Assembly: GCF_023238445.1 (NCBI RefSeq)
Contig: NZ_CP096658.1
Coordinates: 558,001 to 622,000, forward strand
Length of the DNA stretch: 64,000 nucleotides
DNA from: Halorussus gelatinilyticus
Lineage (GTDB): Archaea > Halobacteriota > Halobacteria > Halobacteriales > Haladaptataceae
Direction: 5' to 3'
The notes beneath the pieces were generated by a model, which saw only the letters and a program-made list of their open reading frames with translations, did not search any database and had not been told where the DNA came from. Each line of letters begins with the position of its first letter. Position 1 is the first letter of the stretch. Position numbers and translations under genes: made by a program. Of this stretch, positions 1 to 64,000 are shown piece after piece.

Positions 1-1
1 C

Positions 2-1621
2 ACGCTCGTGTTCGTCCAACCCTCGGGCGACAAAGCCATCGAGTCGGGGACACGGTATATCGACAAAGCACGGTACATCGAGGGCGCACGGCAGGTCCTC
101 GCCGACGAATCTCTCGATGACGAAATCCGGACGTCGATCAAGGGTATGCGGGAGCAGGAGGAGAACGAACTCCGCGAAGAACTCCAGCTCCTGTACGGTG
201 AGGTGCTTGACGGGAACGACCTGCTCAACGACTGGGGACAGATGACGCCGATGGAACTCGACGTCTACGTTCACGACGAGGCAGAGCTGAATGCGTCGAA
301 CATCGCGGACTCAGCATCTGCTGATCCGTTTGACCTCCAGTCGGACGTCTGGGCTATCGCTGAGGACCTTCTGGAGCGACGCGGAGAAATTTCGGTCGAG
401 GATATCTACGAGCAGTTCCTCCGCGACCCGGAGCTACCGATCCCCGGCAGTGCGAACGACGTGCTGAATGCGACGGTGAAAGCGCTCTCGGACAAACCGG
501 TGCTCGCCCGTGACACTGGTGGGTTCCGCGACGATCTCTCCGGCAGTTCGCTGGACACCGTCCTCGTCCAGCAAGACGATGTGGACGTATGGGGCGTCGA
601 TGACGTCGAACAGGAACTGCGTCAACGGTTCGGGAGCGGAACGACCGCGCTCGATATCGGTGACTTTGAACTGGAGCTCGTCGAAGACGGCGAGATCTGG
701 ATCGACGGCGACAGTCACGACGTCGTGATGCGGGCCATCGGTCGGCTCGCTCGTGAGGAGCAGTACGTCATTGTCAAAGGGAACGAGATCCTCGATAAAC
801 CACAGTCCGACGCGACGGTCCGAGACGTCGGCGGCGCGGAGGTCGTCGGTGCGTCGTCCCTCGTAGACCGCATCGAGACGCATATCGACGACGACGGCTA
901 TGCGAACCTCGACACGATCATCGGCGAAATCCGTGCCGAGGAGTCGGTGTTCCTCCCGCCGGACGAGACCGAGTCCGTCGCCCGCGAGGCGGTCAACGAA
1001 TTCCTCGTAGACGACTACGTCCTGGAAGCCGGCGGTCGGTACCTCGGATCGCTGGGAGACCGTGACCCGACGACGGTAAAGATCGTCCCGACCGTTCCCG
1101 AACGGATCGGCGACCAGATCCTGGAGTACATCGAGGACCTGGACCCGGGTGACCAGTTCACGGTGAACAAGGTCACGGATCGGTTCGACAGCAGTGTTAC
1201 CGAGTACATGGTGCGGACGTACCTGCTGGAGAACATTGGAAAGGACGAAGAACCCGAGTACGTCGTCAACACGACCGGCTCGGAGAAAGCCTCCGACTGG
1301 GTCCCTGGGTACCCGTTCCGGAAGGCAGACACGGAGATTCCCACGTGGCGCTTCGAGTACAACGGCGACGACGTTGCCGCGATGCGGAGCAAGTGGCGGA
1401 ACAACCACCAGACAGGAAGTGTCGATTACGGCGACGTCACATTCATGTTACCAGACCGGGAGGGTGTTCCCGGCGCTCTTCAGGGGACCGCCGACGTTGA
1501 GCGGACGCAAGTCAGCCTGACGCTGCGATCCGGCCAGGACTACACGAAGGTTCAGGACCTGTTCGAGCGGATGCCCGAGGAGGCGTCAAGCCTGAAGATC
1601 GAGATCACCTTCCAGAAGTAG
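2..1621 (+). CDS. DUF499-type ATPase, C-terminal part (runs off the left edge)
   Basis: The reading frame is open from base 2, so the gene begins outside the window; the first internal start (GTG at 8) is not the true start. The visible 539 residues are acidic and contain a charged helical stretch and several winged-helix-like segments. The end has a short beta-rich domain (ERTQVSLTLRSGQDYTKV). This agrees with the C-terminal half of DUF499 (COG1483) AAA ATPases, which often accompany DUF1156 methylases in defence islands. A DUF1156 methylase lies 3 kb downstream on the same strand. The ATPase motifs must lie outside the window, so the name rests on overall resemblance and context. Confidence 0.6.
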   Translation, partial: TLVFVQPSGDKAIESGTRYIDKARYIEGARQVLADESLDDEIRTSIKGMREQEENELREELQLLYGEVLDGNDLLNDWGQMTPMELDVYVHDEAELNASNIADSASADPFDLQSDVWAIAEDLLERRGEISVEDIYEQFLRDPELPIPGSANDVLNATVKALSDKPVLARDTGGFRDDLSGSSLDTVLVQQDDVDVWGVDDVEQELRQRFGSGTTALDIGDFELELVEDGEIWIDGDSHDVVMRAIGRLAREEQYVIVKGNEILDKPQSDATVRDVGGAEVVGASSLVDRIETHIDDDGYANLDTIIGEIRAEESVFLPPDETESVAREAVNEFLVDDYVLEAGGRYLGSLGDRDPTTVKIVPTVPERIGDQILEYIEDLDPGDQFTVNKVTDRFDSSVTEYMVRTYLLENIGKDEEPEYVVNTTGSEKASDWVPGYPFRKADTEIPTWRFEYNGDDVAAMRSKWRNNHQTGSVDYGDVTFMLPDREGVPGALQGTADVERTQVSLTLRSGQDYTKVQDLFERMPEEASSLKIEITFQK

Positions 1622-1632
1622 TTCCGCTTCTT

Positions 1633-1845
1633 CTACTGGTCGGCGTCCGCGTTTCTGACTAAGGCTTCGACGATAATTTCGTCACTGTCCGCGTCATCCA
1701 GCATATCCCTCAGAACGGTCTTCAGTCGTCTATCGAACAAACTGCGTGGGTTCAGCGGTGTTAGTTCCGCTTCAAGCTCATCTCCGCTTACTGTTCCAGA
1801 AATCACGGAGTCTCCGTCTTCTCGTACTTCCAGCAAATCGGCCAT
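1633..1845 (-). CDS. small acidic hypothetical protein
   Basis: A 70-residue acidic protein (MADLLEVREDGDSVISG...) lying head to tail behind the GmrSD-like gene and converging on the DUF499 gene with an 11-bp gap. It has no cysteine pairs or membrane segment. The repeated SDEIIVEALVRNADAD end and the haloarchaeal composition suggest real coding, but I recognise no family. It could be a small accessory of the neighbouring restriction gene; that is inference from position only. Confidence 0.5.
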   Translation of the reverse strand: MADLLEVREDGDSVISGTVSGDELEAELTPLNPRSLFDRRLKTVLRDMLDDADSDEIIVEALVRNADADQ

Positions 1846-1928
1846 ATCGAACCATCCTCAGCACGCTGGATAGCCTGTTCGATTGCCGCCTAACTCAACA
1901 GTCGATGGGGAACAGTGTTAGTGTGCTT

Positions 1929-3767
1929 CTATCTGTCCCAGTACTCTGAACCCGGTTCGGGCCAGACCTCACTCGCTTGCTTTGCGAGCCACTCGCCACG
2001 CTCAGCAATCGTGTCTTCGTTCCATTCGTCAGGCCAATTCGTAACCAGGTGCTTGTTCAGCCGCAGGACAGTGTGCTCCTGAACCGCCTCTCGTTTATCG
2101 TCCCACGCTGCATTCGAAATAGAGGGGTTTAGCTTATCAGTGAGGATAGTCAGATTCCCGATTCGGTCCTTTGCATCGTCACGTTCCATCCGTTCGACTT
2201 CAGCGGGTCGGTCTCCTGGGAGCGACCAGTGGGTGGACCACTTCTGCGGGAGAATATGCTCAATCTCCAGATCCTGAGTGAACTCTACCGTCTCGCTGTA
2301 CCCGGTGTTACGCAACTCGCGTTCGATGGCCGCAAACACCATTTTGAGGCGTCGCTGGTTGATGACGGCCCAGTACTCCTTGTTCACCATCGAGTCCGTC
2401 AGCTTGTCGTTACCGGGCCAGTAGTCGCTCTCACCCTCTTTGCCCCGGAAGAATTCGACGACGACGTCGCCGACGTACTCGCTGTCTCGCTCCTTGAGTT
2501 CGTCCAGCAGCTCGATGAAGACCTTGTTGTAGTTCTTTGACGTCAGTCGGGAGAGCATCCGACGCATCAGCCAGCTCTCGATTGCTTCGACGGCTTTCAC
2601 CCGCTGTTCCTTCGGGATGTCCTCGTGGCCGAAGATCCAGAGGAGAACCGGGTACGGCGTCGTCGTATCGAGGATATCCAGTCGGTGGAAGAAGATACCC
2701 TCCCGAGACCCACGGTCGGGTTCAGAGATGGTCTCGTAGATGGACGCGTAGTAGTCGATGTCCTTCACGATCTCTTCGACCGAGTTGTCGGTCCTATCGA
2801 GGTACTTCCGGAACGCCGGGAAGAGCTTCTTCGCGCGGACCTGCTGGCTCATCTCTATCGTGAGCCAGTGCATGATGAATACGTCTATTTTCGGACGATC
2901 GAGCCGTCCCTGCGAGACATCGACGCGCCATTCGTCTTCGTCGAACTGCTTCCAGTACTTGTCGTGGAGGTCGCCAGGGTCGTCCTGCTGGATCGTCGCC
3001 TCTCGGAAGAGGTAGTTCTTGATCAGGTCGGCGGCGAGTAGCGGTGTTCCGCGGGCGTTCAGGGTCTCGAAGATCACCTGTGCGTCGTCGTTGGATTCGA
3101 GGTCGATAACGACGACACGGAGCAGGTGCCACATCGTCGTGACGAGCGCATCGAGATGTTCTTCGGTGGGTTCGTCTCCAGATTCTGCCCACTCCCGAAT
3201 TTCGTCTCTGAAGTACCGGAAGCACTCCTCCAAATTGTCGTCGCCATCGAGTTCGGAGTGCTCCGATTCCGGGTCCGAGAAGGTTAGCACGTCGATGAAC
3301 GCGTCCTGATCGGCTTCGATCGGCCAGACCTTCAGCCGGTCCGTATCGGTGGTGGTCAGATCCGTGTCGTTGTACATCAGCTTCTCCACCAACGACGCCG
3401 ACTCCTCGTGAGCGAGATCAGTCGCCACGGAATGCACAGCAGACAGCAGAACTTGGAGTGTGATCAAGCGCTGCTGGCCGTCGATGATCTCGCGCGTCTC
3501 AAGCTTTTGCGTCGGCGTCGATTGCTGATCGAGGACGATTGCTCCCAGGAAGTGCGGGGAGGTGTCCTGTTGCGCTTCCTGTCGTTCGATTTGGTTACTC
3601 GCCCCTGCTTGTCGATCCATCAGTTCATCCACGACAAGTTGGAGATCCTCCCAGAGCGGCTTCCAGTGTTCTTCCTCCTTCCACACGTACGGCCGCTGAA
3701 ACCGTGGAACGACGTACCGAGTGTCCTTCCGAAAGATATCCTTTAGATCGAGGGTGTCTGCTTTCAT
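1929..3767 (-). CDS. GmrSD-like type IV restriction protein (DUF262 + DUF1524)
   Basis: A 612-residue protein with the DUF262 hallmarks near the N-terminus: PRFQRPYVW (residues 21-29) and DGQQR (96-100), the latter typical of the ParB/Srx-like NTPase fold of GmrS. Around residue 500 it carries EIEHILPQKW, the His-Me-finger core of DUF1524 (GmrD). Fused GmrSD proteins cut DNA carrying modified bases, for example glucosylated hydroxymethylcytosine in phage DNA. The length fits the family and both motifs look intact. It lies on the opposite strand between the DUF499 and DUF1156 genes. A TATA box 32 bp upstream of the ATG suggests leaderless expression. Confidence 0.9.
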   Translation of the reverse strand: MKADTLDLKDIFRKDTRYVVPRFQRPYVWKEEEHWKPLWEDLQLVVDELMDRQAGASNQIERQEAQQDTSPHFLGAIVLDQQSTPTQKLETREIIDGQQRLITLQVLLSAVHSVATDLAHEESASLVEKLMYNDTDLTTTDTDRLKVWPIEADQDAFIDVLTFSDPESEHSELDGDDNLEECFRYFRDEIREWAESGDEPTEEHLDALVTTMWHLLRVVVIDLESNDDAQVIFETLNARGTPLLAADLIKNYLFREATIQQDDPGDLHDKYWKQFDEDEWRVDVSQGRLDRPKIDVFIMHWLTIEMSQQVRAKKLFPAFRKYLDRTDNSVEEIVKDIDYYASIYETISEPDRGSREGIFFHRLDILDTTTPYPVLLWIFGHEDIPKEQRVKAVEAIESWLMRRMLSRLTSKNYNKVFIELLDELKERDSEYVGDVVVEFFRGKEGESDYWPGNDKLTDSMVNKEYWAVINQRRLKMVFAAIERELRNTGYSETVEFTQDLEIEHILPQKWSTHWSLPGDRPAEVERMERDDAKDRIGNLTILTDKLNPSISNAAWDDKREAVQEHTVLRLNKHLVTNWPDEWNEDTIAERGEWLAKQASEVWPEPGSEYWDR

Positions 3768-3795
3768 CGATGACCGAATGTTCCGTGGAGAGTTG

Positions 3796-3802
3796 TATAA
3801 AT
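3796..3802 (-). promoter_or_regulatory. TATA box of the GmrSD-like gene
   Basis: ATTTATA on the minus strand, centred about 32 bp upstream of the ATG at 3767. This is the usual archaeal spacing for a leaderless transcript. Confidence 0.55.
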
Positions 3803-4219
3803 GGTTCCAAGACTAACTCATCACCCGAATCCGGGGGTGAGGGCGGGAAGATGTCACCATCACGCGAGCGAGTCTATAGATTTCCCAACGAATCCGGGGT
3901 ATCCCCTGTGTTGGTACGTCTTTGGGCCGAACCTCCGCTCCGTCGTGTATTCACAAACAATTCATTGAGAGCCCATCCGTTTCTGGCGTCAAACCACTTC
4001 GCACCGCTGTTAGAGATCGGGGCCATTTCGGAACTCTGTGAGTATTCTCGTCCGCCTCTTTTGGCACGCATAGTCGTTCTAACCGCTCAAAACAACGTAT
4101 TTCCGGAGATTCCCGAATCGTAGCGATTCAGGGAGCGAGTACCAAATCAATTACCTCCGCTCCCTCTGGCTTACCTTTAAAAATGACTGGCGGCTGTAGT
4201 TGTTCGGGTCCAACCCACT
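3803..4219. other. intergenic region, no gene supported
   Basis: This gap separates the divergent GmrSD-like and 93-residue genes. Short open frames exist on both strands (for example 3874-4071 minus), but their composition does not look coding. An A/T-rich TATA-like stretch at 4176-4184 could serve the gene starting at 4220. I see no repeat or RNA gene. Confidence 0.4.
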
Positions 4220-4501
4220 ATGCAGACCGAAAAAACGATCAACCGAGCGAAGAAGATCGACGAATCGCTAGAGATCATCGCTAAGATCGAAGAAGTGGTC
4301 GGAGTACCGCTGACAGAGAGTCGGCGAGCACTACAGGTGGCTGGAGAGTACGTCATGAGTGACTCAATGTTCGTAGAGCAGGTTGTCCAGGCAATGACTG
4401 AGGCAGCCGGCTTCGCCATCGAGACGGGTCACGATGACTTGGCATCCGACGCCATCCAGAACGTGACTGACCTCGAAACGCTCGTCTCTGACGACGAGTA
4501 G
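4220..4501 (+). CDS. small helical hypothetical protein upstream of the methylase
   Basis: A 93-residue, largely helical acidic protein (MQTEKTINRAKKIDESLEII...), 121 bp upstream of the DUF1156 methylase and on the same strand. It has no cysteines and no membrane segment. It is not a family I recognise. Its size and place resemble the small accessory proteins found in restriction-modification loci, so it may be a regulator or subunit of the DUF1156 system; this is inference. Confidence 0.6.
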   Translation: MQTEKTINRAKKIDESLEIIAKIEEVVGVPLTESRRALQVAGEYVMSDSMFVEQVVQAMTEAAGFAIETGHDDLASDAIQNVTDLETLVSDDE

Positions 4502-4622
4502 GCAACTTCTTCGACGTTCCGTCTCCTTTCGAAACACCTAACGAAGCTCGCTTCCCCGAGATGTTACTGCGAAGAACGCACACTTATGTGGCTCGTGGCG
4601 TATCGCTTCTACATACTGAATA

Positions 4623-7298
4623 ATGTCTGAACAATCTGGGTCTTCACAGAATCGGCAGGAGCGGACGGAACTCCCCATCGAACGCGGGTTCCCTATCGAG
4701 CGCGTGAACGAGATTGCCGAGAAGGAGGGGCGAGCGCAGATGTACTACCGTCCGGTCTACGCGATGCACAAATGGTGGGCACGACGTCTGGGCTCTGTCT
4801 TCCGTGCCATCTCTCTCTACACCCTACTGGATGATCCGGAGGGAGTCTCGGTATTTGAACCGGGCCACGAGGGAGGCACGCTCGCAGACTACGGCGACGA
4901 CGCCGACGGCGAGTCCGACCTCGACGTCGCGTCACTCCTCGAACGCGTGGACATGACCGACCCGGAGAGCCTCTGGGAGCTGTACCCCAAAGACGTCCGC
5001 GTTGAGGATAAAAAGATCCTCGACCCGTTCATGGGCGGTGGTACGTCGCTCGTGGAGGCCTCTCGCTTTGGTGCGGAGGTCGTCGGCAACGACCTGAATC
5101 CCGTCGCGTGGTTCACGACGAAGAAGGAGCTCGAAGCCGGTCAGACCGACGTTGAGGAACTCGAAGCGGCCTTCGAGCAGGTGAAGGAGGACGTCGCCGA
5201 CGAGATTACGCAGTACTACAAGACACCCTGTCCGAACGGCGACCACGACGCAGACGTGATGTACAACTTCTGGGTGAAAGAGCTAGACTGCGTTTCCTGT
5301 GGACATACGGTTCCATTGTTCGGTGATTATCGTGTAGCAAAAGGGCGATACGAGAACGATGAAAAATATAATGTTCTTTGTCCAGACTGTGGTGCAGTTA
5401 CCCTTGTAGACGATTGGCAGTCTGAGAGTATGTGTAACGACTGTGGGCACGGATTCACCCCAAAGGATGGGAATGTGGGCCGGAGTAAATACAATTGCCC
5501 AGATTGTGGTCAGAAGTATAGTATTACAGATGCGATAGATGAGCAAGGCGGGTACGATCTTCGCCTTTATGCAATTGAGTATTACTGTAGCGACTGTGAT
5601 GCCGCCGGAGAAGCAAAGAGCCAATATAAGGGATATAAGCGGGCTGAGGAATCGGACTTCGACCTTGTTGAGAGTGCTAGGGAAGAGTGGGAGGACAGTC
5701 CAGAGCTGCATGAGTTTGTCCCCCAAGAAAAAATACCAGAGGGCGCTATTACAGCTGCCTCATCAGTAAGTGGAAATGATATTTTCCGGCACGGATATGA
5801 AGATTGGTCCGACCTCTTCTCAACTCGCCAGCTCCTTTCCCTCTCTAAATTACTCAAATCTATTGATGAAATTGAAGATGATAAGCTGAGAGAGCTACTT
5901 CTTCTGGCATTTAGTGGATCGCTCAGGTACACAAACTTCCTAGTAGGGTACCACCATACAAGAAACCATATTCATGATATCTTCAAGACCAATTCATTCA
6001 ATTCCCCGACCAAGCCCACCGAAGGGAACGTTTGGGGAACTGAGTATGGTTTAGGCTCGTTCGCGTCTACGTATGAGAGTATCCGCCGCGGTGTGGAATA
6101 TGCTAATTCACCTACTGAACGATATATGGATGGTGGTGAGATGGTGGAATCGGAAAAATTCGCACAGCCGATTGGAGATGATGCCACCGTGCTTCAGGGA
6201 GATATGCGAGAGTTAGAATACGAGGACGAATTTGATGCGGTAATTACTGATCCCCCGTACTACGACAATATTATCTACTCAGAAGTATCTGATTACTTTT
6301 ACGTTTGGCAGAAAATTCTGCTTGAAGATGAATATTCGGGCTTTGATAAAGATAAAACACCCCGTGCAGAGTCTATCGTCACAAATCCCTACTTGGACAA
6401 GACAGCGGAAGACTTCGAATCCGAACTTGGACAGGCATTTTCAGTAATCAGGCGAGCGCTCAAGGACAACGGCACGCTCACGTTCACCTATCACCACAGC
6501 GACTCCGAGTCGTGGGGTGAACTCCTTGAATCGTTGTGTAACGTTGGTTTCGAAGTTACTGCGACATACCCGATTACTGCGGATATCAACAAATTCATCG
6601 AAGGTGAAGCAGTGACTTTTGACATCGTCGTCGTCGCCCGCCCCATCGACGATACCGAACCTGCATCGTGGAACTCCCTCCGCCGCGATATCTACCGTAC
6701 GGCCCGCCGTACCCGCCAGAAACTCGAAGAGAACCGTGACCTCTCCCGCGGCGATATCGGCGTGATGGAGATGGGCGCGTGTTTCCGCGAGTACTCCAAG
6801 CATCACGGGAAGGTACAGCGTGATGGCGAGATCATGAGCGCGAAGGAGGTCGTTCAGGAGATCTACGGCATCATCCAGGAGGCCAGCGACATCGGCGTCG
6901 AAGACGTGTTCATCGACCTGCTCGACACATCGAACCCCTCCTTCGACGACGTCAACAAGCTCTGCCGTGGGACGAACGCTACGCCGGAGGACCTGAAAGA
7001 GACGCACCTATACAACCAGGACGACGGCTTCGAACTCGGCACCTGGGACAACGAGAAGCGCCAGGCCTACATCCAGGAGCGCGTCAACGGCGACGGCGGC
7101 GAACACCTCTCGAACCTCGATAAGCTCCAGTTCCTGCGGTATCGCTACGAGAAGGGGCAGGCGGTCCAGAACTACGTCGAAAAGTGGGACGTCGATGACG
7201 ACCTGCGCGAACTCGCCGGTCGGCTCGCCGACGTGACCGGTGACGGCACGTACACGCGCGTGCTCGGGGATCGAGACATCACGAGTTACGGCGAATAG
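4623..7298 (+). CDS. DUF1156 zinc-ribbon adenine-specific DNA methyltransferase
   Basis: An 891-residue protein of the COG1743 type. The N-terminal DUF1156 region includes the conserved MHKWWARR. The SAM-binding motif I is DPFMGGGTSLVEAS (from residue 134). The catalytic DPPY is at residues 543-546, so N6-adenine is the likely target. Between them are several CxxC zinc-ribbon pairs (CVSCGH, CPDCGA, CNDCGH, CPDCGQ, CSDCD). Such methylases pair with DUF499 ATPases in RM-like defence clusters. The gene is mosaic: about 5280-6470 is clearly AT-richer with different codon use from both ends, although the frame stays open, which suggests a recombined middle. Confidence 0.9.
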   Translation: MSEQSGSSQNRQERTELPIERGFPIERVNEIAEKEGRAQMYYRPVYAMHKWWARRLGSVFRAISLYTLLDDPEGVSVFEPGHEGGTLADYGDDADGESDLDVASLLERVDMTDPESLWELYPKDVRVEDKKILDPFMGGGTSLVEASRFGAEVVGNDLNPVAWFTTKKELEAGQTDVEELEAAFEQVKEDVADEITQYYKTPCPNGDHDADVMYNFWVKELDCVSCGHTVPLFGDYRVAKGRYENDEKYNVLCPDCGAVTLVDDWQSESMCNDCGHGFTPKDGNVGRSKYNCPDCGQKYSITDAIDEQGGYDLRLYAIEYYCSDCDAAGEAKSQYKGYKRAEESDFDLVESAREEWEDSPELHEFVPQEKIPEGAITAASSVSGNDIFRHGYEDWSDLFSTRQLLSLSKLLKSIDEIEDDKLRELLLLAFSGSLRYTNFLVGYHHTRNHIHDIFKTNSFNSPTKPTEGNVWGTEYGLGSFASTYESIRRGVEYANSPTERYMDGGEMVESEKFAQPIGDDATVLQGDMRELEYEDEFDAVITDPPYYDNIIYSEVSDYFYVWQKILLEDEYSGFDKDKTPRAESIVTNPYLDKTAEDFESELGQAFSVIRRALKDNGTLTFTYHHSDSESWGELLESLCNVGFEVTATYPITADINKFIEGEAVTFDIVVVARPIDDTEPASWNSLRRDIYRTARRTRQKLEENRDLSRGDIGVMEMGACFREYSKHHGKVQRDGEIMSAKEVVQEIYGIIQEASDIGVEDVFIDLLDTSNPSFDDVNKLCRGTNATPEDLKETHLYNQDDGFELGTWDNEKRQAYIQERVNGDGGEHLSNLDKLQFLRYRYEKGQAVQNYVEKWDVDDDLRELAGRLADVTGDGTYTRVLGDRDITSYGE

Positions 7299-7323
7299 GA
7301 ACCCCGAAGCCAAACACGAATGC

Positions 7324-7375
7324 CACTCCCGGTGGCGATTCTCAATAATCCATTTCGAGAATCTCGCTGGGAGTG
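7324..7375. repeat. imperfect inverted repeat downstream of the methylase
   Basis: The left arm (7324-7343, CACTCCC then GCGATTCTC) pairs with the right arm (7357-7375, GAGAATC then GGGAGTG) with small bulges. It starts 26 bp after the methylase stop. It could act as a transcription terminator or processing hairpin, or be a remnant of a small mobile element. Confidence 0.45.
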
Positions 7376-7689
7376 CGTCTGTTGCTTGCCGTAACCATCT
7401 TCCTACGGACTGTCTACGGCGAGTCGGCGATATGGTCGTACTGTGAGTCTGCTTCCCGGACTCTGAATCCGAATATTGGCCATATAGACGCTATTGGGTC
7501 GATACCACGGTGTTCTCTGGGCAGAGGTTTTTACGCACCTGGTTATTTGACCCATTCCCAGAATGGTAGCAAAACAACACCTCGCAACGGCGGGCCGTCC
7601 GCGAATGTGGTCAAGAATTGACTCTGCCCGCCTTCTGAATCGAAGAGCTCGATCAGTCGTTTTCTCGCGCGTAAGGAGTGGTGGTTGTG
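7376..7689. other. intergenic region, nothing recognised
   Basis: About 300 bp between the hairpin and the next gene. An A/T-rich stretch near 7470-7495 and a TTTTTA run near 7527 could be promoter elements. The open frames here are not convincing as genes. Confidence 0.3.
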
Positions 7690-8226
7690 ATGAGTGACAC
7701 TGATCATCGCGTCATATTTGTGGAGTCCATCCAACCGTACTGCACGTTCCCGATCTCTCAGAATGAACGAGATACCCTCCTTCGGAATGTGGCCAGAGAG
7801 ATGGACAAGCAACGTTCAGATCCGACCAGGAACAGTGTAGCGACGTGGTTGCAAAACCTGCGGCCCGTGATTGAGAAGCCCGTTTCGATACTTCAGCTTG
7901 ATATGTCGGACCACTCGAATCTGTCCACCCTCCTTACCCAGGTGATGGACTCAGACGATCTCTTGGATCGATTCCGGGCGGCGACTCCTGAGTGTCACTG
8001 GTGTGGCGATTCTGCCGACCGACAGATCGACGTTCATGACTACTATCTCGTATTGGTCTGCACCGAGTGCCTCGAAACGATTGATTCGCCGGAAGGCCAA
8101 CATCTTTTACAGGATCTCGATCCCACGATCACTCCTTCGACGACAATCGACTGTCTGGATGCCTCCACCCACCAAGGAACGAACGAACAGCAGTCCACCT
8201 TGTTACAGTTCACTACCTCGGAGTAA
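7690..8226 (+). CDS. hypothetical protein with C-terminal zinc knuckle
   Basis: A 178-residue protein whose C-terminal half has two cysteine pairs, ECHWCG and VCTEC, about 30 residues apart, consistent with a zinc-binding finger. The frame is open from a GTG at 7678, but GGAG at 7675-7678 fits better with GTG 7687 or ATG 7690. A protein of similar size and cysteine layout is encoded at 20369-20887 in the AddAB-like operon, so both may belong to one family of defence-associated Zn proteins. The function is unknown. Confidence 0.65.
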   Translation: MSDTDHRVIFVESIQPYCTFPISQNERDTLLRNVAREMDKQRSDPTRNSVATWLQNLRPVIEKPVSILQLDMSDHSNLSTLLTQVMDSDDLLDRFRAATPECHWCGDSADRQIDVHDYYLVLVCTECLETIDSPEGQHLLQDLDPTITPSTTIDCLDASTHQGTNEQQSTLLQFTTSE

Positions 8227-8293
8227 TCGCTGACCACGAGTGAGCTCACGCTACCGTATCCATTTTTGTCCCTTCGGAGACGTTGTAGGCGTA

Positions 8294-8677
8294 ATGGCAG
8301 GACCCGGACAAATACCCGGACGCTACAATCTCGTTATCGAAGGTGCATATGAGACCTTCGAGCATCAGATTCCTGTAGAGGAGTTTGTACAGCGACTCAA
8401 AGAAGACGACGTTCCGGATAGTGTGAGTGTTGTTGGTCTCTCAGAAGCCTTGTCGGAGGAGGACCTGGCTAATGAGTTGGCTCATGAGATGGACCGACGC
8501 GCAAACGATTTAGAGTACCAAAGTCCGACGGTACAGTTCGTCGTCGAGGGTTCGTTCCATCGAAGTGGAAAAACGTACGATCTCCGGTACGAGGACGGAC
8601 TTCACTCTCTCCAGCAGGTTTTCGGCCCCCAACTTGAACGGAAAGAAGATGGCAAGTGGCTCGTAGCACCCTTCTAA
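8294..8677 (+). CDS. hypothetical protein, mixed alpha/beta
   Basis: A 127-residue protein from ATG 8294 (MAGPGQIPGRYNLVIEG...); a GTG at 8240 in the same frame would add 18 residues. It follows the Zn-knuckle gene closely on the same strand. The sequence alternates strands and helices and ends in a basic/aromatic tail (KWLVAPF). It has no cysteine pairs or membrane helices and matches no family I recognise. Confidence 0.6.
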   Translation: MAGPGQIPGRYNLVIEGAYETFEHQIPVEEFVQRLKEDDVPDSVSVVGLSEALSEEDLANELAHEMDRRANDLEYQSPTVQFVVEGSFHRSGKTYDLRYEDGLHSLQQVFGPQLERKEDGKWLVAPF

Positions 8678-8729
8678 CCAGAAACCCTGAACCACAGAAC
8701 CAATAGCCTCTCTGAAGAAACTGACGGAA

Positions 8730-9368
8730 TCAGTAGTCCACGATTTGTGCTGGCGTTAGTGTGATTGAGTCGATGTCCTCTCTGGCAAGTTCCTGTTTGA
8801 GACCGTTCTCACTGGTCAGTCGAAGCTTCGCTTTCGGGCCCGTATTAACTGCTTCAACGGATGCTGCATAGTACGATTCTTTCTCACCATCTACCCAGCA
8901 TTCGACTTGAAGCTCTCCTCCTTCGACATCGCCGCTCCACTGGCGATCAATGTAGTTCTGCCAGCAGTCTTCGCAAACCTCGTCCATCTCTGTCTGAAGG
9001 TCACCAGTAAATGACGTAGGCTCAAACGAGATTTCATAGTGGAGAGGTCTCCCCTGACAGAGACGGCGAGCCCCAATTAGTTCCCCATCACCATCCCGGC
9101 GAATTCTAACCAAGCAACTTCGCATACCTGCGATATCATCGTCACCAAGACCAACATACGATTTGCCGAGCTGGTCACGGCAACGTTCGCACGTTATCGA
9201 CTCCTCTGTCACATCCTCTTGGAGTTCGAAGTGCTCTCCTTCAATAGGGATTCTCTCTGTATCACAGAGACTATCCCAGCCGAATCCTTCGCTCGGAGGC
9301 AGATTATTGTCGTAGAAGACGTGTGTCGTTCCTTCGTTGGTCGTCCACTGGTACGGTGTTTGGTACAT
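8730..9368 (-). CDS. cysteine-pair protein, third gene of the mcrBC operon
   Basis: A 212-residue protein beginning 7 bp after the mcrC stop, so almost certainly co-transcribed with mcrB and mcrC. It has two CxxC pairs, CERCRD (about residue 60) and CEDCWQNYIDRQW (about residue 130), consistent with one zinc site, followed by a beta-rich C-terminal domain. A G-rich GAGAAGGG just upstream of the ATG may be a ribosome binding site. It is not a known Mcr subunit. Its tight linkage suggests an accessory or specificity role in McrBC restriction; that is inference. Confidence 0.7.
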   Translation of the reverse strand: MYQTPYQWTTNEGTTHVFYDNNLPPSEGFGWDSLCDTERIPIEGEHFELQEDVTEESITCERCRDQLGKSYVGLGDDDIAGMRSCLVRIRRDGDGELIGARRLCQGRPLHYEISFEPTSFTGDLQTEMDEVCEDCWQNYIDRQWSGDVEGGELQVECWVDGEKESYYAASVEAVNTGPKAKLRLTSENGLKQELAREDIDSITLTPAQIVDY

Positions 9369-9375
9369 CCCTTCT

Positions 9376-11133
9376 CTATAAAAGCTTCAATGGACCTTCC
9401 TTCTCAACGTCTCCCCCTCCGCCTAAGAAGTAGAGGTCGATCCACTCCTGCCCCTGTTCACGACAGAACACCGGCAGGCACGTCGTCGTGTGTTCGTAAC
9501 GCTGTTCACAGCGCGTCTCAATCTGTTCCCGCGTCCAGTCACCGTCCTGCTCCAGATCGTACCGGTTTCGGACCTCCCAAGAGTGTTCGTCGGCGGCAGC
9601 CTTGAGAACACGCAAGGAGAAATCCCGAGAATCCTTGAACGTGAACGGACCGCTCATCGACTTCGCGTCGCTCAGATCCGTCTCTTCGACACCGTCAAGG
9701 CACAGTCGGTTTTCCGCGACAGCCCGGAAGGCTTCGAGTTCAGCAGACTTGCGAACGAGTACGTCGTGCAGATAGTCGTGGACGACGTCGCCGTACCCGC
9801 TCAACGTAAACTCCTGCTCGGGCGAAACGATCTGCAGTTCAGCATCTGTCTGGGTAACTCGCCGACGCTTCGGTTTGAGAAGCGGACACAGGAATGCGAG
9901 CCGATCGGAGTGAAGGAGATACGCGTAACTGAAGAGCCGTGATCTGGACGGCGATTCCTTCACTGGATCGTGACCCTCTGCGTAATATTTCGAGTCCAGT
10001 ACAGCCAGTGTCTCGCCACCTTCCTGCAGCGCGTGGTCCGGTTCGTGGTAGATCTGCCCTTCACCCTCGAATGGGTTCACCGATGGTGACCGGACGGGTG
10101 TCACGTCGTCGAGGTCGCCGAGATGGTCGTAGGACTTGATGGACGAGAGTTCGCGCTCGATGACGACCTGCGAGTACTGCTCGAACAGCGACTCCATATT
10201 CAGGACGTAGTCCACGACCAGCTCTCGTGGGCCATCACGGAGTTGCTGACCGAGCGACGACGACATCACCGCCTTGGCGACGTCGAACGCCTTCTGGTAG
10301 TAACGTCGCTGCTTCGGAAGGTCGCTGAGCGAGAGGCGTCGATACGCGTCCATCCGGTCCAACCCGCTGCTGACACCCATACTCTCCAGGCGTTCCACCT
10401 CGCGGTGTACTTCGGAGAAGATCCGATCATATGCAGGGTGGTCGTTCTCGTGGGAGTTCTGTCGGAAGAGTCGAAGGAGTGTCTTCCCTGCGTAATGGAG
10501 GAGGGAGTTCGCGGCGTTGTCGTACTCTGTCTCATTGCGGATCCAGTGTGGCTCCAGCGTCCCGCGCCCGTGGTTCAACAGCGTTTGTTCGACGTCGATC
10601 TCTCCACGCCCATCGAGACTGTCGAGCCGACGGATAACGAGATCACGGATGTACCCCTGCCGGTGAATCGTCTCCAAGCCATCCAGGTAGTTGATCGCAA
10701 GCACCACGAACACGTCATCAAGATGGATGTCGTCGGAGAGGAAGTCCTGCAGCGGGATCCCGTGATACTCGATGGAACGGTTCTGGTCGTAGACCGCCAG
10801 CAGCATGTCGAAGATGTGTTCCCAGTCGATCTTCGGATCGACCTGCACCTTCGACGACGGCGTGAGACTCACGACGCCGATGATGTCCGTCGCCTCAACG
10901 TGGAGTACCTCGTTTTCGTCGCCGTCTACGGTGACCGTGACAACTTCGTACTCTTGCTCGCCATCGAGTGCCGCCTGGCTCTTCGTGAAGACGCCGGGAC
11001 TCTCCTGTGTGAAGGACGCGCGACGAAGCTGGTCCCCGATGGACGACGGACAGCCTTCTATGCGGATCTCCCCGCGTTCGGGGACGTTGAAGGTGTCCTG
11101 TCCGTACTCGTAGACTTCGTCAACGGTGCTCAT
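9376..11133 (-). CDS. mcrC: McrC-like restriction endonuclease subunit
   Basis: A 585-residue protein. A PD-(D/E)XK nuclease core is visible near residues 375-385 (VLDSKYY), preceded by a predicted strand-loop with DHALQEGG, as in McrC proteins. McrC is the nuclease partner of the GTP-driven McrB motor and cleaves DNA containing methylated cytosine. The ATG overlaps the mcrB stop (TAATG), a translational-coupling arrangement. It is longer than E. coli McrC because of an extra C-terminal domain of about 150 residues (LEQDGDWTREQIETRCEQRY...), which might read the modification or bind a partner. Confidence 0.85.
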   Translation of the reverse strand: MSTVDEVYEYGQDTFNVPERGEIRIEGCPSSIGDQLRRASFTQESPGVFTKSQAALDGEQEYEVVTVTVDGDENEVLHVEATDIIGVVSLTPSSKVQVDPKIDWEHIFDMLLAVYDQNRSIEYHGIPLQDFLSDDIHLDDVFVVLAINYLDGLETIHRQGYIRDLVIRRLDSLDGRGEIDVEQTLLNHGRGTLEPHWIRNETEYDNAANSLLHYAGKTLLRLFRQNSHENDHPAYDRIFSEVHREVERLESMGVSSGLDRMDAYRRLSLSDLPKQRRYYQKAFDVAKAVMSSSLGQQLRDGPRELVVDYVLNMESLFEQYSQVVIERELSSIKSYDHLGDLDDVTPVRSPSVNPFEGEGQIYHEPDHALQEGGETLAVLDSKYYAEGHDPVKESPSRSRLFSYAYLLHSDRLAFLCPLLKPKRRRVTQTDAELQIVSPEQEFTLSGYGDVVHDYLHDVLVRKSAELEAFRAVAENRLCLDGVEETDLSDAKSMSGPFTFKDSRDFSLRVLKAAADEHSWEVRNRYDLEQDGDWTREQIETRCEQRYEHTTTCLPVFCREQGQEWIDLYFLGGGGDVEKEGPLKLL

Positions 11134-12362
11134 TACTCGTAGGAGCCCATCTGGCGTCGTTCCTGTTCGAGTTCCCGTTCGGCGAGCTCGGCAGCAGGGG
11201 CGAGATCGAACTCCTCAAACTCGCCGTTCATCGCGCGGTAATGCTCAGCGATTCGCTCAATCTGTGGGAATGCGGCGGCGTTCAGGAGCCGGGGCACGAT
11301 GTAGGTCCGGAACGCCTGTCCGACTGCGTCGGTCTGGTCGTACTCGTACTCACCTCCCTCCCGGCAGCCGACGCCGAGGAAGACGGCGACGTCGCGGTAG
11401 TGCATCGGACCGAACCGCATGATCGACCCCTGCGACGTCGATTCATGGCCGTGATTGATACCCTGGTAGTCCCGCTCGAAAAGCCGGAGAATCTCGCTTT
11501 CTCCGAGATCTGTGTGGTCGGTGACGTGCGTGGTGATCCAGTCTTTGAACAGCTGACGGCGCTTGTCCTCCTCGTACTCGTCCAACTCGATCATGGCGAA
11601 CCGGCGGGTGATGGCGTTATCGAGTTCGTTCACCGTCCGGTCGGACATGTTCATCGTACAGATGATGTTCACCCGCTCGTCCAATTCGATGGTCTCGCCC
11701 TCGTCGGTCTCGAAGATCGTCTGATGGGGGTTCTCGATGGCGGTGTACAGCGGACCGAAGATCTTCGAGATGTCTGCCCGAGTGATTTCATCGAGGATGA
11801 CGCCGTATTCGACGTCGAACCGGCGAGCACGCTGAACGGCTTCGGACACGCAGCCGAGTTTCGTCCGGTAGCTTAGTGAGTCGCCGGTGTAATCTGGACT
11901 GATGCCGCCGATGATGTCCGACGGCGTCCACGAGGGAGTGGCAGTGTTGAGGGTGTATCCGATCCCGGTTTCACGAGCGAGTTGCTTCGCAAACGTCGTC
12001 TTCCCTGTCCCGGTCGGCCCATACAGGACGACTGGCTTGCCCGCTTCCAGCGCGACCTTCGCGTTCCGCTCAACGTCGTTTGGAACGAGGATCTCTCCAG
12101 GTGTTTCGTCACCTCGGAGACTCACGACACGCTTGAGCCGATCTGACGCCAATGGAGACTCAAGCACGGCACGTCGAACCTGTCCCAGACCACGCTCTCC
12201 GTCGTGGATCACGTCGAGTTTTTCCTCCTCAATCAGGAACTCTAGTACCTTCTCGTTCTCCGCGTTCTGGATTGCTTCGACGACGTCGTCAGTTACACGA
12301 CGAAGAATTCCGACTTCGTCTTCCGCATCCTCAAGCGTATAGTCGTCCGACGAGTCACTCAT
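11133..12362 (-). CDS. mcrB: McrB-like AAA+ GTPase/ATPase motor
   Basis: A 409-residue AAA+ protein with Walker A GPTGTGKT (residues 115-122). Walker B is followed by ILDEITRADISKIFG, characteristic of McrB. NTICTMNMSD-type sensor sequence follows (IICTMNMSDRTV). McrB forms a ring that translocates DNA and activates McrC. The N-terminal 110 residues are not a recognisable methyl-DNA-binding domain. The frame is open to 12404, but ATG 12362 is preferred because a strong TATA box lies 28 bp upstream, giving a leaderless transcript. It is the first gene of a three-gene operon. Confidence 0.87.
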   Translation of the reverse strand: MSDSSDDYTLEDAEDEVGILRRVTDDVVEAIQNAENEKVLEFLIEEEKLDVIHDGERGLGQVRRAVLESPLASDRLKRVVSLRGDETPGEILVPNDVERNAKVALEAGKPVVLYGPTGTGKTTFAKQLARETGIGYTLNTATPSWTPSDIIGGISPDYTGDSLSYRTKLGCVSEAVQRARRFDVEYGVILDEITRADISKIFGPLYTAIENPHQTIFETDEGETIELDERVNIICTMNMSDRTVNELDNAITRRFAMIELDEYEEDKRRQLFKDWITTHVTDHTDLGESEILRLFERDYQGINHGHESTSQGSIMRFGPMHYRDVAVFLGVGCREGGEYEYDQTDAVGQAFRTYIVPRLLNAAAFPQIERIAEHYRAMNGEFEEFDLAPAAELAERELEQERRQMGSYE

Positions 12363-12385
12363 TACCAGATACAGGTAGGGCTGAG

Positions 12386-12394
12386 TATATAAAA
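12386..12394 (-). promoter_or_regulatory. TATA box of the mcrBC operon
   Basis: TTTTATATA on the minus strand, centred 28 bp upstream of ATG 12362. It supports the shorter mcrB start and a single promoter for the mcrB, mcrC and 212-residue genes. Confidence 0.7.
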
Positions 12395-12603
12395 TCCCGT
12401 TCAAGAGCTAAGCAGAGTCCTATTGGTCTGCTGGTGAGGGTGCCATAGAACAGTTTGTATACCTTGCTCTGGTGACCTCGGGAAACGATAATTATAGGCT
12501 GTCTACTGAACACTGCGGTGGCGCGCGCCGTTGCATGTCCCGAACGACAGCATACGTCGAGCGGGTATCGGACGTAGCGCGAGCGCGCGTCGGTTGGCGT
12601 CGT

Positions 12604-12885
12604 CTACGCCAGCGCAATCCCTGCACCGACGGCGAGACTCGTCAGCGCGAGGCCCGCGAGCGCGACTGTTGTCCGGTCGTGGTGTCCATCGAGGTCGTCG
12701 TCGGAGTCGAACCCGCTGAGACCGGTCAGAACGCCGAGGCCGACAGCGACCGCGGAGAGGCCACCAGCGAGCGCCAGCGTCGTCCAAAGTTCGAGTCCAT
12801 GCTGTGCGACTTCTCGTGCAGCCGTCCCGGCAAGAAGGACGCCAGTTGCTATCGGGGCCGCTGCTGTCGCTTTGTTGGAGGGCAT
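12604..12885 (-). CDS. small membrane protein, three predicted helices
   Basis: A 93-residue protein from ATG 12885 (MPSNKATAAAPIATG...). It has alanine/glycine/leucine-rich membrane segments near residues 8-22, 33-55 and 72-92, separated by an acidic loop (DSDDDLDGHHD). It is a typical small haloarchaeal membrane protein of unknown function. The longer open frame upstream is not supported by composition. Confidence 0.6.
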   Translation of the reverse strand: MPSNKATAAAPIATGVLLAGTAAREVAQHGLELWTTLALAGGLSAVAVGLGVLTGLSGFDSDDDLDGHHDRTTVALAGLALTSLAVGAGIALA

Positions 12886-13003
12886 CGATTGGATTTCCAA
12901 CGTGAGTCTGAAAACTGTGGCGATGCCGTTCCGCGGACAGTGGCCAGTACAGAGGGCCGATGTAGCAGAAGACACTTCCTCACCGAATCGAATATGTGGC
13001 TTT

Positions 13004-13432
13004 ATGGATAGGAGACAGTATATCGGTGCGATTACTGCTGTTCTCGGGAGCACGTCTGTCGCAGGGTGTGCAGGACTGCTCCCATTCGGGAATGAGAACG
13101 GGACCCCGGAGTATCCGGGAGGTACGGTTCTCGTCGAGAACATGGGAGAGACGGCCGTGAACGTATCAGTGACCGTCACTCAAGCAAAATACGATACGTC
13201 CATCGATGCATCCGTTAGCGCCGGAGAGACGCTCACCCGCCGTGAATTCGTCACCGCTGACCCCGGCGATGTCGTTACTTTGACCGCCCAACTCGGGAGT
13301 GAAGGTGGTCCAACAGAATTCCAGTTTCTCCCCGCAGGCGGTGACGGCGATTCTCCTCCAGAGGTTGCTCGACTCACGTTCGAAAATGCTGTCGAAGCGA
13401 GTGCGACCTGGACCGCGGTCGGTGGAACATAA
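13004..13432 (+). CDS. lipoprotein with Tat-like signal
   Basis: A 142-residue protein starting MDRRQYIGAITAVLGSTSVAGC: twin arginine, hydrophobic stretch and lipobox cysteine at residue 22, typical of haloarchaeal Tat-exported lipoproteins. The mature part is a small beta-sandwich-like domain (TVLVENMGETAVNVSV, TLTAQLG) resembling extracellular immunoglobulin-like modules. It probably sits on the outer face of the membrane. The substrate or role is unknown. Confidence 0.7.
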   Translation: MDRRQYIGAITAVLGSTSVAGCAGLLPFGNENGTPEYPGGTVLVENMGETAVNVSVTVTQAKYDTSIDASVSAGETLTRREFVTADPGDVVTLTAQLGSEGGPTEFQFLPAGGDGDSPPEVARLTFENAVEASATWTAVGGT

Positions 13433-13528
13433 GCAGATCCACTTATCGACGTGTTCCCCGTAGAGCTAGGTGAAATCAAGGCCGTGTGAAGCGTTCCGTG
13501 ACACCCTCCCGAAGGTGCCAATATCCAG

Positions 13529-14197
13529 CTAACCGTTCTTATTGAGGCTGAGATACTGTTCCTTTCTGTCCATAATACCGGACATCGTTGATGGGACAAT
13601 CTCCAGTTCGTCCTCCACCTCACGGTAGGTCGATCCAGTCTCAACCATACGAATTGCTTCGAGTACAGTGTCAAAATCCCCGTCACGATCAGGCACCCAC
13701 TGTTCTCCCTTGTTATCGAATCGAAATCCGATCGGTGGGCGACCGTGGTCGTATCCTTTGTCTACCCGTTCTTGTACGGCCTCGCGTGCGCGCTCGATCT
13801 CCTTCTTTTTTGCTTCGTGTTCGCTGGCTGCCTGCAGGACTTCGACGGCAGCGTGAACTGGATCTGAGAGGTCGAGCTTCCCCTCCTCGAAGGTATGGGC
13901 TTCAACATCGTATTCACGGAGGTCCAGGATGAGTCTCATCGTTTCGTCGAAGTCGCGTGCGAGTCGGCGTTTATCGTTGATGACGATCGCATCAATTTCT
14001 CCAGATTGGACACGACTCCGGGCCTGTTGGTACTCTTCTCTACTCTTATCCCAACCTGACGTTCGCTCGCCGTCGTCGTAGATCCGTTCGAGTGGCATCC
14101 CGTGTTCATCGGTGTATTCCCGGATATGGCGCTTTTGGCGCTCAATAGAGGTATCTGAGTCTTGTGAGAGGCGAGTGTATCCGATTACCTTAGCCAT
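13529..14197 (-). CDS. serine recombinase / resolvase
   Basis: A 222-residue recombinase. The N-terminal catalytic domain has YTRLSQDS with the nucleophilic serine, then IVINDKRRLARDFDE with the conserved arginines. A long helix (AASEHEAKKKEIERAREAVQERV) follows, then GRPPIGFRFD and a C-terminal helix-turn-helix. It resembles resolvases of haloarchaeal plasmids and integrative elements. The start is ATG 14197 or 14200, behind GAGGTG. It overlaps the end of the upstream Zn-knuckle gene, so the two are translationally coupled. It probably mobilises or resolves this accessory region; its target site is not identified. Confidence 0.88.
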   Translation of the reverse strand: MAKVIGYTRLSQDSDTSIERQKRHIREYTDEHGMPLERIYDDGERTSGWDKSREEYQQARSRVQSGEIDAIVINDKRRLARDFDETMRLILDLREYDVEAHTFEEGKLDLSDPVHAAVEVLQAASEHEAKKKEIERAREAVQERVDKGYDHGRPPIGFRFDNKGEQWVPDRDGDFDTVLEAIRMVETGSTYREVEDELEIVPSTMSGIMDRKEQYLSLNKNG

Positions 14198-14588
14198 CAT
14201 CTTCACCTCGTGGGTCACCGACCGGAACCGCGCCATATTCGGGACAATCAATCCAACCTTGTCCGAATGCGCCGCCCATCCCACTGTCGGGATACCATTC
14301 ATGCATCTCTCCACAGACGTTACACTCTACAAGCGGGGGATCTTGCTCAAGCGCCTCCTGCTCAATATAGTGGTTTCCTTGATATGAGTCGCAATGTTCG
14401 CAGACATTCCCCCAAACCTCTTTCCCCTGGGTCTTACTGTACACCCTCTGGACTGGGTACTCGTCTGTTTCTGCAAGCTGCTCACCTACGTCACTATTCA
14501 GATGTCCGTTCTCTGGCCAAACAACAGGTGTCTCCCGTTCACATTTCCAGCATTCGGTAGCCCATTCAAGGACGGCAACATCACTCAT
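14190..14588 (-). CDS. triple zinc-knuckle small protein
   Basis: A 132-residue protein with three cysteine pairs: CWKC near residue 13, CEHC near residue 60 and CNVC near residue 88, interspersed with tryptophan/tyrosine-rich segments. It probably binds zinc and DNA or protein. A strong ribosome binding site GGAGGTGA (14598-14605) lies 9 nt from ATG 14588. The gene overlaps the AbrB-like gene upstream and the serine recombinase downstream, so the three are likely translated together. It may be a recombinase accessory or regulator; no family is recognised. Confidence 0.7.
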   Translation of the reverse strand: MSDVAVLEWATECWKCERETPVVWPENGHLNSDVGEQLAETDEYPVQRVYSKTQGKEVWGNVCEHCDSYQGNHYIEQEALEQDPPLVECNVCGEMHEWYPDSGMGGAFGQGWIDCPEYGAVPVGDPRGEDDG

Positions 14589-14733
14589 CGACAACAGTCA
14601 CCTCCAATGTATTCCCCGACTTGACTTTCCATTCTAGTCGTTGGCCGTCCAAGGCCATTGCTTCCGCGATACCCTTTGGAACGGTAACCTTGTACTGTCC
14701 GTTTGCCCCCTGACTGACTCTCGTTTTCGGCAT
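14581..14733 (-). CDS. AbrB/SpoVT-type DNA-binding protein, 50 residues
   Basis: A short gene: ATG 14733 to TGA 14581. The translation MPKTRVSQGANGQYKVTVPK, followed by GIAEAMALDGQRLEWKV and SGNTLEVTVVDE, is a classic swapped-hairpin AbrB/MazE domain (YKVTVPKGIAEAMAL...LEWKV). Such proteins act as dimeric transcriptional regulators or antitoxins. It heads the operon with the Zn-knuckle protein and serine recombinase, overlapping the former. A TATA box 28 bp upstream indicates a leaderless transcript. It probably autoregulates the recombinase operon; that is inference. Confidence 0.8.
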   Translation of the reverse strand: MPKTRVSQGANGQYKVTVPKGIAEAMALDGQRLEWKVKSGNTLEVTVVDE

Positions 14734-14758
14734 CTCTGTATAGGCCTTTAGATAGGTC

Positions 14759-14764
14759 TATACT
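14759..14764 (-). promoter_or_regulatory. TATA box of the AbrB-recombinase operon
   Basis: AGTATA on the minus strand, centred 28 bp upstream of ATG 14733, fitting a leaderless start for the AbrB-like gene. Confidence 0.5.
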
Positions 14765-14868
14765 TAGTCCTATTGCGTATCTTCGAGAAACTGGGGTTTC
14801 TCGAACAAAGGCAGTGTAATCAGTGACGCAGTTCTTGGAGTATCTACCACTCTGTGGACTGGAGGGCA

Positions 14869-15093
14869 TCACGTCACGGTGCCAGACCAAGTCCACTCGG
14901 ATAAATGGTGATTTGAGTCGGTGTAGCGAATCGTCCTACTAAACAAGATTACACTTTGAGCTAATGCCAGTACGACTATCGTGGTGGCCACCACGCCATA
15001 CGATAGTCCGGCATTTTCGGGGAACACTTTCTCTCTCGTGGGGTGCCGTGTAGTAACTCTCACGGCAACTAAACACAGTGTAGAAAGCCCCAT
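14869..15093 (-). CDS. possible small membrane protein or remnant
   Basis: A 74-residue frame with one clear membrane helix (YGVVATTIVVLALAQSVILF) and a weaker hydrophobic N-terminus. The composition is not strongly coding, and the TATA-like sequence at 15102-15110 is too close for the first ATG. It may be a real small membrane protein or the decayed end of one. The rest of the 14.75-15.42 kb gap contains only an IS6-type end. Confidence 0.35.
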   Translation of the reverse strand: MGLSTLCLVAVRVTTRHPTREKVFPENAGLSYGVVATTIVVLALAQSVILFSRTIRYTDSNHHLSEWTWSGTVT

Positions 15094-15253
15094 AAACAGT
15101 CGTATATCACTTCGCAGGTTGAGACTCAGAATATCACGGGTAAACCGACATCTCGGTGAATCAGCTGTATGTCAGATAATTCTACAAAGTCTGTGCGAAA
15201 TTCGGTGGTACTCTGTAGACCGATCGTACTTTAACCGGTAAGGAGAGTTGGCT

Positions 15254-15267
15254 GGCTCTGTTGAAAC
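15254..15267 (+). repeat. solitary IS6-type terminal repeat
   Basis: GGCTCTGTTGAAAC matches the ends of the elements at 15759-16434 and 39109-39625, and is followed about 45 bp inward by an AAGTACAGAGG motif also seen inside those ends. No inverted partner is visible on its own, so it is probably a decayed element end. Confidence 0.5.
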
Positions 15268-15423
15268 ACTTCTCAAATATCATATTCTAGTGTGGATACG
15301 TAAGTACAGAGGCCTCACGTATCACTCCGCTCGTAGAATCACTCAATACTTGTCAGCGAGATATAAAGCGTGAGCTACGCGAGTGAGAAATCCGATAACC
15401 ATTAGGGTACGATGTAGCGACCG

Positions 15424-15648
15424 CTACTTTGACTCGCTCCGGCCGACCTCATCACGTACAACGTAGTAGAGAATCCAAACGACCGGGCCACCGAAAAATG
15501 CGCCGAGGCCCCATGCGAGTTCGTGAGAACTTCCACGGCTGTCCGCGTCTCGGTAGATGTAGAACGTTATGAGAAGAGCAAGAGCGACTGCAACAAGAGT
15601 TATCAATAATTCGGTGGTGCCAACAGTACCGGTGTCTACGAGCGTCAT
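15424..15648 (-). CDS. small two-helix membrane protein
   Basis: A 74-residue protein with membrane helices near residues 13-31 and 47-64. Between them is YIYRDADSRGSSHELAWGLGAFFGG, and the tail is charged. The layout resembles PLDc_N-like two-helix membrane proteins common in haloarchaea. Its role is unknown. It lies between two direct copies of the IS6-type end (15254 and 15759). Confidence 0.6.
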   Translation of the reverse strand: MTLVDTGTVGTTELLITLVAVALALLITFYIYRDADSRGSSHELAWGLGAFFGGPVVWILYYVVRDEVGRSESK

Positions 15649-15758
15649 GACGAGATATTCACAATGAAATGTGATAGAGATTGGGATGACCGAGCAACAA
15701 TACTATCCACTCGGATACACTATAGAGGGTGTCGAACTAATCTGGTTTCACCTGAGAC

Positions 15759-16434
15759 GGCTCTGTTGAAATCCTATTCCGCAGATACAATATCATCTGA
15801 AACATCTGGTCGCTGAAGAGTACATATTCAGCACGGCGATTATTGCTACGTAACATGTCTGTCGTAACGTTCAACCAGATGTCGTAACCACCAGAAGTTC
15901 AGCACGACGGTCAGAATGGTTCCAAGAGCGGTCTTCAACGGGCGCTGACGCCACGCAGCATACAGCGTATAGATGCTTGTCAGCACAGCTGCCGTGCTAA
16001 AAATGTTTGGCTTGGATACCCCGAGGATACCGTGGCCTTCTTCTCGAACCCACCACTGTTGAGCGAGAACACCCCGCGTCATCCATGTTTCTTCATCCTT
16101 GGGTGGGGAAAATAAGATTGGATTGACTACTCCCCACAGTATCGAGAGTAACAAGAGACGCCAAGAACGCCGGTAAATAGCATATGCAACAGCAGGAGCG
16201 ACCGGAATTCGCGTCCAGACGCTTTTTGGGTTCGAATGGCGCATCCAAAACCACTCCTCAACCGCAACAGGATCACCGGAAGCCATAGCTAACAGTACAC
16301 GTTTCTTGAGGATAAACGTAGTCGGTGGTGAACACAGATAATGACTACAGTCTCTGTACTGAACGATGCGTCCTTCTCCTGTATTGACCGCAACCGGGTC
16401 AAATATATTACTTGCTGAGGATTTCAACAGAGCC
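15759..16434. mobile_element. IS6-type non-autonomous element carrying a membrane-protein gene
   Basis: This 676-bp segment is bounded by perfect 16-bp inverted repeats, GGCTCTGTTGAAATCC at 15759-15774 and its complement at 16419-16434. The flanking octamers, CCTGAGAC (left) and TCTGAGCC (right), agree at 6 of 8 positions, compatible with a decayed 8-bp target duplication. The ends resemble IS6-family termini. No transposase is present; the only gene is the membrane protein at 15846-16286. The inner end sequence (AATATATT, GACCC, GGTCAATACAG) is shared with the element at 39109-39625. Confidence 0.75.
15846..16286 (-). CDS. multi-pass membrane protein carried by the IS6-type element
   Basis: A 146-residue protein from ATG 16286 (MASGDPVAVEEWFWMRHSNP). 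Three or four hydrophobic segments alternate with conserved-looking polar motifs (WMRHSNPKSVWTRIP, NPILFSPP, TWMTRGV). This resembles a haloarchaeal membrane family I recall as DUF6653. The frame runs upstream into the element's terminal repeat, but that part has no sign of coding. The function is unknown; being passenger cargo of a mobile element is the notable feature. Confidence 0.65.
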   Translation of the reverse strand: MASGDPVAVEEWFWMRHSNPKSVWTRIPVAPAVAYAIYRRSWRLLLLSILWGVVNPILFSPPKDEETWMTRGVLAQQWWVREEGHGILGVSKPNIFSTAAVLTSIYTLYAAWRQRPLKTALGTILTVVLNFWWLRHLVERYDRHVT

Positions 16435-16450
16435 TCTGAGCCAAGCTTCC

Positions 16451-17236
16451 CTAGATATCTCGCCGCTGGAACAGTACTTGGCTCACGATGAGTAATCCCA
16501 AAAATCCAGCAAGGAGAATTCCAGAATCCATCACCTTGTACGTACCATCAATGAGAACCGGTGTTGGGGAGTAGTAATGGGTTGGGCTGATGTATTGAAT
16601 CCACGAGAATTCCTCCGCCGCGCCGACTGCGGACTCAACGAGCCAGAGAACGAACATCAGCCCGATGGCAGCCCGCTCTGCAACCGCCGCCCGATTCACG
16701 AGTACCGAGAGAACTGTTCCAATCGCAGCGCAGACAAGGAGATACGGAATCGAGAGGAGATGTGCCAACACGAGATGCATCGGATCAATCGTTTCGCCAA
16801 TCGCCAGTACGAGACCGTATGTGACACCGCCCACAACTACGTTCAGCAGGACAAGTGGAAGCACCATCGATGCGAATTTTTCGAGAAGTAACTGGCTCCG
16901 AGAAACCGGAAATGAAAGCAACAGATCCATTCGGTCATTCTCGATATCGCTTGCAATCTTCCCCGCCGCTGAGTATGCAAAGTAGATTCCGAGCCCCACC
17001 AACCAGACGAACGTGTAAATCTGTCCCCCGAGCCACCCTTCTATCGTTCCAATCGTTTGAATGCCGAACGCTTCCCTCATCGCAGGCGGCACTGACTCCG
17101 CGATCTGCGCGTAAGCGGATGCATCAACGAGAGAAAAATACCAGACGATAAAGGCCACGTAGAGACTCACCCCAATCGTCAGAATCACCGTTCCTCGAAG
17201 ACGGCGGCTCGTCTCATATCGCGTGGTTTCAAGCAT
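16451..17236 (-). CDS. ABC transporter permease (ABC-2 type)
   Basis: A 261-residue membrane protein from ATG 17236 (MLETTRYETSRRLRG). It has six predicted helices and the ABC-2 signature of an amphipathic start followed by GKIASDIENDRMDLLLSFPVSRSQLLLEKF, where the intracellular loop meets the ATPase. It overlaps the ATPase gene by 8 nt and has GGAGGTG upstream. With the neighbour it forms a two-gene exporter, perhaps for drugs, peptides or lipids. The substrate cannot be read from sequence. Confidence 0.85.
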   Translation of the reverse strand: MLETTRYETSRRLRGTVILTIGVSLYVAFIVWYFSLVDASAYAQIAESVPPAMREAFGIQTIGTIEGWLGGQIYTFVWLVGLGIYFAYSAAGKIASDIENDRMDLLLSFPVSRSQLLLEKFASMVLPLVLLNVVVGGVTYGLVLAIGETIDPMHLVLAHLLSIPYLLVCAAIGTVLSVLVNRAAVAERAAIGLMFVLWLVESAVGAAEEFSWIQYISPTHYYSPTPVLIDGTYKVMDSGILLAGFLGLLIVSQVLFQRRDI

Positions 17237-18146
17237 CCGATTGCACCTCCTGGTTGGATTCTCCTGCTCCGTCTGCCCCGTAGTAGTGCATGAAGACGTC
17301 TTCGAGCGGTGGTTCGCTGATGTCGATTTCACGCACGTCATGTGTCGCAAGTTCCCGGAGGAGCGTGTTGTACTCGCCAGTGTAAATGAATTGGATTCCG
17401 TCAGCGAACGTCTGCACATCACTGGCCCCATCGAGTGCTGTGAGTGCAGTTCTGGCCTCGTCAGTCGTTCGAAGCCGGACACGCTTCCCACCTTGTTCCA
17501 TCAACGTCTCGACATCCTCTAATCCGACGAGTTGCCCGTCGCGGAGTATCCCGACCCGATCACAGATGCGGCGGACCTCGCTTAGCACGTGAGACGAGAA
17601 GAATAGCGTCTTTCCTCGCTCGCATTCGTTCCTGGCGAACTCGTTAAATTCCTCTTGCTTGAGAGGGTCGAGACCGGATGTCGGTTCGTCCATTATTACG
17701 AGCTCGGGATCATGCATGAAGGCTTGGATGATGCCGAGCATGCGTTTGTTCCCGGACGAATATTCGCGGATGGGACGCTCCACCGGGGGTGTGAATATTT
17801 CGAGGAGTTCGTCTCGCCGGTCACCACCCTTGACGGATGCATGATAGTCCAAGACGTCTGCGCCAGTCACTTCCTCGTTGAATCCGAGATGCGCCGGTAA
17901 ATACCCGATTCGCTGCTTGGCGTCGATGAGCGCGCCCTCATCGTGAATATCTGCGCCGAGAACAGTCGCTGTTCCGGATGTCGGTTCGAGTAACCCCAGC
18001 AGTGTTCGAATCGTCGTCGTCTTCCCTGCACCGTTTGGCCCGAGGTATCCGAAGATTTCGCCAGTTTCGACGGTGAACGAGACGTCGTCGTTAGCGAGAA
18101 CGTCTCCATAATCCTTTGTCAACCCGTCAAGTTCGATTACTCCCAT
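17229..18146 (-). CDS. ABC transporter ATP-binding protein
   Basis: A 305-residue ABC ATPase with Walker A GPNGAGKTTT, signature YSSGNKRMLGI (a variant of LSGGQ) and Walker B LVIMDEPTSGLDP. A C-terminal domain (about 80 residues) follows, as in BcrA/NatA-type exporters. The start is taken as ATG 18146 (MGVIELDGLTKDYGD); ATG 18167 is an alternative. It drives the ABC-2 permease encoded immediately downstream. Confidence 0.9.
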   Translation of the reverse strand: MGVIELDGLTKDYGDVLANDDVSFTVETGEIFGYLGPNGAGKTTTIRTLLGLLEPTSGTATVLGADIHDEGALIDAKQRIGYLPAHLGFNEEVTGADVLDYHASVKGGDRRDELLEIFTPPVERPIREYSSGNKRMLGIIQAFMHDPELVIMDEPTSGLDPLKQEEFNEFARNECERGKTLFFSSHVLSEVRRICDRVGILRDGQLVGLEDVETLMEQGGKRVRLRTTDEARTALTALDGASDVQTFADGIQFIYTGEYNTLLRELATHDVREIDISEPPLEDVFMHYYGADGAGESNQEVQSDA

Positions 18147-18330
18147 AACCCCATCCTTTGCATCCACTCCATTTTGTTGTATCGGAGGTTACATTCGACG
18201 TACATAGAAGGAAACGTCACGAGACAGTTGGGATTTGACTACTGAGCTGGGACTGCGGTCAATCACGGGACGAAGAAAGTGGACTCAACGGAGATATACC
18301 GTTATTGTCTCTCCCGACCTACTCTCAGTT

Positions 18331-18726
18331 ATGGCCCGAGTTAGTTTCGTCCTCGTGGGACTCGTCATAGCCCTGGTTCCAGCACGAGTTCGAGAAGCGT
18401 TCGAGAAACTCGCCCTCAAAAAGTCTGATGAGGTGAGCCCCAGCCCCTCGTTTACGCCAGCGATTAGAACGGAAGGCGTGATTTTCGTGGTCGTGAGTGT
18501 ACTGGGAGGAACGGTGTATCGTGTGTCGATGTACGTCCTCGGACTGGCCGGTGCTATTGCACTCTTCGTTCCGAAGCAGGCACTCCGGTTCAGTATGAAC
18601 ATCGCGTACGAAAACCCAGAGACAGTCGAATGGAAGGACGGACTCGTTCCAGTAATCCGCGGGTTTGGGGTGCTGTATCTGTTCATTGCGTTGAATGAGG
18701 TCAAAAACCGCAGCCGGGAGACGTGA
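18331..18726 (+). CDS. small membrane protein
   Basis: A 131-residue protein from ATG 18331 (MARVSFVLVGLVIALVP). Hydrophobic helices lie near residues 5-17, 48-70 and 113-124. A TATA-like GTTATTG lies 27 bp upstream of this ATG, which favours it over the longer frame from 18235. It is a conserved-looking haloarchaeal membrane protein without an assignable function. Confidence 0.6.
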   Translation: MARVSFVLVGLVIALVPARVREAFEKLALKKSDEVSPSPSFTPAIRTEGVIFVVVSVLGGTVYRVSMYVLGLAGAIALFVPKQALRFSMNIAYENPETVEWKDGLVPVIRGFGVLYLFIALNEVKNRSRET

Positions 18727-18747
18727 CTGGAATTTCGGATCAGCGAC

Positions 18748-19419
18748 TTACAAATCCGACCCCGAGGTCGAATCCGGCTCCCGTTCGATTTGCTCGTACA
18801 GGTAGTACGAGTACACGGCAGTAACTCCGGCCGTCAGGAGCAGCGGGACGAGAAGGAAATAAATCGCTAGGTCGCCGACGAAGAGTCCGACCAGCGTGAG
18901 GACGGCGGTGAGTTTGAACAGCCAACTACCGAGGGCATGGGTCCGATTCCAGACCTCGTCGCTGCTGAGCGTCCACGGTGTCCGGATACCGGCGAACCAA
19001 TTCGGCTCGGCGTGCGGGAGGAAGATGCCGACGTAGTAGAACAGACCAGCCGCGCCGACCAAGATGAGGGCCGTGAAGTCGAACTCGTAGCCGAGGTTGA
19101 ATGCGATGACCCCGGCGTGGACGAGGACCAGATATCCGGTGAAGATGACGACGAACCAGTCGTAGTAGGCTCGGAACTCCGCGATGTTCTCACGGAGTGG
19201 ACCGATCCGAGGAATCACGGCGAACACAGCGAACAGCCCTGCGGTCATCGCGGGAAACAGCCAGAGTGCGAATTGCTTCGACATGGTGCCATCCGGTTCT
19301 CCGGCGGCGTTCCAGTGCGTGACAAGGTCGGCGGGGAGCGACGGAGCTGCGAACAGGCTCACGATGCCCGAGAGTACCACGAGTCCAACCGCCACCCCGA
19401 ACCGGTGAATTGTCTTCAT
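18748..19419 (-). CDS. SdpI-family membrane protein (DUF1648 + SdpI)
   Basis: A 223-residue protein with six predicted helices. The N-terminal DUF1648-like segment contains LVTHWNAAGEPDGTMSK. The C-terminal half carries NWFAGIRTPWTLSSDEVWNRTH, the signature of SdpI, the Bacillus immunity protein against the SdpC toxin. Archaeal members are common and mostly uncharacterised. It sits beside an ABC exporter, so a role in immunity or signal relay is possible but not shown. The start ATG 19419 is the only sensible one. Confidence 0.85.
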   Translation of the reverse strand: MKTIHRFGVAVGLVVLSGIVSLFAAPSLPADLVTHWNAAGEPDGTMSKQFALWLFPAMTAGLFAVFAVIPRIGPLRENIAEFRAYYDWFVVIFTGYLVLVHAGVIAFNLGYEFDFTALILVGAAGLFYYVGIFLPHAEPNWFAGIRTPWTLSSDEVWNRTHALGSWLFKLTAVLTLVGLFVGDLAIYFLLVPLLLTAGVTAVYSYYLYEQIEREPDSTSGSDL

Positions 19420-19533
19420 ACACGACGATACGGCCCGTTCCTTGATGAATCAGTAGGGAAGAGCCGGTGAACTGATTGCGGACAATACTGATGACGTATT
19501 GAGCACTCGGTGGGGGCTACTTCTGGAGAAACC

Positions 19534-19566
19534 CCATGCAAGATATGCGCCCTGCATCTTGCATGG
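19534..19566. repeat. 11-bp inverted repeat in the upstream region of the AddAB-like operon
   Basis: CCATGCAAGAT (19534-19544) and ATCTTGCATGG (19556-19566) are perfect inverted arms around an 11-nt spacer. It lies in the 420-bp gene-free stretch between the SdpI-like gene and the six-gene operon. It could be an operator or a terminator hairpin. Confidence 0.4.
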
Positions 19567-19658
19567 CGCTCTGAACATCATCTGAAACTGGTAGGACTTG
19601 CAGCGGTCAATTTGCGTCTCTATTTAACATCGTTACAAGAACCGATCACCAGTTGAGA

Positions 19659-19672
19659 GCTTCAACAAAGCC
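19659..19672 (-). repeat. degenerate IS6-type terminal repeat
   Basis: Read on the minus strand this is GGCTTTGTTGAAGC, close to GGCTCTGTTGAAAT. About 45 bp inward on the same strand is TAGAGACGCAAATTGACC, also found (with one change) beside the element at 39109. It is probably a solo end left by decay. Confidence 0.45.
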
Positions 19673-19772
19673 AGAGGACTCTAACTAGGGTTCTGCTAAC
19701 TGTATGGTCTAATCTTCCTCCAGTGGTCGGAGAGCGTCAAAATCGCCGACTGCTCACTAACTATACAAATAG

Positions 19773-19780
19773 TTTTTATA
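19773..19780 (+). promoter_or_regulatory. probable TATA box of the AddAB-like operon
   Basis: TTTTTATA, with a second A/T-rich TATACAAAT at 19762-19770. Transcription would begin near 19800, just before a GTG (19805) and an 8-bp-stem hairpin (19816-19838). Confidence 0.5.
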
Positions 19781-19815
19781 CTCCATTCAGTACCTTATGA
19801 CGGCGTGAAACCGCC

Positions 19816-19838
19816 GCCCGGTGGTAGAAGCACCGGGC
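19816..19838 (+). repeat. hairpin at the start of the AddAB-like operon
   Basis: GCCCGGTG (19816-19823) and CACCGGGC (19831-19838) form a perfect 8-bp GC-rich stem with a 7-nt loop, ending 2 nt before ATG 19841. If the first gene starts at ATG 19841 or 19853 this is a leader hairpin that could control translation. Confidence 0.45.
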
Positions 19839-19840
19839 AA

Positions 19841-20011
19841 ATGCTGCCAGCTATGACAGCGAAAGACACTATTCGTGTCGTGAGTGATAACTCTGTCTCT
19901 CACGCGATGGAGGGGCCGATTCCTCCACGACACGGGAAACGGAACCGAGATGTACAGGCACCCCCGCAAGTAATAGACCGTCTTCAGGAGGTGGAGAATG
20001 GAGCAGACTAG
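19841..20011 (+). CDS. small hypothetical protein, first gene of the AddAB-like operon
   Basis: A 56-residue protein from ATG 19841; GTG 19805 and ATG 19853 are alternatives. The body (TAKDTIRVVSDNSVSHAMEG, then PPRHGKRNRDVQAPPQVIDR) is basic and proline-rich and ends with a short helix. It overlaps the start of the winged-helix gene by 14 nt, which argues that it is translated. No family is recognised. It may be a short DNA-binding or leader-type protein. Confidence 0.5.
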   Translation: MLPAMTAKDTIRVVSDNSVSHAMEGPIPPRHGKRNRDVQAPPQVIDRLQEVENGAD

Positions 20012-20372
20012 CTCCTGCCGTGCGATCCCGATGGATCCAGACGATGCGTTCCGCGCAATCTCGAACAGCCGTCGCCGGAGCGTCATTCTGTCGTTAGCGC
20101 AAAATGGAGATGTTCTCTCTGTATCGGACCTCGCCGTCGAAATTGCGGCGATTGAGAACCTCATCGATCCAAGTGACGTGACCTCAAAGCAGCGCACACG
20201 CGTTTACATCTCTCTTATCCAATCACATCTGGAAACGCTTGACGACACGGGTGCTGCGGTATACGATAGCCGATCCAAGCAGGTTGCACCGACGGAAGCA
20301 ACTGATCCCTTGGCCACGCACATTCGCCAGATTTCGACTGCGTGTTACAAACCCACGGAGGAATCTGTATGA
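19998..20372 (+). CDS. DUF7344-like winged-helix regulator
   Basis: A 124-residue protein with the motif DDAFRAISNSRRRSVILSLAQNG, followed by VSDLAVEIAAIEN and a recognition segment RTRVYISLIQSHLETLDDTGAAVYD. This is the layout of haloarchaeal winged-helix proteins that I recall as DUF7344. It probably binds DNA and controls the operon. A ribosome binding site GGAGGTG (19987-19993) precedes the ATG, and the stop overlaps the next ATG (ATGA). Confidence 0.75.
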   Translation: MEQTSSCRAIPMDPDDAFRAISNSRRRSVILSLAQNGDVLSVSDLAVEIAAIENLIDPSDVTSKQRTRVYISLIQSHLETLDDTGAAVYDSRSKQVAPTEATDPLATHIRQISTACYKPTEESV

Positions 20373-20887
20373 CTCCGGAAGAAGCACGCATCATCTCTGA
20401 TGATGAAGTAGTCCAGCAGAAACTTGGCTACCAACTGAACCGACTCCAAGAGTTGCTCCAAGAATTGTCCACAGACGGAGATGACTCATTTGCTTGTATC
20501 GTAGAGGCGTACTCCCATGGAGACGTAGAGAGGGCTGCAAAGCAGGTGTTAACGGGCCAGTCTTTTCTCAAGAGTACAGCAGAGTGTGACCACTGTGGTC
20601 GAACCTTGTCTGAGGGGAGTCCCATACAGATCCGTGGACGTCGTCCTGCTGGTTTGCTCAACTGGTACATCGGTACTCTCGCTTGTGACTCTTGCAACCT
20701 GCCTCTGAATCCGAAGCCTGATGGCTTAGATGTAGTAGCGACCGCACGACTGAGCGCCGTTGATCGCGGAGATGAGTTGTGGCTTCGACAGGTATCCATT
20801 GAAGAATCAAGTGGAACCTGCTACCGTGCCGTTGCTGAACGGTCAGGGAAACCAGAAGAAACAGATAGTAGATGTGGCTATGATTAA
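20369..20887 (+). CDS. zinc-knuckle protein of the AddAB-like operon
   Basis: A 172-residue protein from ATG 20369, overlapping the previous stop by 4 nt. A helical N-terminal half (KLGYQLNRLQELLQEL) leads into two cysteine pairs, ECDHCG and ACDSC, about 35 residues apart, likely binding one zinc. The arrangement resembles the protein at 7690-8226. It lies between a regulator and the helicase-nuclease genes. It could be a DNA- or end-recognition accessory; its function is unknown. Confidence 0.65.
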   Translation: MTPEEARIISDDEVVQQKLGYQLNRLQELLQELSTDGDDSFACIVEAYSHGDVERAAKQVLTGQSFLKSTAECDHCGRTLSEGSPIQIRGRRPAGLLNWYIGTLACDSCNLPLNPKPDGLDVVATARLSAVDRGDELWLRQVSIEESSGTCYRAVAERSGKPEETDSRCGYD

Positions 20888-21770
20888 TGTAACTATCCGG
20901 GAAGAACAATCTGCTGACGATGAGATCCTGCATCTCACTCTCCCTACACTGGCAGACTCTGACCAATCGATGGATCAAACCCTCCAAACCCAGCTCCCAC
21001 GGAACCTAATGCTTCATGTCGGTCATGAAGAGACGCTCCTGGAGCGTGTGCGGCACTCAACCAATAGAACGGAGTTAGTTCTCGCACCAGTCGAGTTACA
21101 CCGAAGAAACATACAGCGCCGACTTCGTGAAGCTCAACTCCCCAAAGATCGCCTCCATTTCGCAGATCCACCAGAAGTTGGAAAGCAACTCCTTCCAGAC
21201 GGCCAGCAGTCGAGAGATTCGATTGACCGTATCGATCGATTATCGATAATTCAGTCGATCTTAGAAGAGAATAATAGGTTGGATACCTCTGAACCAACGA
21301 TACCGTCTGCTCCGCAAGAGATTGAGCAGATTAGAACGGTAGTTGAGAGTGTAACGGGGTTTCACCCAGAACGCCTTGAGACATTTAGCGGAATTGCGGA
21401 GGAACTCCCGTCACCAATTGATGCTGATTCCACTGAGATCTTGGAGGGTGCTGTAGCAGTCGAGCGCGCCCTCCGCCAAGATACCGAGAAGGTGGTTTCT
21501 GACGTAGACTTTGTTAGACGTGCCTCACAGAATCTTCTTCGGACTAGTGGGGCCTGTCTGGAAGCCGCGTTCCCGGATGTCGAACGAATCTCGCTTGTTG
21601 GTGTTAGTAGTCTCCCTGCAGCACACGTCGATCTACTGCACGCAATTCTGGAAGCAACGCAGGTTCCGGTTCACATCCATTTCCGTCGTGGAACCGGATC
21701 ATACCTTTCGCGTCGTCTCCCTGAACTTCTCAATGTTACCGAGCCTGGTACGGTGGTGTTCGAGTCGTGA
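20880..21770 (+). CDS. AddB/RecC-like protein, N-terminal half
   Basis: A 296-residue protein from ATG 20880, overlapping the previous gene by 8 nt. The C-terminal third (LEAAFPDVERISLVGVSSLP, AHVDLLHAILEA, TQVPVHIHFRRGTGSY) resembles the segment of AddB-like inactive helicases where a D(x)xGF-type strand precedes the helix of the second RecA fold. No Walker A is visible, as expected for AddB-type scaffolds. It ends in GTGA, which also starts the next gene. Together the two would give one roughly 700-residue AddB-like chain. Confidence 0.55.
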   Translation: MINVTIREEQSADDEILHLTLPTLADSDQSMDQTLQTQLPRNLMLHVGHEETLLERVRHSTNRTELVLAPVELHRRNIQRRLREAQLPKDRLHFADPPEVGKQLLPDGQQSRDSIDRIDRLSIIQSILEENNRLDTSEPTIPSAPQEIEQIRTVVESVTGFHPERLETFSGIAEELPSPIDADSTEILEGAVAVERALRQDTEKVVSDVDFVRRASQNLLRTSGACLEAAFPDVERISLVGVSSLPAAHVDLLHAILEATQVPVHIHFRRGTGSYLSRRLPELLNVTEPGTVVFES

Positions 21771-23005
21771 CCGCTGAAGATCGTCTCAGCCTTTCGCAAC
21801 CCCTTGAAGCCCCTGACGTGCCTATTGCTGAGATCGAAGCGAGGACACGGCGAGCGGAGGCCAGGAGTGTGATGGCTACCGTAGCAAGTCTCCGAGACCA
21901 CGGTGTCCCAACCCGAGATATTGCCGTAGTGGTACGCGACCTCGACAACTACGAGGAACCGTTGTACCGTGCTTCCGTCCACTATGGACTAACGCCCGTG
22001 TTTTGGGTCCAGCTCAGGGTAACACAGACACGCCCATTCGCACTCATCGAGTCGGTATGCGACGTCCTCGCCTCTGATAACCCATCTCGGGAAATCCTAT
22101 GTCGCCCGCTCGAACACCGTTGGGCCTCTCCGTCGGCGACGTCGTCAGAGTGGCCAATCGATCCCAAGACGATCCAGGTGTCGATGCAGGCGTTACCGGA
22201 CGAATCACGAACGCTCAGTGAGTGGCACGACGGGTTCGAAGGAAATCCGGAGATTGACGAACGCTTCGTGACGTATGCTGAGTGGCTTGGAGACTGTCCC
22301 GAACCGGCCCCGGAAGCCGTGACGAACGTCCTTACTGATGTCGTCGAAACATACGAGGAACTCGGCCTCCCGGTAACGAAGGAGAACGATTCGCCCTCCC
22401 TTATCGAAACAGAGCGTGACGCCCGTGGAACTGTTCGTGTGAAAACTCTCGTCCAACAGCTACGCCACAAGTACGCAGATCGACTCGATGAAGGAACGCT
22501 TGACCGGTCGTGGAGTAGCGTCGCAGAGTTAAGTCAGCTAATCGCCACCCAGCGCCCAGGCCGACGTGAGCACTCAAACGCACGTGCTATCGATATCCTC
22601 GAAGCGAACGATATCTGGCTGTTGAACGTGCCGTACGTCCTCGCCGTCGGGTTGATCGACGGTGAGTGGCCTCAGCAAACAGAGAGTGTCGTCCCTCCGG
22701 AACTGCAAGAAGCAATCCTCCGTGGCGACGGGCGTGTTGGAACGCTCGCACCACGAACAGCGTGGACAACGGGCCGAGACCGTGACCAGTTTGACGACAC
22801 GTTGCGGGCCGCTGGAAATGGACTGATTGTGACTCGCCACACAGAATCCACTTCCGGAGAAGAACGCCGTCCATCTCCACTGCTAGACCATCTGGACACC
22901 GACCTTGTTCCTTCCGACGAGCGCCGACAGCTGATGAGCGAAGAACGAGAACTCCCGAACGACGTTCGAGCGATGCTCAACCACGAGGAGACCAACAGTG
23001 AGTGA
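21767..23005 (+). CDS. AddB/RecC-like protein, C-terminal half
   Basis: A 412-residue protein starting with GTG 21767 inside the stop of the previous gene. The start of the frame (EARTRRAEARSVMATVASLR, DIAVVVRDLDNYEEPLY) matches the AddB/PD-(D/E)XK-helicase segment that precedes its motif IV. The stretch VLAVGLIDGEWPQ is the typical GLxxGxWP motif V-like signature of AddB/RecC. I do not see the C-terminal iron-sulfur nuclease of bacterial AddB, so nuclease activity would lie in the next protein. It overlaps the AddA-like gene by 8 nt. Confidence 0.65.
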   Translation: MTAEDRLSLSQPLEAPDVPIAEIEARTRRAEARSVMATVASLRDHGVPTRDIAVVVRDLDNYEEPLYRASVHYGLTPVFWVQLRVTQTRPFALIESVCDVLASDNPSREILCRPLEHRWASPSATSSEWPIDPKTIQVSMQALPDESRTLSEWHDGFEGNPEIDERFVTYAEWLGDCPEPAPEAVTNVLTDVVETYEELGLPVTKENDSPSLIETERDARGTVRVKTLVQQLRHKYADRLDEGTLDRSWSSVAELSQLIATQRPGRREHSNARAIDILEANDIWLLNVPYVLAVGLIDGEWPQQTESVVPPELQEAILRGDGRVGTLAPRTAWTTGRDRDQFDDTLRAAGNGLIVTRHTESTSGEERRPSPLLDHLDTDLVPSDERRQLMSEERELPNDVRAMLNHEETNSE

Positions 23006-26000
23006 CGATCCGATCCGCCTCCAGAACGCGCAACGAGACATTCGGAACGTGTATTTCGACCACGATTCGGGATTGTATACTCTCGACTGCGTTCCAGGTG
23101 CAGGGAAATCCGAGGTCACTGACCATATCTCCGCAGAGGACATTCTCCGCCGGTACGTTGCTGGAGACCCGACACCCGAACAGCGAGTCGCAGCCATCTC
23201 GTTCAACCGTAGTGAGGCGGAGAGCATCATTCCAGATATCTGTGACCGCCTTCGGGAGATTGTCGAACACAATCTTGTCCCCGCTGCAAGCAAAGTCTCA
23301 GATACAGAGGTAGAATATCTGATCCAACGGATCAGACAAGCACCGTTCGTCGGTACTATCGACAGTATCCTTCGGGATGTGCTGAGTGAGATCGCCCCCG
23401 ACATCGGCTTCGAGGAGATGCCGGTCGTTGGCAACACGGCTCGGCAGAAACAGCTGTATGCTGCCTGTTACAAGGCCATTCAGGAGGATCCAGACTTGGC
23501 GCAGCGAGTAGAGCGGCTGGAGGACGCGTATCCCACTGACGAGTATGACGACGATGTGAGCGAGATGCTTGAGACCGCCGTCACCTACTGCCGAGATCGC
23601 CGTATCTCTACGGAGGGGTTCCGTTCCACCCTCGAACAGACTGTTGAAGACGTCTACGCACAGGGTCGTCCAAGATCGTTCAGCGACGTCGTCGCCGCGG
23701 TCGAACACTGTGTTGGGGCAGATATTGACGAAAGTCCCTACGACGACATCGGCGACGACGAACAAAACAGAATCTGTGACGCAGATTCGAGACTTCACGA
23801 CGACTGGCGTGCCCGTATTGACGATTTCTGTACAGTACTCGAAGAGTATCGAATTACGTATCGCCAGACTATCCGCGACCGTGGCGTTGTCTCCCACACA
23901 GATGTGGCGTACCTCGTGGACGCGTACTTCGACGACCGACTCGGTAATGTCGATGATGCTCACCGGGCCAGAATCAGACAGCGATACCAGACAAGAATAC
24001 AGAGTCTGATTATCGATGAGGCTCAAGACGTGTCGTCGATACAGCACGCCGCACTGTCCCACTTGGTCACCTCCAGTGCGCGTGTGTTCGGCGCAGGCGA
24101 CCTGCTCCAGAGCGTCTATCTGTGGCGGCACGCTGAACCAACGCTCTTCGAGACCGCAACGGTCGATGGAGAGTATCTCGGGATCAACTGGGATGTCCAC
24201 GAGCACCGGACTGCGAAGACGACGTACCGGTGCGTCCCCGGTGTCGCCAGTGCGATCAACGAAATCTCGGAAGCAGCGCTCACGGATCCAGCACGTGGGA
24301 ACCTGGGAGATCTGGACGTCCGATACCCTGGGCTCGAAGCGGATCGTGATTCGACCGACGAGTCGAATGTCCACATCGCGGCCTTCGATCCGATAGCTTC
24401 AGACCCTGATTCGTACGCCTGGGTCAATCCTGTCGAAGGTCGTGGAGAAGCAACGACGCTGGCGACGCTCCTCTCTAAGGGGCTGGCAGATGGGACGTTC
24501 GCTGACGAGAACGATGACCCTCTCGGGATCACCGTCTTGTTCCGGTGGTCGTCGAAGATGGATGTGTATGCAGAGGCGTTCGAGGAAATGGGGCTCAGTG
24601 TTCGAAACGCGAGTGAAGATCTCTTCGAGTGCTCAGTCGTCAATGCAGTCCTTGACGTCTGTGAGTGGCTAGTCGCACCCGCCGACCCAGAGAGAACCCG
24701 CGCGCTCGTCACCGGAGCGAATCTCGGTCTCGAACCACTCGCAGACAATTATGAGGCCTACCAGTGGGACATCGACGCGGTCCTCGGTGACTGCGACCTC
24801 ACGGACGCACACCAGCACGTACTCGATGGTCTCTCCGAACTCCGGGACCGACGTGATAGCTTCCTCTCCCGTCCCGCTGGCACCTACGCCGAAGACATCA
24901 TCGAGACACTCGCCCTTCGCGCAGATTTCTATGGGTGGTTCGACGTCGATCCTGCACAACGGGTCGCCAACCTCGATGCACTCGTAGAGACCTTGGAGGA
25001 ATGGGAAGCGGACGAACATTACACTCCACGCGAACTCACCGAGCTGGTCGAACCGTTTCGAGAGAACCCGTATATGGGACCGGACCAGCCGAATACTGCC
25101 GACACGAGTCACGACGTCGAATTCCGGACAATTCATGACGCTAAGGGCGACCAAGACGACGTCGTCGCCGTTGCGAATCTCGGATTCAGCCTCTGGAAGC
25201 ACGGCCCTCAAGCACAACGGTTCCTCACTCAGGGAAGCATCGCCGGACTTGCCCCGCCGACGGACACCGAAATCCCCTCAGACATTGCTCTCCCACCGTT
25301 CGCCAACGGACTCTACGATCCCGAGGACACCCGGGACCGCGATGTTGGATTGCGGTGGGCTACGGGCCACTGGTGCGATGACGTCGCCAAGTCCGCGGAC
25401 GCAACATCGCTGGTTGGCCCCGACCGTCTCAAACGGGTTGCGGCGAACGAACGAGCCGAAGCCTGGCGGCTCCTGTATGTCTCGCTCACGCGGGCGAGAG
25501 ATCACCTTGTTGTTCCACTCCCACGGTCACTGCCTGATGAATTCCGGCCCCGAGATCGGTGGCTTGACACGATCCGAGACGGGGTCAACTTCACCGGTGA
25601 GCAAACTGGGTCGTACACGGTCGGTACGGACACCGGGTCGTTCGACGTCGGCGTCAACGATGTCGCACTTCGCGCAACATGGACAAACACGGTCACGTCT
25701 CGTGACGACGACGTCGCTGTCAATCCTCCACGACGCACCGATCTCGATCCATGGGTTCCACGGTTCGCCCACCCGAGTACGCTGTATCCACTCACGGACG
25801 ATCCCGACGAACAGGTACTTGACCATCTCCTCGGCAATGCCCTGCACACAGATGCTAACGACGTTCCCGACGACGTCCCCCTGCAGTTCGACCGGTTAGG
25901 CCCAGACGACGTCGGCTCTTGCTTACACGAGGTGTTGACCACGCTTGTCGAACGCGAGGTTCCGGAACACACTCTTCGATCGCTGGGTGACGAAGTTCGG

Positions 26001-26474
26001 CGCGTGTTCGATGATGTCGTAGGCGACCACGCTCCGCGAACCGGAGACAATGAACGCGACAAACTGTTCTCCTTCTTCCGGGAGGAGGTACTGGACGACT
26101 TCCTCGCGTCCGACCTGTGGGAAGAAATCCAACGAGCCGAACGGGTTACCGTTGAGAGACCCATCGATGGTCTCGTTACTGTTGACGGCGTCGAAATAGA
26201 GATACACGGCACGAGCGATTTTGTCGTCGAATTGCCCTCCGGTGAACAGTACGTGGCCGATCTGAAAATCACGCTGACAGATCAAACACCGGAGACGAGA
26301 CGTCGATACGAACTCCAAGTGACTGCTTACTCGTACCTCTTCGAGCAGCAGGATAGTTCGGAAAGTCCTGTGAATCGGACAGTAGAAACATTCGGCGTCG
26401 AACGGGATACAATCGAGTCGTCGTGGCCATCAGAAATCGTCGAACGGAGACTTGCAACGCTAGTTCGACAGTAG
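22998..26474 (+). CDS. AddA-like UvrD-family helicase with C-terminal PD-(D/E)XK nuclease
   Basis: An 1158-residue protein. The superfamily 1 helicase motifs are all visible: Walker A VPGAGKSE (residues 32-39), DEAQD (about 340-344), GAGDLLQSVYLWR (motif III), TYRCVPG (motif IV), TIHDAKGDQDD (motif V) and YVSLTRARDH (motif VI, about 827). The C-terminus carries a RecB-type nuclease: GTSDFVVE, then YVADLKIT (about residue 1080) and YELQVTAYSYLF. This is the architecture of AddA. It is the last gene of the six-gene operon and probably forms a helicase-nuclease complex with the AddB-like halves. Confidence 0.85.
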   Translation: MSDDPIRLQNAQRDIRNVYFDHDSGLYTLDCVPGAGKSEVTDHISAEDILRRYVAGDPTPEQRVAAISFNRSEAESIIPDICDRLREIVEHNLVPAASKVSDTEVEYLIQRIRQAPFVGTIDSILRDVLSEIAPDIGFEEMPVVGNTARQKQLYAACYKAIQEDPDLAQRVERLEDAYPTDEYDDDVSEMLETAVTYCRDRRISTEGFRSTLEQTVEDVYAQGRPRSFSDVVAAVEHCVGADIDESPYDDIGDDEQNRICDADSRLHDDWRARIDDFCTVLEEYRITYRQTIRDRGVVSHTDVAYLVDAYFDDRLGNVDDAHRARIRQRYQTRIQSLIIDEAQDVSSIQHAALSHLVTSSARVFGAGDLLQSVYLWRHAEPTLFETATVDGEYLGINWDVHEHRTAKTTYRCVPGVASAINEISEAALTDPARGNLGDLDVRYPGLEADRDSTDESNVHIAAFDPIASDPDSYAWVNPVEGRGEATTLATLLSKGLADGTFADENDDPLGITVLFRWSSKMDVYAEAFEEMGLSVRNASEDLFECSVVNAVLDVCEWLVAPADPERTRALVTGANLGLEPLADNYEAYQWDIDAVLGDCDLTDAHQHVLDGLSELRDRRDSFLSRPAGTYAEDIIETLALRADFYGWFDVDPAQRVANLDALVETLEEWEADEHYTPRELTELVEPFRENPYMGPDQPNTADTSHDVEFRTIHDAKGDQDDVVAVANLGFSLWKHGPQAQRFLTQGSIAGLAPPTDTEIPSDIALPPFANGLYDPEDTRDRDVGLRWATGHWCDDVAKSADATSLVGPDRLKRVAANERAEAWRLLYVSLTRARDHLVVPLPRSLPDEFRPRDRWLDTIRDGVNFTGEQTGSYTVGTDTGSFDVGVNDVALRATWTNTVTSRDDDVAVNPPRRTDLDPWVPRFAHPSTLYPLTDDPDEQVLDHLLGNALHTDANDVPDDVPLQFDRLGPDDVGSCLHEVLTTLVEREVPEHTLRSLGDEVRRVFDDVVGDHAPRTGDNERDKLFSFFREEVLDDFLASDLWEEIQRAERVTVERPIDGLVTVDGVEIEIHGTSDFVVELPSGEQYVADLKITLTDQTPETRRRYELQVTAYSYLFEQQDSSESPVNRTVETFGVERDTIESSWPSEIVERRLATLVRQ

Positions 26475-26985
26475 TGCCAATCGGAGGTACGTGTTGCCTT
26501 GTCGAACGCTATTTCATTACCCGGCAGTCAGCAACTCTGCTGCTTTGTCGTGATTCTAAAGAATTCATTGAAAGCGTAGGTGGAGGCAGATGTCCACCAG
26601 CGAGTCTACGAGGAGAAAATTGAATTCAACGAAATCGGAAGTACTAGCAGTCTCAAGCGGTAATTAGCCGGTTTAGAATTTCGTCGATGGTGTTGGTCAC
26701 TCCTCAGACCCTAACCTATTATTAAGACTGCAGAATAACTAGTGTGATGCCTCGGGTGGTCTCTGGGTTGTCGTTATAGGTTTTCTCTTGGGTGTGGGTG
26801 AGCACTGGCGGTGTGTGAGCGGCTGGTCGTTGACAAGTTCGTTGGTGTCGATCGTGACTGTGTCGCCGACGTCTGCACCCCGGGTAGGTTGCGTGACACT
26901 GTGACTGACCGCCGGGTCGTGACACTCTGCGAAGCCCAGCGGCGTATGAGTGTGACTGGCGGGACAACCCTTCCTCAAAAACAGA
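26475..26985. other. gene-poor region with GTGACACT-type repeats
   Basis: About 510 bp without a convincing gene. Between 26840 and 26960 short GTGAC/GTCAC and GTGACACT words recur, ending in the 34-bp direct repeat at 26919. Open frames on either strand (26739-26978 minus, 26811-27065 plus) lack coding character apart from a peptide VTLCEAQRRMS shared with the second repeat copy. Confidence 0.4.
26919..26952 (+). repeat. 34-bp direct repeat, copy 1
   Basis: Matches 27955-27988 at 33 of 34 positions (a T in place of C at the 27th base). It begins GTGACACTCTGCGAAGCC. The two copies bracket the gene at 26986-27861. Confidence 0.75.
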
Positions 26986-27861
26986 TTAGAGCCGGTTACG
27001 GAGCTGCTGGAACGTCAGTACCCTATCGAGCCCTGGTGCATCGAACGCATCGAGGTCGTCGTTGAACTCCCCGATCTTCACGCGCCCAGTCTCGATGCCT
27101 TTGAGTGTCTCCCGATCGATGTGAACCGGGATCGACTCGCCAGCATTCAACGCCCTGAGCATATTCGCAGCCACTTCGTGATTCCGCACGACCCACACAG
27201 ACTCCCCATCAGCATCCGCCAGAACACGATAATCATGCCGGAGACTCGAATAGTCGTTAATCCCGGAACTCACGTCATCAGGCACCCCAGGGTCAGCGCT
27301 GACACGTCCTCCTTCCACCTCGATTGTGGCGATGCGATCGAAGTCAGTGTTGACGATGACTAAGTCTGTCCTGCTTCCGTCCTCTCGCGGAGAGACTTCG
27401 ACCCGATGGACGTCATCGCGCGATCCGTAGTACTGCCTAGTGAGCTCAACACCAACGCGGTGCGGGGTGTCATCACCAGCATCACCGACGTTGAACCCGT
27501 GCTTCTTCGTCATCCGGGCGGCCTTCTGCCCGTCCGGTGTGACGGTGTAATACCGTCTTCGCGCAGTACCTGTATGGAGTTTTAGATATCCCAACCGCTG
27601 CAGTTTGTCGTCGTCAATGTCGTACAATGTTTTGATAGTGGAGGACATCGATTCGCGGAGATTATACCCGTCCAACTCGCCGTTCATCGCCTTCACGACT
27701 GCCTGCATGAACTCGGCTTCATCTCGCGTGATGTCGTATTCAGCGAGGTGTTGGGGAGTGTATCCTTTATTCCCGACTCGGGTGAGCGGAATGGGTCCAC
27801 TGTTACTGCTTTGTCCGAACGGGTCATTCGGATCCCGTGGATCTGGAGGGTGCTCGCGCAT
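26986..27861 (-). CDS. winged-helix protein with nuclease-like C-terminal domain
   Basis: A 291-residue protein. Residues 40-115 form a winged helix (DEAEFMQAVVKAMNGELDGY ... RRYYTVTPDGQKAARM). The C-terminal domain has SRTDLVIVNTDFDRIATIEVEGG, with D and ExE in the places expected of a PD-(D/E)XK or replication-relaxation-like fold, then NDYSSLRHDYRVL and VWVVRNHEVAANML. It may be a plasmid replication/relaxation or restriction-like protein. A TATA box (CATTATAC, 27878-27886) is about 22 bp from the ATG. It lies between two copies of a direct repeat, so it may have moved as a unit. Confidence 0.65.
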   Translation of the reverse strand: MREHPPDPRDPNDPFGQSSNSGPIPLTRVGNKGYTPQHLAEYDITRDEAEFMQAVVKAMNGELDGYNLRESMSSTIKTLYDIDDDKLQRLGYLKLHTGTARRRYYTVTPDGQKAARMTKKHGFNVGDAGDDTPHRVGVELTRQYYGSRDDVHRVEVSPREDGSRTDLVIVNTDFDRIATIEVEGGRVSADPGVPDDVSSGINDYSSLRHDYRVLADADGESVWVVRNHEVAANMLRALNAGESIPVHIDRETLKGIETGRVKIGEFNDDLDAFDAPGLDRVLTFQQLRNRL

Positions 27862-27954
27862 ATGTTATTTTCTGGCTACTGTATAATGTCTCCTTGTAGG
27901 GGGATCTCAGTGTGGTTTTCACGCAGGGGTTACACGTGTCCTGACTGCGGGTGC

Positions 27955-27988
27955 GTGACACTCTGCGAAGCCCAGCGGCGCATGAGTG
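27955..27988 (+). repeat. 34-bp direct repeat, copy 2
   Basis: Second copy of the 26919-26952 repeat. In the plus strand it can encode VTLCEAQRRMS, here preceded by a CPDCG cysteine pair (27938-27952), which hints that both copies are relics of one small zinc-finger coding sequence. Confidence 0.75.
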
Positions 27989-28101
27989 CCGTCGCAGTGA
28001 CACTGGAACGTCTCAGACTCCTGGGAGGTAAATCCTCCACCCCCTCTACATCAACACACATATCCGGGCGTGAGAGGCGGTACTATACCCTGGCAAACAC
28101 C

Positions 28102-28300
28102 GTTCCGCGTACTTAGGTTTCTTTATAGCGTCTCTTATCGTCTTAGCTACCGCGCGGTGTTTTCAAAACTCAACGGTTTGAGACATCCGCGCGGAACCGT
28201 TTCCGCGCATAGTTTCCGCATGTACCTGTTTCGTTTCCGCGTAGGGTTTCCGCCACGGGTTCACCTATTCCGCGTATGGTTTTCGCACCTACGCGGAAAC
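28102..28300. repeat. iteron-like array of TTTCCGCGTA repeats
   Basis: Eight related words lie within 200 bp: GTTCCGCGTA (28102), the palindrome TCCGCGCGGA (28186), TTTCCGCGCAT (28200), TTTCCGCA (28213), TTTCCGCGTA (28234), GTTTCCGCC (28246), ATTCCGCGTA (28267) and the inverse TACGCGGAAAC (28290). Spacing is irregular (13 to 84 bp). Such arrays bind plasmid replication initiators or repressors. The array ends 46 bp before the start of the recombinase-like gene. The rest of the 27862-28345 gap holds no gene. Confidence 0.65.
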
Positions 28301-28345
28301 CCCCTGTGAAAACTTATGGTGGTGACGAGACTACATTGACATGTG

Positions 28346-29209
28346 ATGAAAGACGCAGAATTGGCCGATGAGAATCAGATGCAACTGACTGATATCGACA
28401 GTCTCGGTAACACTGACAGTGAAACTGACAGTGACACTGACGGTGACAGTGAGATTGACAAGTGCTGCGTGATCGTTCACCAACCAACTCGGAAAGAGCT
28501 GGCGCGGTCGGTACGGTCGTGCTTAGCGCACGCCAACCAGATTGTGAGCGCAGGAACGATCGACTCTGCAACGCGCGCTGATGCCGGACACAAAATCGCG
28601 TCCGGTAAAATCGACTTGCCCGATCGGGCGGTCCCCATCGACGTTGGTGGGATTGCGCTGGGGATCGATGCCGAACGGCGGCACGTCGTGAATGGTGTGA
28701 GCGTGAGCGAGAAGACTGACGACATTCGCCACGTTGTCGTTGACAGTATCGGAACGCTCGGTAAGGATCATGCAGAGATCCGGGACAGGGTTGAAACGCT
28801 GGTGAACGGTGGCGTGACACTCCACCTGAACGACACTGCAGTGGAGATTGACAGTGACTCCGCGGACGCGGTGCTGGGGGTGCTGGACTCGCTGGATAAG
28901 GGTGGGGTCGAACTGCAGCGCGCGGCGGGGATCCGGGACGTTCGTGACTGGGCGGACGGGATTGACCGCGACCGCGGGCGGGCTCCGCTCGGCTTCGAAT
29001 ATGTCGATGGTGAGCTGGTGACTGCGGCGAATTACGATGAGGTTCGCGCGGTGCTGTCGATGGCTCGTGCTGGCCCTGATGGTGACCGTGAACTGTCGAA
29101 GCGGAAGGCTGCGGAGCGATTGGATGTGGCTCCTCGAACGATCGGGCGGGCGCTCGATAATCTCGATCGTTACGGTCTCGAAGAAGAGGGGGAGGACACT
29201 GAGGAGTGA
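28346..29209 (+). CDS. serine-recombinase-like protein lacking catalytic residues
   Basis: A 287-residue protein from ATG 28346. Its C-terminal half follows the resolvase layout seen in the true recombinase at 13529-14197: IRHVVVDSIGTLGKDHAEIR, then LVNGGVTLHLNDTAVEID, RGRAPLGFEYVDG, and a helix-turn-helix SKRKAAERLDVAPRTIGRAL. The YxRxS nucleophile region and the RLxR arginines are absent (SIGTLGKD instead). The N-terminus has a run of DS/DT repeats. It is likely a DNA-binding protein derived from a serine recombinase. Its place next to the iterons suggests a replication, partition or repressor role. Confidence 0.65.
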   Translation: MKDAELADENQMQLTDIDSLGNTDSETDSDTDGDSEIDKCCVIVHQPTRKELARSVRSCLAHANQIVSAGTIDSATRADAGHKIASGKIDLPDRAVPIDVGGIALGIDAERRHVVNGVSVSEKTDDIRHVVVDSIGTLGKDHAEIRDRVETLVNGGVTLHLNDTAVEIDSDSADAVLGVLDSLDKGGVELQRAAGIRDVRDWADGIDRDRGRAPLGFEYVDGELVTAANYDEVRAVLSMARAGPDGDRELSKRKAAERLDVAPRTIGRALDNLDRYGLEEEGEDTEE

Positions 29210-29308
29210 GCGGGTTTGGGGTGCCTGCCCTCGCCCGCGCCCTACACCTGGTCTAAGTACTTCCTCCGCTGCTCTGCCTTCTGCCGTTCCGTTCTCTGGT
29301 CGTAGTGC

Positions 29309-29596
29309 TTATCGAGCGTTGACGAACACGAAGAAATCATAGTCCTGATCGTGACCCGCAGCTTTCGCAGCGTCATCTGTGAGTTTTCCTCGGAGCCGAT
29401 CGCTACGCGTCCGAGAGACATGCAGAATCCCGTCTCGATCATCGTCGTGCAGTACCGCGTCAATCCCGTCGTCAGTTCCTTTCGTCCCGGTCGGAGCGAC
29501 GTCATATCCGCGTTCGGCGAGCAGATCAGCAGCGAGCTTCTCCAGGTCTTGCGGGTACGCGTTCCCCAACGCAGTTTCGAGTTCCGTGAGCGACAC
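29309..29596 (-). CDS. short Mrr-like restriction endonuclease domain, probably truncated
   Basis: A 95-residue protein from GTG 29596; a TATA-like ATATTTTTA about 32 bp upstream supports this start over ATG 29620. It has the Mrr-type start of LEKLAADLLAERGYDVAPTG, then TDDGIDAVLHDDDRDGILHV. The usual QxK strand is SRTR here and the protein stops after FVFVNAR. The other minus frame continues about 25 charged residues (LDKHYDQRTERQKAEQRRKYL). Either a frameshift has shortened it or the short form is natural. Nuclease activity is doubtful. Confidence 0.55.
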   Translation of the reverse strand: MSLTELETALGNAYPQDLEKLAADLLAERGYDVAPTGTKGTDDGIDAVLHDDDRDGILHVSRTRSDRLRGKLTDDAAKAAGHDQDYDFFVFVNAR

Positions 29597-29725
29597 TATC
29601 CACAACCTATCACCGAACAACCGTAAAAATATCTGCGCAGAACCACAGCGAGCAACATACCCGGCAACGATCTGGGAGATACCGCCTAAGCGTTTATTTC
29701 ACCGCGACTGTAATCACGTGTCAAG

Positions 29726-30076
29726 ATGGACGTTGAAACTGCAGCCAACTCGTTCATACAATTGTACGAGTTCCTCCCGACAGAAGATACACCGCTCGAT
29801 GAACCAGTCATCGTCACGTTCCCAGCAACACATCACGACGCAGAATGGACGATTGTGCTTAACGGCGACCCGACCGAGTCGCACGACGTCGAAGGCATCC
29901 CGACCTCTGATTCAACAGTTACCGTACAACCAACGCAAGCCCTAGTTTTCCTCGATGGACGTCACGCCGGGATCATCGGAGCTGGAGCTGGTGAATTCTA
30001 CGACGACCAGTTCGACACGGCAGTCGAATCACTCCAGGAAGCATTCCTGACTGATTTCGCAACCGAATTCAAATAA
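29726..30076 (+). CDS. hypothetical acidic protein
   Basis: A 116-residue protein with strand-rich sequence (EPVIVTFPATHHDAEWTIVL) and a glycine-rich turn (HAGIIGAGAGEFYDDQF). A TATA box TTTATTT (29693-29699) lies 30 bp upstream of the ATG, giving a leaderless transcript, so the gene is probably expressed. It is divergent from the Mrr-like gene. No family is recognised. Confidence 0.65.
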   Translation: MDVETAANSFIQLYEFLPTEDTPLDEPVIVTFPATHHDAEWTIVLNGDPTESHDVEGIPTSDSTVTVQPTQALVFLDGRHAGIIGAGAGEFYDDQFDTAVESLQEAFLTDFATEFK

Positions 30077-30155
30077 ATGAGGTGACTGGAGTACAGCGCT
30101 GCAATGCACACCGGTCGAGAGGAGTGAGGAACGATACCGGAGTCGAAGACCAGCG

Positions 30156-30503
30156 TTATGGGCGAATCATCCCGTCGATCGTATCCGCAACGAGTTCCAA
30201 CCCGTCATGCGTCAGTTCTCCAGACGGGAGATTATCTCGAATCGATGAGAGCGGGATTGTGTAGATCGCCCACGGCATCACGTAACTTGTCTTTCGTAAT
30301 TCGACGCCGTCAACGTACTCGTGCGGGAGCCGCGTCACATCGTGCGAGTAATCGTTCTGTGTACTGAGACACACGACCGTCGCTTCCTGTTCGACGTACG
30401 GTCGGTCAACATCAGAAACTACGATCACCGGGCGCGGATTCGTGTGCGCGCCGGTCGGGTCTTGAGCAAATACCAGACTGCCTTGCGGGTAGTAATACGG
30501 CAT
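30156..30503 (-). CDS. PemK/MazF-type toxin
   Basis: A 115-residue protein with the PemK/MazF pattern: QGSLVFAQDP near the start, then NPRPVIVVSD, VVCLSTQND, a middle loop and SYVMPWAIYTIPLSSI. These proteins are usually sequence-specific mRNA endonucleases. It is encoded 30 bp downstream of a winged-helix partner on the same strand, the usual antitoxin-then-toxin order. I see no disruption. Confidence 0.82.
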   Translation of the reverse strand: MPYYYPQGSLVFAQDPTGAHTNPRPVIVVSDVDRPYVEQEATVVCLSTQNDYSHDVTRLPHEYVDGVELRKTSYVMPWAIYTIPLSSIRDNLPSGELTHDGLELVADTIDGMIRP

Positions 30504-30533
30504 GAGGAGAGCTTGTGAACGATTGGTCGAGTG

Positions 30534-30983
30534 TTACGCCTCGTCGTTTTCAGCTGCGATCCATTCTTCCGGCGAGGGTTCCTCGCGCGGTGTATCCCGT
30601 TCCTGCAGGCGGTCGTTCGGGATTTCCGTTTTCGCGCTCGCACCGGTTTGCTCGACGTCGTCTGGATCGATCCCAGCTTCAGGATACCGAGACAGCATCG
30701 TGTCGAGTGAGACGAGGCTTTGCGCGAACCGGCGGAGATCCTCGCGGTGGTCAAGGCCGTGGTAAAGGCCGTCGCTCGTTTTCCCGATGAGCCCCTCGTC
30801 ATGGAGTCGGGAGAGTGTCCCGGACACGGTTCCACGCGGCAGATCGAGCTTCTCTCGGATTTCCGCAGGTGTGAATCCGAGATTCGTATCGCGGTACAGG
30901 AGTTTGATTATTTTGGCTTTGTTCGTCTCTGGCCGGATCGTGATCGGGTCGTCAGGGTCATGTTTGCGAAGATCGATCGGCAT
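30534..30983 (-). CDS. winged-helix partner/antitoxin of the PemK-like toxin
   Basis: A 149-residue MarR-type winged-helix protein: KAKIIKLLYRDTNLGFTPAE, IREKLDLPRGTVSGTLSRLHDEGL and a short wing (KTSDGLYHGLDH). Its C-terminal tail is acidic and likely unfolded (TPREEPSPEEWIAAENDEA), as expected of an antitoxin that wraps its toxin. It precedes the PemK-like gene and probably represses the pair. Inverted GTACGC/GCGTAC repeats overlap its promoter. Confidence 0.75.
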   Translation of the reverse strand: MPIDLRKHDPDDPITIRPETNKAKIIKLLYRDTNLGFTPAEIREKLDLPRGTVSGTLSRLHDEGLIGKTSDGLYHGLDHREDLRRFAQSLVSLDTMLSRYPEAGIDPDDVEQTGASAKTEIPNDRLQERDTPREEPSPEEWIAAENDEA

Positions 30984-30989
30984 TTGAGT

Positions 30990-31026
30990 GTACGCGTTTG
31001 TACGTATTTGTAGCGCATAAGCGTAC
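30990..31026 (-). promoter_or_regulatory. operator/promoter region of the toxin-antitoxin pair
   Basis: GTACGC (30990-30995) and GCGTAC (31021-31026) form inverted half-sites around a TATA-like CAAATACG (minus strand, centre about 24 bp from ATG 30983). The layout suggests autoregulation by the winged-helix protein. Confidence 0.45.
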
Positions 31027-31165
31027 TGGTGATCGCAGACGACACCGCGCCACAGTATCCCGAGTTCTGGCTGATCAGTGGCCTATCGTGTGCGCGCAAC
31101 TCGGGAGTGGTGTGATTGCGTGGACCACGACTGTTTTTGATGGTTCTCCTACCATGCCTGAGTAA

Positions 31166-31678
31166 ATGCCGCGGCCGCCAAAGTACACGGATGAAGAATT
31201 ACTGGAGGAAATACGGCGATTAGCTGAACGACTTGCCCGGTCACCACCGTTGAAACGCGATATGAACGAGTACGGGAAGCACGGAGCGAAAACCTATCAG
31301 GACCGGTGGGGGAGTTGGTCGAACGCGGTTAATGCAGCTGGGTTCGAACCACGAGAGCAAGGGACGGAATACCAGGAGCGACCAGATGCCTGTCCATTGT
31401 GTGAGCGTTCGGAGACTGGGTTGGATTTCCATCACTGGCGGTACGGTGAGAATGAAGTCGGGTGTTATCTGTGCCGGGACTGCCATGATGACGTTCACCG
31501 GGGGGAGGCGAAGACTGAGAATCCCGGATGGTTGGTTCCGTGTGTCAAGAATCTCGTCTCACGTCACTTGGAATATCATGATGGTGTTGACCCGGAGGTG
31601 GACGTGATTTTGGATCGGTATAATCTCCCAGATATCGGGGATGTCGTGTCGATGGCTATCGAACGCGAGGGTTCGTGA
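31166..31678 (+). CDS. HNH endonuclease with homing-endonuclease-associated repeat
   Basis: A 170-residue protein. Residues 8-62 resemble the homing-endonuclease-associated repeat (YTDEELLEEIRRLAERL, YQDRWGSWSNAVNAAGFEP). Then comes a Cys4 HNH domain: CPLC, LDFHHWRYGE with the catalytic histidine pair, CYLCRDCHDDVH. It is an intact, free-standing HNH nuclease of the kind found near phage, intron and defence loci. Its target is unknown. Confidence 0.85.
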   Translation: MPRPPKYTDEELLEEIRRLAERLARSPPLKRDMNEYGKHGAKTYQDRWGSWSNAVNAAGFEPREQGTEYQERPDACPLCERSETGLDFHHWRYGENEVGCYLCRDCHDDVHRGEAKTENPGWLVPCVKNLVSRHLEYHDGVDPEVDVILDRYNLPDIGDVVSMAIEREGS

Positions 31679-31837
31679 ACGAAGGGGTGGCGTGTCGGTG
31701 ATCGGATTGCGTTGCGTGCCGGGAAGGTGTGGTCAAGTTACGATCGACACAAAACATGCGACTCTGACGATACCTCGCTCAACGGTATTGAACGGGACCT
31801 GGTCAATTTGGAGTGATCCTTAGTTCCGGATAACCTC

Positions 31838-32986
31838 TCACTGAAGCACTGGCTGATCACCGTGTTCTACAGCGAAGGTCCTCTCAAGTAGATCTGCGAT
31901 TTCATGGAGGCTATCAACAGCGCACGGCTGCATCTTCATCGAGATCCGATCTGACGACCCCGTCAACTTGTTCTTCTTCCCCAGTTGAAGCACGACATCG
32001 GATGTTGGTGATGGAAGCGTCGCTGACAACCACACAATGACATTATCGGTACCGGTCAACCAAGCCGTTGTGAGGTCGTGCCATTCGGAGTCACATTCTT
32101 CGGGTGCTGGGCGTGCATCGCCAAAGGCGACTGATTCAACCTCCTCTGCAAACTCTCGAAGATGGTCTGTGTCTCCAGGTTGAGCTTGGACTTGGAGGTT
32201 TTCACCACCGCTGTGCGTCGCTTTGGAGGCACCGAAGGTGATCTCGCCGGTTGGTGATTTCACAATTCGGATGCTCCCACGAACCTTTACGTCACGTTCC
32301 GCGATGGTAATCCACTCTCCGGACTGATCGAACGATTCCCAGTACTCCCCAGGAATCGGTACTTCGAGTTCAACTGATGGAGTCGTTTCCTTCCACAGTG
32401 ACTGGATCACATCTGAATACCCGGCCATTTCTCGCCGGTTTGGCAGGGCGTTCGGCCACAGTGTGAGTATTCCTGAGAGGTCCACGTCGTGAGTCGTGAA
32501 GTCGTCTTCTTCAAGCCATGCTACACTGTATGAGTGCTCGAAGTAGTGTTCTGTGACACCCTCAATGTCCTTTCCTTTGTTCATGTACTGCGCTTCGACT
32601 GCGAGACCTTCCCCGTATGGAGATCGGGGCTCAGGGAATGTGAGAAGGACATCAGCGAACCTCCCGTTCACGTGTCCTTCCAACTCCAGGTTAGCATCCG
32701 GGAACTCCTCTTCCAATCGAGAGTACGAAATCGCCTTCATTTTGTGATGAATGTCGGACTCACCAGGGCACTCACCACCGCCACCGCCACCGTCACTCCC
32801 ACCAGCGTCACTACCGGTCGAGGTGTCTGGGCTGTGGCTGAAATGACGGGATACGAACGACCCACTCCGGTAGTGTGAACTTTTGACATACATTTTGTCG
32901 TCACAAGTAGGGCAGCGAACAGTAGAACCGTCGGATACCTGCGGTGGAATGACTTCTTCACTATTCCGGATCCCGAGATATGGCAT
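31838..32986 (-). CDS. CoiA-like competence/nuclease family protein
   Basis: A 382-residue protein from ATG 32986 with a TATA-like GTTTATCT about 29 bp upstream. The N-terminal zinc pair CPTCDDKMYV is followed by RHFSH. A glycine/serine linker leads to a nuclease core: ESDIHHKMK, FADVLLTF and GLAVEAQYMNKGKDIEG, matching the CoiA-type restriction-endonuclease-like fold (D and ExQ residues). A C-terminal beta-rich domain of about 200 residues is specific to this protein. CoiA proteins help natural transformation in bacteria; in archaea their role is unclear. Confidence 0.75.
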   Translation of the reverse strand: MPYLGIRNSEEVIPPQVSDGSTVRCPTCDDKMYVKSSHYRSGSFVSRHFSHSPDTSTGSDAGGSDGGGGGGECPGESDIHHKMKAISYSRLEEEFPDANLELEGHVNGRFADVLLTFPEPRSPYGEGLAVEAQYMNKGKDIEGVTEHYFEHSYSVAWLEEDDFTTHDVDLSGILTLWPNALPNRREMAGYSDVIQSLWKETTPSVELEVPIPGEYWESFDQSGEWITIAERDVKVRGSIRIVKSPTGEITFGASKATHSGGENLQVQAQPGDTDHLREFAEEVESVAFGDARPAPEECDSEWHDLTTAWLTGTDNVIVWLSATLPSPTSDVVLQLGKKNKLTGSSDRISMKMQPCAVDSLHEIADLLERTFAVEHGDQPVLQ

Positions 32987-33198
32987 TAGATAACAACAAG
33001 AACCTATTCCAGATAAACCCTCATTCGTATCTGAGCTTGTTGAGAACATCATTGTCCCAAGTAGGGAGAACCCGAGGATTATCGCGTGCTAGAGGACTTT
33101 GAATAGCCAAAGAATCCGGGGGCTGTACGTTGGGAATCATCTGTCAGAGAAAAATTCCGGCCAATAAGAAGCTAACCGTCGAAGGAATGTGCCAGTGC

Positions 33199-33214
33199 GA
33201 CTCTGTTGAAACCC
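33199..33214 (+). repeat. solitary IS6-type terminal repeat
   Basis: GACTCTGTTGAAACCC resembles the 16-bp ends of the intact elements. It is followed inward by GGTCAATACAGAG (33244-33256), the same inner motif as their right ends. No partner end is visible within the next kilobase. Confidence 0.5.
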
Positions 33215-33258
33215 TCGGTGGTTGATACAATCACATCAGATTTGGTCAATACAGAGAA

Positions 33259-33279
33259 CTCACGGATCGCTCAGTACAG
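33259..33279 (+). repeat. 21-bp direct repeat, copy 1
   Basis: CTCACGGATCGCTCAGTACAG is repeated exactly at 34004-34024. The copies bracket the two small membrane genes at 33335-33860. Confidence 0.8.
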
Positions 33280-33334
33280 GTAAAGCACGTATCGTTCGGT
33301 ACTGAGTGCGAGTCTATCGCTGGCTGGTTAAGAA

Positions 33335-33517
33335 TTATGAAACAACTCGCTTGTATCCGGCGTAAATGAGTTCAGCAATGACCCCTCCAGCCATGATAGC
33401 AACTGCAATTTCAATGTTAACAAGAACGTAGCCCATGATTCCTGCTCCAACAATGCTTGCGACGGAACGTCCGATGTCGGAGTTCGCGTTCGTTCTGCCA
33501 GATTCTGGTGACTCCAT
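33335..33517 (-). CDS. small membrane protein
   Basis: A 60-residue protein with hydrophobic stretches IVGAGIMGYVLVNI and IAVAIMAGGVIAELIYAG after a polar N-terminus. An overlapping frame (33328-33534) lacks this regular pattern and is taken as a shadow. Its function is unknown. Confidence 0.55.
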   Translation of the reverse strand: MESPESGRTNANSDIGRSVASIVGAGIMGYVLVNIEIAVAIMAGGVIAELIYAGYKRVVS

Positions 33518-33653
33518 TCAGATGTTCTACTCACATAGTTGGATACGATTAGTTATAGCCTTTATCTTTGGATTGACACTAAATATGCGCACCTACTGAG
33601 CGGCTGTTTCACTCCGAATCCGTTGGTGAGAACCCTCGGTAAGTACAGGGCAC

Positions 33654-33860
33654 TCACATACCGTCTTTATCAAACATCCGGTCCCAAACCACATCGGCAA
33701 CGACGAAGGCGACGATGAGCAGGACCGTGTTTATGAGAAAGTCAATAACAAGTGGTACCAGAGTAGTTATTTCACCAGTATAGAGGTTGTAAGCCGCGAT
33801 TGCGATTGAGGCCACCACTGCTATAGGAAGCTGAGCAAGGGCCAATTTGCGGATTTCCAT
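33654..33860 (-). CDS. small two-helix membrane protein
   Basis: A 68-residue protein from ATG 33860 (MEIRKLALAQLPIAVVASIAIAA); GTG 33866 would add two residues. It has helices near residues 8-25 and 38-58. A TATA-like GTTATTTC about 30 bp upstream supports the ATG. Together with the neighbouring 60-residue gene it lies between 21-bp direct repeats. Confidence 0.6.
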   Translation of the reverse strand: MEIRKLALAQLPIAVVASIAIAAYNLYTGEITTLVPLVIDFLINTVLLIVAFVVADVVWDRMFDKDGM

Positions 33861-34003
33861 AAACACATTAGTCTGTTTTCAAGTGAAATAACTATCGTTC
33901 GCAGAGAACGTCTCTGAGTCCTATTTCGGTCAGTTCGAATCTGTAGTGACCGGTTAGTTCAGCAACTTCGATACATCTCGTCCCGTTGCGGTTAATGTAG
34001 GAG

Positions 34004-34024
34004 CTCACGGATCGCTCAGTACAG
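34004..34024 (+). repeat. 21-bp direct repeat, copy 2
   Basis: Exact copy of 33259-33279, 745 bp downstream and about 65 bp before the ABC ATPase gene. Confidence 0.8.
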
Positions 34025-34089
34025 AATATCCATTATCTTCGGAAGCCGTCACGAGAAAGGTTATGATGTGCGTGTGAAAACACTATCCT

Positions 34090-34914
34090 ATGAACGATCA
34101 ACCTGCCATCTTCGCTGACGGATTAACAAAGCGATATGGCGATACTACTGCCGTCAGTGGTCTAGATCTTTCAATCCCGAGTGGGTCAGTCTACGGATTT
34201 CTCGGGCCGAACGGCGCAGGGAAAACCACGACGATGCGAATGTTAACCGGGCTTACACGTCCAACAAAGGGAACCGGTTCCGTTGCTGGCGTCTCGATCA
34301 CGGACCGAGACGGTCTCCGCACCCACATCGGATACTTACCCGAGGAACCACCACTGTACGACCAGGCGACGGCCTACGAACAGCTCGAATACGCCGCCGG
34401 TCTCCGCGATCTCCCCGCGGAAGCGACACGTGACCGAATCAATGCACTTCTCGACAAACTGGATCTCACGACAGATGCTGACACGCGGATCGCGGACTAT
34501 TCGAAGGGGATGCGGCAGAAAACCGCCTACATACAGGCTGTCCTCCACGAACCCGATGTGGTCTTCCTTGACGAACCCACGTCCGGGCTGGATCCACGCG
34601 CTGCACGGACGCTCCGAGGGATGATTACGGAACTCGCCAACGTGGGAACGACCGTCTTCCTCTCAACGCATATCCTCCCTGTTGTCGAAGAGGTCGCTGA
34701 CACGGTTGGAATCCTCTACGACGGAGAGTTGGTCGCTGAAGGTTCGCCTGCTGATCTCGAACGCCGCGCAGAGACTGGTGAGACTCGCTCGCTGGAGGAT
34801 GCGTTCCTCGAACTCACGACCGACGAGCGCGGAACCGCAGGAGAGACGGACAATGAGGACAGCGCCGCCGATACCACTACCCAGAGCGTCGTTGAGGAGA
34901 ATACCGATGGCTGA
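34090..34914 (+). CDS. ABC transporter ATP-binding protein
   Basis: A 274-residue ATPase with Walker A GPNGAGKTTT, signature YSKGMRQK (LSGGQ variant) and Walker B VVFLDEPTSGLDP, plus the H-loop STHILP. The acidic C-terminal tail is typical of haloarchaea. A TATA-like TTATGAT lies 26 bp upstream of the ATG. The downstream permease gene overlaps its end by 8 nt. Confidence 0.9.
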   Translation: MNDQPAIFADGLTKRYGDTTAVSGLDLSIPSGSVYGFLGPNGAGKTTTMRMLTGLTRPTKGTGSVAGVSITDRDGLRTHIGYLPEEPPLYDQATAYEQLEYAAGLRDLPAEATRDRINALLDKLDLTTDADTRIADYSKGMRQKTAYIQAVLHEPDVVFLDEPTSGLDPRAARTLRGMITELANVGTTVFLSTHILPVVEEVADTVGILYDGELVAEGSPADLERRAETGETRSLEDAFLELTTDERGTAGETDNEDSAADTTTQSVVEENTDG

Positions 34915-36652
34915 ATCGGGCTGGTTCGGGCATGCCATTCGGATGGGCTGGTTCGACTATCAGCGTTCTGTCCGGGCGATTCGGGAAGACACTGGTCGGC
35001 TGATCTTGATGGCTGGCGGTGTGGGTTTCATGACCCTCATGCTAACGGGATTTGCGGTCCTGTTCGTTCCGGAACTCCAGGGGACGGATATAGAGTTCTC
35101 GATAAATCGGATTGTCAGAGGAATGTTCGGCATGCTCTGGGTGTTTGGGACGTTCATGCTCGCGCAGCGGACGACAACGGCGCACAGTAAACCGGTCGCC
35201 GATGCGTTCGTGCTGACGACCGTCTCACCGAGAACCGCCGTCGTCGGGGGCATCATCTCCGAGAGCCTGCGAGTGCTGACGTATGTGTTCCCGGTTGGCC
35301 TTCTCCTCGCCATTGCCGGGGCATACGCCTTCAGTGCACCACTGACTCTTCTGGTGGTCCCGTTGGTCGGCAGTCTGTACGTCGCCAGCGCGGTTACGGC
35401 CGGTCGCCTGCTGGGGTATTGTGCTGCATGGCTTGTGGCCAACGTGCCGTTCGTTGCTCGTCACAAGGGTGTGCTGGGCGGGACGGTTGTGATGCTGTTT
35501 TTCGGCATTTACTTCCTTTTCCAATTACCGCAACTGCCCATCTCGCTCAATCCAGCCATGCTCGGAGTGATTCCGACTGGATGGCTCGCAGACTTACTGG
35601 CGGTTGGTACGCCCATCGGCTGGTCATCGACACACGCTCTCGGGGGAGTGGTCGCGGTTAGCGTGGTGCTCATCGGTGGAAGCTGGCTTTCCGAACATAT
35701 TGCCACCTCGTTCTGGTTTGGCGAGTCGATCTCCGTTTCTGATACTGGCAAAACGTCTGTCTCCACCCGTACGGAGGACGATCAGCGAGCCCTTGAGCGG
35801 GCCATCAGCCCCCTCAGCGTCCCGTTCATCACCGGTCCAACCCGTCACGTTGCTGAATGGTCACTGTTACGAGCCCGTCGGGAACCTCAGCGGTTAAACT
35901 TCCTGCTGATCCCGGTATTCGGCGGCGGCTCAGCAGTAATGAATATGATGCTACAGGGGACCGGCTCGCTCGCAATACTGGGACCAGCCATCGCCGTGTT
36001 GCTGGGGTGGACCGCCGGCGCTGCGTTCGGTCTCAATCCATTCGGCGACGAGGGAGCCGTCCTGCCGACAACCCTGACCGCCGTTTCAGGTCGGGCGTTC
36101 GTCCGCGGACTCATTGCCCCGAGTCTGCTGTTCGCGCCTGTCGTCACCGCTGTCACGCTTGTGACGGCACTCGTTGGGGGATACGGACCACTGGCGGCGA
36201 TAGCGCTGACTCTGATCGGATGCTTCCTCACCGTTGTCGGGGCGACACTCGCACCGATCGTCGGGATGTGGTTCCCGCGCTACAGTGCCATCCGCATCGG
36301 CAACAGCGACGGAGTACGACCACCCGGGTTGTTCGCGGGTATGCTTCACGTTGTGTTGATGTGGCTTCCAGGCGCGGCGCTGGTTGGACTCGTGGCTGCC
36401 CCGGAGTTGGTGAGGCTGGCGCTCTCTGGGATCGGTTACGTTCCGGGATTCATTCTCGGGTTGGTCGCCAACGGCGGAGTGCTCACCACCTTCGCGTCGT
36501 CGCTGAACGACGCTGGCGCGACAATTCAGGGGCTCCCGCTCACTGCCTTCCGGAGTGGATTCGGCATGCTGCTGGTTTTCGGTGGACTTCTGGTCGCTTG
36601 GCGTGCCTATAACGGGGCGATACGAAGGTTCGAGACCCACGAACTACACTGA
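34907..36652 (+). CDS. large ABC-2-type membrane permease
   Basis: A 581-residue membrane protein from ATG 34907 (MAESGWFGHAIRMGWFDYQR) with about 12 hydrophobic segments arranged as two six-helix halves, separated by a soluble stretch around residues 280-330. It is the partner of the preceding ATPase. The duplicated layout is larger than the 261-residue permease at 16451-17236 and would work without a second permease chain. The substrate is unknown; exporters of this type handle drugs, peptides or lipids. Confidence 0.85.
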   Translation: MAESGWFGHAIRMGWFDYQRSVRAIREDTGRLILMAGGVGFMTLMLTGFAVLFVPELQGTDIEFSINRIVRGMFGMLWVFGTFMLAQRTTTAHSKPVADAFVLTTVSPRTAVVGGIISESLRVLTYVFPVGLLLAIAGAYAFSAPLTLLVVPLVGSLYVASAVTAGRLLGYCAAWLVANVPFVARHKGVLGGTVVMLFFGIYFLFQLPQLPISLNPAMLGVIPTGWLADLLAVGTPIGWSSTHALGGVVAVSVVLIGGSWLSEHIATSFWFGESISVSDTGKTSVSTRTEDDQRALERAISPLSVPFITGPTRHVAEWSLLRARREPQRLNFLLIPVFGGGSAVMNMMLQGTGSLAILGPAIAVLLGWTAGAAFGLNPFGDEGAVLPTTLTAVSGRAFVRGLIAPSLLFAPVVTAVTLVTALVGGYGPLAAIALTLIGCFLTVVGATLAPIVGMWFPRYSAIRIGNSDGVRPPGLFAGMLHVVLMWLPGAALVGLVAAPELVRLALSGIGYVPGFILGLVANGGVLTTFASSLNDAGATIQGLPLTAFRSGFGMLLVFGGLLVAWRAYNGAIRRFETHELH

Positions 36653-36905
36653 CAGCGCACGACAGCACGTTCGATGTCCCGTCTCGGTTTGGGTTCCCGG
36701 TAGGTCGATGCATCGTTAGCAGGCCGTATATCCGTTTTCTGCTACAGTCCGGAACACACAGGAGATCTCACTGTTGGTGGGCAGCTCATCTATACCTCAG
36801 ATTAGCAGAAACGACTGCACCGAGAATTTCACTTACGGCCTATGCCAAATCCTTTCAACCGTTATACGCCAATGGGCAACCAAGGGACGATTTCGTGAAT
36901 TACCT

Positions 36906-38078
36906 ATGCCACCTCTAGAACCGACGGATCGACGGGAACTATACGAGCATTTCCAGCACGTCATAGAAGGAACATATGACCAACTGTTGGAGGAGCAGAG
37001 GCTGAACTACAAACAGAATATGCTCAAATCCTTCCTTGTGGAAACTAATATTGAACCCACCACGCTTGAGGAACAATTCGAGCATGTGACTGTCGGGAAG
37101 GTGGATTACAGCTTGTTTGAGGTGCTCATCGATACTTCGAGTGATGAAGACGAAGAGGAAATTCTGTCGTTCTATTTGGATAGTCAGGATGAGCGGTTCT
37201 GGACATTCTATTCAATCGAGAAGTCCCGACCAGCGAAGGACGCGATGGAGGACTTGATCATGGCGGAGCGAAGTGGGTTGGATTATCTCTGGTTCCCGGC
37301 GCAGCTACAACGTTACTTCACTAAGCTTGGCGAATTCCGGGGTGCAGGCATTAATTATGATGCTGAGGACGTCTTCTCTGAAGAGTATATTGACGAACAT
37401 CTCCCATTTGGTGAGCTGTCGATTCAGAGCTCGGGTAAGGGGACAAGTTGGTTGCTGGATGCATTGAGCGACGCTGACCTGAAGCGGTTCCTGTCGTTGT
37501 CCTCGGTGAAAATCCGCCGAGAAATGGAGGAGGGAGTCGTGATTGAGCGGATCGACAATAACGGTCGGATAACCACTAGAGGCGGTGATGACATCCAAGC
37601 ACATCTGTCGTTCGTCGAAATCATCCGCGACCTCTATGCAGACCTCATTCGAGGGATCGAGGAAGAAGGGCGGATTGGATATCCAATCCGAGAAATCGAG
37701 GCTGAGGGGGATGAACGCCATTCATCAGGCCAATCTATTGAGGGAACACCGATAGTAATCAATCTCGCCAACTCGGTTGAGAACCTGAAAGAGTTCGCCG
37801 ACAGCATTACCTCGGCCACGAAACCACTGCGACTCTGGGGGGTTGGTACCTGGATTGCGGACGACTACTACAAGGTTCGAGGTACTGATCTCCATAACAA
37901 CGACAGCTTCACGCTGGAGATTAAGCGGGACTGGATTCGCCTCTATCTCCCAGACGACGCATGTGGGAACACTGCCTTGCGGATTTTCTCGAATATCCAG
38001 CGGTACTACGATGCAGAGGCCTCCTTTGGCGAGCGAAGTGATCCGTCGAACTCGAAGGTTGGTCTGACTGCACAATGA
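36906..38078 (+). CDS. unknown protein A of a two-gene module
   Basis: A 390-residue protein from ATG 36906 (MPPLEPTDRRELYEHFQHVI); the frame extends upstream to 36774 but with poorer composition. It has a helical N-terminus, an acidic middle (DTSSDEDEEEILSFYLDSQDERF), and a C-terminal part with alternating strands (KPLRLWGVGTWIADDYYKV, SFTLEIKRDWIRLYLP). No known domain is recognised. It overlaps the next gene by 4 nt (ATGA), so the two proteins are probably made together. Confidence 0.65.
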   Translation: MPPLEPTDRRELYEHFQHVIEGTYDQLLEEQRLNYKQNMLKSFLVETNIEPTTLEEQFEHVTVGKVDYSLFEVLIDTSSDEDEEEILSFYLDSQDERFWTFYSIEKSRPAKDAMEDLIMAERSGLDYLWFPAQLQRYFTKLGEFRGAGINYDAEDVFSEEYIDEHLPFGELSIQSSGKGTSWLLDALSDADLKRFLSLSSVKIRREMEEGVVIERIDNNGRITTRGGDDIQAHLSFVEIIRDLYADLIRGIEEEGRIGYPIREIEAEGDERHSSGQSIEGTPIVINLANSVENLKEFADSITSATKPLRLWGVGTWIADDYYKVRGTDLHNNDSFTLEIKRDWIRLYLPDDACGNTALRIFSNIQRYYDAEASFGERSDPSNSKVGLTAQ

Positions 38079-38968
38079 CGTACTATCTGTCGCCTCATAC
38101 GGTACAGATGAATGCGTGGATTGGTTTGTGCCAACTAGACGACCGATTCCCGGATACTCTCGCTAAGCTCGGGTACACCGTGGACATCATTGAGCCGGGG
38201 TTCACTATCAAGGGGGACTATATTCAGCCGGATTTAATTCTGACTGCTCATCGGCGCAACCACAGTTTGTTATTGGATTTCAAGTCATATCACCTGAAAG
38301 ACCATCAGAACGAGCGGTACGAAACAGCCGTTCGGAATCCAGACCAACTAGTGCTTCGGGGGGCTGTCCAGGGGGTTCCTCCTGAGGAACTGAGTGCCGA
38401 CTTCTCATACTCTTCGTTCGGTGATCTGGCCGATATCCATGACTTGAGCGAGTTCGCTTTCACGACAGTGCAGTTTGAGGCACACGTTGGGGATTCGAAC
38501 CTTCGTATCGAGATCGTCGGGTCAGAAGGGTTTGGAGAACCCGATCTGGATGACGCGTTCCCGATTGAGGTGCCTCATGGGAAGGACATCCCGACGGATT
38601 ACTATCCGTTTGATGCTGAGGATGAGGATCATACTCAGTTCTGTATCTATATGCTGAATGCTGCGATTCAACTGGCGGGTGAGTATGGTTCAGATCCGTT
38701 CAACGTGGATGAGCTGTTGGCTGAGTCGCACAAGCTCTGGGGTTCGATGAGTGAGGAGAAAAAGAAGGAGTTGCGGTCGTGGGGTGAGGACTTCCTTGAT
38801 AAGTACAATAAGAAGGGGTTAGATGAGCATCTACGGAAGGTGCAGAAGGACAATCAACCGGCGTGGTTCCGGAAATCGAGTTCGTTCCAGGCTCTTCGGA
38901 ATAAGGCGGATGAATTTATTGCTGACCTTGAGGAAGAACTGGCTCAAAAGAAGTTGGGCGAGTTCTAA
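38075..38968 (+). CDS. PD-(D/E)XK-nuclease-like protein B of a two-gene module
   Basis: A 297-residue protein starting in the stop of protein A. Residues 48-75 contain QPDLILTAH, then SLLLDFKSYHL, the D...DxK spacing of a restriction-endonuclease-like core. A helical, lysine-rich C-terminus follows (EEKKKELRSWGEDFLDKYNK). It might be the nuclease of a small defence module with protein A acting as the sensor. The assignment rests on one motif and is tentative. Confidence 0.55.
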   Translation: MTYYLSPHTVQMNAWIGLCQLDDRFPDTLAKLGYTVDIIEPGFTIKGDYIQPDLILTAHRRNHSLLLDFKSYHLKDHQNERYETAVRNPDQLVLRGAVQGVPPEELSADFSYSSFGDLADIHDLSEFAFTTVQFEAHVGDSNLRIEIVGSEGFGEPDLDDAFPIEVPHGKDIPTDYYPFDAEDEDHTQFCIYMLNAAIQLAGEYGSDPFNVDELLAESHKLWGSMSEEKKKELRSWGEDFLDKYNKKGLDEHLRKVQKDNQPAWFRKSSSFQALRNKADEFIADLEEELAQKKLGEF

Positions 38969-38971
38969 TTC

Positions 38972-39019
38972 GGCTCTGTTTAGTTTCCTCTGATAGACTC
39001 GGTCGCTCTGTTGAGTTCC
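38972..39019 (+). repeat. two degraded IS6-type ends
   Basis: GGCTCTGTT at 38972-38980 and CGCTCTGTTGAGTTCC at 39004-39019 lie in direct orientation just upstream of the intact element at 39109. They are followed by GAAACAGCCGGT (39042-39053), which recurs inside that element. This suggests repeated insertion at the same place. Confidence 0.5.
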
Positions 39020-39108
39020 TGTGGTCAGACACTATCTGCGGTGAAACAGCCGGTAAGTTGGGTTGCGAATATGGGGATTAGAAGGTCAATTGGCGTCTCT
39101 AATATAGA

Positions 39109-39625
39109 GGCTCTGTTGAAATCCCATTCTTCATATATATTCTCGCCTGAAACAGCCGGTCGATGAGAGCTGCGTATCTACCGCTATGAGGATGTGTTTC
39201 TCTCCGAAGGTTCACAGAGTGCAACACGGGCCATGTCCGTAGTGACACTAATTATCACGACTTCCAATCCGTGTTGAGTTGCAATTTTACGAATGGATTC
39301 CGGGGCATACTTCGGGTCAGCGTTTAGAGCACCGCCGCTAAATGAGAGGGTATCGAGAATCCTCATTGAAAGTGGCTGATTCTCGCGTTTTAGTCCACCT
39401 TCACGCGCAATTTCTCCCTCTACCCACTCCCCCGATAAACCCGGTACAGGTGTCTCTCCACTTTCGAACTTGAATCCAGAGTAGCCCGCTTCTCGGAGTT
39501 CCTGTTTCACGCGTTCCCAATCGGTCATTCGTCATCTAATCGAACAACACCGACGATAAGCATTCCCTCTGTACTGACCGCGACTGGGTCAAAATATATC
39601 ACTTGCTGAGGATCTCAACAGAGCC
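39109..39625. mobile_element. IS6-type non-autonomous element with a passenger gene and perfect target duplication
   Basis: The 517-bp element has 16-bp terminal inverted repeats, GGCTCTGTTGAAATCC at 39109-39124 and the complement of GGCTCTGTTGAGATCC at 39610-39625 (one mismatch). It is flanked by an exact 8-bp duplication AATATAGA at 39101-39108 and 39626-39633, the duplication length typical of IS6-family transposition. There is no transposase; the element carries only the gene at 39184-39528. Its ends match the element at 15759-16434. Confidence 0.88.
39184..39528 (-). CDS. hypothetical passenger protein of the IS6-type element
   Basis: A 114-residue protein (MTDWERVKQELREAGYSGFK) wholly inside the element. 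It looks like a compact alpha/beta domain with KIATQHGLEVVIISV near the end and no cysteines or membrane helices. The terminal repeat about 70 bp upstream contains ATATATTTTG on the coding strand, a possible built-in promoter. No family is recognised. Confidence 0.65.
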   Translation of the reverse strand: MTDWERVKQELREAGYSGFKFESGETPVPGLSGEWVEGEIAREGGLKRENQPLSMRILDTLSFSGGALNADPKYAPESIRKIATQHGLEVVIISVTTDMARVALCEPSERNTSS

Positions 39626-40015
39626 AATATAGACTAAAAACGCGCGAGCAACCACGCTAGACCAGACGAGTACAAGTAGACCGATTTCGCTAGAGGCAGA
39701 TAGCCCCTCAGGGAAGAGAAGAAAACCGACGCCGATGAGAACCGCCATAATGAGAATGAAGGAGACATTGTTTTCCATGTACCTGCGACCGATTCCCTGC
39801 TCGTCCACGTACGTGAGAATGATACCGAGAACAAGCCCAATGCCCACGGCAACCAAAAGAGCAACTCCGTACTCAATAGAAGGAACAGTCCCCTGCCACA
39901 ATTCGAACCAGACCCACCCTGTTATAACAAGGCTGACTACCAGTTCGAGGGCAATAGAACCATTCTCTCCTGTCAGTCCCTGTGAGGCTGCTTCGGGGGT
40001 ATCTTCAGCTTCCAT
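39599..40015 (-). CDS. four-helix membrane protein whose C-terminus was remade by the element insertion
   Basis: A 138-residue protein from ATG 40015 with four hydrophobic helices. Its last eight residues, GSVEILSK, are encoded by the terminal repeat of the element. Rejoining the sequence across the 8-bp duplication gives ...FLVYIRDAN followed by a stop, so the original end was only four codons past the insertion point. The membrane core is intact and the protein may still work. Its function is unknown. Confidence 0.7.
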   Translation of the reverse strand: MEAEDTPEAASQGLTGENGSIALELVVSLVITGWVWFELWQGTVPSIEYGVALLVAVGIGLVLGIILTYVDEQGIGRRYMENNVSFILIMAVLIGVGFLLFPEGLSASSEIGLLVLVWSSVVARAFLVYIGSVEILSK

Positions 40016-40203
40016 AACATATCTTCTCTTGGGTCTAAGTTAATGATCGGTGTTTGCTCTGTACTGACCGTTCCAAATGGGTGTATCAACAGTTCCGCGA
40101 TACTCCCACACATACGACAGGACGATTCATACGCTATGTGACCAAGGGGATTTCTAGAGAGTAGGCCACCCACCCAAGTTCCTCAGACAGAATTTCTACA
40201 GGG

Positions 40204-40212
40204 CTTATAATA
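40204..40212 (+). promoter_or_regulatory. TATA box of the 36-residue membrane peptide gene
   Basis: CTTATAATA, centred 27 bp upstream of ATG 40235. Confidence 0.55.
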
Positions 40213-40234
40213 ACTGAATACTTCAATCGTGTGT

Positions 40235-40345
40235 ATGGACTGGGCATTCAGAATTCGGAAAGACGTTCCACCCTGGGTAATGAAACTCATTTTGATCGTC
40301 GCCATCCTACTGATTGCCGGTCTCCAGTACTTCAACGTCCTCTAA
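40235..40345 (+). CDS. 36-residue single-helix membrane peptide
   Basis: ATG 40235 to TAA 40345. The translation is MDWAFRIRKDVPPWVMK, then LILIVAILLIAGLQYFNVL: a positively charged start and one membrane helix. A well-placed TATA box (40204-40212) indicates a leaderless transcript, so it is likely expressed. Comparable short hydrophobic peptides can be type I toxins or membrane-complex subunits. Which applies here is unknown. Confidence 0.6.
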   Translation: MDWAFRIRKDVPPWVMKLILIVAILLIAGLQYFNVL

Positions 40346-40393
40346 TCACCATCAAAACGACTAACAGACACCTGGTAAATACTCATAGGTAAT

Positions 40394-42058
40394 ATGGAAC
40401 TCAGTCTTCTTGCGTATGTCGTACTCTTTGGTCTCTCTGGAGTTGCTTGTCTTGGTAGTATTCCGCGCGCACGAACAATCCAACATGCTGGAACACGGAA
40501 CGCGCTCACCGTCTTTCTCGGATCCTCCGCACTGTGGTGTGGCGGATATCTCGGCTACTTGCTTGCACCAACGACGACAAGCAAACTCGCGCTGTACATT
40601 ACCGGGTTCGTTTTCGCGTTCATCGCAGTCGGTTCGTGGGTCTACTTCTGTGCGGAGTACACCGGACGCTCCGTACAGAACACGCTATTTCTCTATCCGG
40701 CACTAGCCGTTTTTCTCTTCTTCACTGTTCTCAAGATCACGAACCCGCTACACAACCTCTACTTCACGACTGAGTGGACGACACAGCCGTTCCCGCATCT
40801 TGCAATCAACCATCAGTTACTCTACTGGGTTGTTCTTGGACTTTCGTACTCGGTTATCATGCTCGGGTTCTTCATGCTCGCTGAGCGGCTGTACCATACC
40901 GGGACGGATAGCCGCCCACTCATCATTCTGTTTGGAATTACGGGTGTTCCAGCAGTCGCTACTATCCTGAGCGACCAGGTAGAAACACTGCTTCCTCTCA
41001 TGTATGAGCCACCAGGTGTGGCGGTGTTCGCCGTCGGTACCCTGTTCGTGTACTTCGATCGTTTCGAGGCAATCCGGCTAACTGGTGGGACGACTAAACC
41101 GACAATCTACCTTGATCAATCGAACCAAGTTCGAGACTACAACCAAGCTGCAGAAGCAATTTTCCCGGCACTTGCCGACGCAATTGGCAACTCCATTGAC
41201 GATATCAGCGCCACGCTCGCCGACCACATCTCTGAACCAGGCGTCGTCGCCGTCACAGAGAACGGCGAGACACGGTACTATGAGGTTTCAACGAACCCAT
41301 TCTTGTCAGGAGAAGTAGAAACCGGACGACTGGTGACAATCACCGATGTCACGGATAGAGAGACCTACCGCAATCAGCTTGAAGAGAAAACCGAACAGCT
41401 TGAAGCATTAAACCGGGTTGTCCGGCACGACATCCGGAACGACATGACTGTGGTACTCGGGTGGGCAGAAGCCTTACGAGATCATGTGGACAAAGACGGG
41501 AAAGCGGCACTCGAACGCGTCATTCAAAGTTCCGAGAATGTCGTTGACTTAACCGACTCTGCACGCGATTTCGTTGAATCGCTCGCAGGTAATCGTACTG
41601 CGGAATTGAAGCCCATTGACTTGCGAAATACGATAGACACCGAATTAACCACAGTCCAAGAAGCACATTCCGACGCGCACTTCGAGATCGTGGGAGAACT
41701 TCCACAAGTTACTGTGCAGGCGAACGAAATGCTGTCGTCAGTGTTTCGGAATCTTTTGGGGAACGCTATCCGACACAACGACAAATCAACGCCAAAGATC
41801 ACGGTCTCTGGAGTCCTTGATGGAGACACTGTCCAGATACGGGTTGCTGATAATGGTCCCGGAATTCCGGACGAACAGAAAGAGCGAATTTTCGGGAAAG
41901 ATGAGAAAGGGATTGATAGTCCAGGTTCCGGGATTGGGCTCTATCTAGTCTACACGTTAATGAACCAGTTTGACGGTGCTGTTTGGGTCGAAGACAACGA
42001 TCCAACCGGCTCCATATTCGTCGTGGAACTCCCAGTACACGAATCCGCAGAGCGTTAG
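40394..42058 (+). CDS. membrane histidine kinase with 7TM sensor
   Basis: A 554-residue protein. The first about 220 residues form seven hydrophobic helices of the histidine-kinase 7TM sensor type. Then follows a short PAS-like segment (IYLDQSNQVRDYNQAAEAIF), a dimerisation helix with the H-box RHDIRNDM (His near 345), and an ATPase domain with NLLGNAIRHND, DNGPGIP and SGIGLYLVYTLM. It senses a signal in or at the membrane and phosphorylates an unlinked response regulator; no regulator gene is adjacent. Confidence 0.9.
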   Translation: MELSLLAYVVLFGLSGVACLGSIPRARTIQHAGTRNALTVFLGSSALWCGGYLGYLLAPTTTSKLALYITGFVFAFIAVGSWVYFCAEYTGRSVQNTLFLYPALAVFLFFTVLKITNPLHNLYFTTEWTTQPFPHLAINHQLLYWVVLGLSYSVIMLGFFMLAERLYHTGTDSRPLIILFGITGVPAVATILSDQVETLLPLMYEPPGVAVFAVGTLFVYFDRFEAIRLTGGTTKPTIYLDQSNQVRDYNQAAEAIFPALADAIGNSIDDISATLADHISEPGVVAVTENGETRYYEVSTNPFLSGEVETGRLVTITDVTDRETYRNQLEEKTEQLEALNRVVRHDIRNDMTVVLGWAEALRDHVDKDGKAALERVIQSSENVVDLTDSARDFVESLAGNRTAELKPIDLRNTIDTELTTVQEAHSDAHFEIVGELPQVTVQANEMLSSVFRNLLGNAIRHNDKSTPKITVSGVLDGDTVQIRVADNGPGIPDEQKERIFGKDEKGIDSPGSGIGLYLVYTLMNQFDGAVWVEDNDPTGSIFVVELPVHESAER

Positions 42059-42269
42059 AAGCAGTACTCAGTGTCACTTTCCGATATAAACGATATGATT
42101 GTCAGCGACACTACTTCTACTATTACGTGGGCAAAAAATCACCACTCTGAATATCGAGAATCTGCCTCAGGAATAATATCGATTTAATCGAAGAAATAGC
42201 TTCTAAGAGCCCAAACATCCCCCTCCACAAAAACTATACCAGCAAACAGATTAACAAATATTATACAGA

Positions 42270-42614
42270 ATGGCGGAGGAACACAGCGATACAAGACGCG
42301 AATATTGGTTTGATGAATATGAGATAACTCAAGACACCCGTGAGTGTCTTGTAGATATCGAAGAGGATCTCACTGAAGAGATTATCCGGGATATTGCTTC
42401 AGCGAACCCATATGACTGGGACGCACTACTAGAGAACAAGACGTTTATCGGCGTGTATATTGGAGACTGGACCCCCTATTTCGATGATTTCGGGATTGAG
42501 GATTATGCGATCCGGGATCAGGTGATGGATATTCATGAGCGCGAAGGTGTATTTTCGCTTGATATGGATCGTCAGCAGCCACTCTATTTCCTCATCACCA
42601 GAAAAGGAGAATGA
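42270..42614 (+). CDS. hypothetical acidic protein at the island edge
   Basis: A 114-residue acidic protein (MAEEHSDTRREYWFDEYEIT) rich in aromatic residues (DWTPYFDDFGIEDYAIRD). It is the last gene with accessory-type composition before the GC-rich core. No family is recognised. Confidence 0.6.
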   Translation: MAEEHSDTRREYWFDEYEITQDTRECLVDIEEDLTEEIIRDIASANPYDWDALLENKTFIGVYIGDWTPYFDDFGIEDYAIRDQVMDIHEREGVFSLDMDRQQPLYFLITRKGE

Positions 42615-42797
42615 AACACTGTGTGGCTGCTAACTCTTCTCCTCACAATGGGTTACCCACTGGCCACCCCGTAGTTCTGATGTCGCGCGAGATGTTCGGC
42701 GGCTAACGGCCGGAACTCCGAGCTCGCTTTTCTCGTCGTCGTTCCCGACTTCGACCGCTCGGCTCGTCCGAGAACGCACTCGTCAGCAGTCGAAGCT

Positions 42798-43184
42798 ATG
42801 TTCTCGCTCGCCGTCGCGCTGTCGGTGCTGGCGAACGCCGTCGTTCTGACCGCCGCGCTCGCGCTCGACGTGGCACCGGGACTTCGGACGGTAGCGTGGC
42901 CGCCGGTCCTGTTTTTGACCGTCGTCGGTGCCGTCGGTGCGGTCGTGGCGTACTGGGCGCTGTCGCGGTTCTCCGACGCGCCGGACCGTCAGTTCACCCT
43001 TCTGGCGGCCGTCGTCCTCGTCCTCTCGTTCGTTCCCGACCTCGTCCTGCTGTCGGTGGACCCCGCGGCGACGGTGGCCGGCGTCGCGGTCCTGATGGTC
43101 ATGCACGTCACGGTCGCCGCGGCCTGCGTCGGCGCGCTCACGCGCCGGGCGGCGACGTCGGGGACACCGACGCCGACCGACTGA
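42798..43184 (+). CDS. four-helix membrane protein (DUF6069-like)
   Basis: A 128-residue protein with four hydrophobic helices (residues 3-24, 30-53, 67-85, 90-113) and a polar threonine/proline tail. It resembles a haloarchaeal family I recall as DUF6069. It is the first gene of the GC-rich core. Its function is unknown. Confidence 0.65.
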   Translation: MFSLAVALSVLANAVVLTAALALDVAPGLRTVAWPPVLFLTVVGAVGAVVAYWALSRFSDAPDRQFTLLAAVVLVLSFVPDLVLLSVDPAATVAGVAVLMVMHVTVAAACVGALTRRAATSGTPTPTD

Positions 43185-43241
43185 TTTTCGAGTCGAGAGC
43201 GGCGAGGAGTTTCTTTGCGCTCGCGGCCGTCGACCGGTTCG

Positions 43242-44687
43242 ATGCCCGAATTCGACATCATCGTCCTCGGCGGGGGAACCGGCAACGTCGTGGCGTCGGC
43301 CGCGGCCGACGAGGGGTTGGACGTGGCGCTGGTCGAGCGCGACAGGCTCGGCGGCACCTGCTTGAATCGGGGCTGTAACCCCTCGAAGAAGCTGATCCAC
43401 CGCGCCGACGTGGTTCGGACCGTCCAGCAGGCCGACGCGCTCGGCGTCGAAGCCAGCGTCGAGGAGATTCGCTTCGCAGACGTGGTAGACGAGGTGACGG
43501 CGAAGATAACCGCCGAAGCCGAGTCGAAGGCCGAGACCGTCCGCGAGAGCGACCGGATCACCTTCTATCGGACCGAGGGCCGGTTCGTCGGCGAGCGAAC
43601 CGTCGAGGTCGATTCGGCGGCGGAGAGCGGGGACGCCGACGGCGGTCCGGTCGAGTTGACCGGCGAGCGAATCGTCCTCGCCGGCGGTTCTCGACCGGTG
43701 ATTCCGGACTCCATCGAGGGGACCGACGAGGTGGAGTTCCTGACGAGCGCCGACGCGCTCCGCCTCCGCGAGCGCCCGGACCGCCTCGTCGTGGTCGGCG
43801 GCGGCTACATCGCGGCCGAGATGAGCCACTTCTTCGACGCGATGGGGACCGAGGTAAGTATCGTCGGGCACGGCGACCGATTGGTGGACCGCGAGGACCC
43901 CGAAATCGCCCGGCACCTGACCGATGCCTACGCCGAACGCCACGAAGTCCACACCGGCTACGAGGTGACGGAACTGGTCGAAGACGGGGACGGCGCGAGT
44001 GAGGGTGACGAGGGCAACGGAGGCGACAGCGGGGAGAAACTCGTCCGCGCGGCGTCCGACGACGGCGAGGAAATCGAGGTGCGGGGCGACGAGATACTGC
44101 TGGCGACCGGCCGCCGCCCGAACGCCGATTCGTGGAACGTCGAGGCGGCGGCCATCGACACCGACGAGAAGGGGTTCGTGGAGACGAACGAGTACCTCGA
44201 AACGTCGGCCGACGGGGTGTGGGCCATCGGCGACATCGCGGGCAACTACATGTTCAAACACTCCGGCGACAAGGAAGCCGAGTACGCGGTCCGGAACGCG
44301 ATTCGCGGCGAGCGCGCGGCCGTCGAGTACCCTGGCATGGCCCACGCCATCTTCGGGTCGCCGCAAGTCGGTAGCCTCGGGAAGACCGAGGACGAACTCG
44401 ACGGCGACTACTCGGTCGGCCGGTTCGCGTACGACCGGACCGCGCTCGGGTCGGCGCTCGACACCGACGGGTTCGCCAAGGCCATCGCGGCCCCCGACGG
44501 CGAGGTGCTGGGCTTCCACGTCGTCGGTCCCCACGCCTCGATGCTAGTCCACGAGGTCGCGACCGCGGTCGCGGCTGAAGCCGACGCCGACCGCCTCGCC
44601 GAGACGATTCACGTCCACCCGGCGCTCTCGGAGGTCGTACAGGGCGCGTTCCGTGAGGCTCGGGAGTTCCCGCCGACCGGCATCTGA
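43242..44687 (+). CDS. dihydrolipoamide dehydrogenase-like FAD/NAD disulfide oxidoreductase
   Basis: A 481-residue flavoprotein from ATG 43242. It has the FAD motif GGGTGN, the redox-active pair CLNRGC (residues 40 and 45), an NAD motif VVGGGYIAAE, an ATGRRPN loop and the dimerisation end HVHPALSEVVQGAF with the catalytic His-Glu region. Members reduce lipoamide, mercuric ion or other disulfides. An acidic insertion (DGDGASEGDEGNGGDSGEK) is unusual. No 2-oxoacid dehydrogenase genes are adjacent, so the partner is uncertain. Confidence 0.88.
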   Translation: MPEFDIIVLGGGTGNVVASAAADEGLDVALVERDRLGGTCLNRGCNPSKKLIHRADVVRTVQQADALGVEASVEEIRFADVVDEVTAKITAEAESKAETVRESDRITFYRTEGRFVGERTVEVDSAAESGDADGGPVELTGERIVLAGGSRPVIPDSIEGTDEVEFLTSADALRLRERPDRLVVVGGGYIAAEMSHFFDAMGTEVSIVGHGDRLVDREDPEIARHLTDAYAERHEVHTGYEVTELVEDGDGASEGDEGNGGDSGEKLVRAASDDGEEIEVRGDEILLATGRRPNADSWNVEAAAIDTDEKGFVETNEYLETSADGVWAIGDIAGNYMFKHSGDKEAEYAVRNAIRGERAAVEYPGMAHAIFGSPQVGSLGKTEDELDGDYSVGRFAYDRTALGSALDTDGFAKAIAAPDGEVLGFHVVGPHASMLVHEVATAVAAEADADRLAETIHVHPALSEVVQGAFREAREFPPTGI

Positions 44688-44794
44688 GGCGCGGAGTTCG
44701 GTCTTCGCTCGGAGGGGACGAAACTACGCGCTTCGAGTCGCGTGGCCGTGGGCCGACGTGCGGTCCGGTCGTAGCCGCGGCCCCGAGCGGAGAA

Positions 44795-45703
44795 TCAGAT
44801 GCGGTAGAGTCGCGTCGTCCAGAACTCGTGGAAGGCGTCGTCGAGCGCTTCCTTCGGTTTCCCTGTGGCGTCCACTGCGCTGGTCGCGTCGGCGCGCTCC
44901 TCGAACTCGCCCAGCAGCGTGCGCTGACCGACGACGAAGAGGCGGTCGGCCGACCGCTCGGCGACCGCCTCGTCGATGGCCGCCTCGCACTTTTCGAGGT
45001 GTTCGTCTATCTGGGCGTCGCGGCGGCGCTCGAACCGGCCCTGCGAGAAGCCGCCCTTCGAGTGGTCGCCCTTCACGTCGCTCTCGAAGCCCTCGAACGC
45101 GACGCGCTCGCGGCCCTCGTAGGTGCCGACCGCGAACACGTCCGAGCGGACCAGTGCCAGCGCGAAGCGACCGGTCGGGAGGAACCACTCGCGGTCGATG
45201 CGGAAGCCGTCGCTCCACTCGGCGAAGGGGTCGGGCGTGACCGGCGGGACGAGCGCGGCGCTCACGAGACCCGCGTCGTCGGCGGTCGCGAGGCAGGGCC
45301 GCGCGCGACCGACCAGCGCGGCGTGGTCGCCGAAGGCCGCTTCGACTTCCGCGGGCAGTCCCCTGTCGCCGTCGCCGACCATCGCCGTCAGCGCGCCCTC
45401 GGGGTCGGTCTCGACCGATTCGAGCCGCGACAGAATCTCGGCGAGGCGGTCGCCGCGGACCGTCTCGACCCCCCGGAAGTCGAGGTCCGAGCCGCCGGAC
45501 TCGGTGCGCTCGACTCGGTCTTCCAACTCGGCGATGCGGTCTTCCAGCCGGTTGACCCGCTGTTCGGCCTCCTGGCGGGCGGTCGCGGCCTCCGACCGGC
45601 GCTCCTGTTCGGCCTCCAACTGGCGTTCGAGGTGGCGCTTGTCGTCTTCGAGGTCGGCGATGCGCTCTTTCAACTCCGCGCGCCCGAGCAACTCGTCGAG
45701 CAT
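44795..45703 (-). CDS. Vms1-like (VLRF1) peptidyl-tRNA hydrolase
   Basis: A 302-residue protein. An N-terminal coiled coil (ELKERIADLEDDKRHLERQL) precedes an eRF1-like domain with the motif KGGFSQGRFERRR, where GGFSQ corresponds to the glutamine-containing catalytic loop of Vms1/ANKZF1. Those enzymes release stuck nascent chains from peptidyl-tRNA on split ribosomes. The start is taken as ATG 45703; the frame is open to 45868, where a leaderless GTG is possible, but that part does not look homologous. It is probably cytosolic ribosome rescue. Confidence 0.78.
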   Translation of the reverse strand: MLDELLGRAELKERIADLEDDKRHLERQLEAEQERRSEAATARQEAEQRVNRLEDRIAELEDRVERTESGGSDLDFRGVETVRGDRLAEILSRLESVETDPEGALTAMVGDGDRGLPAEVEAAFGDHAALVGRARPCLATADDAGLVSAALVPPVTPDPFAEWSDGFRIDREWFLPTGRFALALVRSDVFAVGTYEGRERVAFEGFESDVKGDHSKGGFSQGRFERRRDAQIDEHLEKCEAAIDEAVAERSADRLFVVGQRTLLGEFEERADATSAVDATGKPKEALDDAFHEFWTTRLYRI

Positions 45704-45945
45704 TCGCCGTGACGAGGGACCGGAGACGCCTTGTAGCTTCTGCTTGGGGTCGTCCGACTCGCTCGATTTTGGGTCGGCCGCGTCGGGCGAACTACCCGGC
45801 GCGAACCACCCGGTGCGGACGTGGTACGAACGCGGCGTGCGACCTCCCCGTCGCCCGCTCTCCGCCACCAATCTATATAGTTTAGGGTGTCAAATATATA
45901 CTTTCTGCGCTACGTTTATGAGCCTCAGGCGGGTAGGTCGGGGTA

Positions 45946-46956
45946 ATGACCGAGGGAAGTGGGGTCCAACAACGCCGAGCCGCCACAGTCGAACCGACCG
46001 ATGCAGACGCCAGCGACGGCGCGTGGACCGAGTTGAGCGTCCCCGCGACGCCGACCACGCTCGCGCGGTTCGCCGCGCCGCGAGCACCGAACCGCACGAC
46101 GCTCGCGGTGTTCTCCGACCCGCACCTCTCGACGGACAAGTCGGGGACGTGGAAGGCCTACCACCGAACCGAGGCCCGCTTCCGGGCCGCAGTCGCCGAC
46201 GCGAACGACCGCGCGGTGGACGGCGTCGTCGTCGCGGGCGACCTGACCGAGGACGGCCGCCTCGAGGACTTCGACGCCGTCGCCGACGTGCTGGCCGACC
46301 TCGACGCGCCGTTCGTCGCCGTACCGGGCAACCACGACGTGCCCAAGTCGTTCGACGACCACGACACGCCGCCCGTGAGCGAGTTCGAAGCGCGCTTTGC
46401 GCCCGACTCGTTCCCCTACCGCGCCGAACTCGGCGACGTGGACGTGCTGGGGCTGAACTCGGCCTCGACGCCCGACGGGGAACTCGCCGGGACCCACGAC
46501 GGCGCCGTCTCCGAGGACCAACTCGCGTGGCTCGAAGAGACGCTCCCCGAGACCGAGGCCGCGGTCGTGGTCTCCCATCACAACCCGCCGGGGCTGGAAT
46601 CGCACCTCGCCGACGACCACTACGCACCCCACCCGCCGGTCGGCGACGCGCCCGCGTTCGTGGACGCGCTCGCGGGCCACGACGCGCTGCACCTCTCGGG
46701 GCACGTCCACCTGCCCGCGGCCATCTCCGGCGACGTGCGGGGACTGGTCTGCCCCGCGCTCTCGTCGTTCCCGCAGGCGTACGTCCTCGTGGAGGTCGGT
46801 CCCGAGGGGACCACGATCCGACTGGTTCCGGTCGCCGACCCCGAGGGCGTCGCGGAGGCCCACGACCTCGCGCGCGACCACTCCGACCGGAGCACCGACA
46901 TCGCCGCGACGGTCGAGGACCAGCTCGCCGACCTGCCGCTAATCGACGAGCAGTAG
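45946..46956 (+). CDS. calcineurin-like metallophosphoesterase
   Basis: A 336-residue protein carrying all metal-binding motifs: FSDPHLS, VVAGDLTEDG, VPGNHDVP, VVSHHNPPG and LSGHVHLP. These coordinate two metals in phosphodiesterases and phosphatases. A TATATA at 45892-45898 may provide promoters in both directions, shared with the Vms1-like gene. The substrate is not evident. Confidence 0.88.
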   Translation: MTEGSGVQQRRAATVEPTDADASDGAWTELSVPATPTTLARFAAPRAPNRTTLAVFSDPHLSTDKSGTWKAYHRTEARFRAAVADANDRAVDGVVVAGDLTEDGRLEDFDAVADVLADLDAPFVAVPGNHDVPKSFDDHDTPPVSEFEARFAPDSFPYRAELGDVDVLGLNSASTPDGELAGTHDGAVSEDQLAWLEETLPETEAAVVVSHHNPPGLESHLADDHYAPHPPVGDAPAFVDALAGHDALHLSGHVHLPAAISGDVRGLVCPALSSFPQAYVLVEVGPEGTTIRLVPVADPEGVAEAHDLARDHSDRSTDIAATVEDQLADLPLIDEQ

Positions 46957-46980
46957 GCGAGCGCCGCCGGTTCGCGCCAC

Positions 46981-47133
46981 CTATTCGTCGCCGTCGTCCG
47001 GCGGTCCGTCTCCGTCGGACCCGGAACGTCCGTCGTATCGCTCCCGGCCGAAGAAGCCTCTGAGCGCCATCGTCGTTCCGACGTAGGAGGCCGCGACGAG
47101 GACGAGGAATCCGAACAGTAGTTCGAGGACCAT
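46981..47133 (-). CDS. 50-residue single-helix membrane protein
   Basis: From ATG 47133: MVLELLFGFLVLVAASYVGT begins a single membrane helix, followed by LRGFFGRERYDG and an acidic glycine-rich tail. It resembles small conserved haloarchaeal membrane proteins. The longer frame from 47220 is not supported. Confidence 0.55.
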   Translation of the reverse strand: MVLELLFGFLVLVAASYVGTTMALRGFFGRERYDGRSGSDGDGPPDDGDE

Positions 47134-47289
47134 CGTCTCACCCCTCCTGCCCCGCGAATGTAAATTCGACGGACTGCGGCCGCGAGCGAATCGGCTGAGC
47201 GACGTCGAGACGCTGGGCACGTCGCCCGTCGCGGGCGACGCTACTCGTTCGGAAGACTGTGCAGAAAACGCGACGGAGGCTCCCGAGCG

Positions 47290-48360
47290 TCAGTCGGCCG
47301 CGACGGGAGTTCGACGTTCGTCGGTCGCCATCTCGACGACGTTATCGAAGAAACCGAGCGTGTCGTGCGGGCCGGGGTTCGCCTCGGGATGGTACTGGCG
47401 AGTCAGGACCTGCAGGTCGTCGCTCTCCAGTCCCTCGGCGGTGTCGTCGTTGACGTTGACCTGCGTCACGTCGAGTTCCGGGCCGGGTTCGGCGACGGTG
47501 TAGCCGTGGTTCTGGGTCGTCATGACCACCTTGTCCGAGCGCAGGTCCCGGACGGGTTGGTTGACGCCGCGGTGGCCGAACGCCATCTTCTCGGTGGTGC
47601 CGCCGAGCGCGCGGGCGACGATCTGCTGGCCGAGACAGATACCCGCCAGCGGGACCTCGCCGACGAACTCGGAGACGAGCGACTCGGCGGCCTCGAAGTT
47701 CGCGGGGTCGCCGGGACCGTTCGAGACGAAGAGGACGTCGGGGTCGAGGTCGGCGACTTCGCCCGGCGTCACGTCGTAGGGCAGGACGTGGACCGTCGCG
47801 TCGCGTTCGAGCAGCGACTCCACGATGGACCCCTTCGCGCCGCAGTCCACCAGCGCCACGTCGGGACCGTCTCCGCCCTCGTAGGTCGTCTTGCCCGAGA
47901 CGCTGACCTGCGCGCCGATGTCCACGTGGTCGCTCATCCCCGGACAGTCCGCGAGCGCGTCCTTCGCCTTCTCGGGCGAGGCGTCGGGACCTGCCGAGAT
48001 GCCGCACTTCATCGCGCCGCCCTCTCGAATCTGGCCCACGAGGTCTCGGGTGTCGAGTTTGTCCACTGCGGGGACGCCCTCGCTTTCGAGCCACTCGGCC
48101 ACGTCGTCGGTGAGTTCGCGCGCGACGACGGCTCGGGGGTGGACGCGCTCGTCCTCGAAGCGCTCCTCTCGGACGCCGTAGTTCCCGATGAGCGGGTACG
48201 AGAACGTGAGGACCTGCTCCTCGTAGGAGGGGTCGGTCAGGCTCTCTTCGTACCCGGTGTACGCGGTCGTGAATACCAGTTCGCCGTGGGACGTGCCCGG
48301 AGCGCGACAGCGCGCCTCCACGACGCTGCCGCCTTCCAGTGCGACGTATGCGGCCGACAT
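47290..48360 (-). CDS. carA: carbamoyl-phosphate synthase small subunit
   Basis: A 356-residue protein with the N-terminal CarA domain (LEGGSVVEARCRAPGTSHGE, TGYEESLTDPSYEEQVLTFS) and a class I glutamine amidotransferase with nucleophile CLGQQ and the HPEANPGP His/Glu. It supplies ammonia for carbamoyl phosphate in pyrimidine and arginine synthesis. ATG 48360 is chosen because a TATAAA lies 30 bp upstream. It faces an Lrp-type regulator, and a perfect palindrome lies between them. carB is not in the window. Confidence 0.95.
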   Translation of the reverse strand: MSAAYVALEGGSVVEARCRAPGTSHGELVFTTAYTGYEESLTDPSYEEQVLTFSYPLIGNYGVREERFEDERVHPRAVVARELTDDVAEWLESEGVPAVDKLDTRDLVGQIREGGAMKCGISAGPDASPEKAKDALADCPGMSDHVDIGAQVSVSGKTTYEGGDGPDVALVDCGAKGSIVESLLERDATVHVLPYDVTPGEVADLDPDVLFVSNGPGDPANFEAAESLVSEFVGEVPLAGICLGQQIVARALGGTTEKMAFGHRGVNQPVRDLRSDKVVMTTQNHGYTVAEPGPELDVTQVNVNDDTAEGLESDDLQVLTRQYHPEANPGPHDTLGFFDNVVEMATDERRTPVAAD

Positions 48361-48386
48361 TACGAGATTCATACGGAATCCGGGTG

Positions 48387-48392
48387 TATAAA
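48387..48392 (-). promoter_or_regulatory. TATA box of carA
   Basis: TATAAA read on the plus strand (TTTATA on the coding strand), centred 30 bp upstream of ATG 48360. Confidence 0.65.
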
Positions 48393-48407
48393 CCTTGCTT
48401 TCGTAGC

Positions 48408-48430
48408 GAGATTACGAATTTCGTAATCTC
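48408..48430. promoter_or_regulatory. 23-bp perfect palindrome between carA and the Lrp gene
   Basis: GAGATTACGAA (48408-48418), one central T, then TTCGTAATCTC (48420-48430). The arms are exact inverse complements. It lies just upstream of the carA TATA box and 32 bp before the Lrp start, a good operator for the divergent Lrp-type regulator. Confidence 0.75.
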
Positions 48431-48462
48431 CAAGTGGGGTCCCCGTCTACTGTCGCATCTCA

Positions 48463-48876
48463 ATGGACGAACTCGACCGCGAAATCCTGTCCATCCTGCG
48501 ACGAGACGCCCGAAAACCGTACACCGAGATAGCCGAGGAAGTCGGCACGTCGGAGGGCACGGTTCGCAACCGCGTCGAGCGCATGACCGACGAGGGCGTC
48601 ATCGAGCGCTTCACCGTCGCCACCCGGACGGGCAACGTGAAGGCGATGATAGAACTCGACGTGGCGGTGGACGTGAACACCTCGGACCTCGGCGAGCGCG
48701 TCGCCGACTGGGAACAGGTGGACTTCGTGTGGCAGGTCTCCGGCGAGGAGGACATCGTGCTGGTCGTGGACGCCGCCGACACCCAGAGCGTGAACCAACT
48801 CATCACGAAAGCGCGCGAACTGGAGGAGGTCGTCAACACGAAGACGCGACTGATTCTGGACGAGAAGCTGGGGTAG
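48463..48876 (+). CDS. Lrp/AsnC-family transcriptional regulator
   Basis: A 137-residue protein: N-terminal helix-turn-helix (LDREILSILRRDARKPYTEI, GTSEGTVRNRVERM) and a C-terminal RAM-type ligand domain (VWQVSGEEDIVLVVDAADTQ). These proteins form dimers and octamers and sense amino acids. It is divergent from carA across a palindrome, so control of carA and of itself is likely. Confidence 0.88.
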   Translation: MDELDREILSILRRDARKPYTEIAEEVGTSEGTVRNRVERMTDEGVIERFTVATRTGNVKAMIELDVAVDVNTSDLGERVADWEQVDFVWQVSGEEDIVLVVDAADTQSVNQLITKARELEEVVNTKTRLILDEKLG

Positions 48877-48999
48877 CGGATTTCGGCGAAGCAGGTCGGG
48901 TCGGTCGGGGGTTACTGTTTCGGGAGACGAATCGAAAGTTGGCCGTGCTTCGCTTCGGTCGTTACGAAAATCGGATTCCGGACCGTGCCGGCGGTCGGG

Positions 49000-49740
49000 T
49001 CACTTCGGGGGCTTGCCGACGCCCGGCGTGTCCAGCCACTCGGGGCGCTGGAGGTAGCCCTTCTCCTCGTGGACCCGCCGGTAGAGCGTCCGGAGCGCGC
49101 GGTTGAACGGACTCCGGTTCACTCGCGGTCTGACCCGGCCGTCGCGGATGGCCGCGACGACCGACTCGGGCGTGAGGTCGTCGGCCTCGATTTCGGTGTA
49201 GGCCCGACCGACCTCGACGGGGTAGTGGGCGTCGCTCCCGCCGACCAGCGGGAGGTCGTGGCGGTCGGCGAGTTTCCGAACCCACTCCTCGGTCCGGGGG
49301 TGTTTGCCGTTGATTTCGATGGCGTCGAAGTCGGCGTCGACCTCCCGGACGGTGCTGTTGCGGTACGGGTGGGCGACGATGGCCGCGCACCCGCGGTCGT
49401 GGGCGAGTTCGACCGCCCCCTCCGGCGAGAGGTCGCCCGGTTCGGTCCGGGTCGGCGGGTCCGGGCCGACCACGAGGACGTGGCCGTGGGTCGTCGTGAC
49501 CTCGATACCGGGAATCGTCGCGGCGTACGGTCCGCTCTTTCCCCGTCCGCTCCCACCCGGTCGCCCCCCGCCGAAGTCGAACGCCCGGTAGTAGTCGTGG
49601 TTGGTCGTCGCCACTCCGTCCAAGCCTCGCAACCCGGCGGCCCCCGCCAGCAGTCGGACTCCCACCGGGTCGTAGTAGTCGGCGGCCCGCTCGTGCCCGT
49701 GGAAGAACCGCGTGTGGGCGTGTAAATCGACTGCGTACAC
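49000..49740 (-). CDS. PHP-domain phosphoesterase
   Basis: A 246-residue protein starting with GTG 49740 (MYAVDLHAHTRF). The metal-binding motifs of the PHP family are present: DLHAHT, TTNHD, IPGIEVTTTHGHVL, VAHPY and GGSDAHY. PHP proteins hydrolyse phosphoesters, for example histidinol phosphate or nucleotides. The frame is open to 49869, but the extra residues lack similarity and would overlap the divergent gene. The substrate is unknown. Confidence 0.85.
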   Translation of the reverse strand: MYAVDLHAHTRFFHGHERAADYYDPVGVRLLAGAAGLRGLDGVATTNHDYYRAFDFGGGRPGGSGRGKSGPYAATIPGIEVTTTHGHVLVVGPDPPTRTEPGDLSPEGAVELAHDRGCAAIVAHPYRNSTVREVDADFDAIEINGKHPRTEEWVRKLADRHDLPLVGGSDAHYPVEVGRAYTEIEADDLTPESVVAAIRDGRVRPRVNRSPFNRALRTLYRRVHEEKGYLQRPEWLDTPGVGKPPK

Positions 49741-49795
49741 GCAGAGTGGTAATAGCCGGTAGACCTTTGGCTTTCTGCCCCGAACAACGTGTCGC

Positions 49796-50842
49796 ATGTC
49801 CGAGACTTGGGGGGCGCTCGCAGACCCCGACACGAGCGGGGACGCCGTTCGAGGCGCACACGTCGTCACCGACGACCGAGCGGAGCGCGAGCGACTCCTC
49901 CCGGACGGGGGCGTTCGGAGCGACCGGGTACTCGTCTACAACCCGGTCAGCGGGAACGGCGACCACCGCGAGGAGGTCCGGGAGCTGGCCGACCGAGCCG
50001 GGTTCACGGTGCTGGAGACCCAGGCGGGCGGCGAGGCGGTCGCCTTCGCCCGACTCGCGGCCGACGCCGGGGCCGACCTCGTGGCCGCGGCGGGCGGCGA
50101 CGGCACCGTCAACGAGGTGGCCCGCGGACTCGACGCCGCCGACGCTCTGAGCGAGGTGACGTTCGGCGTCGTCCCGACCGGCACGGGCAACAACTTCGCG
50201 GGGAACCTCGGTATCGAGAGCATCGAACACGCCTTCGAGGTCCTCGCGGACGGCGAACGGCGGCGCATCGACGTGGCGACCGCCGGACGCGACGCGAAAC
50301 GCGGCGACGAACTCTTTCTGAACTCCTGCATCGCGGGGCTAACCGCCGAGGCCAGCGCCTCGACCTCGCCGGAACTCAAGGACAGACTCGGTATGCTGGC
50401 CTACGTCGTCACCGGACTCCGGACCCTCCGGGAGTTCGACGCGCTCCCGCTCGCGGTCGAGGCGGACTGTCCCGGCGCGGACAAGGCGTGGACGGGCGAC
50501 GCGGTGATGGTCCTCGTGGGCAACGCCCGGCGGTTCCCCGCCGAGGGGCGCTCGCAGGCCAACTGCGAGGACGGCCTGCTCGAAGTGACCATCATCGAAC
50601 GGATGCCGCCCGCCGACCTGCTACAGGAGGCCGCGATTCACCGACTGTTCGGCGACGAGACCGAGCACGTCACCCGCCTACTGGCCCCCGAGCTACAGGT
50701 GGACGTTCGCCGCGACGACCCGGTCGGATTCAGTTTCGACGGCGAGATCGCCGAGTACCAATCACTGACGATAGGGACCCGAGAGCGCGTGCTGGAGATA
50801 CCGGTCGGCGAGAGCTACGAACCGAATCCCGAAGGGCGATAA
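49796..50842 (+). CDS. diacylglycerol kinase-like lipid kinase (DagK/YegS family)
   Basis: A 348-residue protein. After an acidic, non-conserved 40-residue start, the kinase domain shows VYNPVSGNGDHRE, the ATP-binding GGDGTVNEV and VPTGTGNNFAGNL. The second domain has FSFDGEI. In archaea this family phosphorylates lipid or polyprenol-type substrates, or is related to NAD kinases. It is divergent from the PHP gene. Confidence 0.85.
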   Translation: MSETWGALADPDTSGDAVRGAHVVTDDRAERERLLPDGGVRSDRVLVYNPVSGNGDHREEVRELADRAGFTVLETQAGGEAVAFARLAADAGADLVAAAGGDGTVNEVARGLDAADALSEVTFGVVPTGTGNNFAGNLGIESIEHAFEVLADGERRRIDVATAGRDAKRGDELFLNSCIAGLTAEASASTSPELKDRLGMLAYVVTGLRTLREFDALPLAVEADCPGADKAWTGDAVMVLVGNARRFPAEGRSQANCEDGLLEVTIIERMPPADLLQEAAIHRLFGDETEHVTRLLAPELQVDVRRDDPVGFSFDGEIAEYQSLTIGTRERVLEIPVGESYEPNPEGR

Positions 50843-50843
50843 C

Positions 50844-51065
50844 TCAGGTGTCTAGTCGATACCGGTACGGCGACGACCGGATGACGGTCACGTCGCCGCT
50901 CCGGGCGCGTCGCCCGAGGACGGTGGCGACGCGGTGGGCGCTCTCGAAGGACTCGCCGCGGGCGTCGAGCAACTGGAGAATCTCGCGCGCGGTCAACCGC
51001 TCGTCGGCGTCGGCCTCGGCGAGGACGGTCCGAATCCGGTCGTACTCCCTCGCACACTGGGCCAT
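50844..51065 (-). CDS. small winged-helix protein
   Basis: A 73-residue protein from ATG 51065 with a TATA-like CGTTAAG about 32 bp upstream. The pattern LTAREILQLLDARGESFESA, then VATVLGRRARSGDVTVIRSS, suggests a winged helix. It converges with the lipid-kinase-like gene, leaving a 1-bp gap. It is probably a DNA-binding regulator. Confidence 0.6.
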   Translation of the reverse strand: MAQCAREYDRIRTVLAEADADERLTAREILQLLDARGESFESAHRVATVLGRRARSGDVTVIRSSPYRYRLDT

Positions 51066-51153
51066 GTGTCCGTTCGTGCGAGATGCTGTCACTTAACGCT
51101 CAGTCAGACGTTCGTCAGACGCCGCCCGCGCCGGATTCCGGGCGAGCGCCGCG

Positions 51154-51687
51154 TCAGGCCGCCGTATCGTGCGGTCCGGAGAAGTCGCGCTCGCGGCGGT
51201 ACTGCTCGACGAACTCCGCCACGTCGAAGTCGAGCATGTCGTCTTCGAACTGGGCCATCGCCGAATCGTCGTCGGCGTGGCTGACGGCGTGTTCCATCAG
51301 TTCCACCAGCAGTTCCACGACGATTTCGTGGAGTCGCCGCGAGTCGAAGTCGGTCAGCCAGACCAGTGCGTAGCCCACGTCCTGGTCGTCCTCGACGTTC
51401 TCGCTGACGACCTCCTCGGGGAACTCCTCCAACACGACGCCCATGACGTGCGGGGTGCCGAACTCGCCCAAATCGTCGTCGGTGTCGATGGTCGCCCGGA
51501 GGACCTCCACGAGGAACTCGGGGACGAATCGGGAGGGCGGATGCACGTCGGTCACGACCGCGTGCGTCTCCCCGCAGTCGCACTCGTACTCGCGCATACC
51601 CATGTCGAGGTCGTGGACGTGGACCGACTCGCCGCACGGGAGGTCGATTTCGGCCCCTCGGCCGCCCGGAACGCGCGGTTCTGCCAT
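51154..51687 (-). CDS. conserved haloarchaeal protein with CxC/CG metal-like motif
   Basis: A 177-residue protein from ATG 51687. The N-terminal part has LPCGESVHVHDLDMGMREYE and CDCGETHAVV, suggesting a small metal site. The rest is helical and very acidic (EFPEEVVSENVEDDQDVGYA). It resembles a family I recall as DUF5815. Its function is unknown. Confidence 0.65.
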   Translation of the reverse strand: MAEPRVPGGRGAEIDLPCGESVHVHDLDMGMREYECDCGETHAVVTDVHPPSRFVPEFLVEVLRATIDTDDDLGEFGTPHVMGVVLEEFPEEVVSENVEDDQDVGYALVWLTDFDSRRLHEIVVELLVELMEHAVSHADDDSAMAQFEDDMLDFDVAEFVEQYRRERDFSGPHDTAA

Positions 51688-51834
51688 GCGATTGGGTTGG
51701 AGTTTCGGGCGTTTAAACGCCGCGACTCGGCTCGTGCCGACCACTCTACTCGAATCGAAAATGGTACCACGGCTCGCACGCTCGACTTGCACCGACTTCG
51801 AGCGAATGCCGGGAGCGACAGTCGAGACGCGGCC

Positions 51835-52248
51835 TCAGGGCCAGTCGTCGCGCTGGTCTTCCTCGGGGTCGTCGTCGGCCTCCTCGGCCTCCTCGGCCAG
51901 TTGCCACTCGGCGGCTTCGGCGGCCTCGGTCACGTCGAGGAACTCCCACTCGTGGTCCTCCGCGAGGTCGCGGTCCTCGTCGCTCGTGCCGACGAAGACG
52001 TGGCGGTCGGTCTCGAACTGCTCGCGGACGCTCTCCAAGCTCTCGCCTTTCCCCTTCGGGCCGGAGAAGAAGTCCTGCCGGATGCGGTTCTTCCGGGTGA
52101 AGTTGGTGACGACGTAGGTGGGCTTGTCCGAGACCACGCCGACGTACTTGCTCCACCTGCGCGCGTCGTCGAACACCGCGCCGGGTTCGGCCAGTCGCTC
52201 CAGCGCCGAGAGTTCGAAGGCGAGGGTCATCTCGCCGCTTCCGTTCAT
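51835..52248 (-). CDS. conserved haloarchaeal protein (DUF7124-like)
   Basis: A 137-residue protein from ATG 52248. The core LSALERLAEPGAVFDDARRW, then SKYVGVVSDKPTYVVTNFTR and HVFVGTSDEDRD, looks strongly conserved and matches a family I recall as DUF7124. The C-terminal 40 residues are a low-complexity acidic tail. Its function is unknown. Confidence 0.65.
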   Translation of the reverse strand: MNGSGEMTLAFELSALERLAEPGAVFDDARRWSKYVGVVSDKPTYVVTNFTRKNRIRQDFFSGPKGKGESLESVREQFETDRHVFVGTSDEDRDLAEDHEWEFLDVTEAAEAAEWQLAEEAEEADDDPEEDQRDDWP

Positions 52249-52439
52249 GTCTCCTACTCGGCCGGTGGCGGGCAAAACGGCTTCGGTACGGAGCCAGCCC
52301 CGAGCCGCGGATTCGACTCACCACGACCGGCTCACGGCGAAGAACTCGGCCGCCGGAACTCGCCTACCGGAGCGTAGATTCGTCTACCGAGGACTCGCAC
52401 ACGCTCGTATCGGGCGCACCGGCACCGAGGAGAAACCGC

Positions 52440-52682
52440 TTACGCGAGTTCGACCCGCAAATACTCCGAGAACACGACGACCGGTTCGTCGGCCAGTTCG
52501 GCGGCGACTTCGGGCGTGACGGCGACCGAGCCGCCGCCGTCGTGTTCGGCGAGCAACTGCTGGACCTCCTCGGAGAGCTCGTCGTAGTGGCGGACCGGGG
52601 TATCCGCCGGCAGCGCGGTCGCCGGACGAACGCGGACGGTCCGCCCGTCACTGTCGGTTCCTGAAATCGTGTTCGAGGACAT
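52440..52682 (-). CDS. small hypothetical protein
   Basis: An 80-residue protein from ATG 52682, about 32 bp downstream of a TATA-like TTTAACATA (leaderless). The body (VRPATALPADTPVRHYDELS, VAVTPEVAAELADEPVVVFS) is strand-helix-strand in character. It is not a family I recognise. Confidence 0.6.
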   Translation of the reverse strand: MSSNTISGTDSDGRTVRVRPATALPADTPVRHYDELSEEVQQLLAEHDGGGSVAVTPEVAAELADEPVVVFSEYLRVELA

Positions 52683-52824
52683 CGTGTTACACGGTACCAA
52701 TTGTCGTGGAGTATGTTAAACCTTCTGGTGGCCGGAACTTACAGGTCCGAACGATAGATATTCCGCGAGCGTTGCAGATTCGAAGGGTCCGGAGAAAGCA
52801 GCGCTCGACGGCCTCTCCCGGCGT

Positions 52825-53061
52825 TCAGAAGCGGTAGCCTTCGTCTTCGTCGCCGAGCGAGCGCTCGGTGGTCTCCATCATCTCGTCGGCGAACTCCATC
52901 TCGTCGCGGGTGTCGCTCTCCATCGTCGTCTGGTACTCCTTGATGCCGAGCGAGAGGATCTCTTCGAGGGCCTCCTGGCGGTCCACGAACTCCTCCTGTG
53001 TGACGAGCTGGTCTATCTGCATGTCCACGTCGTCCGACAGAGCGATCTCGAGTTGGGGCAT
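52825..53061 (-). CDS. ribbon-helix-helix-type small protein (DUF7120-like)
   Basis: A 78-residue protein from ATG 53061: MPQLEIALSDDVDMQIDQLV, then EFVDRQEALEEILSLGIKEY, the strand-helix-helix pattern of ribbon-helix-helix DNA-binding proteins, followed by an acidic tail. A TATA GTTATACG about 26 bp upstream supports a leaderless start. Longer minus-strand frames across this locus are shadows. Confidence 0.7.
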   Translation of the reverse strand: MPQLEIALSDDVDMQIDQLVTQEEFVDRQEALEEILSLGIKEYQTTMESDTRDEMEFADEMMETTERSLGDEDEGYRF

Positions 53062-53164
53062 GTGCGCTCGGTAGCGGTTCCACGTATAACAACGTTGGGT
53101 ACGGTTGCAGTTCGTTCCGCGACCGGCGACCAGGGTTTTAGGCATCGAACCCGTCGAATTACGC

Positions 53165-53449
53165 ATGGCCAGCGTGGACGCACACCTCCGGGAACTCGCG
53201 GCGCTCGCCGACGAACGACTCGACGAACGGACCGGCTCGTCGCCCGAAGACCACGAGTACCGCGAGGCGTTGGAGGAGATGCGGGCGCTCGGCGGCGAGT
53301 CGGCGGTGGACCGACTCGCCGCGGACCTGAAGCGGTCGATTCGGAAGTCCGAGACGCTACCACAGGAGCAGTCGGTGCGGTCGCTCGGACGGGACGTCTG
53401 CGACGAAAACGGAATCGAAGTTTCCGACGACTCGTGGTTCGCGCGGTGA
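53165..53449 (+). CDS. small helical hypothetical protein
   Basis: A 94-residue, highly charged helical protein (MASVDAHLRELAALADERLD) from ATG 53165, about 25 bp downstream of a TATA-like GTTTTAGG. It is divergent from the ribbon-helix-helix gene. No family is recognised. Confidence 0.6.
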   Translation: MASVDAHLRELAALADERLDERTGSSPEDHEYREALEEMRALGGESAVDRLAADLKRSIRKSETLPQEQSVRSLGRDVCDENGIEVSDDSWFAR

Positions 53450-53503
53450 GCGCGCTCGTCCGGTGAGGTCGGGAAGTGCCGAGTGGGGAGTGACGGGTCC
53501 GAA

Positions 53504-54745
53504 CTACTGTTCTTGGGGAATCGCCAGCTCTTCGGGGTCGAAGTCCTTCTCCAGCAGAATCTCCTTCTGGTCGGCGACCTCGGCCTCTTGGCGGATGAGG
53601 TCCTTGTACCGGCCCTGCGGGGCGATGTCGCCGATGAGGACGCCGCCGACGAGCTTGCCGTCCTTGAACGCGAGGCGACGCCACTCGGTGTCGCTGTACT
53701 TGCGCTCGCACTCGTCGTCGCCCAGCGTCGGGAAGCCGAAGCTGAGGAACGGGAAGTCGAAGTGCGTGATGGAGTAGGAGGACACCCAGCGGAACGCCTC
53801 CTCCTCGTCGTCGGCGACCATGTTCTTCGCCGCGATTTGGCCCTGCTCTTTCGCACTGCCCCACGAGCCGTTCTGGGCGTACTCGTCGAGGATGGTGTCG
53901 TAGTACCGGGTGATGTCACCGGCCGCGTAGATGTCCTCGACGTTGGTCTGCATGTACTCGTCCACGACGATACCGCTGTCCTCCTCGATGCCCGTGCCCT
54001 GGAGGTACTCGGTGTTGAAGTTCAGGCCGATGGCGACGCCGACGAAGTCGCTCTCGTACTCCTCGCCGTTGGCGTCCACCGTCGAGACGACGTGGCCGTC
54101 GTCGTCGGTCTGGAACTCCTCGACGCCGCTCTCGAGGACGGGTTCGACGCCCTTCTCTTCGAGCGCGTCGTGGATGATTTCGGCACCGTCGAGGCTCAGG
54201 CCGTAGCGCCACCAGCGGTTGCCCCGCATGATGTACTTGGCGTCCACTTCCTGCGCGGCACAGATCGCCGCGAGGTCGATACCGAGCAGGCCCGCGCCGA
54301 CGACGACGCCGGTGTCGGTCTCGTCGGCGTGTTCCTGAATCTTCCGGGCGTCCTGGAACGTCCAGAAGTGGTGGACGCCCTCGGCGTCGCTGTTGTCAAC
54401 CGGAAGCTGGGTCGGCGTCCCGCCCGTGGCGACCAGCAGCTTGTCGTACTCGAACGTGCCGCTGTCGTGGGTGTGGACCTCGTGCGCGTCGGGGTCCACG
54501 TTCGTCACGAACGTGTTGAGTTCGAGGTCGATGTCTCGTTCGGCGTACCAGTCTTCCTCGTGGATGGAGATGGGCGCTTCGGGCAGCTTTCCTTTGGCGA
54601 ACTCTTTGATGAGGATACGGTTGTACAGGGCCTCACCTTCGTCTGTGATCACGGATACGTCGGCGTCGGGGGCCTCCTCGCGGATGGTCTCCGCCGCGGA
54701 ACTCCCCGCGATACCGTCACCGATTATCACGTACGACTCGCTCAT
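53504..54745 (-). CDS. NAD(P)/FAD-dependent oxidoreductase (pyridine nucleotide-disulfide type)
   Basis: A 413-residue protein from ATG 54745. It has the FAD motif IIGDGIAGSSAAE, an NAD-binding GAGLLGIDLAAICA and the second FAD contact NVEDIYAAGDI. The layout matches rubredoxin/ferredoxin reductase-like or nitrite-reductase-like FAD proteins without a disulfide. Its electron partner is unknown. Confidence 0.85.
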   Translation of the reverse strand: MSESYVIIGDGIAGSSAAETIREEAPDADVSVITDEGEALYNRILIKEFAKGKLPEAPISIHEEDWYAERDIDLELNTFVTNVDPDAHEVHTHDSGTFEYDKLLVATGGTPTQLPVDNSDAEGVHHFWTFQDARKIQEHADETDTGVVVGAGLLGIDLAAICAAQEVDAKYIMRGNRWWRYGLSLDGAEIIHDALEEKGVEPVLESGVEEFQTDDDGHVVSTVDANGEEYESDFVGVAIGLNFNTEYLQGTGIEEDSGIVVDEYMQTNVEDIYAAGDITRYYDTILDEYAQNGSWGSAKEQGQIAAKNMVADDEEEAFRWVSSYSITHFDFPFLSFGFPTLGDDECERKYSDTEWRRLAFKDGKLVGGVLIGDIAPQGRYKDLIRQEAEVADQKEILLEKDFDPEELAIPQEQ

Positions 54746-54876
54746 AGCCGAACCTTCATCTTCGGGGTTAAAGTCGGTTGCTATCTCGGTATCGTGCCGG
54801 TCGTTCACGAACGACGCCTGTGGTGAGCGTTCGCAGACGGACGAACTTTTGAGGGTCGCGTCCCAACTACCGTCCG

Positions 54877-55470
54877 ATGAAGATAAACCAGAACGTCCGC
54901 CACTTCGCCTCGCGGAAGGCGCTCGAGCTTCCGGTCGTCTCCGACATCGTGAAGCAGAAGCTCGTGGACCTCCACACCCGCATCTTCCTCGAGAAGGCCG
55001 ACGAGGCCCACCGCGAGGAGCGCAGGGAGCGACTCGACGCCTTCTTCGACGCGACGATGGACACCTACCTCGCGGCGCTCCAGCAGGGCGCGCCCGAGGC
55101 CGAGGCCCGCGAAATCACCCACATTCAGGCCAACTTCGACTTCTACAACCACGGCTGGACCGAGATGATGGAGTTCCCGAGCGACGAGTTGGACGACCAC
55201 TACGACCGCTACCGGGAGTTCTTCGAGCGCCACGGCATCGCCATCGAGGACCCCCTCGGCGAGTTCGAGCCCGCGGGCGGCATCCCGGACGCGCCCTCGA
55301 CGCCCGAGAAGCTGGACGAGCCGGAGCATCCCTACGCCGAAGGCGGCTTCGCCGACGACGTGTACGTGCAGGGTCCAGACGGCGAGGTTCGCGTGGGTGG
55401 GCAGGACGAACCCGAGGACGTGAGCGTGACGGACGCGCCCGGCGTGAGCGACGAGGACGCCGAAGCGTAA
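54877..55470 (+). CDS. conserved haloarchaeal protein (DUF6149-like)
   Basis: A 197-residue protein (MKINQNVRHFASRKALELPV) with a helical core including ITHIQANFDFYNHGWTEMME and a long acidic, unstructured tail. It resembles a family I recall as DUF6149. A TATA-like AACTTTTGA lies 29 bp upstream of the ATG. Its function is unknown. Confidence 0.7.
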   Translation: MKINQNVRHFASRKALELPVVSDIVKQKLVDLHTRIFLEKADEAHREERRERLDAFFDATMDTYLAALQQGAPEAEAREITHIQANFDFYNHGWTEMMEFPSDELDDHYDRYREFFERHGIAIEDPLGEFEPAGGIPDAPSTPEKLDEPEHPYAEGGFADDVYVQGPDGEVRVGGQDEPEDVSVTDAPGVSDEDAEA

Positions 55471-55572
55471 CCCGACCGTCTGCGGACGAGGAGAACGGCG
55501 TCCCGTTCACCGCGCGCCGCTACCGGCCGATTCCGCGAAAGTTCGACGGACCGGCACCCTCACGGGGCGGTC

Positions 55573-56307
55573 TCACTCCTCGCTTTCTTCGTCGTCTTCG
55601 CCGTCGTCGGGCATCGCCTCGTCGGCCGCGTCGCTGACGCTGGATTCGGCGTCCTCGACTTTCTCCTCTGCGTCCTCCGCGGTGTCGGCGGCCCGTTCCA
55701 TGTCCTCGGAGACTTCCTCTCCGCCCTCCTGCACGCTGTCGGCGGCCATCTCGCCGCGCTCGCGAACCTGCTCCGCGGCGGCCTCGCCGCCCTCCTGGAC
55801 TCGCTCTGCGGCCATTTCGCTCCCCTCTTCGATGCGGTCCGCGGCCTCTCCCGCGACGGCCTCGGTCCGCTGGGCGGCCTCTCCCGAGCGGATGGCGGTT
55901 TGGTCGGCGACCTCTCGGACCCGGTCGGTCGCGCGACCGACGGTTTCGCCGACCGACTCCGACCGCTTGCTCATCGCGTAGCCGAGACCGACGACGACCC
56001 CGAGGAGGAAGAGCCTCGAAAGCATGCCGCGTCCGCCACTGCTCCCGTCCGATTCGAGGTCGGCCTCGGGGGCCAGTTCCGTGAGCGCTTCCGTCGCCTC
56101 GGACGACCCGCGCCGACCGCGAAGGTAGTTCATCGCCGCGCCGAGGTCCACGAGGAGGAACGTTCGGACGATTTCGCCCTCGCGGGAGTCGGCCGACATC
56201 CCATCACCGTCCTGTATCGCCATCTTGACCGCCCGTACTATCTGGCCGCGCGCGCCGTCGTCCATCGCTCGATTCTCCCCCGTGATTTCTGACAAAATAC
56301 CACTCAT
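55573..56307 (-). CDS. membrane-anchored helical repeat protein
   Basis: A 244-residue protein with a single membrane segment near residues 94-112 (MLSRLFLLGVVVGLGYAMS) followed by about 130 residues of repeating charged/alanine helices (GEAAQRTEAVAGEAADRIEE...). The repeat has an 11- to 13-residue period (xxAAExVxExGExx), like LEA-type or apolipoprotein-like amphipathic helices. It may coat or organise a membrane or act in stress protection. It is not a known enzyme. Confidence 0.65.
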   Translation of the reverse strand: MSGILSEITGENRAMDDGARGQIVRAVKMAIQDGDGMSADSREGEIVRTFLLVDLGAAMNYLRGRRGSSEATEALTELAPEADLESDGSSGGRGMLSRLFLLGVVVGLGYAMSKRSESVGETVGRATDRVREVADQTAIRSGEAAQRTEAVAGEAADRIEEGSEMAAERVQEGGEAAAEQVRERGEMAADSVQEGGEEVSEDMERAADTAEDAEEKVEDAESSVSDAADEAMPDDGEDDEESEE

Positions 56308-56422
56308 TGTTCTCCCACGATACCGATAAGCGAAATTCGCTGAAAAGGGTTCTGGGCGTTTTCCGGGACGTAGGGGTTCGACTCCACTGATTACGTCTCA
56401 AAACGTCCGGTTCCGACGGGCG

Positions 56423-57820
56423 TCACTCCGGGCTGACGACTTCCTTGCGACCCGCAATCCTGTCCGCGCACTCGTAGCCCGCGACGATACCGCCGTTCAG
56501 ACTGCGCTCGGGGTACTGCGCTCTGCTGGCCATCCCTGCGTAGTAGAGTCCGTCCGCGACTTCCGCCGAGAGGTCGTAGGGAATCACCATGTCGAGGTAG
56601 CCGCGCTCGTAGATGGGGGCGGCGCGGGGGTTCTTGGCGAGGCGGAACTCCTCGACGTGCGAGCGGTCCCAGTCGGGGAACATCTCCTCGATGTGGCCGA
56701 GCCAGAGGTCCTCGACTTCGCTTTCGTCCATCTGCCAGAGGTCCTCCTCGTAGTCCTGGATGTAGCTGGCGACGTACAGCAGGTGGTCGCCGCCGTAGTT
56801 CTCCGGCGGCATGTAGTTGGTGTGCTCGATGAGCGCGCCGAACGGCGCGTCGTGGGCGACGTTCAGCCAGTAGGTGTCGGTCAGCGCCTCGTCCATCGTC
56901 ACGAGCGCACAGACCGCGCCCTGGAAGTCGATGTCGCACTCGTAGCCACAGAGGTCTTCGAGGACGTTCGGCATCGCGGCGACCACCACGTCGTCTACGG
57001 CGTAAGTCTGAGTGGTCGCGCCACCGTCGGCCTCGGCCTCTGCCTCGGCCGCTCGGTCCTCCCCACTCGCGGTGGACGCGCCGTCCGCGACCTCCACGGT
57101 CATCTCGCTGACCGCATCGTCGTCGAGGTTGAGGTCCGTGACCCGCGCGTTCGTCGTGATGTTCTCGCGACCCACCGCGTCCACGAGGGCGTCGAGCAAC
57201 TGGCCGAACCCGCCTTCGAGGTAGCCCAGCGGTTCGCCGCGCAACAGGTCGCGCTCGCCGCGGAACTTGATGCGGCCGAGCAACCACGCCGCGCTCACGT
57301 CGTCTTTCCGGTCGCCGAACTTGGCGTCGAGCAGTGGCTCGAAGAACCCCTCGTATACCCCGTGAGAGGTGTGTTCGCGTAGGAACTGCTCGATGGGGAC
57401 GTCCTCGAAGTCCTCCAGATTCTCGTACGTGTCGAACTTCGGAATCCCGCCGCGAACGTCTATCTCCTGGGTGAGCATCGCGAGGCGGAACTTGTCGTAG
57501 ACGCTCATGTGGGGGTAGGCCAGAATCTCCCACGGCTTGTCCATCGGGTAGACGGTCCCGTCCCAGTAGTACGCGTTCTTCCCGATGGGCCACTCCAGCC
57601 TCTCGCCGAGTCCCAACTCGCCGATGAGGTCGATGATGGTCTCCTCGGAGGCCGAGAGGTGGTGATAGAACTTCTCGACGGGGTCGCCCGCGGTCTCGTA
57701 CACCGCCGCGAGGCCGCCGATCTGGTCGCTGGCTTCGAATACCTGCACGTCGTGTCCGTGTTGCTGGAGGCGGTAGGCGGCCGCGAGACCCGCGATTCCC
57801 CCACCGACGACACCTTTCAT
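56423..57820 (-). CDS. FAD-dependent amine/phytoene oxidoreductase-like protein
   Basis: A 465-residue protein from ATG 57820 (MKGVVGGGIAGLAAAYRLQQ). It has the dinucleotide-binding GGGIAGLAAA and the family motif QIGGLAAVYE, and ends with the C-terminal FAD contact ERSLNGGIVAGYECADRI. It belongs to the protoporphyrinogen oxidase/phytoene desaturase superfamily; the substrate could be a carotenoid, porphyrin or sterol-like compound. No adjacent pathway genes help decide. Confidence 0.82.
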   Translation of the reverse strand: MKGVVGGGIAGLAAAYRLQQHGHDVQVFEASDQIGGLAAVYETAGDPVEKFYHHLSASEETIIDLIGELGLGERLEWPIGKNAYYWDGTVYPMDKPWEILAYPHMSVYDKFRLAMLTQEIDVRGGIPKFDTYENLEDFEDVPIEQFLREHTSHGVYEGFFEPLLDAKFGDRKDDVSAAWLLGRIKFRGERDLLRGEPLGYLEGGFGQLLDALVDAVGRENITTNARVTDLNLDDDAVSEMTVEVADGASTASGEDRAAEAEAEADGGATTQTYAVDDVVVAAMPNVLEDLCGYECDIDFQGAVCALVTMDEALTDTYWLNVAHDAPFGALIEHTNYMPPENYGGDHLLYVASYIQDYEEDLWQMDESEVEDLWLGHIEEMFPDWDRSHVEEFRLAKNPRAAPIYERGYLDMVIPYDLSAEVADGLYYAGMASRAQYPERSLNGGIVAGYECADRIAGRKEVVSPE

Positions 57821-57956
57821 ACAGTAGCGTTCGCCGCGGCCCGGCAAAGGTCTTATTGAAGCCGCCGGGGTGTCGGTGGTTGGATAGCTTCCGGACGGTC
57901 GGCGGTCTCGGTTCCGTTCTGACACCCTTTTTCAGTCCCGACTGCGTACCTCCGGT

Positions 57957-58394
57957 ATGACCCGATTCGACGCCGCGACGCCCGACGAGCGCCAGAAGCT
58001 GTTCGCAGAGGGCGTCGTCGCCCACCGCGAGCGCGCCAGTCCGTTCGTCACGTTCGAGGCCCACGTCGACGCGAGAGCCGACGAGGAGACCCCGGACTCG
58101 GACGCCGAGGGCGACGAGCAGGAACCGGAGGAAGCCCCGCCGTGGATTCAGTTCGGCGACGGAACGCTCAATTTGGACTGCACCGACGACGAGCTAGACG
58201 CGCTCAAATCCCTGCTCGGCGAGTTCCCGGCGTTCAAGATAGACGAGTTGACGCGGCCCGAGGAGGCCGAGGGCGTCAACGTCCGGGTGTCCGCGCTGGC
58301 CGACCCGAACCGAGTCGCCCAGTGCGTCGAGCGCGTCTTCCGGAAGGTGTACGACCGGCCCGAGGGATACCGGGCGTGGGTGGCGGCCGTCTGA
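57957..58394 (+). CDS. conserved haloarchaeal hypothetical protein
   Basis: A 145-residue protein (MTRFDAATPDERQKLFAEGV) with a variable acidic loop (residues 45-60) inside a compact domain ending GVNVRVSALADPNRVAQCVE. A TATA-like CCCTTTTTC lies about 28 bp upstream. It is probably a small alpha/beta protein. Its function is unknown. Confidence 0.65.
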   Translation: MTRFDAATPDERQKLFAEGVVAHRERASPFVTFEAHVDARADEETPDSDAEGDEQEPEEAPPWIQFGDGTLNLDCTDDELDALKSLLGEFPAFKIDELTRPEEAEGVNVRVSALADPNRVAQCVERVFRKVYDRPEGYRAWVAAV

Positions 58395-58484
58395 ACGCGG
58401 GTCGGTCGCCCGACGCTCCGACCGCTTTCGACACCCCGGTTGCGTTCAATGGTTTTATTTCCCGAGTGTAGCGTTTATAGACCG

Positions 58485-58886
58485 ATGCCCATCGCCGAGG
58501 ACATGTGTTCGATTACGTTAGCTCACGCAGACGAGAAACTCCGATACTTCGTCCGCGCTGACCCCGACGATGGCGACTCCAGCGAGGTGGACGTCCTCCA
58601 CCTCCGCGAGGACCTCGACTGGACCGACCGCCGCCAGCGCGAGGTCGAGTCCGAACTCCTCGAACTCGTAGCCAGCGAGAGCTACGAGGAGCTGATGGGT
58701 TCCGAGAACGTCAACCAGATAATCAAGGTCGCAGACACGAAGATACTGTTCACCGGATTCGTGGACGACGTGGTGGTCATCGCCGCCTTCGAGCGCGGTA
58801 TCCTCCCCGCTCTGCCGACGGTCGTGGCCGATTTCCGGGAGTACATGCGCGATAACGACGTGTCGTTCATCGCGCTCGACGCCTGA
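58485..58886 (+). CDS. conserved haloarchaeal hypothetical protein (profilin/roadblock-like size)
   Basis: A 133-residue protein from ATG 58485, with a TATA-like GTTTTATTT 28 bp upstream. Pattern: DLDWTDRRQREVESELLELV, then VNQIIKVADTKILFTGFVDD and VVVIAAFERGILPALPTVVA, alternating helix and strand. It has no catalytic motifs. Its function is unknown. Confidence 0.65.
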   Translation: MPIAEDMCSITLAHADEKLRYFVRADPDDGDSSEVDVLHLREDLDWTDRRQREVESELLELVASESYEELMGSENVNQIIKVADTKILFTGFVDDVVVIAAFERGILPALPTVVADFREYMRDNDVSFIALDA

Positions 58887-58964
58887 GGCGTCGGTCCTCG
58901 GTAATCATCCTCGGTCGGTAACCGCGCGGAAGTCGGCCGCCGTGAGACTCGCGCCGGGCGATAC

Positions 58965-59195
58965 TCAGTCCATCTGAATGTACGTCCGCGTCGTCCCCAC
59001 GTCCTCGAGTGCGTGTATCCCGCCGGTGACGACTTTCTGGAGGTCGCGAACCGTCTCGGCTTCGATTTCGGCGATGACGTCGAAGTCCCCGGCGACGACG
59101 TGGGCCTCCGTGACGCCCGGTACGTCGCGGAGCGCCGCCGTGACGCCCTCCGATGCTCCCGCTCCCGTGATGATTGCCGTGTACGCACGGACCAT
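58965..59195 (-). CDS. stand-alone Lrp/AsnC RAM ligand-binding domain
   Basis: A 76-residue protein: MVRAYTAIITGAGASEGVTA, then VTEAHVVAGDFDVIAEIEAE, the RAM fold of Lrp C-terminal domains without the DNA-binding part. Such stand-alone RAM proteins bind amino acids and can join full-length Lrp oligomers. It is divergent from the HTH-10 genes. Confidence 0.82.
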   Translation of the reverse strand: MVRAYTAIITGAGASEGVTAALRDVPGVTEAHVVAGDFDVIAEIEAETVRDLQKVVTGGIHALEDVGTTRTYIQMD

Positions 59196-59333
59196 GGCCC
59201 CGCTACGACGACTGTTAGGAAAGCGTTGTCGCCGGGTAGAGTGACGGCTCGTCGCCGACAGGACGCCAGCCTCGTCGCCGAATTAGATAATCTCTGCCAC
59301 ACGACGTTTCCGTGCGGAGGTCGAATCCGACGC

Positions 59334-59984
59334 ATGAGCCTCGTCGCGGAGTTCTCGGTGCCGACGGGCGACTTCGCACTCGACAGTGCGCTCGACGCTA
59401 TGCCGGAGATGCGAATCGAAGTCGAGCGACTGGCGACTCACAGCAGGGAGTGGGTGATGCCGTTCGTCTGGGCGACGGGCGGCGACCTCGACGACTTCGA
59501 GTCGGCGATGGCGGACGACGAGACGGTCGCCGACGTTGAGACGCTCGACCGGTTCGAGGACGGTGCGCTGTACCTCGTCGAGTGGTCCGAGACCGTCGAG
59601 TCGCTCGTGGACGAGATGATAGACCGGCACGCCGTGGTTCAGGAGGCGGCGGCCGACGACGAGTGGTTCTTCAAACTCCGGTTCTCCGAAGAACAGCACC
59701 TCTCGTCGTTCCGCGACCACTTCGGGTCGAACTTCGAGCTCCACCGGAAGTACCGGGCCAGCGAACCCAGACACGGCGAGTTCGGGCTGACTTCCGAACA
59801 GCGCGAGACGCTGGTGGTCGCCTCCGAACTGGGGTACTTCGCGGTCCCGCGCTCGGCGACGGTCGAGGACATCGCCGCGGAACTCGACATCTCGGCGAAC
59901 TCGGTCTCTCAGCGGCTCCGGCGCGCGCACGACGCACTGGTCTGCAACACGCTCCGCATCGACGGCCGAGACCGCCCCGCCTGA
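59334..59984 (+). CDS. HTH-10 (bacterio-opsin activator-type) regulator 1
   Basis: A 216-residue protein from ATG 59334 (MSLVAEFSVPTGDFALDSAL). The N-terminal ligand/scaffold domain is followed by the conserved HTH-10 segment: FGLTSEQRETLVVASELGYF, AVPRSATVEDIAAELDISAN and SVSQRLRRAHDALV. These regulators control metabolic genes in haloarchaea. A close relative lies downstream, with a palindrome between them. Confidence 0.88.
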   Translation: MSLVAEFSVPTGDFALDSALDAMPEMRIEVERLATHSREWVMPFVWATGGDLDDFESAMADDETVADVETLDRFEDGALYLVEWSETVESLVDEMIDRHAVVQEAAADDEWFFKLRFSEEQHLSSFRDHFGSNFELHRKYRASEPRHGEFGLTSEQRETLVVASELGYFAVPRSATVEDIAAELDISANSVSQRLRRAHDALVCNTLRIDGRDRPA

Positions 59985-59989
59985 TACAT

Positions 59990-60007
59990 GGCATTAATAT
60001 TAATGCC
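59990..60007. promoter_or_regulatory. 18-bp perfect AT-rich palindrome
   Basis: GGCATTAATATTAATGCC is its own inverse complement. It lies 6 bp after the stop of the first HTH-10 gene and about 110 bp before the second. Its centre also resembles a TATA box, so it may be both promoter and operator. Confidence 0.6.
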
Positions 60008-60121
60008 GTGGTCTTACGGTGACGTTCTGTCAACCAACGGGTGGATGACAGGGCTGCCACAGGAAGGGCGCGTAGCGACGACGATGGGTTGCACGACACG
60101 GCGACACGCTTCTCTACAACG

Positions 60122-60784
60122 ATGGGAGTAGTCACGGCCTTCGAAATCGAGGTTCCGGCGTCGGCGCTCGCGCTCGGCGAGACGTTCGAGCGCGCGCCCG
60201 ACGCCACGGTCCAGTTAGAGCGCACGGTCGGCGACCCCGACGACCGAGTGAGCATGTCGGCGTGGGTGTCTGACGTCGGAGACCGCTCGCCCGCCGACCT
60301 CCTCGAAGCGGACTCGACTGTCGCCGCGGTCAACCGCCTCGGGTCGGACGACGGCGCCGAACTCCTCGAACTGGAGTTCGAAGGACCCATCTGTCGGTTC
60401 GCCAGAACGGTCTTCGACCGGGGCGGAGTGATACTCCGCGCGACCGCGGAAGGCGGCGTCTGGCAGATGCAGTTGCGGTTCGCGGACAGCGACGACGTGG
60501 CCGAGGCGTTCGACGACGAGTTCACCCGCGAGTTCGAGGCGACCGTCACGCGGTTGTACGGCTCCAACGACGCCCCGACGGCCGATACCGGACTGACCGA
60601 CAAACAGAAGCAGGCGCTCGACGCCGCGTTCGATATGGGCTACTACGAGATTCCCCGGACGGTGGACCTCCGGGGCGTCGGCGAGCGACTCGGCATCTCC
60701 CGGCAGGCGGTCTCCGAGCGCCTCCGCCGGGGCCACGAACTGCTGGTCGCGGACCTCCTCGGCGAAAACGACGATAGCAGGTGA
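60122..60784 (+). CDS. HTH-10 (bacterio-opsin activator-type) regulator 2
   Basis: A 220-residue protein from ATG 60122 (MGVVTAFEIEVPASALALGE); a GTG at 60041 would add 27 non-conserved residues. It has the same two-domain layout as its neighbour, with TGLTDKQKQALDAAFDMGYY, EIPRTVDLRGVGERLGISRQ and AVSERLRRGHELLV. The pair probably arose by tandem duplication followed by divergence. Confidence 0.88.
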   Translation: MGVVTAFEIEVPASALALGETFERAPDATVQLERTVGDPDDRVSMSAWVSDVGDRSPADLLEADSTVAAVNRLGSDDGAELLELEFEGPICRFARTVFDRGGVILRATAEGGVWQMQLRFADSDDVAEAFDDEFTREFEATVTRLYGSNDAPTADTGLTDKQKQALDAAFDMGYYEIPRTVDLRGVGERLGISRQAVSERLRRGHELLVADLLGENDDSR

Positions 60785-60817
60785 GCGGCGGCGGTCGGGA
60801 GCCGTCGGGAGACCGTT

Positions 60818-62344
60818 TTATGACCGCCAGTACGCCGGCGTCAGCAGGACCAGCACCGGCAGGATTTCGAGGCGACCGATCCACATCAGAAACACCATGA
60901 ACAGCTTCGAGGTCGCCGGGAACGGGAGGTAGCTGTTCATCGGCCCGACGATGCCGAACCCCGGTCCGACGTTGCCCAGCGTCGCGGCCACCGCGCTCAT
61001 CGCGTCGAGCGCGACCAACTCCATCCCGGTGCGGGCCGCGTCGAAGTAGACGACCATCGCGGCGACGAAGAAGATGAGCAGGTACAGCAGGGTGAAGGCG
61101 TAGATGCCCCGGACCGCGCGCTCGTCCAGCGCCCGGCCGCCGAGTCGGACCGGCCGGACCGCCTCGGGGTGGACCGTGGTGAACAGTTCGCGCTTGATGG
61201 ACCGGAGGATGACCAGCCAGCGCACGATTTTGACCGCGCCGCCGGTCGAACCCGCCGACCCGCCCACGAACAGCGCGACGAACAGGACGTACTGGGCCGG
61301 ATTCCCCCACTCGGCGAAGTCCACGCTGGCGTACCCGGTCGTCGTGACGAGCGAGACCACCTGAAAGACGGCGTGGCGGAGCGCCTTCTCGATGTTCCCG
61401 GAGAGCGGTTCGACGGCGGTGGGTTCGGGCGTCCCGCCGACGAACAGCAGGGCGGCGACCAGTCCAGCGAAGACCGCCAGCACGCCCAGATAGAACCGGA
61501 ACTCGTTGTCTTCCGCGAACGCCTCGGGGTCGCCGTTGAACGCGTGCCAGAACAGCGCGAAGTTGGTGCCCGCGGCGACCATGAACGGGATGATGAGCCA
61601 CTGGACGGCCGCCGAGAAGTACTCGATGCTCCGGGCGGCCGGGGAGAATCCGCCGGTCGGCATGGTCGTCAACCCGTGGGCGACCGCCTGGTACGGGGTC
61701 ATGTTCGGTGCGACCCCCACGAGGTGGAGACCGAACAACAGGAGGATTTCGAGCGCGGTGATGGCGATGTACAGCTTCCAGAGTGCGCGTGCGGTCTCGG
61801 CGATACGGGGCGTGAGCTTCGTGATGCCGGGACCGGGGGCCTCGGCGTCCATCAGTTGCGCACCTCCGACCGAGAGTTCCGGCAGGATGGCCACCGCCAG
61901 CACGACGATTCCCATGCCGCCGAGCCACTGCGTTTGCTGTCGCCACATCATCAGCGCCCGCGAGTGGTCCTCGAAACCGATGTTGCCCATCACGGTCGCT
62001 CCGGTGGTCGTGAACCCGCTCATCGACTCGAACAGCGCGTTGACCGGCTGAGCGACGGTCCCCTGCCCCGCGATGACGTACGGCGCGGCCCCGATTATCG
62101 ACACCGCGAGCCACGTCAGCGCGACCATCAGGAACCCCTCGCGTGCCCCGAGGTCCGGGTCGTCGTCCAACCGTTCGAGACCCCACCCGATGCCGACCGC
62201 CAGCGCCATCGACGCGACGAACGTCGTCACGCCGTCGCCGTAGAACACCGCCAGCGCGAGCGGAAACGCCATCGCCACCGCCAGCCACTTGACCACGGTG
62301 CCGACGAGGCTCACGCTCGCTCGCCAGTCTACGCGTAGGTTCAT
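60818..62344 (-). CDS. trkH: TrkH-type potassium uptake channel subunit
   Basis: A 508-residue membrane protein with the four repeated pore motifs of Trk/Ktr channels (ESMSGFTTTGATVMG, GLTTMPTGGFSP, VVSLVTTTGYASVDF, VAATLGNVGPGFG). It imports K+, the main compatible cation of haloarchaea, and needs TrkA to gate it. trkA is encoded upstream on the same strand with an 85-bp gap. Confidence 0.93.
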   Translation of the reverse strand: MNLRVDWRASVSLVGTVVKWLAVAMAFPLALAVFYGDGVTTFVASMALAVGIGWGLERLDDDPDLGAREGFLMVALTWLAVSIIGAAPYVIAGQGTVAQPVNALFESMSGFTTTGATVMGNIGFEDHSRALMMWRQQTQWLGGMGIVVLAVAILPELSVGGAQLMDAEAPGPGITKLTPRIAETARALWKLYIAITALEILLLFGLHLVGVAPNMTPYQAVAHGLTTMPTGGFSPAARSIEYFSAAVQWLIIPFMVAAGTNFALFWHAFNGDPEAFAEDNEFRFYLGVLAVFAGLVAALLFVGGTPEPTAVEPLSGNIEKALRHAVFQVVSLVTTTGYASVDFAEWGNPAQYVLFVALFVGGSAGSTGGAVKIVRWLVILRSIKRELFTTVHPEAVRPVRLGGRALDERAVRGIYAFTLLYLLIFFVAAMVVYFDAARTGMELVALDAMSAVAATLGNVGPGFGIVGPMNSYLPFPATSKLFMVFLMWIGRLEILPVLVLLTPAYWRS

Positions 62345-62429
62345 CGCCGACTCACCCGTCGCCGACCGCTCTCTTCCCGACTCGCTCGTCGCGTCATGGC
62401 TACGATTTCGCTCCTGTCATGATTTCCAG

Positions 62430-63773
62430 TTACAATCGTTCGGAGACCGCTTCGAGCGCGTCTCGACCGACGAACGCGACGACGTGGTCGCCGGGTTCGA
62501 TAATCGTGTCCCCGCGCGGCACGACGAACCGCTCGTCGCGCGTGATGGCACCGATGACGAACTCCTCGGGGAGGTCCGCGACCGCCTCGCGGATGGGCCG
62601 GCCGACCAGAATCGAGTCGCCGTCCACCTCGACTTCGAGGACCTCGGCCCTGTCGTTCTCGATGAGCGCGACGTTCTCGGTGTGGAGTTCCCGCGTGAAC
62701 CGCGTAATCTCTTCGGCGGTCACCTCGCGGGGGTTGACGCCCACGTCCACGCCGACCGTCTCGAAGACGTCGACGTAGTCGCCGCTCTCGACCACCGCGA
62801 CGGTCCGGCGCGCGCCCAACTGCTTCGCCAGCACCGAGACCAGCAGGTTCCGCTCGTCGCTGTCGAGGGCCGCGACCACCGCGTCGGCCTCGTTCACGTG
62901 TTCGCGCGCGAGGAACTCGGCGTCCGTCGGGTCGTTCTCCATGACGACGGTGTCGGGCAACTCCTCGGCGAGTTGCCGGGCGCGCTCGTGGTCCTGCTCG
63001 ATGAGTCGCGGATGGAGGCCCCGCTCCTCCAAGAGTCGCGCGGTGTGGTAGCCGATATCGCTCCCGCCGATGATGACCAAGTCCTCGTTCCGGGAGAGCG
63101 TCTCCCTCGGCGCGATTTCGCGGGCGAACCCCTGCACGCTCTCGGGGCTTCCGATGACGACCACCTTGTCCGACGCGCGGATGACCGTCTCCCCGCGCGG
63201 TATCTCGACGTCGCCGTCCCGCAGGAGCGCGGCGAACGTCAGCGAGTCGAAGCGGTCGGCCTCCCGGACCGTCTGGTCGGCGACCGGACTCTCCGGGCCG
63301 ACCTCGAACTCCGCCATCTGGACCCGACCGCCGACGAACGGGTCCACGTCGCGGGCCGCGGGGAGACCGATGACCCGAACGATGTCCTCGGCGGTCAGCA
63401 GGTTCGTACAGACCATGAAGTCCACGCCGAAGGCCGTCCTGTCCTCGGCGTGTTGCCACGTTTCGAGGTAATCGACGTTCTTGACCCGCGCGATGGTGAA
63501 CGGGTCGTCCACGGTCTTGGCCGTCCCGCAGGCGACCAGATTCGTCTCGTCGCGGTCCGTACTGGCGATTATCATGTCGGTCCGCTCGACGCCCGCCTCT
63601 TCGAGGGTGTCGAGCGAGGTGCCGTCGCCCTGGATGGCGAGCACGTCGAGCGAGTAGGTCAGCGCGTCCACTCGCTCGCCGTCCATGTCCACGACGACGA
63701 CCTCGTGAGTGTCGGCCAGACTCGCCGCGATAGAGGACCCGACCTCACCTGCCCCGATGATGATGATGTGCAT
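62430..63773 (-). CDS. trkA: TrkA-type potassium channel regulator with two RCK domains
   Basis: A 447-residue cytosolic protein with two RCK_N/RCK_C pairs: IIGAGEVGSSIAA (first nucleotide-binding site), VIIGGSDIGYHTARLLEERG (second) and the C-terminal RCK_C domains (TIIEPGDHVVAFVGRDALEA). It binds NAD/ATP and opens TrkH. The start ATG 63773 is 27 bp downstream of a TATA box, giving a leaderless transcript. Confidence 0.92.
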   Translation of the reverse strand: MHIIIIGAGEVGSSIAASLADTHEVVVVDMDGERVDALTYSLDVLAIQGDGTSLDTLEEAGVERTDMIIASTDRDETNLVACGTAKTVDDPFTIARVKNVDYLETWQHAEDRTAFGVDFMVCTNLLTAEDIVRVIGLPAARDVDPFVGGRVQMAEFEVGPESPVADQTVREADRFDSLTFAALLRDGDVEIPRGETVIRASDKVVVIGSPESVQGFAREIAPRETLSRNEDLVIIGGSDIGYHTARLLEERGLHPRLIEQDHERARQLAEELPDTVVMENDPTDAEFLAREHVNEADAVVAALDSDERNLLVSVLAKQLGARRTVAVVESGDYVDVFETVGVDVGVNPREVTAEEITRFTRELHTENVALIENDRAEVLEVEVDGDSILVGRPIREAVADLPEEFVIGAITRDERFVVPRGDTIIEPGDHVVAFVGRDALEAVSERL

Positions 63774-63796
63774 CAGTAGCCTCCCTCATTATTGAC

Positions 63797-63804
63797 GGTT
63801 TTTA
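63797..63804 (-). promoter_or_regulatory. TATA box of the trkA-trkH pair
   Basis: CATAAAAA on the coding strand, centred about 27 bp upstream of ATG 63773. Confidence 0.6.
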
Positions 63805-63841
63805 TGGGGCGCACCGTATCACTATTTCCGTTCGGCGACGA

Positions 63842-63869
63842 GCGCGGCCCGGCCGCGGCCGGGCCGCGC
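63842..63869. repeat. 28-bp all-GC perfect palindrome
   Basis: The 28 bases, made only of G and C, read identically on both strands (centre GGCCGCGGCC). It lies upstream of the trkA promoter. It may be a terminator-like structure for a gene outside the window, a regulator site or a methylation-dense element. Confidence 0.65.
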
Positions 63870-63944
63870 GGCCGCTGAGAAACAGTCGTGATGTTCCAGA
63901 AACCCACAGACCCATTTTAGAACGGTTCAGGCTTCCACGTCTGT

Positions 63945-63981
63945 TCGGCGCGGTCCGCTCAGCACGAGCGGACCGCGCCGA
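63945..63981. repeat. 16-bp-stem GC-rich hairpin
   Basis: TCGGCGCGGTCCGCTC (63945-63960) and GAGCGGACCGCGCCGA (63966-63981) are exact inverse complements around the loop AGCAC. No poly-T tract follows in either direction. Confidence 0.7.
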
Positions 63982-64000
63982 GGTCGCCCGACTCGCGCGC

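Follow-up and report, generated by a model that had tools for sequence, protein, structure and literature searches.

A transposase-less single-gene element in Halorussus gelatinilyticus and its probable place in a cargo-carrying IS5 family of haloarchaea

The closest described systems in which the ends of an insertion sequence (IS) enclose a passenger gene are the mobile insertion cassettes (MICs) and the transporter IS (tIS). In the case of MIC231 of Bacillus cereus (IS231, IS4 family), IS ends and a target duplication surround a passenger and no transposase; such cassettes are moved in trans by the transposase of a related IS and have been called modular (PMC3913671, PMC2266710), a modularity that in 2008 was reported to be unseen in other IS families (PMC2266710). 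The tIS, e.g. those of the IS1595 family, are IS copies that carry passengers besides their transposase (PMC3129680). Within the haloarchaea, a transposase-free ISH2-type MITE of about 520 bp with one expressed ORF has been described for Haloquadratum and Halobacterium (PMC3119063), and a virus-exclusion function has been proposed for Hlac_3088, the passenger of a Halorubrum lacusprofundi transposon (PMC10544981).

Here we describe a 517-bp element located in a window of 64,000 nucleotides (i.e. the whole stretch of DNA that was analysed) from Halorussus gelatinilyticus. It combines IS-related ends and a target duplication with a gene unrelated to transposition and the lack of a transposase, and thereby has the structure of a MIC. 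The likeness to MIC231 lies in the passenger that sits, without a transposase, between IS-type ends, where mobilisation in trans is something we infer for the 517-bp element; the differences are that its family is IS5, archaeal and makes an 8-bp duplication, that its ends occur in 69% of the sampled class genomes, and that nearly every copy has a cargo of its own. Compared to the tIS, the haloarchaeal IS5 family also includes many transposase-less single-gene forms, and an extra ORF is present in all 47 transposase-bearing elements examined. The ISH2-type MITE is another type of element, with one homologous ORF family and no variable cargo (a comparison that leaves the ends aside), and the likeness to Hlac_3088 is that both are passengers of a haloarchaeal transposon. 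ISHla2 and ISHxa2 share the transposase family and the ends of the 517-bp element but are annotated as ordinary IS5-like elements, and the element of the window has no transposase; the ISHxa2 element in pHALXA01 is flanked by exact CACCGTCT duplications and carries two passengers, one of them an RDD protein. The best reading is therefore that of an IS5 counterpart of MIC and tIS with an unusually fast cargo turnover. In the open-access literature searched, no description of a cargo-carrying IS5 family was found; as far as that literature shows, an IS5 family of archaea whose members regularly carry cargo, with a faster turnover of cargo than of transposase, is new, and individual ISfinder entries may list passengers.

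The 517-bp element, its empty site and its neighbours

A preliminary description of the window had proposed an IS6-type element with 16-bp inverted ends and an exact 8-bp target duplication (39101-39633), carrying a passenger gene in place of a transposase. Much of that reading, though not the family assignment, has held, i.e. the element is mobile, transposase-less and carries a single passenger, and its empty site exists. The AATATAGA duplication on both sides, the inverted ends and the 114-aa gene were read directly from the sequence (Table 1), and the gene is the sole ORF of at least 45 aa within the 517 bp. The two ends have 0 and 1 mismatch to the 16-bp repeat of the family, the one at 39610-39625 being the reverse complement of GGCTCTGTTGAGATCC, and for any one pair of ends an exact 8-bp duplication would arise by chance with a probability of about 1.5e-5. 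HMMs made from the ends of other elements matched at 39109-39182 (L end, E=3e-20) and at 39625-39553 (R-prime end, E=8e-18); conservation of the L end fades past about 65 bp, and the R-prime end is 89% identical over 56 bp to an end of a second element in the window. With up to 3 mismatches allowed, the window has 8 occurrences of the end pattern where 0.97 are expected (none of 100 shuffles reached 8), and with up to 2 mismatches the genome has 16, against one for the reversed control. The 8-bp duplication together with the terminal inverted repeats argues for transposition rather than for an integron gene cassette.

Table 1. Coordinates of the 517-bp element, its parts and related elements in the window
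Feature	Position	Strand	Remarks
Target duplication, left copy	39101-39108	.	AATATAGA; identical to 39626-39633; one copy in empty site
L end: 16-bp inverted repeat (39109-39124, GGCTCTGTTGAAATCC) and conserved subterminal region	39109-39170	+	
Cargo cassette, from border motif TGCGTATC to CATTCC	39171-39566	-	Block common to window and locus L221 (G240), with unlike ends
Passenger gene, 114 aa	39184-39528	-	Predicted small alpha/beta protein
R-prime end: junction motif CGGTCAGTACAGAG (39567-39580), conserved region, 16-bp inverted repeat (39610-39625)	39567-39625	-	
Target duplication, right copy	39626-39633	.	AATATAGA
Second transposase-less element, 676 bp	15759-16434	-	Same 16-bp ends
Earlier cargo unit of this family, now decayed	39004-40074	-	Host of the 517-bp insertion; HMM
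Decayed member	33199-33615	.	Short hydrophobic ORF inside; HMM

The two flanks were joined and used to search the genomes of the class for the empty site that the preliminary description had suggested looking for. A pre-insertion locus with a single AATATAGA was recovered from Natronoglomus mannanivorans AArc-m2/3/4 (G366; locus L113), which aligns to the joined flanks with 89% identity over 466 bp, without a gap across the junction. The 517-bp element thus inserted, with a duplication of 8 bp, where another haloarchaeon has an empty site, and one conserved protein gene sits between its conserved ends of about 60 bp.

Further members of the family in the window, which had gone unnoticed, are the second element and the decayed members at 39005-40074 and 33201-33615. 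The passenger of the second element encodes a DUF6653 membrane protein (15846-16286, minus strand), and its flanks, CCTGAGAC and TCTGAGCC, agree at 6 of 8 positions. A degenerate R-prime-like end lies at 15254-15324, beside the gene of a 74-aa membrane protein (15424-15648, minus strand), and the intact element may have inserted at the far side of this degenerate member. The decayed unit that hosts the 517-bp insertion has an L end at 39005-39071 (E=3e-8) and an R-prime remnant at 40043-40074 (E=6e-3), and its cargo is a gene for a 138-aa membrane protein (39599-40015, minus strand). In N. mannanivorans (G366), a transposase-bearing element carries the same gene as cargo, at 89% identity, between an L end and an R side that are unlike those of the decayed unit. 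The 517-bp element landed in the 3' part of the 138-aa gene of the window, and the final codons of the ORF are therefore insert-derived. The ends of the other decayed member comprise an R-prime match at 33201-33269 (plus strand, E=6e-12) and an inner L match at 33615-33579 (minus strand, E=7e-4); a weak R-prime match at 19616-19672 (minus strand, E=3e-4) possibly marks one more.

Assignment to the IS5 family

The label IS6 proved to be mistaken, as the transposases found between these ends are of the IS5 family. Transposase P0001 matches NF033579 (NCBIfam, E=1e-63) and PF01609 (E=1e-13), i.e. it has an IS5-type DDE domain, and the NCBI annotation names close relatives ISHla2 and ISHxa2. Two relatives with the same ends are present in the H. 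gelatinilyticus genome itself, one at C1:1405815-1407264 with an exact AAACTGCT duplication, an IS5 transposase and a passenger, the other at C1:3638167-3641964 with an exact CCGAGAGT duplication and an IS5-family transposase; many other haloarchaeal genomes likewise have IS5 transposases between these ends, again with exact duplications of 8 bp. (Three congeners align across the locus of the element at 1405815, where the intergenic DNA is too diverged to give the exact target.) The 517-bp element shares both the terminal repeat and the length of the duplication with the elements that hold the cognate IS5 transposase, and on these sequence grounds it is almost certainly a non-autonomous member of an IS5-family (ISHla2-like) transposon family of haloarchaea.

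We consider it extremely improbable that it belongs to IS6 as a non-autonomous element and is mobilised by an IS6 transposase. Ends of the GGC-CTGT type and 8-bp duplications are features of IS6 too (PMC7986276), but the transposases in register with the present ends are IS5 (NF033579), and the full IS6 element with the same ends that the preliminary description had proposed to look for in the genome is not there: the only IS6 match (PF13610, DDE_Tnp_IS240) is flanked by GGCACTGTCTAGTTA. Moreover, a single case of an IS6 tIS has been reported, ISDsp3 (PMC7986276). Nor is the element a composite transposon, since in the window short ends, rather than a complete IS copy on either side, flank the cargo. 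An intact transposase of the subgroup with the best-matching L ends is missing from this genome, and the last jump may for that reason have used an enzyme that has since been lost, or another copy; the subterminal regions of the two intact transposase copies in the genome are somewhat unlike those of the 517-bp element.

The passenger gene and the cargo of the family

Homologs of the passenger occur in 33 of 391 genomes of the class with a patchy spread, and an alignment of 20 sequences has 17 invariant residues. In most comparisons, which involve the more distant homologs with dS near saturation, dN/dS is 0.09-0.14; it is higher and noisy for the few close pairs. The protein matched no Pfam, NCBIfam, PADLOC or PHROG model, and its AlphaFold model, a small alpha/beta protein of moderate confidence (pLDDT 76), matched no PDB structure at E<=0.001. 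The family does include members without convincing genes (the 125-bp element in L066 and a 398-bp element in L107), as would be the case for a plain MITE in which the interior is filler and the ORF a non-functional product of chance; yet the full-length homologs in 33 genomes, the invariant residues and a dN/dS of about 0.1 make such a reading barely credible for the 517-bp element.

Passenger homologs that always occur without the ends had been put forward as an argument against mobility, but this is not what is seen: among 30 homolog loci, the ends are recognisable on one or both sides at about ten and absent at the rest. At two of the loci with ends, besides the window, exact duplications of another sequence are present (L228, CAATCGTC; L247, GGGTGAGT), and these are independent element insertions of homologous passengers. 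Because purifying selection keeps the passenger and it is also found outside elements, we expect it to be an accessory protein that benefits the host rather than a transposition factor.

At the level of the class, the exact 16-mer end is present in 271 of 391 genomes, while the reversed control gave zero among the results listed. Inverted pairs of these ends with varied genes between them are indeed present in other haloarchaeal genomes, as the preliminary description had suggested. The available loci were scanned for end pairs flanked by a duplication in which at least 7 of the 8 positions agree, which yielded 66 distinct elements, 62 of them with 8/8. Of the 66, 47 have a full or partial transposase and 19 have none; the loci had been gathered because they resemble the transposase or the ends, and are thus no random sample. 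All of the 47 have at least one further ORF, and no cargo-free element was among them (an apparent one of 950 bp in L037 was left uncounted, since its second end is a 3-mismatch site and it has no duplication). Transposase-bearing elements measure 1176-5124 bp, apart from three of 816-1392 bp in which the transposase gene is broken or partial; in complete elements of standard layout the transposase starts at bp 53, and the shortest elements with an intact transposase have an ORF of 55-90 aa with two predicted membrane segments. Transposase-less relatives mostly have one small gene, often for a two-segment membrane protein, where the smallest passenger ORFs, of 50-75 aa, were in many cases called genes by hydrophobicity only.

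Several loci illustrate the range of forms. The element in L066 (8780-8904) has the family ends and an exact duplication but lacks any ORF of 45 aa or more, and is a true MITE form. Three members with exact duplications lie within 6.3 kb in Halorubrum sp. GN11_10-6_MGM (L101, 5949-12202), one with a transposase and two with cargo only. A transposase-less element of 967 bp (L139, 1501-2467; G027) appears to encode two acidic proteins that resemble HVO_A0114 (winged helix) and TumE, possibly a toxin-antitoxin pair, the assignment of models to proteins being inferred from a pooled scan. On an IMG/VR contig classed as viral (2554235474_000003; L207, 9928-10843), a cargo-only element encodes a protein that has an HNH domain plus a membrane segment. 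In Halorubrum laminariae (L048, 5949-8200), two opposed transposase copies lie within one end pair with GCTATACC duplications, and this element shares cargo with L049.

Across these elements the cargo varies far faster than the transposase, with a different passenger in almost every copy. Among 69 distinct transposase-bearing elements, cargo DNA was similar in 17 of 2346 pairs, about eight of them over more than 100 bp, and cargo was unrelated in 22 of the 26 pairs (not mutually independent) with transposases at least 93% identical. For instance, in L083 and L085 a stretch of 885 bp that runs through the transposase stop is 99.1% identical, and what follows is unrelated up to the last 17 bp; in L070 and L072 the cargo is 94% and the transposases are 84% identical. 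BLASTP at 1e-3 gave no match between any two of 55 cargo proteins, and no Pfam family is represented more than once among them. That defence functions are the rule among the cargo is not supported: only a few of the 55 proteins matched PADLOC models, of which 9 were hit, each by one protein.

Cassette borders, possible routes of exchange and implications

The cargo has defined limits within the element. Past the transposase stop, about 14 bp are conserved (consensus ACGKTCAATACAGG), after which similarity drops to background; the junction motif is present in 34 of 69 elements, where shuffles gave 3.1 and interior controls 1-5. A similar motif, CGGTCARTACAG, is found about 45-60 bp from the R-prime end in transposase-less elements. 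These border motifs are short and degenerate, and a strict L-side pattern fits 23 of 85 ends. The cargo block of the window (39171-39566) is 90% identical over 380 bp to that of L221, in another haloarchaeal family, with sharp falls at both borders, the transitions being at TGCG[T/A]ATC and CTCTGTACTGACCG; on both sides the ends are 20-70% identical in 20-bp bins. The synonymous divergence of the two passenger genes (0.24) is too small for ends that diverged in place, and cargo and ends therefore differ in history. Like cargo in unlike backbones was seen for the window and L221, for the old 138-aa cargo and G366, and for L070 and L072, i.e. in three transfers for which the borders were examined. 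The cargo is thus a sharply delimited block that occurs within end backbones of more than one kind.

Taken as a whole, we hold it very likely that the 517-bp element is a non-autonomous mobile cassette of the IS5 family with modular cargo. An ISHla2-like IS5 transposase made elsewhere would cut and paste the element; the transposase-less form would have arisen when the transposase was lost from the stretch that separates the R end from the junction motif; and copies of the element would recombine and so swap cassettes in or close to the short conserved border motifs, for which TGCGWATC (L side) and CGGTCARTACAG (R side) are candidates.

Recombination between copies is our tentative choice for the route of exchange, at somewhat less than an even chance. 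Gap repair after cut-and-paste excision, i.e. template switching rather than recombination of intact copies, would also leave the ends and replace the interiors with short-homology borders, and it fits the sharp junction after the transposase stop; random template switching alone would not, however, predict that in most of the 69 elements the borders recur at one motif position, and we regard this route as rather unlikely. Exchange of cassettes would be superfluous if a transposase were to pair a true end with a nearby solo end and move the gene between them, for which the solo and decayed ends that are frequent in the genome and the window would provide the opportunity. Such capture is doubtful, as it leaves unexplained why the cargo border falls just past the transposase stop in most copies and how one cassette, at 89-90% identity, comes to lie within two sets of subterminal ends.

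At a higher level, haloarchaea could have a dedicated gene-cassette shuffling system on IS5 ends, in which discrete cassettes of one gene each, delimited by defined inner borders, move in and out of autonomous and non-autonomous backbones. We consider this a speculative possibility; if true, it would amount to integron-like gene exchange without an integrase.

Since almost every copy carries a different passenger, the family appears to work as a small vehicle for the moving and swapping of single genes. It would thereby be a common way for small genes of unknown function, in many cases encoding short membrane proteins, to spread singly through the haloarchaea. The 16-bp ends, the 8-bp duplication and the inner borders offer a ready definition for finding many more cargo genes. 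The near-identical transposases with unrelated cargo would represent natural snapshots of passenger exchange, and make the question of how insertion sequences pick up and exchange their passengers a testable one.
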